Below, one piece after another: positions 1-30,947 of a stretch of 30,947 nucleotides of DNA. Every line of letters starts with the position of its first letter. Positions within the stretch are counted from its first letter, which is position 1. Below the pieces are notes generated by a model. That model did no database searches. It saw only the letters and a program-made list of their open reading frames with translations, and was not told the DNA's origin. Both the position numbers and the translations under genes were made by a program. The stretch is from a virus. Location of the stretch: IMG/VR virus record IMGVR_UViG_3300035670_000920, positions 1 through 30,947 of that record, one strand, 5' to 3'.

Positions 1-127
1 AGGGCAGTCATCGCCTCTCTTTCCAAAGAATAGAGGAGATTGGACTGGGCTGGCTTGGCCTTCGTCCGGTTGAGCTTCACGAGATGACATTGTCGCAGTT
101 CAACAATGCCTTGGAGGGCTGGGGGGA
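1..127. repeat. Left copy of 127-bp terminal duplication (circular contig overlap)
   Basis: These 127 bases are identical to 30821-30947. A perfect duplication exactly at both contig ends, at a length equal to a common assembler k-mer, is best read as the overlap of a circularly closed (or circularly permuted) genome rather than a biological repeat. It holds the 3' end and stop codon (31-33) of the first tail chaperone gene and the start of the second. Unique genome length is therefore about 30,820 bp. Confidence 0.93.
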
Positions 128-431
128 ATTGCGCAAAGGGGAGAATCTGGAAGAATGGCGGCGCACCAGGAGCCTTGGGTCTTTTGTGCTGGCCATAGGC
201 CAGTGGAAGGAAGGCCGGGCGCCTGACATCATGCGCATTTTGCCATTGCCGGGAGATCCGGAAGACAAGAGCGCCAACCTAATCGAGATCTCTGACCAAG
301 ACATGGCGCTGCGGAAGTACAAGCTGAAGAAGGCTCGCAAGTTGACATTTAACGAGGAATTTGAAACGCTAATTCGGCAGCACTGGCAACCAGACTGGGG
401 GCCGCATCCGGATGAGTTGACAATAGAATAG
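84..431 (+). CDS. Tail assembly chaperone, T-like domain (downstream part of a G/GT frameshift pair)
   Basis: This 115-aa ORF lies just before the tape measure gene, the classic place of the lambda gpT-like chaperone domain. The frame has no stop upstream of the ATG at 84; it stays open through the start of the window and, by circularity, back to an A7 slippery run at 30799-30805 in the preceding gene. Read as a -1 fusion, the upstream extension supplies GLGWLGLRPVELHEMT, which resembles the conserved start of tail chaperone T domains; that favours a fused product (about 276 aa) over independent initiation at 84. The role would be binding the tape measure protein and recruiting tail tube subunits during tail assembly in the cytoplasm. 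The stop (429-431) is one base before the tape measure ATG. Free initiation at 84 remains possible. Confidence 0.85.
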   Translation: MTLSQFNNALEGWGELRKGENLEEWRRTRSLGSFVLAIGQWKEGRAPDIMRILPLPGDPEDKSANLIEISDQDMALRKYKLKKARKLTFNEEFETLIRQHWQPDWGPHPDELTIE

Positions 432-432
432 C

Positions 433-3399
433 ATGGCAACACTGGCCGAAGTTAACGTCCGAATAGGTACAGACATCGCCGCATTTCAGCGGGGGCTGCG
501 CCAAGCGGAGAAAGACATGCAGCGTTTGTCTGGGCAGTTCACCACCCTGGGCAACAAGCTGTCTTTAGGCGTCACGGCTCCACTGGTTGGGGCGGCGGCG
601 GCTGCCAGTGCTTTTGCCATAGGTTTTGAAAGCTCCACGGTGAAGCTCACCAACCTGGTGGGCGTGCAGGGCAAGGAGCTGGAAGAACTAAAGCGGAATT
701 TCACGGAGCTGGGCCCCGTGGTTGGGAAGACCCAGCAGGAGCTGGCTGATGCTGCCCTGTTCATTACGGGAGCAGGCCTTCGCGGCGCTGCCGCCCTGGA
801 AGCTTTGGAGGTAAGCGCCAAGGCTTCTGCCGTTGGGCTCGGCGACCAGAATGCGATTGCCAAGGTAGCAGGTGCTGCCGTGGCTGCCTATGGCGAGGCC
901 AACATCACGGCCACGGAAGCCGTGGACAAGCTGCTCGCCATCGTGAAAGAAGGCAATGCCGAGGCATCGGAGTTGGCTCCGGCGCTGGGTGCGGTCCTTC
1001 CGGTGGCATCGCAGTTGGGGGTCTCCTTTGATGAAGTGGGCGCCAACATTGCCGTGTTCACAAGGCTGGGCGTAGGCGCCTCCACCGCAGTGGATGGACT
1101 TCGGTCGCTGCTGGGCAATTTGCTCAAGCCCAGCGAGCAGGCCGCCAAAGAATTTGCAAAGCTCGGCATCAGCGCTGACCAGGTACGCCAGAGCATAAAA
1201 GACCGCGGCCTGGCCCAGACTTTGCAAGATCTTATAAATGCCTTTGGCACCGATACTGAAGGACTGGCCAGGGTGTTCGGTGATGTGCAGGGCCTCACCA
1301 ACGTGCTGGCAACAGCCGGAGCGCAGGGTGATGCCTACGTTCAGACGCTAAACAACATTCAAAACAGCGCCGGCGGGCTGGAGGAAGCCTTTGCCCGTAC
1401 TGCCGAGACCGCTGATTTCAAATTAAAAAAGTCACTGGCTGCTTTGAACGTGGCGGCTGTCAACTTTGGCTCTGCCATCATCCCGGTGGTGGTTGAGTTA
1501 CTTGACCTCATTACCCCATTGGTGCAAGGCTTTGCGAACCTGGACGAAGGCACCCGCAGCACTGTCCTGACCATGGCTGCCTTGGCTGCTGCTATTGGAC
1601 CTACCACCACCGCCATCGGTGGGCTGATAGGTGGCTTTTCAACCCTGCGCGCTGGCTATGCTTCCATCGTGAAGGCCACAGAGATCTCCCGCGACGCATA
1701 CGTCGCCTATTCCACCACGCTGACATCCCTTGGCTCTTCATTTGTCGGGCTCAAGTCCGGCCTGCTGGCTGCTGCAGCAGGGTTTCGCACATTGACGGCA
1801 GCAGCACAGACTACCGTGATAGGAGCAATAGTGACCGGCGTCGTAGCCCTTGGCTTTGCCATCGCCGCCCTAAACGACAACCTATCCGTGAACGAGCAGC
1901 TGTTGGCTGATGCCAGCGAGATCCGGCAGCAGACGGAGAAGGACATTGTAAGCGAGCGCAAGCAGGTGGAGCTACTGGTTGGAGTGATTCAAAATAATGC
2001 CCGCAGCTATGCCGACAAGAAGGCGGCGATGGAAGAGCTAAAGCGCATTAGTCCTGAGTTCTTTGGCAACCTCGACCTGGAGCGCGACAAGACCACCCAG
2101 TTAAAGAGCGCGCTGGATGGCTACCTCGAAAGCCTTCGCACGGAAGTAGCCCAGAAGCTGTACAAGGGCAAGATTGACCAGCTTGAGATAGAGCGCCTGA
2201 CCAAGCTGGAGAAGCTGAAGGAGCTGGAGGCGAAACGCAATTCCCAGATAGGCACCGGCTTGCTGGAGCAGCGATCACAGCAGGCTGTTATTATAGAGGA
2301 AGAGATTAAGGCTACCAACCGACGCATTGAGGAGATAGGCAGGCTGCAGGAGGAGTACGCAGACTTGGCCTTTGTTGGTGTTAAGTCTGCCAAAGACATA
2401 CAGACTGCCTTTGCAGAGACCGGGGCAAGCCTGGACGACAATGCCCTTTTTGGCGGCGGCACCTTTGGCGGCGTCGTCAACAAGCCCAACCCATTAGCTG
2501 GCAATGCCGGCACTGGCCAGCAAGTTCCACGCCGCCCTGCCATTGTAGCGCCAGGCCTGCTGCCTCGGCTGGACATACAGCCGGTTAAGCAACTCAACAA
2601 GGTGCTGCCCCAGGTGGAAGGCAACTTGCAATCCACGCGCAATGCCATGGCCAGCCTGGGCAATGCCTTTGATGTTATTGACGCCAAGGGCATTGCCTTC
2701 GGCGACACTTTCGACGTAACTGGCGAAAAGATAAAAGCCGTGCAGCAGGTGATGACACAGCTGCTCGAGGAAGGTGCCAATCCGCTCGGCACCAGCATCA
2801 CCTACCTAAAAGAGGTGCTGGCTGAGATGGGAGTGAATGTGGACGATTTGGCCAGCAATATGGCCAACCTGGGACAACAAATAAACAACACTATAGAGCT
2901 GGGGCTGGAGGAGTTTGCAATCTCAAGTTCTGAAGCCCTGGGCCAGTTGGTTGCCGGGGCCATTGACGGCAAGCAGGCTCTTGCTCTTGCCGTGGAGCCT
3001 TTGCTCGGTCTGATGACCCAGGTGGGCAAGCTTGCCATACAGCAGGGCATCACTATGAAGGCGATAAAGGCATCGCTGGCTTCACTCAATCCGCTCGTGT
3101 CCATCGCGGCAGGCGTGGCGCTAATTGGACTGGCTTCATTCATCCGGTCGCGGGTGAGCGCACTGGCAAAGCCTACAGCTTTTGCGGAGGGTGGCATCGT
3201 CACCGGGCCCACCGTGGGACTTGTAGGTGAGGCTGGCCCCGAGGTCATTTTCCCGCTATCCGATCTAAAGCGCTTCATCGGCAACACTGGCAACAAGGTG
3301 GAGGTGGTAGGCAGCATCTACGGCGACACCATCCGGATCTCAAATGCCCGCAGCGCGGTGCGCCAGGCGCGTCGCGTGGGCTTCAACCCGACAGCATAA
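433..3399 (+). CDS. Tape measure protein
   Basis: A 988-aa protein with the hallmarks of siphovirus tape measure proteins: an N-terminal region of alternating amphipathic helices rich in Ala, a hydrophobic stretch near residues 465-483 (VIGAIVTGVVALGFAIAAL), a Gln/Glu/Lys-rich helical region near 490-640, and the very typical C-terminal signature FAEGGIVTGPTVGLVGEAGP followed by EVIFPLSDL. It sets tail length and is ejected ahead of the DNA. At the family rule of about 0.15 nm per residue the tail would be near 150 nm. The start follows the chaperone stop by one base, and the stop TAA shares a base with the next ATG (TAATG at 3397-3401), so the three genes are translationally coupled. No obvious lytic transglycosylase or peptidase motif is visible within it. 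Confidence 0.95.
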   Translation: MATLAEVNVRIGTDIAAFQRGLRQAEKDMQRLSGQFTTLGNKLSLGVTAPLVGAAAAASAFAIGFESSTVKLTNLVGVQGKELEELKRNFTELGPVVGKTQQELADAALFITGAGLRGAAALEALEVSAKASAVGLGDQNAIAKVAGAAVAAYGEANITATEAVDKLLAIVKEGNAEASELAPALGAVLPVASQLGVSFDEVGANIAVFTRLGVGASTAVDGLRSLLGNLLKPSEQAAKEFAKLGISADQVRQSIKDRGLAQTLQDLINAFGTDTEGLARVFGDVQGLTNVLATAGAQGDAYVQTLNNIQNSAGGLEEAFARTAETADFKLKKSLAALNVAAVNFGSAIIPVVVELLDLITPLVQGFANLDEGTRSTVLTMAALAAAIGPTTTAIGGLIGGFSTLRAGYASIVKATEISRDAYVAYSTTLTSLGSSFVGLKSGLLAAAAGFRTLTAAAQTTVIGAIVTGVVALGFAIAALNDNLSVNEQLLADASEIRQQTEKDIVSERKQVELLVGVIQNNARSYADKKAAMEELKRISPEFFGNLDLERDKTTQLKSALDGYLESLRTEVAQKLYKGKIDQLEIERLTKLEKLKELEAKRNSQIGTGLLEQRSQQAVIIEEEIKATNRRIEEIGRLQEEYADLAFVGVKSAKDIQTAFAETGASLDDNALFGGGTFGGVVNKPNPLAGNAGTGQQVPRRPAIVAPGLLPRLDIQPVKQLNKVLPQVEGNLQSTRNAMASLGNAFDVIDAKGIAFGDTFDVTGEKIKAVQQVMTQLLEEGANPLGTSITYLKEVLAEMGVNVDDLASNMANLGQQINNTIELGLEEFAISSSEALGQLVAGAIDGKQALALAVEPLLGLMTQVGKLAIQQGITMKAIKASLASLNPLVSIAAGVALIGLASFIRSRVSALAKPTAFAEGGIVTGPTVGLVGEAGPEVIFPLSDLKRFIGNTGNKVEVVGSIYGDTIRISNARSAVRQARRVGFNPTA

Positions 3400-5996
3400 T
3401 GGCTAAGCGCTACACCCTCCCGTTCACCTCTTTGCAGCGCAACGCAGCGTTGGCGGGGGAGGCGTTTGTCGTGGAGCTTTGGGATGAAGACTTCTCAGGC
3501 ACCGCCACAGAAGTAGATGGCGATGCAGTCGGCCTCAACATTGAGTGGGAAGGCCAGAGCGACACTGTCTCGCCGGTGATGGCCTCCAGCGCTACCTACT
3601 CCATGCTGATTACCGGGGAGTCCAACTTTGGCATCATCAACGACCTGGCTGGGGCGCGGGAGGGGCGGTTCAAGATGGTGGTGCGGCGCAATGGCAGCTC
3701 TAATGTGTACTGGGCAGGCTGGGTGCAGGCTGATCAGATTAGCTATCCTGACCAATACTTCCCGTTCCATCTGGAGATCTTTGCCGTGGACGGCATCGCC
3801 AGGCTGAAGGACATCGAATACAAGCAGTCCGGCGGAGCACCTTACTCCGGATATGCCTCCTGCATGGGCCACCTGCTTAATATTATCGAAAAGATAGACA
3901 TCACGGACGTAGGCACATGGCCCACTAACCGCATAAGGGCCTCCGCCTGGTGGTACAGCGACGACATGGACACCACCAAGTCACCGCTGGTGCAGATGAA
4001 CGCGCTGCACGAGCGCTTTCAGCAAAAGGAGAAGGACGGCACCACTACCTACTGGAACTCCTACGCTGTGCTGGAGGCCATGATGCAGTCCATTAACTGC
4101 CAGTTCATGCTGGCCGACGGCATGTTCCACGTGCGGAGCATCGACCAGTACAAAGAGAACACGCAGCGGGTCTTCTACTTCAACTCATCCGGCACACAGA
4201 CCAGCTACGTGGCCAGCGAGGACATTGACACCGTGGTGGACTACTACGACCTTTACCCGAGCGCTGAAAAGACCAAGAAGCTGAATGGCGGGCGCTACAC
4301 TTTCCTGCAGCCCTTGAAAAAGGTCTGCGTGGACTACAAACACAAGACCCACGAGAACAAGGCCACCGGCATGGGCTGGGGCAAGGGAGATGAAGCCTGG
4401 AAGACCCTGCAGACGATTTTCAACCCCACCGCCGCCACCACTAACCTGAAGATCAATGTCAAAATAAAGCACCTGACGCAGATCGGCATCAATCCGCCGG
4501 GCTCGGCAGCATGGCCTACGCACCGCTTTGTCTGGTACCTGGGCATTAGGATTGAAAAGCAGGGCGGCGGCTGGCTGTACATGGAGCGCACGCTGATAAA
4601 CGGACAAATAACGCAGATACAGACAGGAGAGACAGAGTGGGGCACCACGGACGAAGACTTTCCAATCTGGTCACTGGTTGTTAACTACGATAAGAATAAC
4701 CAGTTCGTTACAAGCGAATTTGACTTCACCACCAACACCATTGACTACGCGAGCGTTGAGGTGGACGCCGCGATTGAAATGCGGGTGAAGCTGCTCAAAA
4801 TTGAAAAGCTGGACGGCACGACCCTGACCTTTGGCGGCACCTACCTCGGAAACTATCAGTGGCAGACTGCTGATGTTTGGGTATCTTCCAACGAGGAGGC
4901 CAGCGGGCTCAATCCGGACAACGAGACCCTGCGCTATTGCGCGGTCAACACGGGCGAAAATGTAGCGCAGCGCTACCTTACGACCTACTTCGGCGATGGC
5001 CCCAACGTCTATTCTATATCTTCCTGGCGCTTCTCTTCCGATGGCCTGTCCAGCGGTGCGACCACGGAAAACTGGTCAGTAAAAAAGCTGGGGCCCAACC
5101 GCATCTTGGGGCAGCTTTTGGCGGAGCGCACGCTGCAGTTTCGCAAGGTGCCGCAGAAGGTGTTCCAGGGCAGCATCATTTACCCCAGCCTGAACCCCTG
5201 GATGCGGCTGATTGACCAGGATCAGGCCTACATGGCCACGCGCATCACGCTCTCCGCCTTCACCAACGTCTGGGAGGGCGAGTTCATTATGATGGACGGG
5301 GACGTAGATGACATCACGCTGCCAGAGCCATACACGCCGCCTGTGAAAGAGCCGACGACGCCAGGCGGTTATCCTGATCCGCCGGATCCGGACAAGACGC
5401 CAGACCCGAACAACTCTCCTACCACGGAGATCATGGTGGGCGTCTCTGGATGGGTGGCGCAAAGCACAAACAACGTCACTACCTTGACCGCTGACAAGGT
5501 AGCCAGCACCAACCCCACCATCACGGTGACGGCGCTGGATTACGCGGCTTTTAAAAAGGGCGACAAGGTGGTGGTGCTGCATCCTGGTACGGGCCAAAAT
5601 CAAGAGTTGACAGTGACCAACACCTACACCATCGGCTCCACCTCGCTGGCGCTGACAGGCACGCTGACTTTTGACCTGCCTGCTGGCTCCCTGGTGAAGT
5701 TGAGCAAGGCCACGGAGATGCAGGTGCGCGGCTTTACCTATTACCAGCGAAACAAGAGCGGCACGGACTGGGTGATACCTACTGCCAGCGGCAGCCTGCC
5801 GAACCCCAGCGCCATCGGCTTTGATGAGACGCGGCGGCGGGTGAAGGTGTACCGATCCGGCCTGCGTTGCATATACGATGAGAACGGGGGCAGCCCCAAC
5901 AACTACTTTGACACCTTTGAGATAAAGCCGGCGACCAACACCATCACCTTTCACCGCACGCTGCGCGATGAGACTGTTTTTTTAGAAGTATGTTAA
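3399..5996 (+). CDS. Large tail-tip / distal tail hub protein
   Basis: An 865-aa protein directly after the tape measure, where distal tail and tail-associated proteins are encoded. Residues 1-120 (YTLPFTSL..., ...RFKMVVRR...VYWAGWVQADQISYP) look like the beta-rich distal-tail domain seen in many Bacteroidota prophage tail modules. The middle (about 150-640) is rich in aromatic residues and Asp, as in tail hub and baseplate proteins. Residues about 645-675 form a Pro/Asp-rich linker (PYTPPVKEPTTPGGYPDPP). The C-terminal about 55 residues carry VYRSGLR...ATNTITFHRTLRDETV, a small beta domain that also ends the head-closure protein at 27807-28469. It probably joins tube, tape measure and fibre and opens on receptor contact. 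The exact structural equivalent (Dit, Tal or fusion) cannot be settled from sequence alone. Confidence 0.72.
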   Translation: MAKRYTLPFTSLQRNAALAGEAFVVELWDEDFSGTATEVDGDAVGLNIEWEGQSDTVSPVMASSATYSMLITGESNFGIINDLAGAREGRFKMVVRRNGSSNVYWAGWVQADQISYPDQYFPFHLEIFAVDGIARLKDIEYKQSGGAPYSGYASCMGHLLNIIEKIDITDVGTWPTNRIRASAWWYSDDMDTTKSPLVQMNALHERFQQKEKDGTTTYWNSYAVLEAMMQSINCQFMLADGMFHVRSIDQYKENTQRVFYFNSSGTQTSYVASEDIDTVVDYYDLYPSAEKTKKLNGGRYTFLQPLKKVCVDYKHKTHENKATGMGWGKGDEAWKTLQTIFNPTAATTNLKINVKIKHLTQIGINPPGSAAWPTHRFVWYLGIRIEKQGGGWLYMERTLINGQITQIQTGETEWGTTDEDFPIWSLVVNYDKNNQFVTSEFDFTTNTIDYASVEVDAAIEMRVKLLKIEKLDGTTLTFGGTYLGNYQWQTADVWVSSNEEASGLNPDNETLRYCAVNTGENVAQRYLTTYFGDGPNVYSISSWRFSSDGLSSGATTENWSVKKLGPNRILGQLLAERTLQFRKVPQKVFQGSIIYPSLNPWMRLIDQDQAYMATRITLSAFTNVWEGEFIMMDGDVDDITLPEPYTPPVKEPTTPGGYPDPPDPDKTPDPNNSPTTEIMVGVSGWVAQSTNNVTTLTADKVASTNPTITVTALDYAAFKKGDKVVVLHPGTGQNQELTVTNTYTIGSTSLALTGTLTFDLPAGSLVKLSKATEMQVRGFTYYQRNKSGTDWVIPTASGSLPNPSAIGFDETRRRVKVYRSGLRCIYDENGGSPNNYFDTFEIKPATNTITFHRTLRDETVFLEVC

Positions 5997-6006
5997 AAAA
6001 AATGAT

Positions 6007-8394
6007 ATGAGATACGCTTCACTTCTGCTTCTTTTCATTTTTACGGCGCTGGGCCTCAGTGCCCAGACGCCCATTAGCACTCAGAGCGGCATTGTGCCGG
6101 TGCACAACCTGCGAGTGGAAGACACTACCTTCTACGGGCAGCTTATAGGCATCTGGGCGATTGACGGCACTGACACGATGTTCGGCTTTGTGCCGGTGTA
6201 CGTGCTGCCTGACAGCACGCTGATGGTTGGCTCTGATACGGTGTACACCACCGGCAATGGGCAGGTTGTGACCTTGACAGGACAAGTCCTTGGTAGTGGT
6301 ACAACCTCCATCAGCACCACCCTGGCCAATGGCGACCGGGGTGATGTGGATGTGACCAGCGGCGGCGCTACCTGGACGATAGATACCAATGCGGTGACGG
6401 CTGTCAAAATAGCTAATGGGGCGGTGGGGTTGACGACGAAGGTGAGTGGGGTGCTGCCAGTAGCTAATGGGGGGACGGGGCAGAGTAGTCTGCCGGGCGG
6501 ATTGCTTCCAAATGGCAGTAAAATAGGAAATACACTACGTTGGAATGGTACCTCGTGGATTGAAACTGACTTAATTTATAATGATAATTTTAACAGAGGG
6601 ATAAAATTCACAACAAGAAGTTCAGCTAACGATCCGCCAGTGTATTACAAATTAGGAGGAGTTGAATTTGCTAATTTACAAACAATTGAAGGTAATTGGG
6701 CTAACGGCATTACTATTTCGCCTTCAAGCCCAAATTTTTGGAAATCACAAATTTTAATCAGAGGGACCGACATAAGTGCAGATTATAACGAAAAAATTTG
6801 GGTTAGATGGGGCAAGGATAGTACCTGGTCTACTTATAGAGAAATTGTTACAACAAAATATTTAGACATAGGTTCTTTTTCTGGAGAAACATTAAGATGG
6901 AATGGAAGCAAATGGCTTGCAAATACAAATTTATATAATAATGGTACTCAAATAGGCATTAACAGCACCAGCCCCTCCCAAACACTCCACGTCGTTGGCA
7001 ACACCAGAACCACGGGTCAATTCCTTGCACCACTTGCCAGCAGCGCGTCAACCCCCGGCTACTCTTTTGACAGTGATGGTAACACTGGGATGTATAACAT
7101 TGCTGATAATGTCTTAGGCTTTGCGACCAATGCAATTGAAAGATTACGCATAATTAATTCAGGCAATGTCGGCATTGGCACCTCCTCCCCGTCCCAACCC
7201 CTGCACGTCTCCGGCAATGCCCGCATTACCGGCGCCATATACGACTCAAACAACGACCCTGGCACCGGTGGACAAATTTTGTCCAGTACAGCCACAGGGA
7301 CAGACTGGATAGCTGCCACCTCCGGCACCGTCACCTCAGTAGGCCTTACCATGCCCACCGGCTTCTCCGTCACAGGATCGCCTGTTACAAGCACTGGCAC
7401 CCTGGCGGTAAGCACCACGCTCAACGGCCCCTTGCGCGGCAACGGCTCCGGCTTCACTACCGGCAACACTAACCTCGCCTCAGAAGTGACCGGTACCCTG
7501 CCTGTGGCCAACGGCGGCACCGGCGCCACCACGCTGACAGCTAACAAAGTGCTTGTCGGCAACGGCACTTCCGCCATCACGCAGGCCACCAACCTGCACT
7601 GGGACAACACCAACAGCAGGCTGGGCATTTCCCAGACTTCTCCCGCCTATCCGCTCGACATCTCCGCCACCTCCGCCATCAGGCTGCCGGTGGGCACGCT
7701 GGCGCAACAGCCTACGGCAGCCACAGGCCTGCTGCGCTACACCAGCAACAGCTCGACCATCGAGTGGAGCGACGGCAGCAACTGGTACACCGGAATCAGC
7801 GGGGAGGGCAATGGCCCCAGCGCCAGTTTCAACCGAGTGGCCCTGTGGAGCGGCACCAGCACGCAGACATCTGATGCCGACATGACCTTCAACATCACCA
7901 CTGGCCAGTTGAAGCTACTGAAGTACAGCAGCGGCACGGCCTTTACAGGCACCTCTGTAGCGCAGCTGCACGTCACCAGCACCGGGGAGGTGATCACCAA
8001 GACACCAAGAGACACAGTGTACGTCCACCTGGTAGCTGTTACCCCTGGAACCGCCATCACGCAAACGGCTGGAACTGACTTCTATCAAAGCTCCTACCTG
8101 GTGCCTGAGCATTTGGATGGCTACAGCATTAGCAGGGCTGACTATGCCATTACAAACAGCACCGCTACCACCGGCTCGCTGACTGTGGGACTGCGAACTT
8201 ACAACACCAGCAACAGCAGCATCGCCACCAACCAGATGGCCGTCACCTTCTCAAACGGCGATGTCAGAAAAAGCTCTACCAGCAGCTTGAGCGTAGTTAA
8301 AGGCTACTGGCTTCATGCTGAGGTAGGCACAAGCAACGGCACGCTGAACAACACGGTGGAAGGCTTGCTTATTACTTTAATGTTGACAAAATAA
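6007..8394 (+). CDS. Tail-fibre-like protein with N-terminal signal peptide
   Basis: A 795-aa protein in the usual tail fibre position. It contains fibre repeats: VLPVANGGTGQSS and TLPVANGGTGATT, two copies of TLRWNG, and two IGI-type repeats (QIGINSTSPSQTLHVVGN and NVGIGTSSPSQPLHVSGN). VTSVGLTMPTGFSVTGSPVT is another common fibre motif. The C-terminal about 130 residues look like a beta-rich knob, with no S74 self-cleaving chaperone. Two things are odd. Residues 1-19 (RYASLLLLFIFTALGLSAQ) form a good Sec signal peptide, unexpected for a virion part assembled in the cytoplasm. And roughly 6505-6965 is much more AT-rich than its flanks, suggesting a swapped receptor-binding segment. It may be a true fibre or an exported surface adhesin; gene order favours a fibre, the signal peptide favours export. 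It starts 10 bases after the tail-tip stop. Confidence 0.75.
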   Translation: MRYASLLLLFIFTALGLSAQTPISTQSGIVPVHNLRVEDTTFYGQLIGIWAIDGTDTMFGFVPVYVLPDSTLMVGSDTVYTTGNGQVVTLTGQVLGSGTTSISTTLANGDRGDVDVTSGGATWTIDTNAVTAVKIANGAVGLTTKVSGVLPVANGGTGQSSLPGGLLPNGSKIGNTLRWNGTSWIETDLIYNDNFNRGIKFTTRSSANDPPVYYKLGGVEFANLQTIEGNWANGITISPSSPNFWKSQILIRGTDISADYNEKIWVRWGKDSTWSTYREIVTTKYLDIGSFSGETLRWNGSKWLANTNLYNNGTQIGINSTSPSQTLHVVGNTRTTGQFLAPLASSASTPGYSFDSDGNTGMYNIADNVLGFATNAIERLRIINSGNVGIGTSSPSQPLHVSGNARITGAIYDSNNDPGTGGQILSSTATGTDWIAATSGTVTSVGLTMPTGFSVTGSPVTSTGTLAVSTTLNGPLRGNGSGFTTGNTNLASEVTGTLPVANGGTGATTLTANKVLVGNGTSAITQATNLHWDNTNSRLGISQTSPAYPLDISATSAIRLPVGTLAQQPTAATGLLRYTSNSSTIEWSDGSNWYTGISGEGNGPSASFNRVALWSGTSTQTSDADMTFNITTGQLKLLKYSSGTAFTGTSVAQLHVTSTGEVITKTPRDTVYVHLVAVTPGTAITQTAGTDFYQSSYLVPEHLDGYSISRADYAITNSTATTGSLTVGLRTYNTSNSSIATNQMAVTFSNGDVRKSSTSSLSVVKGYWLHAEVGTSNGTLNNTVEGLLITLMLTK

Positions 8395-8400
8395 TTTAAT

Positions 8401-9012
8401 ATGAAGTTGATACCATTGCTCATTGCATTTTTTCTCCTCGGATTTGCCCTCGCAGCCCAGGAGCAATACCAGATGCACCTCGACCAGTCGGGGGGCAAGT
8501 TCCGATACGCCAGGATCATCGGCGTAGAAGACGACGACAACAACCTGGACACCGTGGAGCTGCGCTACTTCCCGCCGCAATGGCTGGACAGCGCGCAATT
8601 TCGCAGCTATGTGACGCAACAAGTGGAGATTGAATCGGAAAGGGCTCGCGAGTTTCGTCGGGCATTGACTGAGACCGTGAAAGCCCGCGATCGCTTCATT
8701 GCCGACATTGACTCCGTCTTCGGCGCTGGCACTTACGATACCATGCAGGTGCGCAAGGTCAAAGCCTCGCTGCAGGGCACGTGGCGGCTGATTGAAAAAG
8801 GCGCCACCAACCGGGAGCTGACCATCTCCGGCTACTCGGCGGACTTGCCTGCCAAGGAGGGCACCATCGTGGTGCAGCCGGATCTTACGGCCAGCCTCCG
8901 GGACATCTATGCTTTTAACCTGACTTTCAACCAGCTGCCCAGCGGCAACTGGAAGGCAATCCGAACTGCCAACGGAGTGACCCGGGAGTTCTTTTTGAAA
9001 AAGCCACAATAA
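8401..9012 (+). CDS. Predicted exported protein, unknown function
   Basis: A 203-aa protein starting six bases after the fibre stop, so very likely co-transcribed with it. Residues 1-20 (MKLIPLLIAFFLLGFALAAQ) are a textbook signal peptide with an A-L-A cleavage site followed by Ala-Gln, as is common in Bacteroidota. There is no Cys at the cleavage point, so it is not a lipoprotein. The mature part has an acidic beta-like segment (IIGVEDDDNNLDTVELRYF), a charged helical stretch (about 75-120), and a beta-rich C-terminal half (GTWRLIEKGATNRELTISGY, FNLTFNQLPSGNWKAI). I do not recognise the family. Placement between fibre and the lysis-like genes allows a role in receptor binding, envelope disruption or superinfection exclusion, none of which is shown by the sequence. 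Confidence 0.7.
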   Translation: MKLIPLLIAFFLLGFALAAQEQYQMHLDQSGGKFRYARIIGVEDDDNNLDTVELRYFPPQWLDSAQFRSYVTQQVEIESERAREFRRALTETVKARDRFIADIDSVFGAGTYDTMQVRKVKASLQGTWRLIEKGATNRELTISGYSADLPAKEGTIVVQPDLTASLRDIYAFNLTFNQLPSGNWKAIRTANGVTREFFLKKPQ

Positions 9013-9016
9013 CAGC

Positions 9017-9066
9017 GGATTTACCCTGGTATTTGCAATAATACCGGCAAATCTGGGTGTAAATCC
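9017..9066 (+). promoter_or_regulatory. Nested inverted repeats in leader of holin-like gene
   Basis: The 69-base gap before the ATG at 9082 folds on itself. An outer stem pairs GGATTTAC (9017-9024) with GTAAATCC (9059-9066); inside it GGTATT (9028-9033) pairs with AATACC (9040-9045). CCGGCAAAT also occurs twice (9044-9052 and 9064-9072). There is no T-tract, so this is not a simple terminator; it may control translation or mRNA stability of the next gene. Function is inferred only from pairing. Confidence 0.4.
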
Positions 9067-9081
9067 GGCAAATACGCAAGC

Positions 9082-9480
9082 ATGAAGCCTATTCGTATTT
9101 TTACCCTGTTGACCATCATCATGATGTGTCTTTTCTCCCCTGAGCTATTTGCCCAGGAGCCTCCGCAGCCTGCAGCCCCCACGGTGGATGAGCTGCTAAA
9201 CACCTGGACGCTGCTCACCAGCGGTCTGATTACCTTGCTCACCTACCTCAGCGGGCTTTTCCCGCAGGTGACAATTTTTAAGGCCGACAAAAAGCGCGAT
9301 CTCGGCATCAAGGCCATCATTGCCACGGTAGTGGTGGGAGCCGTGATGATTGCCCTCGGGCCGCTTAGCAACATTCAACTGGTGGTCGCCTTTGTTACTT
9401 CCGTGCTGAGTTACGACAAAGTGCTCAAGCCACTCGGCGCCACGACTAAGACTAACGCAGGAGCCAACGCACAAGAGTAG
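9082..9480 (+). CDS. Small membrane protein, holin-like
   Basis: A 132-aa protein with an N-terminal hydrophobic segment ending LFAQ (residues about 5-25, signal peptide or membrane anchor) and three more hydrophobic helices: about 40-61 (TWTLLTSGLITLLTYLSGLF), 76-95 (IKAIIATVVVGAVMIALG) and 99-113 (IQLVVAFVTSVLSY). The C-terminus is short and polar (KPLGATTKTNAGANAQE). Size, multiple helices and location after the fibre, before a spanin-like gene, fit a phage holin, which would make membrane holes to release the amidase. No specific holin family motif is visible, so another membrane role is possible. Start chosen as the only ATG after the structured leader. Confidence 0.55.
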   Translation: MKPIRIFTLLTIIMMCLFSPELFAQEPPQPAAPTVDELLNTWTLLTSGLITLLTYLSGLFPQVTIFKADKKRDLGIKAIIATVVVGAVMIALGPLSNIQLVVAFVTSVLSYDKVLKPLGATTKTNAGANAQE

Positions 9481-9505
9481 TAAGTAGTGATAGTTGGCTG
9501 TGCGG

Positions 9506-9536
9506 GCCGCTGGGGCTTTCGGGCCTCGGCGGCTTT
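9506..9536 (+). terminator. GC-rich hairpin after the holin-like gene
   Basis: GCCGCTGGGGC (9506-9516) pairs with GCCTCGGCGGC (9523-9533) through 11 pairs including two G-T wobbles, around a TTTCGG loop, and is followed by TTT. The stem is strong but the T-tract is only three bases, so it is a weak or partial terminator, or an attenuator, between the holin-like gene (stop at 9480) and the next ATG at 9551. Confidence 0.5.
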
Positions 9537-9550
9537 CAAATAATAATGCG

Positions 9551-10246
9551 ATGCAAAAACGAGATAAAGCAGCCTGGGCTGCATTGATCATCATGCTGCT
9601 GGCGGTGGGCAGCGCCTTGTACTTCGGCCAGGGCATTGGCGGAGATGCAAGCCATCAGCCCATCACCGACACCGTGACCGTCGAGCGCACCATTACGGTG
9701 AAGGAGGTGGATCCTGCTATGGCCGCCGCCCTGGATGATGCCAACAGCACCATCAAAGCCCTGCGCCGCCGGCTGGCTAATTTGCGCGAGAAGGCCCACG
9801 ACAGCGGGCAAGAGGCAGAAGTGAAGCAAGCAGATACCACAGCTCCGCCAGCTGATCAGTGCGCTGCACAGCTGCTCGTATTGCAGCGACGAATTAGGAG
9901 GCAGGAGGAGACGCTGCAAACAGCCGACCTGCTGATCGCGGCGCTTAATGAAGAGTTGAAGCCGAAGCAAGACACAGGCAGGCACGTGACTACAGACTAC
10001 GACCTCGCCTATCAAATCACCCATTCTGGCCGGATTGCCCCTAATGGCTTCCGCTACCAGCTGCGGCTGACCCCGAAGGCTTCTGCCACTCACCGGCCTA
10101 ACAGCGCTTCGCTGCTGGCCGGGGTGGCTGGCTCCGGGGTGCCGGTGTATGGGCTGCAGTACGGCTATGTTAGAGAGAGGATGCTCGGGATTGTGCAGGT
10201 GCAGTATCCGCTGGGGGTGATGGCGGGGGTGGGAGTTAGGTGGTAA
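9551..10246 (+). CDS. Membrane-anchored coiled-coil protein, spanin-like
   Basis: A 231-aa protein. Residues about 8-27 (AWAALIIMLLAVGSALYFGQ) form an N-terminal membrane anchor. Two helical coiled-coil-like stretches follow (about 55-85, ALDDANSTIKALRRRLANLR, and about 100-135, LLVLQRRIRRQEETLQTADL). The last about 40 residues alternate Gly, aromatic and hydrophobic residues and end GVMAGVGVRW, resembling outer-membrane beta strands with a C-terminal aromatic residue. An inner-membrane anchor, a periplasmic coiled coil and an outer-membrane-like end would suit a protein that bridges both membranes at lysis, as spanins do; the topology differs from known unimolecular spanins, which have an N-terminal lipobox. 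The ATG at 9551 is preferred to a TTG upstream, which would place the terminator-like hairpin inside the gene. The 3' end overlaps a convergent gene by 11 bases. Confidence 0.55.
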   Translation: MQKRDKAAWAALIIMLLAVGSALYFGQGIGGDASHQPITDTVTVERTITVKEVDPAMAAALDDANSTIKALRRRLANLREKAHDSGQEAEVKQADTTAPPADQCAAQLLVLQRRIRRQEETLQTADLLIAALNEELKPKQDTGRHVTTDYDLAYQITHSGRIAPNGFRYQLRLTPKASATHRPNSASLLAGVAGSGVPVYGLQYGYVRERMLGIVQVQYPLGVMAGVGVRW

Positions 10247-10505
10247 GTGATTTTAGGTATTGTCCTTTAATGTCATTTAGCAGATCGTCTATTAAAAAAT
10301 AGAGTTCCTTTTCATCTAAGTAATGAACTTCATAGTTTTTACCATAAAATTTCCGCACCCCATAAATAATGCTAAAATTATCCCATAAATTGGGCTTATC
10401 ATGAGCCTTAACTTGGATTGATTCGACAATACCTTTTGCTACAGTGTTTTTGTACATAAATAAAACATGCTCATTAATTTCAAATTTAAATTTATAATTT
10501 TTCAT
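10236..10505 (-). CDS. Hypothetical protein, AT-rich, last gene of the leftward operon
   Basis: An 89-aa protein rich in Lys, Tyr, Phe and Asn. Residues about 8-32 (FEINEHVLFMYKNTVAKGIV) have the spacing of a small SH3-like or KOW-like beta barrel, followed by a helical C-terminus (LIDDLLNDIKGQYLKSL). I do not recognise a family. Its start overlaps the upstream gene's stop by 14 bases, as in a coupled pair. Its 3' end overlaps the spanin-like gene on the other strand. Base composition is much more AT-rich than the late genes next to it, suggesting separate acquisition. Confidence 0.6.
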   Translation of the reverse strand: MKNYKFKFEINEHVLFMYKNTVAKGIVESIQVKAHDKPNLWDNFSIIYGVRKFYGKNYEVHYLDEKELYFLIDDLLNDIKGQYLKSLTT

Positions 10506-10767
10506 ATAATTTCAATTTTTTAATTCCCGTGATGTACTCTCCCGCCAGACTAAAGTCAGCATCCCGATAAAAACGACCGTTGCACTTATACGCTTCAGTC
10601 GTGCGGGTCTCGCCATCGTAGTCAACTGTGACTTCGTACTTGTTGTCTGGATCAAAGCGTGCCAACAGGCGTTGTGTTATTTCACTTGTAACATAATCCT
10701 TCTTGTCAAAGTCAAGTAAGCGATCCTGTGCTTTTTTGAAAAAAAGAGCCCTTTGCTCGTCATTCAT
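10492..10767 (-). CDS. Hypothetical protein
   Basis: A 91-aa protein beginning MNDEQRALFFKKAQDRLLDF. The N-terminal half is helical and charged; the C-terminal half contains YEVTVDYDGETRTTEAYKCN, which looks beta-rich. The frame stays open upstream to 10944, but that stretch is hydrophobic, AT-rich and of poor coding character, so I chose the internal ATG at 10767. No family recognised. It follows the tRNA-like element in the leftward direction and is coupled to the next gene by overlap. Confidence 0.55.
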   Translation of the reverse strand: MNDEQRALFFKKAQDRLLDFDKKDYVTSEITQRLLARFDPDNKYEVTVDYDGETRTTEAYKCNGRFYRDADFSLAGEYITGIKKLKLYEKL

Positions 10768-11111
10768 TGTATAGTAATGCCTGTTTATGCAATTATTCAA
10801 AAAAGATGCTTGCCCTATTGTCCCAGCCAACAAAGAGCAATTCAACAAGCGGAGAAGGTCAAAAAAATCTATTTGAAACATACATTCGTATTTTTTACAA
10901 ATTAGTTTTACCATATATAGTAATTGCAATTTTCTATACATCACTTGAAGCAGGAGGCTCCGGAATCGAACCAGGATCTTTCACACGCACTAGTGCTGTG
11001 CTACCATTACACCAACCTCCTATTTTAGGCGCGCAAAAGGAAAATCACTGTTATAAACCTAAAGCGCGCCCCGTACAGCGGAAGTACGCTGCCGGAATTA
11101 TCTTAGATTGC
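10768..11111. other. 344-bp gene-free stretch containing a tRNA-like element
   Basis: No convincing ORF is seen here on either strand. The half nearer 10768 is strongly AT-rich. The tRNA-like element occupies 10951-11021. Between it and the SSB-like gene stop is a short mixed segment with paired GC-rich bits (GGCGCGC near 11028 and GCGCGCC near 11064), which could form a hairpin in the leftward transcript. No clear terminator T-tract was found. Confidence 0.5.
10951..11021 (-). tRNA. tRNA-like element with abnormal anticodon arm
   Basis: Read on the minus strand, this 71-base stretch has a 7-bp acceptor stem (AGGAGGT with GCCTCCT), TG at positions 8-9, a D arm (GTGT-AATGGTA-GCAC) and a canonical T loop (GGTTCGATTCC, four pairs plus one mismatch). 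Total length is normal for a tRNA lacking encoded CCA. The anticodon region (GCACTAGTGCGTGTGAA) does not form a 5-bp stem with a 7-base loop and has no properly placed U33, so I cannot assign an anticodon. It could be a degenerate tRNA, a tRNA mimic, or a real tRNA I have misfolded. It sits between early leftward genes. Confidence 0.5.
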
Positions 11112-11783
11112 CTAAAAGGGCAAGTCATCATTCAAAACCAGCGGCGCATCCTGCTGCTCAACAGCCACCTCCCCACCCGCAGCATCATCCCACGCATCCA
11201 CCGGGCGCACATGGCCCCGGAATCGCCTGGCCTGCTCTTCCAGCCGACTGATGAACCAGCCCACCTGCGCAGTCCGGTCCCACTTCACCGTCACATTGCC
11301 GTCTATGTCTTTGGTCTCCGTCTTGTCCCAGCCGGGGCGCCCGTTTGGGTTGTCGTTTGTGTACGCCCATTTGATTGCGCTTCCGTGCTGCTTTACAATG
11401 AACTTGGTGCGGTTGGATCCGGTCTTGTCAGAGCCCAGCCAGGTGTTCATCGTGATGGGATGCCCTTCCTCGATGTTTGGCAGGACGTGGAAGAAGGTGT
11501 TGGCAGCGTCGGAAATCACGTCCAGGTCAAGCTGGAAGGCTCCTTGGGGGCTGCTCAGCTTGATGGCGATGCTGCGGTAGGTGATGCCGTCGTGCTCGTG
11601 CTTCCGGTAGGCTATGTCTTCGATGGCGCCGGTGATGGTGTCGTAGTGCAGCTCGTACACCTCCTTACCGGTCTTGGTGGTGCGGCGCACTGCCTGCGGG
11701 TTGTCTTTCGATGCCGGCACCACAAAGCTGCCGTTAATGATTTTAAGGAAGGTGGTTGACTGTTGTTGGCTATTTGATAGCAT
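11112..11783 (-). CDS. Single-stranded DNA-binding-like protein with acidic C-terminal tip
   Basis: A 223-aa protein ending NDDLPF, very close to the DDDIPF tip that bacterial and T7-type ssDNA-binding proteins use to recruit partner replication proteins. The body (about 10-160) is beta-rich, with segments such as GAIEDIAYRKHEHDGITYRS and GAFQLDLDVISDAANTFFHV compatible with an OB fold, then a charged region and an acidic tail (VDAWDDAAGGEVAVEQQDAP). It lies downstream of the VRR-NUC nuclease in the replication operon, as phage SSB genes often do. The inference is that it coats ssDNA during replication or recombination. OB-fold assignment is not proven from sequence alone; a recombination mediator is an alternative. 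Start ATG at 11783 is the only good one, after a 41-base gap from the upstream gene. Confidence 0.6.
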   Translation of the reverse strand: MLSNSQQQSTTFLKIINGSFVVPASKDNPQAVRRTTKTGKEVYELHYDTITGAIEDIAYRKHEHDGITYRSIAIKLSSPQGAFQLDLDVISDAANTFFHVLPNIEEGHPITMNTWLGSDKTGSNRTKFIVKQHGSAIKWAYTNDNPNGRPGWDKTETKDIDGNVTVKWDRTAQVGWFISRLEEQARRFRGHVRPVDAWDDAAGGEVAVEQQDAPLVLNDDLPF

Positions 11784-11824
11784 GTTGTTGTTTTTTTGGT
11801 ACGGAAAAAAGGACGGCGTCTTGT

Positions 11825-12232
11825 TTACAAAAAATACTCGTTTACAATGTCCATGAACTCTTGCAGGCTTCTGGCTACTTTACAGCAGTAGCCTGCAGAT
11901 GTTGCCTGCGTTATGAAGGCTTTCTGGGCATCAGTCAAAGTACCGGCAGCATTTTTTAATTCGATAAAAAGACCATGGTAGCCTTGTGCCGGATGCAGTA
12001 TCACCCAGTCAGGCACTCCGTTCATCACCCCCTGGCGCTTCAGGTCGGCACCGACCAGGTTGACTTGTTTCAGTCCATCCCTGCGCACGAGCGTAGTCAC
12101 CGGCCTCAGTCCCCCGTTGGGCACATGGAAGGCCAGCAGGTTGGGATAGGCTAAGCGGATCCACTTGGCGGTGGCCTTCTGGAGGTCTGCCTCCTTTCCC
12201 TTGTATGGTTCATAAGTCGGCATCCCAGGCAA
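11825..12232 (-). CDS. VRR-NUC domain nuclease
   Basis: A 135-aa protein matching the small stand-alone VRR-NUC family, a PD-(D/E)XK nuclease fold. Visible residues: E14 (KEADLQ), a FHVPNGG strand near 35-41, the motif GVMNGVPDWVI with D75, then GLFIELKN with E91 and K93, and Q103 (LTDAQKAFI). Phage members are thought to act as Holliday junction resolvases or structure-specific nucleases during replication and recombination. A second ATG at 12223 (MPTYEP) is possible. It overlaps the upstream HTH gene by 23 bases and forms part of the leftward replication operon. Confidence 0.88.
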   Translation of the reverse strand: MPGMPTYEPYKGKEADLQKATAKWIRLAYPNLLAFHVPNGGLRPVTTLVRRDGLKQVNLVGADLKRQGVMNGVPDWVILHPAQGYHGLFIELKNAAGTLTDAQKAFITQATSAGYCCKVARSLQEFMDIVNEYFL

Positions 12233-12521
12233 GCTTTACAGGTTTACGGGAGATAGCCTTGGCAAGGCCGGTGCGCTTGAAATCAATCAGCTGCTCCGTG
12301 CTGAATCGGATGCTCTTGTGCCCATCCAGCGGGGCCAGGTGCTCCGGATAGCGCTGCATCAGCTTGTGCACATGAGGCAGGCTCACGCCCAGGTACCTGG
12401 CAGCGTCGCCAATTGCAAGGCTGGGAAGCTCTGTGTAGTGAATCGTCTTGTTGATGTCGGCAAGACGTTCAGCCAGTCGGTCAACGATGGCGTCTGCAAG
12501 GTGTGTATTGGTATTGTTCAT
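12210..12521 (-). CDS. Helix-turn-helix (excisionase/MerR-like) DNA-binding protein
   Basis: A 103-aa protein. Residues about 33-85 (LAIGDAARYLGVSLPHVHKL... SIRFSTEQLIDFKRTGL) form a small winged HTH of the excisionase/helix_turn_helix_17 kind: a first helix with the IGDAARYLGVS turn, a recognition helix (PHVHKLMQRYP), and a wing with IRFSTEQLIDF. The N-terminal about 30 residues look like a dimerising helix. It could be the excisionase or an early regulator; it lies away from the integrase, inside the replication operon, coupled by ATGA overlap (12518-12521) to the upstream gene. Function beyond DNA binding is inferred. Confidence 0.7.
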   Translation of the reverse strand: MNNTNTHLADAIVDRLAERLADINKTIHYTELPSLAIGDAARYLGVSLPHVHKLMQRYPEHLAPLDGHKSIRFSTEQLIDFKRTGLAKAISRKPVKLAWDADL

Positions 12522-13042
12522 TTCGAGGCCTCCTCCTTAGGCCAGTTATGAATCTGTTGATTCTTTTGTTTTATAATTTCTAGTTGTTTCATTTCAATTT
12601 TGTGACGCTCTTCAAAAATTACAAGTTCCATGACCATCATAATTTCATTAAGCAGCAGGTGCCTGTTCATTACAATGTCGCCGTTTTGCGGAAGGTCTTC
12701 CAGGTAGTGGTCGAGCAGCTTGTCAACGATGTAGCGGCGAATTTTGGACGGCTCTTGGCCCCGCACGCCGTTGGCGAACTCCTTACGCTCGTTGTCGTTG
12801 TTGCTTATGGCAAAGGCTACCACGGTGCAGATGTCGTCCGCCATCTCATCCTGGTGGCGGCTGGCTCGGCTGTTGGCCGGGGCATCTTTCAGGAGCAACC
12901 TCAGGATCTTGCTGAAGCTGCGGCGCATCACTACTTTTTTCTTTTGTTGCATAAATACAGGCTCTTTTTCAGCGGCACGCAGGAAGGCGGCAAGTGCCTT
13001 CCTGCTGTATGCCGCGAGGATTAGTGTTTGTTTGTTGATCAT
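12518..13042 (-). CDS. Hypothetical replication-operon protein
   Basis: A 174-aa, mostly helical, charged protein with no family I recognise. It has a basic stretch near residues 32-50 (QQKKKVVMRRSFSKILRLLL), a middle region with FANGVRGQEPSKIRRYIVDK, and a long C-terminal helix (about 128-165, LLLNEIMMVMELVIFEERHK) that could be a coiled coil. ATGA overlaps on both sides (13039-13042 with the helicase loader, 12518-12521 with the HTH gene) fix the start and show tight translational coupling. Its position suggests a partner of the replication proteins. Confidence 0.75.
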   Translation of the reverse strand: MINKQTLILAAYSRKALAAFLRAAEKEPVFMQQKKKVVMRRSFSKILRLLLKDAPANSRASRHQDEMADDICTVVAFAISNNDNERKEFANGVRGQEPSKIRRYIVDKLLDHYLEDLPQNGDIVMNRHLLLNEIMMVMELVIFEERHKIEMKQLEIIKQKNQQIHNWPKEEASK

Positions 13043-13851
13043 TTGCGGCGGCTTGCTCCGTCCAGTGGTACCACCACAAACATCTCCCTCATTCGGTCGG
13101 CCACCCGGCTGCCGTACACATCAGCTATCTCAGAGGGTGACAAGTTGGTCGTCATGTGGGTGATGGCTTTGCCGTAGCAGAATCGCTCGTATCGCCGGCC
13201 TATGATGCGCTCCATTACTGGCACACGATCTCCATAGTGCATTATTTCCCTCGGCTCTTGGCCGAAGTCGTCAAAGCAATAGTCGTCCCATGAGTAATCG
13301 TCCAGCACGTCCAGGCTCTTTCTTACCTTGTCCGCCAGATCAACGGTCCTGATTATTTTGAAATGTCGAAAAGGCACAGGCGCTGACTGGGCAAAAATCT
13401 GCATGGCATCCATCAGCAGCGTCTTGCCGCTTCCGATGCTGCCTGAGAGCATCAGGCCCTTGTGAAGGGGCCAGCTGCAGGTCGGGTCAAGGATCAGATA
13501 GCGCACGATGTCGGGCAACACCTCCATGTTGTTGGCATCAACTACAAAGCCGCTGCCGTTGCGTGCGCGAGTGATGCCGCACAGGATGGCCCAGAACATA
13601 TACCGACCGTCCTCGTATGACATGACCTGGCGGCCTGGCTTCTTTTGATCTCGGAATGTCATGGCCAGTGCCTTCTGGATGGCGGTGGGGCCATCCTCGC
13701 CGCGCAACTTGGCGGCGTAGTCTTCCGGGATCTCAGACAGTTGCCAGCGGGTGTACTTGTCGCGGAGGCCGTCTTGCTGGCGCCGGAGCTCCTCCAGGGT
13801 GAACTGGGCAGCAGGTGCCTCAGTCCCAGGCGAGGGTGTTTTTTGTGGCAT
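13039..13851 (-). CDS. DnaC-like helicase loader ATPase
   Basis: A 270-aa AAA+ ATPase with Walker A GSIGSGKT (137-144), Walker B YCFDDFG (about 191-197), a sensor-1-like MTTN (233-236), and arginines in YGSRVADRMREM (249, 253) typical of the DnaC/IstB family. Residues 1-130 hold a helical N-terminal domain that should contact the replicative helicase. The phage encodes no replicative helicase of its own in this window, so it probably loads the host DnaB at the phage origin. The gene lies directly downstream of the O-like initiator, overlapping it by 32 bases, the same initiator-loader order as lambda O-P and many other phages. Confidence 0.88.
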   Translation of the reverse strand: MPQKTPSPGTEAPAAQFTLEELRRQQDGLRDKYTRWQLSEIPEDYAAKLRGEDGPTAIQKALAMTFRDQKKPGRQVMSYEDGRYMFWAILCGITRARNGSGFVVDANNMEVLPDIVRYLILDPTCSWPLHKGLMLSGSIGSGKTLLMDAMQIFAQSAPVPFRHFKIIRTVDLADKVRKSLDVLDDYSWDDYCFDDFGQEPREIMHYGDRVPVMERIIGRRYERFCYGKAITHMTTNLSPSEIADVYGSRVADRMREMFVVVPLDGASRRK

Positions 13852-14905
13852 ACTTCACTTTTTTTCTCCACGACTCCGGCGTGATCTTGCTGTCCCAGCC
13901 GGCGGCAGTGGTGTTGTTTGATGTTGGCTTCTTTTTATCGAGAATGTCAAAATAGAGATTGGTGTGCTTGCCCCGCACGGAGTAGTTCACGACCTCGATG
14001 AGTTCAGAGAGGCTGTGGTTGTTAAAGTCATTGAGCAGCGTGCGGAGCTCTACGCTGCCCGTGGCGGGTCGGTCGCGCTCTTTGCAGTGCTGCAGCCAGT
14101 CGAGGCAAAGTGCAGCATGCGCGGGGGTTGAAAATTTGGCTTCCAGGCCGTCGTTGATCCAGACCTGCTGTGCCTGGTTGCCAATCCGGGCTGCGAGCGC
14201 CGCGGCGCCGCCCCCCGTTAAAGAATTTTGGCCGCCGCCTTGTGTTTGCTTTTCGTTTTTCTTTTCAAGTTCATTTTCAAAAAAAACGGCGGCGGCCTTT
14301 TCTTCTACTTCTTCTTCTTCTTTATTTTCTTTATTATTCTTAATACTTTCTTCTATTTTGTTTCCGTAGTGTTTCCCTTCTGTTTCCATAGTGTTTCCAT
14401 AGTGTTTCCCTTCTGTTTCCATAGTGTTTCCATAGTGTTTCCCTTCTGTTTCCGCAGGCCTCATAAGTGTTTGAAATACAGGCGCTAAGGATGCCGTTAT
14501 AGTGTTTCCAAAATCTGCCCTATCATTATAAAAAGAGTTTTGAGGGGTGTTGTATTGCTCAAAATTGACTAACTTGATGTGATTGACACCCTGCGTTTTG
14601 TCAACTATGATCATTTGGCGAGCTATCAGGAAGTTAATGAAGGTAAAAACCTTCTTCACGCTCCAACCCCATTTTTCTGCCAGGTAGCGATGAGAAGCAA
14701 CCAGCTCACCTCGGTGGATCATGATGAAGTTGATGTACTGGCTCTGTGGGACATAGCGCTTTGGCTGATCTCCGTAGTGTGCCAGCCTAATCAGGTCGAT
14801 CCAGGCTTCCGCTCTGGAGAACTGGCGCTTGTCATTCCAGAAGTCGTGGTCAAACAACTTGCGAGAGATCATCACAAAGCCTGCATTTTGATTGTTGCCT
14901 TCCAT
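13820..14905 (-). CDS. O-like replication initiator with internal iteron array
   Basis: A 361-aa protein. Residues about 10-115 resemble a winged-helix DNA-binding domain of phage replication initiators (FVMISRKLFDHDFWNDKRQF, ELVASHRYLAEKWGWSVKKV). Residues 151-183 are three near-identical 11-residue repeats (ETEGKHYGNTM), followed by a very acidic/basic low-complexity linker (about 184-230), then a C-terminal domain (about 245-361) likely to bind the helicase loader. The DNA repeats that code for 151-183 look like origin iterons, as inside lambda O. The ATG at 14905 is preferred over a GTG at 14908. The amidase stop lies only four bases upstream, and the helicase loader overlaps downstream. 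Family assignment rests on architecture and context. Confidence 0.78.
   Translation of the reverse strand: MEGNNQNAGFVMISRKLFDHDFWNDKRQFSRAEAWIDLIRLAHYGDQPKRYVPQSQYINFIMIHRGELVASHRYLAEKWGWSVKKVFTFINFLIARQMIIVDKTQGVNHIKLVNFEQYNTPQNSFYNDRADFGNTITASLAPVFQTLMRPAETEGKHYGNTMETEGKHYGNTMETEGKHYGNKIEESIKNNKENKEEEEVEEKAAAVFFENELEKKNEKQTQGGGQNSLTGGGAAALAARIGNQAQQVWINDGLEAKFSTPAHAALCLDWLQHCKERDRPATGSVELRTLLNDFNNHSLSELIEVVNYSVRGKHTNLYFDILDKKKPTSNNTTAAGWDSKITPESWRKKVKYATKNTLAWD
14268..14358. other. AT-rich, strand-asymmetric segment beside the iterons (possible unwinding element)
   Basis: Immediately beside the iteron array is a stretch whose plus strand is almost all T and C (runs such as CTTCTTCTTCTTC and TTTATTTTCTTTATTATTC), apart from a short GGCGGCGG insert near 14289. 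Low GC content and strong purine/pyrimidine asymmetry beside iterons is the layout of the lambda origin. It codes for the charged linker of the initiator, so composition could be partly protein-driven. Confidence 0.45.
14359..14457. repeat. Nine 11-bp tandem iterons inside the initiator gene; putative replication origin
   Basis: Ninety-nine bases consist of three 33-bp repeats, each made of three 11-bp units that start TGTTTCC. The unit tails are GTAG, CTTC, ATAG / ATAG, CTTC, ATAG / ATAG, CTTC, GCAG. A further single TGTTTCC occurs at 14503-14509. The 11-bp period is close to one DNA turn, so bound proteins would line up on one face. The array is in frame (11 codons per 33 bp), and encodes the ETEGKHYGNTM repeats of the initiator. 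Function as the origin is inferred from analogy with lambda. Confidence 0.72.
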
Positions 14906-14909
14906 CACA

Positions 14910-15506
14910 TTATTGTTTTAACATTGAAATTTCAATGATGGCCTTAGCATGTGCCTCGGCGATTGTTTGGCGGAATTCCGAAGTCATTAGCTTGCGGCAT
15001 TCCTCTTCGTTGGTATAGAAGCCGTTTTCGGTCAGCAGTACCGGACCGTTGCAGTGCTTGTGGAGGTAAAAGCTGGTTGTCTCTTTCACCCCTCGGTTGC
15101 GCATTTTAGTGTCTATTTGTAGATGCCGCTGAAAGATGTGAGCCATCCGCTTGCTCTCCTGGTTGCCCTTCCAGATCCAAGTCTCTACCCCGCTGGCATC
15201 GTTCCAGGTCGTGCCGTGCGCATTGGCGTGAATGCTAAGCAGTACCTTGGTAGTCCCGGCTGGGGGGACAAAACCATTAAATAGGTTGACCCTGTGCTGC
15301 AGGTCAGCGCCGGCAATGTTGTGCATGGTGTCGTACAGGATCCTGTTTGGCACGCCAGCTGTGTTAAGCAGGTCGTGCAGCTTGTAGGCCAAGTCCCGAT
15401 TGAACTCCCACTCCACGATTCCGATGCCGTTGGGGTGCTTCGGTGAGCGCTTGCCGGGTTGCTTTGGGCCATGCCCCATGTCTATTAACCAGTAGTAGTC
15501 TTTCAT
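14910..15506 (-). CDS. N-acetylmuramoyl-L-alanine amidase (Amidase_3), probable endolysin
   Basis: A 198-aa zinc amidase that cuts the bond between MurNAc and L-Ala in peptidoglycan. Visible motifs: IDMGHG (zinc His12), VEWEFNRDLA (zinc Glu32 or Glu34), LLSIHANAH (zinc His93), and LLTENGFYTNEEE with catalytic Glu160. The whole length is the catalytic domain; there is no signal peptide and no separate wall-binding domain, so it would need a holin to reach the wall. It is placed in the leftward early operon upstream of the replication initiator, rather than with the lysis-like genes at 9-10 kb, which is unusual. ATGA overlap (15503-15506) with the upstream small gene fixes the start. It could have a second role, but the family is clear. 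Confidence 0.93.
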   Translation of the reverse strand: MKDYYWLIDMGHGPKQPGKRSPKHPNGIGIVEWEFNRDLAYKLHDLLNTAGVPNRILYDTMHNIAGADLQHRVNLFNGFVPPAGTTKVLLSIHANAHGTTWNDASGVETWIWKGNQESKRMAHIFQRHLQIDTKMRNRGVKETTSFYLHKHCNGPVLLTENGFYTNEEECRKLMTSEFRQTIAEAHAKAIIEISMLKQ

Positions 15507-15721
15507 TCAAATAGGGTTGGGCCTTCGGAGATGTAATGCCTGACAAACTTCTCCTCCGGCAGCTCTTGTAATACATCCAGGGCGCGCTGCAGGGCATCGT
15601 ACTCCAGCTGGTGGTCCATGTTGACAAAACGGATCTTGTCTTTTACGTTGATGGCCTTCCAGTTGCGCCTGCGCTTTTGTAACTCCTCCTTTAGTTGTTC
15701 AATAACTATTCGCTTGTTCAT
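15503..15721 (-). CDS. Small hypothetical protein
   Basis: A 72-aa protein, MNKRIVIEQLKEELQKRRRN..., with two predicted helices rich in Lys, Arg, Glu and Leu and a C-terminal segment EEKFVRHYISEGPTLFE. No family recognised. I chose the ATG at 15721 because the upstream in-frame extension (to 15790) lacks coding character. It is coupled to the amidase by ATGA overlap, so it belongs to the early operon. Confidence 0.6.
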   Translation of the reverse strand: MNKRIVIEQLKEELQKRRRNWKAINVKDKIRFVNMDHQLEYDALQRALDVLQELPEEKFVRHYISEGPTLFE

Positions 15722-15812
15722 AGTCAAAATTTTGCCCGTGCTGCGGGAACGATCCGCCACCGCTACTTTTAGCAGAGAGCCAGCTGGCACGGGGCTCCTG
15801 GATTAGAGATCA

Positions 15813-15989
15813 TTATGCTCTGCGTCCGTTGATGTGTCGTGTTTTGGTTGTTTGTGGCTCGGCATAAGGATCGTACTTCCCGGCGATGCTGTCCACTTTG
15901 TTTTGAAGTTTGTCGAGCTTGTCTTCGCGCAGCACAAAGAGCTTTTCAGACAGCCAGTTGAAAAAGATAAATAGGATGAAACGTCTCAT
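15813..15989 (-). CDS. Small hypothetical protein with hydrophobic N-terminus
   Basis: A 58-aa ORF starting MRRFILFIFFNWLSEKLFVL: a short hydrophobic segment, then an amphipathic helix (LREDKLDKLQNKVDSIAGKY) and a basic tail. It may be a small membrane-bound coiled-coil peptide. The longer frame to 16058 is open, but the ATG at 15989 fits better as it leaves a leader after the hairpin at 16073-16096. It is the first gene of the leftward early operon. Real but unassigned; confidence is moderate because it is short. Confidence 0.5.
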   Translation of the reverse strand: MRRFILFIFFNWLSEKLFVLREDKLDKLQNKVDSIAGKYDPYAEPQTTKTRHINGRRA

Positions 15990-16072
15990 GATAGTAGTGT
16001 TTAAAAGGCTGCCGACGGCACGCCGCCGGGCAGCAGTTGGATATATGATGAAAAACAAAGCCTTTTAAATAA

Positions 16073-16096
16073 GGAGGCGGCATTGAGCCGCTCTCC
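16073..16096 (-). promoter_or_regulatory. Hairpin in leader of leftward early operon
   Basis: GGAG-GCGGC (16073-16081) pairs with GCCGC-CTCC (16087-16096, with T92 bulged) around an ATTGA loop. In the leftward transcript it is followed by CCTTATTTAAAA, a weak T-rich tail, so it may attenuate transcription into the early genes. It closely resembles the terminator hairpin at 16156-16174. Confidence 0.4.
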
Positions 16097-16146
16097 TATA
16101 ACCCCGAAATAACACACATAATTAACCAAACAAAAACCAATGCCAC

Positions 16147-16178
16147 GTAAAAAGGGGGCGGCACTGGGCCGCCCTTCC
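16147..16178 (-). terminator. Leftward intrinsic terminator after the HTH gene
   Basis: Read leftward, GGGCGGC pairs with GCCGCCC (16168-16174 and 16156-16162) around CCAGT, followed by CC and TTTTT (16149-16153). This is a good rho-independent terminator downstream of the leftward HTH gene that stops at 16212, separating it from the early operon. Confidence 0.72.
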
Positions 16179-16211
16179 TGACCACAAATACACTATGTAC
16201 AAACAAAGTCA

Positions 16212-16460
16212 CTATGCTTTCATTCCGATGTACTGCTCGGTTATTGTCGCAGCTTTCTCATAGTCCTTTTTCCTGGTATCAAGCAGTTGTAAAGCAGCCT
16301 CCAAAATCCGGTTATTCTCTTCCGTTGGCTCATGGACAGGTTTAGTGCGCCAATTCCTGACTGTTAGGTAAGGAATGCCGGTTTGTTTGCTGATAGCCTT
16401 TATATCACCCCATCGAAAAGGAAGCAGGGATGGGATTACTGTATTATTATCTTTGCCCAT
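16212..16460 (-). CDS. Small HTH regulator (Cro-like), leftward
   Basis: An 82-aa protein starting MGKDNNTVIPSLLPFRWGDI. Residues about 17-40 (GDIKAISKQTGIPYLTVRNW) form a helix-turn-helix with recognition helix PYLTVRNWRT; the C-terminal half is helical (NRILEAALQLLDTRKKDYEK). A TTG 39 bases upstream could start a 95-aa form, but the ATG at 16460 is preferred. It is transcribed divergently from the other HTH gene (16555) across shared palindromes, the arrangement of a phage switch. It is likely a Cro-like repressor or early regulator; its promoter has a clear TAAATTTG box at 16497-16504 with TTTG 20 bases upstream. Confidence 0.72.
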   Translation of the reverse strand: MGKDNNTVIPSLLPFRWGDIKAISKQTGIPYLTVRNWRTKPVHEPTEENNRILEAALQLLDTRKKDYEKAATITEQYIGMKA

Positions 16461-16496
16461 GTTGTTAAAAAATTCTAATTTTGTTCTAAATTGTAG

Positions 16497-16528
16497 CAAA
16501 TTTAAAGCAATGTTTTGAATTGTTCAAA
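16497..16528 (-). promoter_or_regulatory. Leftward promoter of the Bacteroidota type
   Basis: On the minus strand, TTTG (16525-16528) and TAAATTTG (16497-16504) are separated by exactly 20 bases, matching the -33 TTTG and -7 TAnnTTTG consensus of the Bacteroidota primary sigma factor. It would start a transcript about 30 bases before the ATG at 16460. The -33 box lies inside the operator palindrome. Confidence 0.65.
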
Positions 16529-16541
16529 ATTATTTTGAACA
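16513..16541. promoter_or_regulatory. Palindromic operator between divergent regulators
   Basis: TGTTCAAAAT (16521-16530) and ATTTTGAACA (16532-16541) form a perfect 10-bp inverted repeat around one T. A third half-site, TTTTGAA at 16513-16519, pairs with the middle TTCAAAA (16523-16529). The three half-sites start at 16513, 16523 and 16533, exactly 10 bp apart, on one face of the helix. The site overlaps the leftward -33 box and lies just before the rightward gene, so a bound repressor should control both directions. Confidence 0.75.
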
Positions 16542-16554
16542 GTAAATTAAAAAA

Positions 16555-16917
16555 ATGTTTGGAATGACACTTAAAGAAATGACAATCAACGCATTGGAGT
16601 ATTTGATAAATGTGAAGGGGCTGTCTAAACGAGAAATAAGTAGAACAATAGGCATACATCCTTCACGCTTGACCTATGTCTATGGCGCTAAATGGGTTGA
16701 CCCACAATTGCTTGAAGCCTTGCATAAGCACTGGCCTGAGCTTAAACCTACCAAAGCCGAGGACTTGTTACTGTATTTAGAAACGGCAAAGACAGAGGTT
16801 GAGGACGCTGCAAAAGATGAAACCAAAGTTGAATACATAAAGCAGCAATTGGGAGATGTTAAAGCTTTGTTGGAGGAGATTGAAAAAACTATAAAAGAAA
16901 TGAGTAAAAACAAATAG
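16555..16917 (+). CDS. Lysogeny regulator, HTH protein with C-terminal coiled coil
   Basis: A 120-aa protein. Residues about 10-45 (INALEYLINVKGLSKREISR, then GIHPSRLTYVYGAKW) form a helix-turn-helix of the Cro/CI type with recognition helix PSRLTYVYG. The remainder is a long charged helix (about 70-115, YIKQQLGDVKALLEEIEKTI) likely to dimerise it. There is no LexA-like peptidase domain, so it would not self-cleave. It is divergent from the HTH gene at 16460, with operators between them. It is the more likely maintenance repressor because of its coiled coil and its own transcription unit ending in the strong terminator at 16991-17026, but which of the two is CI-like is not decided by sequence. 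Confidence 0.72.
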   Translation: MFGMTLKEMTINALEYLINVKGLSKREISRTIGIHPSRLTYVYGAKWVDPQLLEALHKHWPELKPTKAEDLLLYLETAKTEVEDAAKDETKVEYIKQQLGDVKALLEEIEKTIKEMSKNK

Positions 16918-16924
16918 TTTTTAA

Positions 16925-16955
16925 ATTGGAAAAATAAAACAATTTGTTAAATTTG
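16925..16955 (+). promoter_or_regulatory. Putative rightward promoter downstream of the repressor gene
   Basis: TAAATTTG at 16948-16955 is a perfect -7 box; ATTG at 16925-16928 is a one-mismatch -33 box at a spacing of 19. Transcription would start near 16962, only about 30 bases before a terminator hairpin. Confidence 0.45.
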
Positions 16956-16959
16956 CTAT

Positions 16960-17030
16960 TATAACTTCAGGAAAAGTTACAGGTTTAGTGGATGGCATAA
17001 GCTGAAGTTTATGCCATCTTTTTTTTAATC
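16960..17030 (+). ncRNA. Candidate small RNA between promoter and terminator
   Basis: About 65 bases separate the -7 box at 16948-16955 from the terminator at 16991-17026, with no ORF between. A promoter directly followed by a strong terminator suggests a short RNA, or an attenuated leader for the 44-aa ORF at 17046. Only the signals are visible; no known RNA family is recognised. Confidence 0.35.
16991..17026 (+). terminator. Rightward intrinsic terminator after the repressor gene
   Basis: GATGGCATAA (16991-17000) pairs perfectly with TTATGCCATC (17009-17018) around GCTGAAGT, followed by eight T residues (17019-17026). A textbook rho-independent terminator. Confidence 0.9.
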
Positions 17031-17045
17031 CAAATACCCACACTT

Positions 17046-17180
17046 ATGACGAACACTGTTGAAAAAATTTACAACCAGTTAATGAATGTGATTAAAGTAG
17101 CCGTTCAACAAGACATTGTCAAAGCACGTAACGCAACCCTTGAGTCACCACTGCCGACCCTTACAGAAGAGCAACATTAA
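17046..17180 (+). CDS. 44-aa hypothetical protein
   Basis: MTNTVEKIYNQLMNVIKVAV followed by QQDIVKARNATLESPLPTLT and EEQH. It is bounded by the terminator upstream and another directly downstream, and has an A-rich leader. The N-terminal 30 residues look like one amphipathic helix. No family is recognised. A compact ORF between two terminators is plausible as a real small gene, but its length makes chance hard to exclude. Confidence 0.42.
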   Translation: MTNTVEKIYNQLMNVIKVAVQQDIVKARNATLESPLPTLTEEQH

Positions 17181-17209
17181 GAAGTTTCATGATACAATTT
17201 AGTGAGAGT

Positions 17210-17235
17210 GAGCCAGCCTTGTGCTGGCTCTTTTT
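17210..17235 (+). terminator. Intrinsic terminator between the 44-aa ORF and the convergent integrase
   Basis: GAGCCAGC (17210-17217) pairs with GCTGGCTC (17223-17230) around CTTGT, then TTTTT. Outer bases GATAC (17191-17195) and GTATC (17236-17240) could extend the fold. It ends rightward transcription just before the integrase stop on the other strand. Confidence 0.82.
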
Positions 17236-17238
17236 GTA

Positions 17239-18498
17239 TCACCTGCCCACAGCCGGCTTCTCCGTAAAAAATGGGTTCTTTGACATCGCCAGCGCAGTGT
17301 CCAGCTGCTTGGCCTTAATGTAGGTCTCCGTCGTGCTCACCCGCTTGTGACCCAGTAGCACGCTGATCTGCTTAATTTCCACCCCCGCGAGGTAGAGGTT
17401 GGTGGCAAAGGAGTAGCGGGCGGTGTACTGGCTCACTGCCTGGAACTCGGGCATAGTGATCTCCTCATCGCCCTTCCTGAGCGTCACCGGCTCGTTAAGC
17501 CCCGCCAGCTTGCACACCTCTTTAATGTACTTATTATACTTTTGATTGCTCACCCGCTTGGGCATGTTGCCCCGGTACTTTTTCAGGAACTCATCCAGGT
17601 ACCAGCTGCCTGGGGTGATGACAGAGGTCTTGGTCTTCTTGGTCTCGATCTTCATCGCGGCCCTGTTCACCAGGGTGATCAGCTTGCCATCCTCCAAAGC
17701 ACTCAGGTCGGAGAAGCGGAAGCCGGCGGCGAAGGCATCCAGGAGGAAGGTGTCGCGGTACTTCTCAAGGGGCGACCACTCCGGCAGTTCCAGGGAGTAG
17801 ATCTTCATAAGCTTGTCCACGGTGAGGAAGTGGTTGTCGGCTTTCTCGTAAGACTTCGCCAGCGACTTGCGCCGGTGCTCCTGCGATTCATACAGGCCCA
17901 TCTCAGCCCCGGCATTTAGCATCCGCTTAAGGCGCTTCCACTTCATGGTAACAGTGTTGTGCAGCTGCCCCTTGTCAATCAAGTAACTTTGGTAGGCCGT
18001 GAACAGCTCGCTGTTCATACTCCCCCACTCCATTGTCCGGCGGGTGGCCTTGCAGAACTCGTGGAACTCGCGGTACCAGCTACGGTAGCTCCTGCCGGTG
18101 GCCGGGTTCTTCTTGTAGATCTTGTCCACCTCCGCCTTCACCCAGGTGCGGAAGCCGTTCTCCTCCTCCAAGGGCCTGCCATTCAGCTTGGCCTTAAGTC
18201 GCTCCAACTGGCGGCGCAGCTCCTCCGCCGTGGGCGGCTTCGTGTGCTTCAGCTGGTACTGACGTATGAAGTTCATGGCCTCGTCCTCGTATTTGTCCAG
18301 GATGGCATTCAGGTGGGCTGCCTGGCGGTTGTCTTTTAGCAGCTTGGCCCGCTGGGCTTTTTTGTCCCAATGGGGCGGAGAGATGCTCTCCCCAATGGAG
18401 AAGGCAAAGCGGTCCCTAAATGACTTGATGCCCCAGCACTTCAGCAGGATGAGCGCGGGGTCGCGCTGGTAGGACTTCAGGAAAAAGCCGACTTTCAT
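17239..18498 (-). CDS. int: Tyrosine recombinase / phage integrase
   Basis: A 419-aa site-specific recombinase that inserts the phage into the host chromosome at att sites. The N-terminal about 100 residues form the arm-binding region, residues about 115-210 a SAM-like core-binding domain (NGFRTWVKAEVDKIYKKNPA, SWYREFHEFCKATRRTMEWG), and the C-terminal half the catalytic domain. Catalytic residues: Arg261 (AAGFRFSDL), a likely Lys near 287, Arg361 (YTARYSFAT), His384 (LLGHKRV) and nucleophile Tyr393 (TETYIKA). The box II His is replaced by Tyr358 (YTAR instead of HTAR). A TACCTTTG promoter box lies 93-100 bases upstream. The gene is divergent from the HNH/terminase operon, and the intergenic region between them holds repeats that may be its arm sites. 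Confidence 0.93.
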   Translation of the reverse strand: MKVGFFLKSYQRDPALILLKCWGIKSFRDRFAFSIGESISPPHWDKKAQRAKLLKDNRQAAHLNAILDKYEDEAMNFIRQYQLKHTKPPTAEELRRQLERLKAKLNGRPLEEENGFRTWVKAEVDKIYKKNPATGRSYRSWYREFHEFCKATRRTMEWGSMNSELFTAYQSYLIDKGQLHNTVTMKWKRLKRMLNAGAEMGLYESQEHRRKSLAKSYEKADNHFLTVDKLMKIYSLELPEWSPLEKYRDTFLLDAFAAGFRFSDLSALEDGKLITLVNRAAMKIETKKTKTSVITPGSWYLDEFLKKYRGNMPKRVSNQKYNKYIKEVCKLAGLNEPVTLRKGDEEITMPEFQAVSQYTARYSFATNLYLAGVEIKQISVLLGHKRVSTTETYIKAKQLDTALAMSKNPFFTEKPAVGR

Positions 18499-18515
18499 GG
18501 TGCTTCTTTTCAGGT

Positions 18516-18551
18516 GGTTGCCGAGGCGGTTGCCGTCCCGGTTGCCGTAAA
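18516..18551. repeat. Three 12-bp tandem repeats (GGTTGCCGnnnn), left array
   Basis: GGTTGCCG starts at 18516, 18528 and 18540, an exact 12-bp period, with tails AGGC, TCCC and TAAA. It lies just upstream of the integrase start. The last two units are nearly the same as the right array at 18734-18757. Likely protein-binding sites, perhaps integrase arm sites. Confidence 0.75.
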
Positions 18552-18590
18552 ATTTTGTTTAAAACAAAATGTTTTATACATTTGTGAAAA

Positions 18591-18598
18591 CAAAGGTA
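18591..18598 (-). promoter_or_regulatory. Possible integrase promoter -7 box
   Basis: On the minus strand this reads TACCTTTG, matching TAnnTTTG. No TTTG at the ideal -33 spacing is visible, so support is partial. A transcript from here would have an about 85-base leader containing the palindrome at 18552-18570 and the left repeat array. Confidence 0.4.
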
Positions 18599-18733
18599 AG
18601 CAAAACGCGGCTTGTTTGCGTATAAACAAACAAAATGTGTTTGAAAAAAAACGGTAGATAACCCTGTCGGGATCGCCAGCCACCTTCAGGGAAGTCCACA
18701 TTTACGCGGCTTCCCGTTTTTCTTGCCCGCCGT

Positions 18734-18757
18734 GGTTGCCGTCCGGGTTGCCGTAAA
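18734..18757. repeat. Two 12-bp tandem repeats (GGTTGCCGnnnn), right array
   Basis: GGTTGCCG starts at 18734 and 18746, tails TCCG and TAAA, 12-bp period. This 24-bp array differs from 18528-18551 by one base and ends ten bases before the HNH start codon. A protein bound here would sit on the leader of the packaging operon. Confidence 0.75.
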
Positions 18758-18767
18758 TTATTTTGAC

Positions 18768-19085
18768 ATGCCCACGATCAACCGCAACTCGCAGCCAGCC
18801 AGATGGATTGCGCCAAAAAAAGCGCACCAGTCGCACGCCACAGACAACTACCCTTTTTATAACTCAAAAAAATGGCGGAAGATCTCCGCCAGCTTTCGGG
18901 CATGCTATCCGCTATGCGAGGCATGCGAGGACAAAGGCCTGGTTGTGGCTGCGCATTGCGTTGACCACATCAAGCCGATCAACCAGGGAGGCGACAAGTG
19001 GGACTGGGGCAACCTGCAAAGCTTGTGCAATGCCTGCCATGCCCGCAAGAGCGGGCGTGAAGCTCATCAGACTGATGGTCTATGA
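18768..19085 (+). CDS. HNH endonuclease of the packaging module
   Basis: A 105-aa HNH nuclease. Zinc-binding pairs are C50-x-x-C53 (PLCEAC) and C87-x-x-C90 (SLCNAC). The HNH core is VDHIKP (D66, catalytic H67), N82 (WGNLQSLCN) and H91 (CHARKSGRE). HNH proteins encoded next to terminase genes cooperate with the terminase to cut cos ends, as in HK97-like phages; this points to cos packaging. I chose the ATG at 18768 over an upstream in-frame start that would run into the repeat array. ATGA overlap (19082-19085) couples it to the small terminase gene. Confidence 0.93.
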   Translation: MPTINRNSQPARWIAPKKAHQSHATDNYPFYNSKKWRKISASFRACYPLCEACEDKGLVVAAHCVDHIKPINQGGDKWDWGNLQSLCNACHARKSGREAHQTDGL

Positions 19086-19489
19086 AAAAAACAAGAGTTC
19101 CTCCTCCGGTGCTGCCTCTGGAAGAGCCGGAGCGCAAGATGTACACGACGCTTGCGAAGTTCTTCCAAAAGCACAGCGCCTGGCAGGAGGTTGACACCTA
19201 CATGCTCTCGCAGCTTGCCCATCGCTGGGGGCGCTACCGGATTGCCGTGGAGAGGCTACAGAATCCGGACAACATGATTCAGGTCTTTGATTCTGGCGCG
19301 GAAAATGTCTCCCCCTGGTACACCATCGCCGAGCGCGAGGGCGCCGCTGTGATGAAGCTGTGCAAAGAGCTGGGGTTGACACAAAAGAGCCGGGAGGCAA
19401 TCCTTGCATTCAAGGCGGATGCCAATGAGCCTGGCGGCTTGATCAGCAAGCTGCAAGCCATTAGGGAGCAATCCAAAAAGCGGGTGTGA
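19082..19489 (+). CDS. terS: Terminase small subunit (P27 family)
   Basis: A 135-aa protein of the size and helical make-up of P27-type small terminases: a Pro-rich N-terminus (RVPPPVLPLEEPERKM), a central helical region (TLAKFFQKHSAWQEVDTYML, QLAHRWGRYRIAVERL), then the family's typical NPxxxIxxxEreaaxxMxkLcxeLGLTpksR pattern, here IAEREGAAVMKLCKELGLTQ and KSREAIL. It recognises phage DNA and passes it to the large subunit. It overlaps HNH upstream by ATGA and shares a base with the next start (TGATG at 19487-19491). Confidence 0.9.
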   Translation: MKKTRVPPPVLPLEEPERKMYTTLAKFFQKHSAWQEVDTYMLSQLAHRWGRYRIAVERLQNPDNMIQVFDSGAENVSPWYTIAEREGAAVMKLCKELGLTQKSREAILAFKADANEPGGLISKLQAIREQSKKRV

Positions 19490-21204
19490 TGCTGGAGCTG
19501 GCCCGCTCTTACATTCAAGACGTGATGCAGCAGCGCATCACGGTGGGCAAAAAAGCGAGGCAAGCTGTGGAACGTCATGTCTCAGATCTGCAGCGGGCGA
19601 AAGACAAGGGATGGAACTTCTCAGAAGTAGAGGCAGAGATTGCCCTTACGTTTATCTCTTTCCTAAGACACACCAAAGGCCAGTATGCAAAACAGCCTTT
19701 TAGAATGCAGCCATTCCAGGCCTTCATCATTTACTGCCTCTTTGGCTGGCAGATGGCAGACGGCACCAGGCGATTCCGAAAAGCCTACGTCCGGATGGCG
19801 CGCAAAAACGGAAAGAGCGAACTGGCAGCGGCAATAGCCCTGTACATGCTGCTTGCAGACGGAGAACCGGGGCCTGAAGTGTACAGCGCCGCTACCATCA
19901 GAGACCAGGCGCGCAAAGTGTTTGACCCGGCGGCGGCCATGCTGCGCATGCTCAAGCGGGATGATGCCGACATCGGGAAGGTTGCAAAAGTTTTTGACTC
20001 TAAGAACAACTGCCTGATCAAGGTGGATGACGGGGAGATTCCGGGCACTATGCTACCGCTGTCCCTGGACGCAGACACTAGTGAAGGCAGCTCCCCCAGC
20101 TGTGGCATTGTGGACGAGTTCCACCTGCATAAGACGACAAAGGTGGTTGACATGCTGGAGACAGGCATGGGAGGCCGTCGACAACCGCTGCTGCTGGAGA
20201 TTACGACGGCAGGCTTTGACACATCTCTCCCCTGTTACCAGTACGAGATGACGCTCGAGAAGCTACTGACAGGCGAGGTGGAGATAGACCGCACCTTCGT
20301 GATGATCTTCGACCTTGACGAGGAGGACGACTGGCGGGATCCGGCCATCTGGGAGAAGGCCAATCCTGGGGTGAAAGCAGACTTCCCTTCTATATCCTAC
20401 CTGCTGGACGAATGCCAGAAGGCCCAGGTGGAAGGCTTTTCAAAAGAGAAGGCCTTCCGGGTAAAGAACTGCAACCAGTGGCTCTCTCAGTCCGTCGGAT
20501 GGATTAACGAGGACTACTGGAAGGCTGCCCAGGCAGACATTAGCCTGGAAGACATGAAGGGGCGCATCTGTTACCTCGGGCTGGACTTGGCAGCGGTTAG
20601 CGACACGGCTTCCATTTGCCTGCTTTTCCCTCCTGAACACGAGGACGAGAAGTACAGGGTCTTTTGGAAGACTTACTGCAACGAGGAGCAGGTTATCAAC
20701 CCAAAACGAAACGAGGGCAAGGTAGTGTATAAGCGCTGGGCGAAGGAAGGGTATCTGACCATCAGCGATGGCAACACGATGGACTTTGAACTGATCCGTG
20801 ATGACATCCTGGACATGGCCAAGGCCTACGACGTGAAGGTTCTCGGATATGACCGTGCTTTTGGCTACGCCGTGATAAACGATCTTACCAAAGAGGGCAT
20901 AAACTGCCAGCCGATCAGCCAGCGCGCCATCTCTCTTACCGTGCCTATCTACCAGGTGGAGCTGCTAATCAAAAAGGGCGCCATCGAAGTCCAGCGCAAT
21001 CCCCTTGTTAGCTGGCAGATGGGCAACGTGGTGATAAAATACGAGGACGGCGATCACTGCCGGATTTCAAAGAAGGCCAGTCCGGACAAAATTGACTGCA
21101 TCGCGGCCTTGCTGGATGCGATGCGAGCCTATATGGACACCTATAGCGAAGAGGAGCAACTGACTATTTTTGATTTCATCAACCAAAACATGATAGCCAG
21201 ATGA
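19489..21204 (+). CDS. terL: Terminase large subunit (Terminase_1 family)
   Basis: A 571-aa packaging motor and nuclease. The ATPase domain has a Walker A variant RKNGKSE (near residue 105), as usual in this family, and Walker B CGIVDEFH (near 205). A coupling-like motif LEITTAGFD follows. The RNase H-like nuclease domain shows CYLGLDLAAVSDTAS (first Asp), KVLGYDRAFGYAV (second) and KIDCIAALLDAM (third Asp) near the C-terminus. It drives DNA into the procapsid and cuts concatemers. ATG 19489 is preferred to the GTG just before it, because it gives the tight TGATG coupling with the small subunit. Its stop overlaps the next gene by ATGA. Confidence 0.97.
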   Translation: MLELARSYIQDVMQQRITVGKKARQAVERHVSDLQRAKDKGWNFSEVEAEIALTFISFLRHTKGQYAKQPFRMQPFQAFIIYCLFGWQMADGTRRFRKAYVRMARKNGKSELAAAIALYMLLADGEPGPEVYSAATIRDQARKVFDPAAAMLRMLKRDDADIGKVAKVFDSKNNCLIKVDDGEIPGTMLPLSLDADTSEGSSPSCGIVDEFHLHKTTKVVDMLETGMGGRRQPLLLEITTAGFDTSLPCYQYEMTLEKLLTGEVEIDRTFVMIFDLDEEDDWRDPAIWEKANPGVKADFPSISYLLDECQKAQVEGFSKEKAFRVKNCNQWLSQSVGWINEDYWKAAQADISLEDMKGRICYLGLDLAAVSDTASICLLFPPEHEDEKYRVFWKTYCNEEQVINPKRNEGKVVYKRWAKEGYLTISDGNTMDFELIRDDILDMAKAYDVKVLGYDRAFGYAVINDLTKEGINCQPISQRAISLTVPIYQVELLIKKGAIEVQRNPLVSWQMGNVVIKYEDGDHCRISKKASPDKIDCIAALLDAMRAYMDTYSEEEQLTIFDFINQNMIAR

Positions 21205-21446
21205 TGAACAGGTTGAACAATGATGATGAGCTGGCGCGCCAGGTGCGCCACTACGTTACACTCCTCCGGTGCCCTAATGCCTTCCTGCATGCCGTCGAGC
21301 AGGCAAGCCAGTCGGGAGTTACCTATAGGCAGGCCTTTGACCAGGTGGAGAAGGAGCTGGAGCAGAAGACGGGGATGAGGCACTACCCGAGCGGGTACGA
21401 ATCGTTTCGGGTTACGAAGCATCACATACAAAAGAAAAACAGATAA
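21201..21446 (+). CDS. Small hypothetical protein after terminase
   Basis: An 81-aa helical protein (NNDDELARQVRHYVTLLRCP, QAFDQVEKELEQKTGMRHYP). Translationally coupled to the large terminase through ATGA. It is the last gene before the terminator at 21511. No family is recognised, though small helical ORFs in this place are common in phage packaging modules. It is probably a packaging or head accessory protein. Confidence 0.68.
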   Translation: MMNRLNNDDELARQVRHYVTLLRCPNAFLHAVEQASQSGVTYRQAFDQVEKELEQKTGMRHYPSGYESFRVTKHHIQKKNR

Positions 21447-21459
21447 GGTGATGTTATTT

Positions 21460-21486
21460 GTTGCCGTAGTTGCCTTTGTTGCCAAA
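21460..21486. repeat. Three GTTGCC repeats with 9-bp period
   Basis: GTTGCC starts at 21460, 21469 and 21478, with tails GTA, TTT and AAA. The core is shared with the 12-bp GGTTGCCG arrays near the integrase, though the period differs. It lies between the end of the packaging genes and their terminator. Too short to be sure it is functional. Confidence 0.5.
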
Positions 21487-21510
21487 CGGAACAAAAGGAA
21501 GAAAAAAATC

Positions 21511-21537
21511 AAAGGGGGCTAAATGCCCCCTTTTTTT
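21511..21537 (+). terminator. Intrinsic terminator after the packaging module
   Basis: AAAGGGGGC (21511-21519) pairs with GCCCCCTTT (21525-21533) around TAAAT, followed by more T (through 21537). The A-rich run just upstream could also let it work leftward. It separates packaging genes from the accessory block. Confidence 0.9.
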
Positions 21538-21587
21538 ATGTGATAAAAATAAAAATACAATTATAAAGAAAATAATTTGCAAAAAGA

Positions 21588-21622
21588 CTTGACAAATACA
21601 AATATGCGCCGTATATTTGTAT
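21588..21622 (+). promoter_or_regulatory. Strong promoter overlapped by 10-bp inverted repeat (operator), accessory block
   Basis: TATATTTG (21612-21619) is a perfect TAnnTTTG box with CTTG (21588-21591) 20 bases upstream. The same stretch also reads TTGACA (21589-21594), 17 bases, TATATT (21612-21617), so it fits both the Bacteroidota and sigma-70 patterns. ATACAAATAT (21596-21605) and ATATTTGTAT (21613-21622) form a perfect inverted repeat with a 7-base spacer covering the promoter, as expected for a repressor operator. It would drive the gene at 21662. It differs in sequence from the switch operator at 16513-16541. Confidence 0.7.
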
Positions 21623-21661
21623 CATCAAACAGCAAAAAGTTAACCAGTAAAAAAAAAAAAG

Positions 21662-22033
21662 ATGAAAAGCAAAAAAATACACAGCATAGCAATGAAAGCA
21701 GCATGGACTATTTGGCGCAAAGGCGATGCCGGTACATGGAGTCAAGCCATGACCAAAGCCTGGGCTTGGGCAAAAAAACAAAGTGAAAGCAAGGTCTTAA
21801 ACATTAGCAAGGTGATAGTGATGAAAGAGAGCCCCAAAGCCTTAGCTTTAAAAGTTCGGGTAGCATGCCCGCATCTGGAAATTGAAAAGTTCGGGATGGT
21901 ATGGGTGCCCAAGTCAATGATTAGCGGAGGCACCATCCCGAAGTGGCTGTCTGACAAGAAGCTGGAGGAGGCTGCCGAATTTTACGGCAATGGCTACCAT
22001 GGCCGTTTGGATGTTCGCTTTGTTGCAAATTGA
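21662..22033 (+). CDS. Accessory protein, first gene behind its own promoter
   Basis: A 123-aa basic protein. Residues 10-38 (AMKAAWTIWRKGDAGTWSQA, then MTKAWAWAK) carry the AWxIxR...SxAxxxAW pattern seen at the N-terminus of many small phage and plasmid proteins of unknown role. The rest (SKVIVMKESPKALALKVRVA, FGMVWVPKSMISGGTIPKWL) is beta-like with a final helix and strand (EEAAEFYGNGYHGRLDVRFV). I do not recognise a function. It lies 40 bases after the palindromic promoter, outside the late gene logic, which suggests expression in the lysogen as a moron. Confidence 0.65.
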   Translation: MKSKKIHSIAMKAAWTIWRKGDAGTWSQAMTKAWAWAKKQSESKVLNISKVIVMKESPKALALKVRVACPHLEIEKFGMVWVPKSMISGGTIPKWLSDKKLEEAAEFYGNGYHGRLDVRFVAN

Positions 22034-22074
22034 TTTTGTAAAAAATAATTATTTAACCTTTAAAATTTTGTATC

Positions 22075-22407
22075 ATGAAACGATTAGAAATTCGCGACAT
22101 TAACATTCTTTCCAAAGCTATGCAAGCAGGCTTTGAAGGCAACTTTAACGCAACACTTGAGGAAAATTTAAGTGATGCTCAAGACTACCTCATAGAGTGG
22201 GAGGTTGGCCTTTATGAAGCGCAGGCACAAGTAACCAGCCTCGGGCGAGGCGAAGAAACATTTACATGGGCTGACAAAAAAGGCTTTGACATCACTGGCA
22301 ATGGCCAAATACTTGGCGATGGATTGGAAAAAAATGAGCAAAAAGTTTATCACACGACCACCGTTGACACAGACGGTAACGTGGTCAAGCTCTACCATGT
22401 TTTATGA
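22075..22407 (+). CDS. Accessory hypothetical protein
   Basis: A 110-aa acidic protein. The N-terminal part is helical (RDINILSKAMQAGFEGNFNA, TLEENLSDAQDYLIEWEVGL); the C-terminal part is beta-like (FTWADKKGFDITGNGQILGD, VYHTTTVDTDGNVVKLYHVL). No family recognised. It is AT-rich and follows the 123-aa gene by 41 bases. It is coupled to the next gene through an ATGA overlap (22404-22407), so the two products probably act together. Confidence 0.6.
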   Translation: MKRLEIRDINILSKAMQAGFEGNFNATLEENLSDAQDYLIEWEVGLYEAQAQVTSLGRGEETFTWADKKGFDITGNGQILGDGLEKNEQKVYHTTTVDTDGNVVKLYHVL

Positions 22408-22637
22408 AAAAAATCTTCATCTACCTCCGCGCCGGCCACCAGCCGCAACTGTACACCTCCATCAAAGCGCTGTGGCTATGTCACAGCGCTGAGATGGGGA
22501 TCTCGCTCGACACACTAAACAGGGCCAGCATGAATAACAAAGGAGAGGGACTGCTGTACGAGAAGCACCAGCCAGCGCCTTGGCAAGTTCTGCGAGTCTT
22601 TGCCAAAAACACAGCAGAGGCTCGAGAATCAACCTAA
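22404..22637 (+). CDS. Accessory small protein, coupled to the preceding gene
   Basis: A 77-aa protein starting MKKIFIYLRAGHQPQLYTSI. Its layout (a short strand, a helix KALWLCHSAEMGISLDTLNR, two short strands LLYEKHQPAPWQVLRVFA) recalls a small alpha-beta DNA-binding or adaptor domain, but no known family is clear. The ATGA overlap with the preceding gene fixes the start and shows they are co-translated. Confidence 0.58.
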   Translation: MKKIFIYLRAGHQPQLYTSIKALWLCHSAEMGISLDTLNRASMNNKGEGLLYEKHQPAPWQVLRVFAKNTAEAREST

Positions 22638-22696
22638 CCCCAACCAATTAATTTACGCTAGTGTTATGAATTTTGTAAACAAAATAAAAAAAAATA
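22638..22696 (+). promoter_or_regulatory. AT-rich leader with 7-bp inverted repeat before the 211-aa gene
   Basis: ATTTTGT (22670-22676) and ACAAAAT (22679-22685) form an inverted repeat around AA, nine bases before the ATG at 22697. The arms resemble those of the palindrome at 18552-18570 near the integrase. It may be a binding site or only a result of AT-rich composition. Confidence 0.35.
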
Positions 22697-23332
22697 ATGA
22701 CAAATTTACGCAAACTTGTTTCTGAACAGGACTTTCTGAAATTTTATCAATGGGATTTAAGGAATGATGATGACCCTGATTATTTGCTATCAATTTTTGA
22801 AGCGCACCACGAAGAAGACAAAGAGGGATTTTATCAAATGCTTTTAAATATTGCAGTATCAGAGCGCCAAAGACAGGAACAAAATTATTTGTGGGCTAAA
22901 GAAGAATTAGGACAATGCGACAATCCTGATTTTACATCTTGGAATCTTAACGAAGCCAAAGAGATAGAAGCAATTATAAATAATCGCTATAATTATAAAA
23001 GTAAATTCAATTTTGACAATCATCTTATAAAAAAGGACTACGAAGAGATTTTATATAACTTTATTCGGGCGGATGATCCGGAAGGGTATTTAATTGAACT
23101 TGAAAAAAAGTACTTGGAATCAAATCCCCGTCTTCATTTTGAGCTGTGCAGTGCATTTTATCAATTATCCGAGACTGCCGATAATGAAATCACTGAAATC
23201 ATTTTTGAACCTGATAAGTTCAACCATGAGGAAAAGGATAAGCGCTGGGACAGCTACAGATATTACAGGCACTTTAAAAAAATAATAGATAAGCGTAAGC
23301 GTGATGAAGACGATAGTCAATTAGTCAAATAA
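22697..23332 (+). CDS. Accessory hypothetical protein, AT-rich
   Basis: A 211-aa highly charged, Tyr- and Asn-rich protein, mostly helical, without signal peptide or membrane segment. Segments such as FLKFYQWDLRNDDDPDYLLS, FYQMLLNIAVSERQRQEQNY and YEEILYNFIRADDPEGYLIE repeat a pattern of paired helices with an acidic turn (NDDDPDYLLSIFEAHH and RADDPEGYLIELEKKY), possibly two copies of one helical repeat. No family is recognised. Its base composition is far more AT-rich than the head genes next to it. A cytoplasmic role in defence, exclusion or host takeover is possible but not shown. The 3' end overlaps the opposing gene by 12 bases. Confidence 0.65.
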   Translation: MTNLRKLVSEQDFLKFYQWDLRNDDDPDYLLSIFEAHHEEDKEGFYQMLLNIAVSERQRQEQNYLWAKEELGQCDNPDFTSWNLNEAKEIEAIINNRYNYKSKFNFDNHLIKKDYEEILYNFIRADDPEGYLIELEKKYLESNPRLHFELCSAFYQLSETADNEITEIIFEPDKFNHEEKDKRWDSYRYYRHFKKIIDKRKRDEDDSQLVK

Positions 23333-23596
23333 CTTATCTACCATATCTCCCACCTCACCGGGGCTCTTGCCCTTCATCTCCTCAAGGAGCTGCATTTTTA
23401 CATCATGCAGCTCCTTTTTTCTTTGTTCCTCCGCCTGTCTTCGCCGCTCCTCCATGAATTGCCGCCAGGATGCAAACAAAAATGAGACTACTCCCAGCAT
23501 GCCGACCGATAATGGTAGTTCATCCACGGCAGGGATGGCCAAAATGATGCTCATAAGTTGGGTAAGGGTCCAGCGGTGCTGCTGCAGTAGAAGCAT
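23321..23596 (-). CDS. Small membrane protein with coiled-coil tail, on the opposite strand
   Basis: A 91-aa protein. Residues about 8-43 hold two close hydrophobic segments (LTQLMSIILAIPAVDELPLS, VGMLGVVSFLFASW), followed by a long charged helix (FMEERRRQAEEQRKKELHDV, KMQLLEEMKGKSPGEVGD). Two membrane helices with a charged cytoplasmic tail fit a small holin, a superinfection-exclusion peptide or a membrane effector. It is the only leftward gene in the rightward late arm, convergent with the 211-aa gene, so it is separately expressed. An internal ATG (MSIILAIPAV) is an alternative start. Confidence 0.6.
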   Translation of the reverse strand: MLLLQQHRWTLTQLMSIILAIPAVDELPLSVGMLGVVSFLFASWRQFMEERRRQAEEQRKKELHDVKMQLLEEMKGKSPGEVGDMVDKLFD

Positions 23597-23722
23597 GGGA
23601 AGATCATTGTTAAAAGGATGGACAGTGCTGGAACAAAAATTAAAAATAACCAGCTTATTTAAAAAACGTTGTTAGCGTTACTAACTTAATAATCAAGCCT
23701 TTGCGCATAGTTTTGTCAGCAA

Positions 23723-24970
23723 ATGGCAACCCTGCGCGACATAGTAACAAGGCTACTTCCTCGCCGCTCCTCTGTAGAGCGCCGGGGCATCGGCATTGAG
23801 AACACTTCCGGCATGATGAGCCTGTTCAACCTGGCTGATGGCAACGTCACGGTGAACGACACTACCATCGCCGGCATCCCTGCTCTGGTGCGCGCCATCG
23901 AGATCGTTGCCAACGGCGTGGCAAAGCTGCCGGTGCAGGTGTACAGCAAAAGAGAAGGCACCATCCGGGTTTTTGACGATCACCCGGTCGCCTACATCTG
24001 CAACACCGAGCCCAACGAAGAACAAACACCCTTTGTCTTTTGGTGGAGCATGATTGCCAATGCCTTCCTATCCGGCGGCGGTGGCGCTGAAATAGTCCGC
24101 GACGAAGCAGGCCGGCCCGTATCACTCCGGCTGATGCGCTACGGCTGCCAAGCCTACAAAGTACAGACAGCTGATCCGCTGCGCTACTGGGACATCGAGA
24201 CCGGGCGCATGTTTTTCCCTGAAGACGTGCTCTACATCCCAGGCATCTGGGTGCGCAACGGCAGCGAAGTCAAGCCACTCTCTTATCACTTCCGCAACAC
24301 CTTCGGCGAGCCGCTCGCCCAGACGCTAATGGCTAACACCTTGTTCAAACAAGGTGTCTATCCGTCGGCGGTGTACTCCTACACCGGCATGAAAGGCAGC
24401 GCCAAGGGGGACGAAGCCATGTCGCGGGACATCTCTCGCTACTTCGGCGGCCTGGAAAGGGCTGGCATGGTGCTGCCCATCCCAAACATGGACAAGTTCC
24501 AACAGCTGAAACCTGTTAGCCCTGCTGACTTTCAGATGATGGAGGCCCGAAAATGGACAATAGCTGAGATCTCGCGCATCACCGGGGTGCCGCCTGAAAT
24601 GCTGGCGGAATCAGACAAGCAGTCCTACGGCTACTCGGAGCAGAGTGCCAAGTCTTTCATCTCTAACACCCTGGATCCGTGGCTCACAAAGCGCGACCAG
24701 GAGCTGCGCAAAAAGCTGTTTACAGAGGCTGAAAAGCGCACCCTCACCGTGGAGAGCAAAGTGGACGAAACCATGTGGATGCTGCCAAAGGACAGGGTTG
24801 AGTATTGGTGGAAGCTCTTTCAGATGGGAGCCATAACGGCCAACGAGATAAGAGCCTATCTAAACATGAACGCAGTCGATGGAGGCGGCCAAAGCCTGGT
24901 GCAGGTCAACCTGGCACCGCTGGACGCCATCGGCACATTACACAACGCAAATGAGCAAGGACAACCATAG
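23723..24970 (+). CDS. Portal protein (HK97 type)
   Basis: A 415-aa protein typical of the HK97-like portal family: IPALVRAIEIVANGVAKLPV near the N-terminus, then DDHPVAYICNTEPNEEQTPF, FWWSMIANAFLSGGGGAEIV, and the family signature region WTIAEISRITGVPPEMLAES followed by YSEQSAKSFISNTLDPWLTK. It forms the dodecameric ring at the capsid vertex through which DNA enters and leaves. A TAGTTTTG box (23708-23715) close to the ATG could be a promoter of the head operon, giving a nearly leaderless transcript. The protease gene overlaps its 3' end by 20 bases. Confidence 0.96.
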   Translation: MATLRDIVTRLLPRRSSVERRGIGIENTSGMMSLFNLADGNVTVNDTTIAGIPALVRAIEIVANGVAKLPVQVYSKREGTIRVFDDHPVAYICNTEPNEEQTPFVFWWSMIANAFLSGGGGAEIVRDEAGRPVSLRLMRYGCQAYKVQTADPLRYWDIETGRMFFPEDVLYIPGIWVRNGSEVKPLSYHFRNTFGEPLAQTLMANTLFKQGVYPSAVYSYTGMKGSAKGDEAMSRDISRYFGGLERAGMVLPIPNMDKFQQLKPVSPADFQMMEARKWTIAEISRITGVPPEMLAESDKQSYGYSEQSAKSFISNTLDPWLTKRDQELRKKLFTEAEKRTLTVESKVDETMWMLPKDRVEYWWKLFQMGAITANEIRAYLNMNAVDGGGQSLVQVNLAPLDAIGTLHNANEQGQP

Positions 24971-25565
24971 CGTGGAAAAACGAATGTTCAACACGCAGTT
25001 CCGCCAGATAGAGCAGGACGGGACCGGGCGCACAGTGAGCGGCTACGCGGCTGTGTTCAACTCACCCACCACAATCGGCTGGTTTACTGAAATCATCGAG
25101 CCTGGGGCCTTCGACGATGCCATCGCCGCGAGCGATGCCCGTGCTCTTTTTAACCATGAAGACGAGTACCTGCTGGCTCGCCAAAGTTCCGGCACGCTCA
25201 AGCTGTCAATAGACGACCGGGGCCTTAAGTACGAATTTGAAAGCCCCGAGACCAGCATGGGCAACGACATCCTGGTGATGATCAATCGCGGCGACTTGAA
25301 GGAGAGTTCCTTTGCTTTCACGGTGGCTGAGCAAAGCTGGGAAGAGGCGGCGGATGAGGAAGGCAACTGGAGCTACACGCGAAGAATCAAAAAGGTTGAC
25401 CGCCTTTACGATGTCTCCCCGGTCACTTACCCAGCTTATCCAGACACTTCCGTAGCAGCACGCAGCCTGAAGGAGTGGGCGGAGCGAGCCAGCAAGCTGC
25501 CGAAGCCGCCGAGCAATGCCGTGCCCATTGACAGCGCAGCATTCCTGCGCTTAAAATACGATTAG
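24951..25565 (+). CDS. Prohead protease (HK97 family, U35)
   Basis: A 204-aa serine protease that cleaves the capsid delta domain during maturation. Motifs: SGYAAVFNSP, EIIEPGAFDDAI, the catalytic His in ARALFNHEDEYLLAR, and the catalytic Ser in GDLKESSFAFTV, followed by the family-typical LYDVSPVTYPAYPDTSVAAR. An upstream start at 24879 would give 24 residues of out-of-family sequence inside the portal gene, so I chose the ATG at 24951 (MSKDNHSVEKRMFN). It lies between portal and capsid, as in HK97. Confidence 0.95.
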   Translation: MSKDNHSVEKRMFNTQFRQIEQDGTGRTVSGYAAVFNSPTTIGWFTEIIEPGAFDDAIAASDARALFNHEDEYLLARQSSGTLKLSIDDRGLKYEFESPETSMGNDILVMINRGDLKESSFAFTVAEQSWEEAADEEGNWSYTRRIKKVDRLYDVSPVTYPAYPDTSVAARSLKEWAERASKLPKPPSNAVPIDSAAFLRLKYD

Positions 25566-25619
25566 CCTGGGCTGGTGCGCTGTAGCGCCTGTCCACTTCA
25601 TACAACACTTTGAAACATT

Positions 25620-26945
25620 ATGAAAATTTCTCTTCAACTCAGGAAGCAGCTTGATGAGGCCCAGGGCAAAAAGAACGCGCTCCTGGACTCCATCGAAGCC
25701 AGCGAAAGCCGCAGCGCGACTCCGGAGCAAATGCAGGAGCTCCGCTCTTTGTCCGACAACATCGCAACCCTTCGCACCAAGATCGCCGACCAGGAACTCC
25801 TGGAAGCAGAGCAACTCCGACGCGAGGAGGAGCGCGCAAAGCCCAATGTGGCATTGGTGCAGGTGAACCGCAAAGGTGAGCAGGCAGACAAGCGCTCCAT
25901 GGCAAGCAACTTTAGCTATCGCCAAGTCATCTCAGATGCCTTGCGTGGCAAGACTCCCACCGGTGTGAATGCCGAGGTATGGCAGGAAGGTGAGCACGAA
26001 GCTCGTGCCAACGGCATCGCGGCGGAAGGCATTGCCCTGCCTGGCTTCCTGCTGGGCAAGCCTGAAAAACGGACCGCCCTCGGCATCACCACCGCTGCCA
26101 CTGCCGGCGACCTGGTGCAAAACACCATCGGGGAATTTGTCCCCTACCTCTACCCTGCGACGGTGCTCAGCCAGCTGGGCGCCACTTTCATGCAGGGCCT
26201 GCGCGATGGCTTTGACCTCATCAACCAAGATGGCGGATCTACTGCCACCTGGGAGGGCGAGGTAGATGCCAACGCTGAAACCAACCCGACCGTGGCAAAG
26301 ACCCAAGTCCGTCCCAAGCGTCTTGGTGCTTATACCATTTTTTCAAAGCAACTCATGGCCCAGGGCGTTATCGACGTGGAAGCCATGGTCCGTAACGACC
26401 TCGGCATTGCCGTTGGACAAGCGCTGGAAGTTGCTGCCATCAACGGCTCCGGCTCTGCTCCCATCCCTCGCGGCATCCTCAACGTCTCCGGTATCGGCGA
26501 CGTCGCTGGTGGCACCAACGGAGCGGTCCCGACCTGGGCAAACATCGTGGAGCTGGAGAGCGACGTCAACGGCGCCAACGGTCCGATGGGCAACCGTGCC
26601 TACCTGACTACCCCTGGCATGTACGGGAAATTGAAAACCGTGACAAAGGACTCCGGCAGCGGCCAGTTCATCAACACCAACGGTGAAATCAACGGCTACC
26701 AGGCCTTTTTCACCACCAACGTCCCGAGCACGCTGACCAAAGGCAGCTCCAGCGTTTGTCACGCTATCATCTTTGGCAACTGGGAAGAGCTCTATCTGAT
26801 GAACTGGGGCGGCATTGACCTGGTGGTCAACCCGTACTCCCTGGACACGAACAGCCAGGTGCGTGTTACCATCAACACTTGGTGGGACGTTGCACTGCGC
26901 AACAAGGCGCTGTTTAGCGCCATGAAGGATGCGCTCTTGTCTTAA
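25620..26945 (+). CDS. Major capsid protein (HK97 fold)
   Basis: A 441-aa HK97-like capsid protein. Residues 1-80 are a charged coiled-coil delta/scaffold domain (LRKQLDEAQGKKNALLDSIE, ELLEAEQLRREEERA); the remainder is the capsid fold, with typical motifs: LVQNTIGEFVPYLYPATVLS at the start of the mature shell, KRLGAYTIFSKQLMAQGVID, VEAMVRNDLGIAVGQALEVA, AAINGSGSAPIPRGILNV, IIFGNWEELYLMNWGGIDLV and VRVTINTWWDVALRNKALFS. The delta domain would be removed by the upstream protease, probably between residues about 75 and 100. A terminator follows the gene. Confidence 0.97.
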   Translation: MKISLQLRKQLDEAQGKKNALLDSIEASESRSATPEQMQELRSLSDNIATLRTKIADQELLEAEQLRREEERAKPNVALVQVNRKGEQADKRSMASNFSYRQVISDALRGKTPTGVNAEVWQEGEHEARANGIAAEGIALPGFLLGKPEKRTALGITTAATAGDLVQNTIGEFVPYLYPATVLSQLGATFMQGLRDGFDLINQDGGSTATWEGEVDANAETNPTVAKTQVRPKRLGAYTIFSKQLMAQGVIDVEAMVRNDLGIAVGQALEVAAINGSGSAPIPRGILNVSGIGDVAGGTNGAVPTWANIVELESDVNGANGPMGNRAYLTTPGMYGKLKTVTKDSGSGQFINTNGEINGYQAFFTTNVPSTLTKGSSSVCHAIIFGNWEELYLMNWGGIDLVVNPYSLDTNSQVRVTINTWWDVALRNKALFSAMKDALLS

Positions 26946-26987
26946 AAGTGATTCTCTTCATAGTACCATTCCATTTGCATGATTCAC

Positions 26988-27015
26988 TGCAGGGGGCTTT
27001 TGCCCCCTGCATTTT
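26988..27015 (+). terminator. Intrinsic terminator after the capsid gene
   Basis: TGCAGGGGGC (26988-26997) pairs perfectly with GCCCCCTGCA (27002-27011) around TTTT, followed by TTTT. It lies inside the late operon, so it probably lowers expression of downstream genes relative to capsid rather than stopping it fully. Confidence 0.85.
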
Positions 27016-27026
27016 AAAAAAAAAGC

Positions 27027-27200
27027 ATGGCAAAAATACTTATCACCGATTCCTACGGCCTTGGCTACAGCCTGGGCAAGGAGTACGAGGTGTCCGAAGC
27101 GGTAGCCAGTGAACTGATTAAGGCCGGCAAAGCTGTAGCTGTTCACAGCGAGGTGCCGCAGAAGGCTGTCGAAAACAAAAACAAAGTAGAAAAGCGCTGA
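27027..27200 (+). CDS. 57-aa small protein between capsid and connector
   Basis: MAKILITDSYGLGYSLGKEY, then EVSEAVASELIKAGKAVAVH. This matches the small-ORF pattern often found between capsid and connector genes: a strand, Gly-Lys/Glu-Tyr turn, then a helix ending in LIKAGKA, with a charged tail. The start of the 84-aa protein at 29482 follows the same pattern. The role is not known; a capsid decoration or assembly factor is a guess. An A-rich leader directly follows the terminator, and the next gene begins one base after the stop. Confidence 0.7.
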   Translation: MAKILITDSYGLGYSLGKEYEVSEAVASELIKAGKAVAVHSEVPQKAVENKNKVEKR

Positions 27201-27201
27201 C

Positions 27202-27807
27202 ATGGAAGGCTTCTACAAAGTAACAACGGCCCCGGCCACCGAGCCGGTGACAGTGGCGGAAGTAAAGACCGCACTAAACATCGACTTCGCCGACGACGAT
27301 GCCTACATCGGCGAGCTCATCGGCGTTGCTCGCGAATTTGTAGAAGCCAACACCAACCTGGCGCTAATGACCCAGACCATCACGCATGTGCTGCCAAAGT
27401 TCCCACAACTGACTACACGCAACCCGCTGGCTACTATCCCGCTGTTCAAGTACCCGGTTCAAAGCATCAGCAGCATCAGCTACCACGACGAAAATGATGC
27501 GCTGCAGACTATTGCTGTAACTGGCCCGACGCCTGGTGCAGAGCTTGATACGACCAGCATGCCCAGTCAGATTTTTTTGAAGACTGCCAACCTCGCCAGC
27601 TGGCCAACCACCTATCCCACGCGCATCAATCCGGTGACGCTGGTCTATGTGGCAGGCTACGCCAACGCTGCGGCAGTGCCTAAGCAGATCAAGCAGTGCA
27701 TCAAGCTAATTGTTGGTGAGATGTACGAGAAGCGCGAGAACTATGTCAAAGAAAAATTAACAGCCGTAGACCATCTAATGCGGCTGGTTGAAAATCGGCT
27801 CTATTAA
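27202..27807 (+). CDS. Head-tail connector / adaptor (gp6-like)
   Basis: A 201-aa protein of the HK97 gp6/SPP1 gp15 adaptor family: PATEPVTVAEVKTALNIDFA with FADDDAYIGELIGVAREFVE near the N-terminus (a typical opening helix pair), a beta insert with FKYPVQSISSISYHDENDAL, then LVYVAGYANAAAVPKQIKQC and IKLIVGEMYEKRENY near the C-terminus. It forms the ring under the portal. TAATG-type coupling joins it to the next gene (stop and start share 27807). Confidence 0.9.
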   Translation: MEGFYKVTTAPATEPVTVAEVKTALNIDFADDDAYIGELIGVAREFVEANTNLALMTQTITHVLPKFPQLTTRNPLATIPLFKYPVQSISSISYHDENDALQTIAVTGPTPGAELDTTSMPSQIFLKTANLASWPTTYPTRINPVTLVYVAGYANAAAVPKQIKQCIKLIVGEMYEKRENYVKEKLTAVDHLMRLVENRLY

Positions 27808-28469
27808 TGTTCAAAAAGTCCTACACTGACCAGCGCGCCGGCCAGCTTCGCGAGAAGGTGGAATTCATCTCTGCTGTCCGCACGCTCACCACTTCCGGGG
27901 GAGAGCGCAGGCAGTGGGCCACCTGGAAGGAGACGAAGGCGAATGTGGAGGATGTATCTGGAAGCGAAGGCAACGAGGGTGCGCAGATGGTCGCGCAAAA
28001 CAAAAAGCGGTTCACAGTTCGAAGTAAGTCAGTGCCAGGGCTCAACGAGACCATGGCGCTTAACTACGATAGCGACACCTACAACATAGAGCGCATTGAC
28101 AAGGCCTACGTATTAGGCCGCTTACATACGATTTACACCGTCATCATAGCCACGCGGAAGGAGCAAAGCATCACGCCGGTGCAGTTCCTTGGCGTGGACA
28201 ATCAGTCACTGTACATGGACTTTTCACAAATTTTCGGCAACGTCACCGCCACATTTGTGACAATCACAGCGGGCTCCGTTGTGCTAACAAGTGCAGGGGC
28301 GGAGGCCATCAACCAAAAGCTGTTTGTCTTCCGCTCCGGAATCCGCCTGACTTACAACCAGGCCGGCGACCAGGGCTACACCATTGACAATGCCACCAAC
28401 CGAATCAACTTCAACTCTAAGCTGAGGGGCGAAAATGTGTTGGTGCATCAATACCAAACGCTAGTCTAA
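27807..28469 (+). CDS. Head closure protein with extra C-terminal beta domain
   Basis: A 220-aa protein. Residues about 10-112 are a head-closure (phage_H_T_join, SPP1 gp16-like) domain: AGQLREKVEFISAVRTLTTS, RRQWATWKETKANVEDVSGS, then IERIDKAYVLGRLHTIYTVI. Family members usually end here; this one has an additional about 105 residues. The end of this extension, FVFRSGIRLTYNQAGDQ with ATNRINFNSKLRGENVLV, matches the C-terminus of the tail-tip protein at 3399-5996 and recalls the NGxxL...DYT beta domains found on phage decorations. The extension may display a binding domain on the neck. Adjacent starts and stops overlap. Confidence 0.85.
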   Translation: MFKKSYTDQRAGQLREKVEFISAVRTLTTSGGERRQWATWKETKANVEDVSGSEGNEGAQMVAQNKKRFTVRSKSVPGLNETMALNYDSDTYNIERIDKAYVLGRLHTIYTVIIATRKEQSITPVQFLGVDNQSLYMDFSQIFGNVTATFVTITAGSVVLTSAGAEAINQKLFVFRSGIRLTYNQAGDQGYTIDNATNRINFNSKLRGENVLVHQYQTLV

Positions 28470-29071
28470 TGGGTAGAGATCAAAATCAAAGAGGCTACGC
28501 CATAGCGGAGTCAGCTGCCAGAGCAAGGCAATTGACACAAGTGGGGCCAGTGCAGGCGGAACTGAATGCAGCAACTGAAAAGGAGCTGCGCCTGGCGCTG
28601 GCTAAGTTAAGTGCGCTTGGAGAGCTGGCAACCAGGCGGCAACGCAAGGCGGTGCTGCGCAAAGGCGCCACTATCCTGCGCGATGAAGCGAGGCGCAATG
28701 TTCCAGTCAGTGCCGAGCCGCACAAAGGTAGAAAGGGGCGGATCTACTACCCTGGCAACCTGCGAGACTCCATCCAGGTAAAAAGCCTGCGCCGCTCACT
28801 GGACTTGTTTGTAGGTCCACGCACTAACAGCAGCGCCACGGCTTCTGTGTTTGGGGAGCAGGTATCCGGACAAAAGACAAGCGTAGATGGGTACTATGCC
28901 CATTTTATGGAGTTCGATGTGTTTTTTGGCAACAAAGTCCGCCAAGGCAGAGCCTACATGAGGCGGGCGCTGGCATCGGTCCGGCAACAGGTGGCGCAGC
29001 AGATAGTCAAAGACGCTTGGAGGGTCTTTGACCGAATAGTAAAAAAGGCACAAGCAAAACAATCAGCATGA
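28469..29071 (+). CDS. Tail completion / neck protein (HK97 gp10-like)
   Basis: A 200-aa basic protein matching the HK97 gp10 family: KLSALGELATRRQRKAVLRK, GATILRDEARRNVPV, the typical GNLRDSIQVK segment, then VDGYYAHFMEFDVFFGNKVR and RAYMRRALASVRQQVAQQIV. It completes the neck between head and tail. The N-terminal about 45 residues are extra compared with the core family. It is coupled on both sides (TAATG at 28467-28471 and ATGA at 29068-29071). Confidence 0.9.
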   Translation: MGRDQNQRGYAIAESAARARQLTQVGPVQAELNAATEKELRLALAKLSALGELATRRQRKAVLRKGATILRDEARRNVPVSAEPHKGRKGRIYYPGNLRDSIQVKSLRRSLDLFVGPRTNSSATASVFGEQVSGQKTSVDGYYAHFMEFDVFFGNKVRQGRAYMRRALASVRQQVAQQIVKDAWRVFDRIVKKAQAKQSA

Positions 29072-29475
29072 TAGGTGACCTGATCATGAACCTCCTCCAG
29101 GTGAACCTCAGCACAGGGCTGAGCGCTAACCTTGAAGACAGCCAGGGCAATGCCCAGCGTGTCTATCACCAGCGCATTTGGCAGGGCAACAGCGAGGAGG
29201 CGGTCGTGTTCACTTTGGTAAGTCAGTCGCCGGACTACATTAAGCAGGCAGTAGGCCAGCACGAATACGAGGTCAGCGTGGCGGTGTACAACAACAACGA
29301 CTACGAGGCTCAGTACATTGCCAACCAACTCATCAGTATCCTGGAAGGTTGGCGCGGCACCTTCAACGGCAAGACCTGGCACTACACCAACTACCTGCGC
29401 ACCGTTGAAAGCTATAATGACTTTTTTGAAATGCCCAGCTTAGTCGTTGACTTTCAGTTCATTAGAGACAATTGA
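29068..29475 (+). CDS. Tail completion / tail terminator-like protein (DUF3168-like)
   Basis: A 135-aa protein of the SPP1 gp17/lambda gpU-like group: YHQRIWQGNSEEAVVFTLVS, HEYEVSVAVYNNNDYEAQYI, ANQLISILEGWRGTFNGKTW, and SLVVDFQFI at the end. It would cap the tail tube and join it to the neck. Position after the gp10-like gene is typical. Confidence 0.85.
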   Translation: MIGDLIMNLLQVNLSTGLSANLEDSQGNAQRVYHQRIWQGNSEEAVVFTLVSQSPDYIKQAVGQHEYEVSVAVYNNNDYEAQYIANQLISILEGWRGTFNGKTWHYTNYLRTVESYNDFFEMPSLVVDFQFIRDN

Positions 29476-29481
29476 AACAAA

Positions 29482-29736
29482 ATGCTTATTGTAAAATTTA
29501 CACAAACCTACCAGCATACAGCCCGCCGCACTTGGCAGGCAGGCGATACGCCAACGCTTGACAGAGAGCTGGCTGTGTCCCTGCGAGACCAGGGCATTGT
29601 CGAGATCCTTGGGGCTGGTTGCGGATGCCCAGCCGTTGATCTGGACGTGCTGAGTGCAGACAACATGCTGGCCATGCGCGGCATTACAAATGAAGAACTG
29701 GAAGCTGGCGATCTGTCGCCAGCGGAAGAAGAATAA
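29482..29736 (+). CDS. Small hypothetical protein before the tail tube gene
   Basis: An 84-aa acidic protein. Residues 1-43 (MLIVKFTQTYQHTARRTWQA, ELAVSLRDQGIVEIL) follow a strand-turn-helix pattern that resembles the 57-aa protein at 27027. The middle has GAGCGCPAVDLD with two Cys, then an acidic helix-like tail (MRGITNEELEAGDLSPAEEE). No known family is clear. Its place in the head-tail operon suggests an assembly or virion accessory role. Confidence 0.65.
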   Translation: MLIVKFTQTYQHTARRTWQAGDTPTLDRELAVSLRDQGIVEILGAGCGCPAVDLDVLSADNMLAMRGITNEELEAGDLSPAEEE

Positions 29737-29782
29737 TGTTAACCGGGGGTGGCAATGATGCGACCGCCATAAATTTCATACA

Positions 29783-30199
29783 ATGGCTTACACTATTCAA
29801 AGGGGCGAAAGCGTCACCCTAAAGGTTGACTCCACCGCCATCGAGTGCGTCACACAATCCGACTTCAGCTCCTCTGCGGCTGAAATTGACGTGACTTGCA
29901 AAAACACTGCCGGCACCACTGCCACGGAGGTGGGAGCAATCACTACCACCTTCACGGTCTCCGGCAACTACACCGAAGGCACCGGCTCCAACGACGACTT
30001 TCACACGCTCTACGCTGCTCACGCTGCACGCACTACCGTGGAAGCAAAGTGGGGAGGCGTTGACACTGGAGACAAGACCTATACCGCGGACTGCAAGATC
30101 CTTGAGATCAGCGCCAGCGCAGGCAACACCGGCACAGTAGTCACCTGGACTGCTACGTTGAAGGCCATCGAAGCGGTCACAGTTGGCACTGTAGCGTAA
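29783..30199 (+). CDS. Major tail (tail tube) protein
   Basis: A 138-aa Thr/Ala-rich beta protein of the TP901-1/gp17-like tail tube family: ESVTLKVDSTAIECVTQSDF, SAAEIDVTCKNTAGTTATEV, TTFTVSGNYTEGTGSNDDFH, EAKWGGVDTGDKTYTADCKI and VVTWTATLKAIEAV. It forms stacked hexamer rings of the tail. It is small for a siphovirus tube, with no extra C-terminal Ig domain. Position between tail terminator and chaperones is standard. Confidence 0.9.
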   Translation: MAYTIQRGESVTLKVDSTAIECVTQSDFSSSAAEIDVTCKNTAGTTATEVGAITTTFTVSGNYTEGTGSNDDFHTLYAAHAARTTVEAKWGGVDTGDKTYTADCKILEISASAGNTGTVVTWTATLKAIEAVTVGTVA

Positions 30200-30421
30200 T
30201 GAGTGAGCACGGGGGAAGGGGGGGGCGATTTCTGCGCGCAAGATGCCTGGACATCGCCGTCCCTCGCCGCGCACACACACACGCAAATTTTAGGGGGGGG
30301 AGTTAGTGCACAAATAGCACACACTGCCGGGGGTGATTGTTACAGGTGTTACAGATGTTACAGGTGTTACAGGTGTTACAGATGTTACAGATGTTACAGG
30401 TGTTACAAAAAAAAAAGAAGC
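30200..30421 (+). other. 222-bp non-coding region between tail tube and chaperone genes
   Basis: This is the longest gap in the structural operon. It contains G-runs (near 30210-30226, 30291-30300 and 30330), a GGCGAT/ATCGCC pair near 30224-30257, a CA-repeat near 30270-30284, and the 9-bp tandem array at 30338-30409, then an A-rich leader to the ATG at 30422. The reading frame is open through it, but the Gly/Cys-Tyr-Arg product is not credible. It may lower or time chaperone expression relative to the tube protein. Confidence 0.55.
30338..30409. repeat. Eight 9-bp tandem repeats (TGTTACAGR)
   Basis: Eight perfect-period units of TGTTACA plus a two-base tail: GG, GA, GG, GG, GA, GA, GG, AA. 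They occupy 72 bp directly before the A-rich leader of the chaperone gene. No spacers, so not CRISPR. Possible roles are a protein-binding array, an RNA element, or a slipped-strand repeat; none is shown. Confidence 0.85.
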
Positions 30422-30853
30422 ATGTACAAAGTAAAAATCTCAAGCAAGTTTTACCCGGTGCACTTTGGCACCTGGGCAATAAAGTTGGTGGTAGAGGCGC
30501 TGGGCCTTGATGAGCGCAACTTCCTCGCAGGCCTTGACATTGTTCGGCTGAATGACCAGCTTGTGATTGCCAAGATAGGACTGATTGAAGGATCCAAGTA
30601 TGCGGCAAGAAATTACGGGCAGCCCATCCCGGAATCTATTCAACACCTGGATGACGAGAGCACCGCAGCGCTCCTGGATGATGCTCCGGAAGCCTTGGAG
30701 CAGATACTCTGCATCTACATCGAACAGACCTACGGGAAAAAAGCAGATGTCTTGATCGAGGAAGTAGAAAAGCAAGGCTCTGATCAGAGCGAACCGCTAA
30801 AAAAAGCCATGGGGAAAGTGAGGGCAGTCATCGCCTCTCTTTCCAAAGAATAG
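30422..30853 (+). CDS. Tail assembly chaperone, G-like (upstream part of the frameshift pair)
   Basis: A 143-aa protein between tail tube and tape measure genes, the site of lambda gpG. It is helical, with VHFGTWAIKLVVEALGLDER and EALEQILCIYIEQTYGKKAD, and an acidic segment (HLDDESTAALLDDAPEA). Lys127-Lys128 are coded by A_AAA_AAA (30799-30805), a standard -1 slippery heptamer; the -1 frame is open from there, across the contig junction, into the T-like ORF that ends at 431. The zero frame ends at 30851-30853 (equal to 31-33). So G and a G-T fusion should both be made. The longer frame back to 30203 runs through the tandem repeats and is rejected as the start; the ATG at 30422 follows an A-rich leader. 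Confidence 0.85.
   Translation: MYKVKISSKFYPVHFGTWAIKLVVEALGLDERNFLAGLDIVRLNDQLVIAKIGLIEGSKYAARNYGQPIPESIQHLDDESTAALLDDAPEALEQILCIYIEQTYGKKADVLIEEVEKQGSDQSEPLKKAMGKVRAVIASLSKE
30799..30805 (+). promoter_or_regulatory. Programmed -1 frameshift site (A_AAA_AAA)
   Basis: In the zero frame the codons are CTA-AAA-AAA-GCC; a shift of -1 at the second AAA continues AGC-CAT-GGG without a stop to the stop at 431. A small stem (GAGG near 30819 with CCTC near 30834) lies about 13 bases downstream and might act as a stimulator. Same position and direction as the lambda G/GT shift. Confidence 0.72.
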
Positions 30854-30947
30854 AGGAGATTGGACTGGGCTGGCTTGGCCTTCGTCCGGTTGAGCTTCAC
30901 GAGATGACATTGTCGCAGTTCAACAATGCCTTGGAGGGCTGGGGGGA
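30821..30947. repeat. Right copy of 127-bp terminal duplication
   Basis: Identical to 1-127; see that entry. It contains the end of the G-like chaperone gene (stop 30851-30853) and the first bases of the T-like ORF (ATG at 30904). Confidence 0.93.

Follow-up and report, generated by a model that had tools for sequence, protein, structure and literature searches.

An array of nine 11-bp iterons, located inside the gene of a DnaD-like initiator and adjoined by AT-rich DNA, very probably forms the replication origin of this phage. It would be an origin of the type of oriL and gene 38 of SPP1, bound by the product of its own gene, with melting of the AT-rich segment and loading of a helicase. The proposal of the earlier note that the iterons form an origin within the initiator gene is well supported by a test with synonymous codons, by an 11-bp periodicity found across the protein family, and by an association of iteron sequence with the expected contact residues of a winged helix. 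An intragenic iteron origin in an initiator gene is already known from SPP1; the family-wide 11-bp phasing and the helix/iteron association may be new, and no earlier description of such a pattern or code was found in the open-access literature, a scope that leaves the original SPP1 origin papers outside.

The iteron array and its genomic setting

The window, that is, the whole stretch of DNA analysed (30,947 nucleotides), holds a complete genome, with identical copies of a 127-bp terminal direct repeat as its first and last bases (1-127 and 30821-30947), which closes to a circle of 30,820 bp. The motif TGTTTCC occurs 10 times in it, always on the + strand. Nine occurrences follow one another within 14359-14453, each exactly 11 bp from the next, as iterons TGTTTCCNNNN arranged in three 33-bp blocks (14359..14457, + strand); the array measures 95 bp up to the last full motif, or 99 bp if counted as nine units. 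TRF over 14359-14453 finds period 11 (8.6 copies, 82%) as well as period 33 (2.9 copies, 98%). On the coding strand the iterons read GGAAACA every 11 bp, in frame within the ORF 13820-14908 (-), and they encode the 11-residue peptide ETEGKHYGNTM three times, the last copy being altered. The motif positions and TRF thus confirm the nine in-frame units in three 33-bp repeats described earlier. The further TGTTTCC also reported there is present at 14503..14509 (+), though 56 bp from the last array unit and out of 11-bp phase, and it is possibly an extra site or may have arisen by chance. No other run of at least two TGTTTCC motifs at 11-bp steps was found on either strand of the whole genome with one mismatch allowed, nor, with up to one mismatch across the whole genome, a second, oriR-like origin with the same repeats.

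Read along the gene, the array is directly followed by a segment (14268..14358, - strand) that is AT-rich, purine-rich on the coding strand, and predicted to be the DNA unwinding element. It encodes a Lys/Asn/Glu-rich linker, and the GC content of its third codon positions (GC3) is 0.17 vs 0.57 and 0.70 in the parts of the gene on either side; the low value bears out the AT-rich purine/pyrimidine-skewed segment noted beside the iterons. By thermodynamic stability it is one of the eight least stable sites of the genome, but not the minimum. The extremum of GC skew expected by the earlier note near 14.4 kb is absent from the cumulative curve of the closed circle; after detrending, the curve stays level between about 9 and 20 kb, with its minimum at 11.3 kb, the skew being uninformative on the origin. 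In the family, an AT-rich segment follows the array in 79 of 89 genes, and the GC-rich members favour A/T-ending synonymous codons after the iterons in 20 of 21 cases. In about half of the family the iterons are immediately followed by an A-rich repeat of 9 bp (AAYAATGAW-like, peptide NND/NNE), which may belong to the unwinding element.

The initiator gene (13820..14908, - strand) encodes 362 residues from GTG 14908, or 361 from ATG 14905. Its product matches the profiles of phrog_186 (E 3e-14) and phrog_2514 (E 2e-13), both comprising DnaD-like phage helicase loaders/initiators, over the N-terminal part and the linker, and the N-domain is 33% identical to that of SPP1 gp38 over 111 residues (E 2e-18; 5e-13 in the database search), placing the protein in the SPP1 gp38/DnaD-like family. 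The initiator had no Pfam match, the Foldseek matches were all generic winged helices with none below E 0.001, and a sequence search of the PDB returned nothing significant. The N-terminal winged-helix domain (residues ~9-120, 14546..14881, - strand), delimited by AlphaFold and the family alignment, is the predicted iteron binder. Its pLDDT is mostly 80-97 over residues 21-120, excepting the region around residues 41-60, and the model contains helices at 72-79 and 83-95, followed by a wing hairpin at 99-112. The second of these helices (VKKV..., 14621..14659, - strand) is the predicted recognition helix. The C-terminal part (residues ~240-361, 13820..14188, - strand), assigned by position and modelled with low to medium confidence, is presumed from that position to contact the helicase or the helicase loader.

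The 3' end of the initiator gene is overlapped by the next gene (13039..13851, - strand), the product of which is a DnaC-like helicase loader (phrog_50, E 1.5e-15; phrog_3277, E 1.8e-13); the first of these matches bears out the loader named in the earlier note. The same cluster includes genes for a VRR-nuc nuclease and for a small HTH protein. A tyrosine integrase gene with the domains Arm-DNA-bind_5 and Phage_int_SAM_5 is located at 17.2-18.5 kb. Together with the best matches of the initiator, which include Bacteroides phage BS-TP2, this integrase makes the Bacteroidota host suggested previously plausible, as a probable assignment only and not a proven one: the terminase search indicated no particular host group, and its one 91% relative is on a contig too short to contain the initiator. 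A tandem array of eight 9-bp units TGTTACARR (30338-30409), directly before a reading frame at 30422, lies nearly half a turn of the circle from the iterons (about 15-16 kb). Its motif differs from the iterons, and it could be an operator, a variable-length spacer or an accessory site.

With SPP1 and the order of the parts as guides, initiation in this phage would proceed along the following lines. Neighbouring winged-helix N-domains would each bind one 7-bp core (coding-strand GGAAACA), so that they line one face of the DNA at intervals of one helical turn. The complex so formed would melt the AT-rich segment beside the array, and the C-terminal part would then act with the DnaC-like loader to place the host replicative helicase on the single strand.

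Constraint on the DNA and alternative readings

The homologue in SPP1 has its origin at the same position in the gene, the AT-rich segment adjoins the array, a helicase loader gene is the neighbour, and no partition genes were recognised among the genes examined. All of this argues against a reading in which the array is an operator for self-regulation of transcription, or serves in partition or incompatibility, the origin being at another place. Such a reading could draw on the fact that a site within a transcribed gene could block RNA polymerase, as well as on the presence of the TGTTACARR array in the same genome, yet we consider it improbable.

The constraint on the repeat acts on the DNA, not on the peptide, because none of 2000 synonymous recodings, in which the amino acids were fixed and synonymous codons were redrawn from the usage of the gene itself, reached the observed 11-bp signal (lag-11 score 46.5 vs 8.9 +/- 3.4). 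The lag-11 self-similarity is likewise above that of all 200 whole-gene codon shuffles. Because 11 is not divisible by 3, each unit is in another frame than the unit before it, and one 7-mer is read in all three frames within each 33-bp block, and no peptide repeat shorter than 11 residues gives this period. The encoded ETEGKHYGNTM stretch is predicted to be disordered (AlphaFold, pLDDT ~34), and with the origin placed in the codons of such a linker the peptide there would be largely free to follow the DNA.

These results weigh against the opposite reading, in which the repeat is a feature of the peptide, a flexible or functional linker, and the DNA repeat is the consequence of coding and of a recent 33-bp duplication. 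Part of it holds, as the repeat is in frame and the 33-bp blocks are 98% identical, so that a recent in-frame duplication is certain and the array also grew in this way. The reading of one 7-mer in three frames, the loss of the signal on synonymous replacement, the predicted disorder, and the retention of 11-bp DNA spacing in relatives with a different core and peptide nevertheless leave it very unlikely. The single-protein search returned no close relatives of the initiator, and the drift of the peptide could therefore be viewed across the wider family only. There the 11-bp periodicity, along with the synonymous test, supports the statement of the earlier note that the peptide repeat is a by-product of the DNA repeat.

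Array and recognition helix across the family

Relatives collected by the N-domain alone, regardless of repeats, and supplemented with named phages amounted to 246 genes, 110 of which formed a non-redundant set at 85%. Self-similarity by lag, computed in these 110 genes downstream of the N-domain, has a mean z of 12.2 at lag 11, with 75% of the genes above z 4, and lags 22 and 33 are its harmonics. Lag 12 has a mean z of 3.7 (z>4 in 25%), lag 9 a mean z of 5.6 (with lag 18; z>4 in 55%) that corresponds to the A-rich repeats after the iterons, and the remaining lags stay below about 1.7. An 11- or 12-bp signal is found at the same place in 95 of the 110 genes, a clear array being absent in about 15, and 75 of them lie above all 60 of their synonymous replacements. 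The family is found in phages of Bacillota, Bacteroidota and Pseudomonadota. Lag-11 units are also present in Enterococcus EH-TP1, Bacillus Page and Pascal, Staphylococcus StB27 and PVL, and Sulfitobacter pCB2047-A; no clear lag-11 signal was seen in A403 (peak 22), a Vibrio phage (peak 23) or BS-TP2 (peak 12). The iteron words vary by lineage (GGAAACA, AAACGACA, CAAACCA, GGACAG, CGGAACA, CAGACCA, CAACACA, TGACACA and others). As far as sequences can tell, the architecture is conserved across the family, with the iteron word changing.

Exact-pattern scans of public contigs yielded similar numbers for the 11-bp step (27), the 12-bp step (24) and the reversed motif (16), and raw contig counts are therefore no evidence; the reversed-motif control was, moreover, not neutral, as it matched GGCAAACAAAG iterons of related initiators. 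A scan of genomes gave 41 matches, only about four of them in initiators. An alignment of 12 family sequences was dropped as a scanning profile, the sequences being too divergent. The similar counts, and the bacterial-genome matches, which are mostly simple tandem duplications outside initiators and indicate that such arrays do arise by slippage, would suit a functionless minisatellite, but the signal at the same place in genes chosen regardless of repeats and the association of iteron sequence with HTH residues make that reading scarcely credible.

Several variants of the arrangement were observed. A subgroup with [ST][ED][KR]xVR recognition helices has 12-bp instead of 11-bp spacing (L138, L150, L151, L152, L167, L170, L188, and BS-TP2, L036). 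In one initiator (L016:496-1500) the N-domain is separated from the iterons by an HNH endonuclease domain. Phage initiators of other families (phrog_16167/1408/428, phrog_8489/5708) have (GGAAACA N4) triples after the N-domain as well (L009:3691-4602, L018:1675-2397, L021:8751-10019, L024:2875-3825, L023:3230-4036, L033:4619-5239), so that the same 11-bp word goes with different types of initiator.

In the 93 array-bearing genes, the similarity of iterons between pairs of genes was set against identity at each N-domain column, overall identity being regressed out. The top columns were K84, R73, S82, N108, H72 and V83 by the 5-mer measure, and K84, R73, K85, V83, S55 and H72 by the PWM measure, and the best nine-residue windows start at 79-82. 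The correlations of single columns are small, 0.17 at most, because pairwise similarity is noisy. In the AlphaFold model, K84, R73, S82, V83, K85 and H72 are located at the N-termini of the two HTH helices, and the iteron-associated residues would thus largely coincide with the positions at which a winged helix is expected to contact DNA.

Among genes with an S[TV]K helix, six of nine contain at least two GGAAACA, as opposed to one of 83 without it. In two of the exceptions R at position 87 accompanies GGAACCA or GGAATCA, and the third has GGGCAAG. When the helix and wing columns were left out of the tree, five changes of GGAAACA were counted on it, and among three independent pairs, taken on supported branches, the motif in the helix is concordant in 2.6 on average and discordant in 0.0; three pairs are too few for significance, and the S[TV]K/GGAAACA coupling after tree correction is only suggestive. 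A helix/iteron code is likely in outline and unproven in detail. Its fullest form, to which we give an even chance, is that SPP1 gp38-type initiator genes throughout the family carry their origin as monomer sites arrayed at one helical turn, and that the recognition helix reads the sequence of these sites by a simple code: S[TV]KK with GGAAACA, SN[TN]K with CGACA, GSTKV with CAAACCA, SKxKV with GGACAG, and [ST]E[KR]KVR with TGACACA or GGGCACA at 12 bp. If that code is true, the origin and the specificity of the initiator co-diversify within one gene and are predictable from sequence. For most uncultured phages no replication origin is known. Should the family pattern hold, many genomes would reveal both their origin and its protein specificity in the sequence of the initiator gene, replicons that are compatible or cross-react would be predictable, and the joint change of an origin and its binding protein in one gene would be testable with existing natural variants.

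Comparison with known initiators and origins

The origin had been described as lambda-like, and the intragenic layout is indeed alike, with the iterons of lambda O also positioned inside the initiator gene between the DNA-binding and partner-binding parts, and with a loader gene adjoining. The label itself did not hold. No similarity to lambda O was detectable (best BLASTP match E 0.26), and lambda is annotated with four 18-bp iterons about 20-24 bp apart, whereas the units here are of 11 bp. By these tests lambda O would be an analogue, not a relative, the homologue being SPP1 gp38.

In RepA_N plasmids such as pSK41, a winged-helix N-domain binds Rep boxes located centrally in rep, the origin encodes the linker, and the structure is DnaD-like (PMC5703833). 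The winged-helix N-domain, the central position of the binding sites and the origin-encoded linker would be common to both systems, but RepA_N is a plasmid initiator with four Rep boxes, and the likeness drawn here is one of layout; the winged helix of a plasmid initiator (4pt7) was among the weak generic Foldseek matches (E about 0.04). In Staphylococcus phage 80alpha, the initiator ORF20 and the DnaC-like loader ORF21 suffice for plasmid replication, and ORF20 cannot be complemented in trans, which was taken to place the origin inside the gene (PMC5499656). The pairing of an initiator with a DnaC-like loader and the repeats at the corresponding place in the gene are shared, although the N-domain of ORF20 is not detectably similar and its repeats are spaced by 15/30 bp, not 11.

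SPP1 differs in its iteron core (AAACGACA / AAAAGACA, as opposed to GGAAACA here), in its recognition helix (SNTKV, here SVKKV), and in having its own helicase gp40, a different loader, gp39, and a second origin, oriR. The present phage has one array and a loader that is DnaC-like; oriR belongs to SPP1 and is not known as a defining mark of the family. The likeness extends to the homologous N-domain and to the 11-bp repeats that directly follow the winged helix and precede A-rich DNA, the AGAAACGACAG-type 11-bp units of gene 38 beginning at codon 120. In both phages the origin would thus lie within the gene of its own initiator as direct repeats with an AT-rich unwinding element, as in SPP1, where gp38 binds the direct repeats of oriL inside gene 38, adjoining an AT-rich DUE (PMC6316719).
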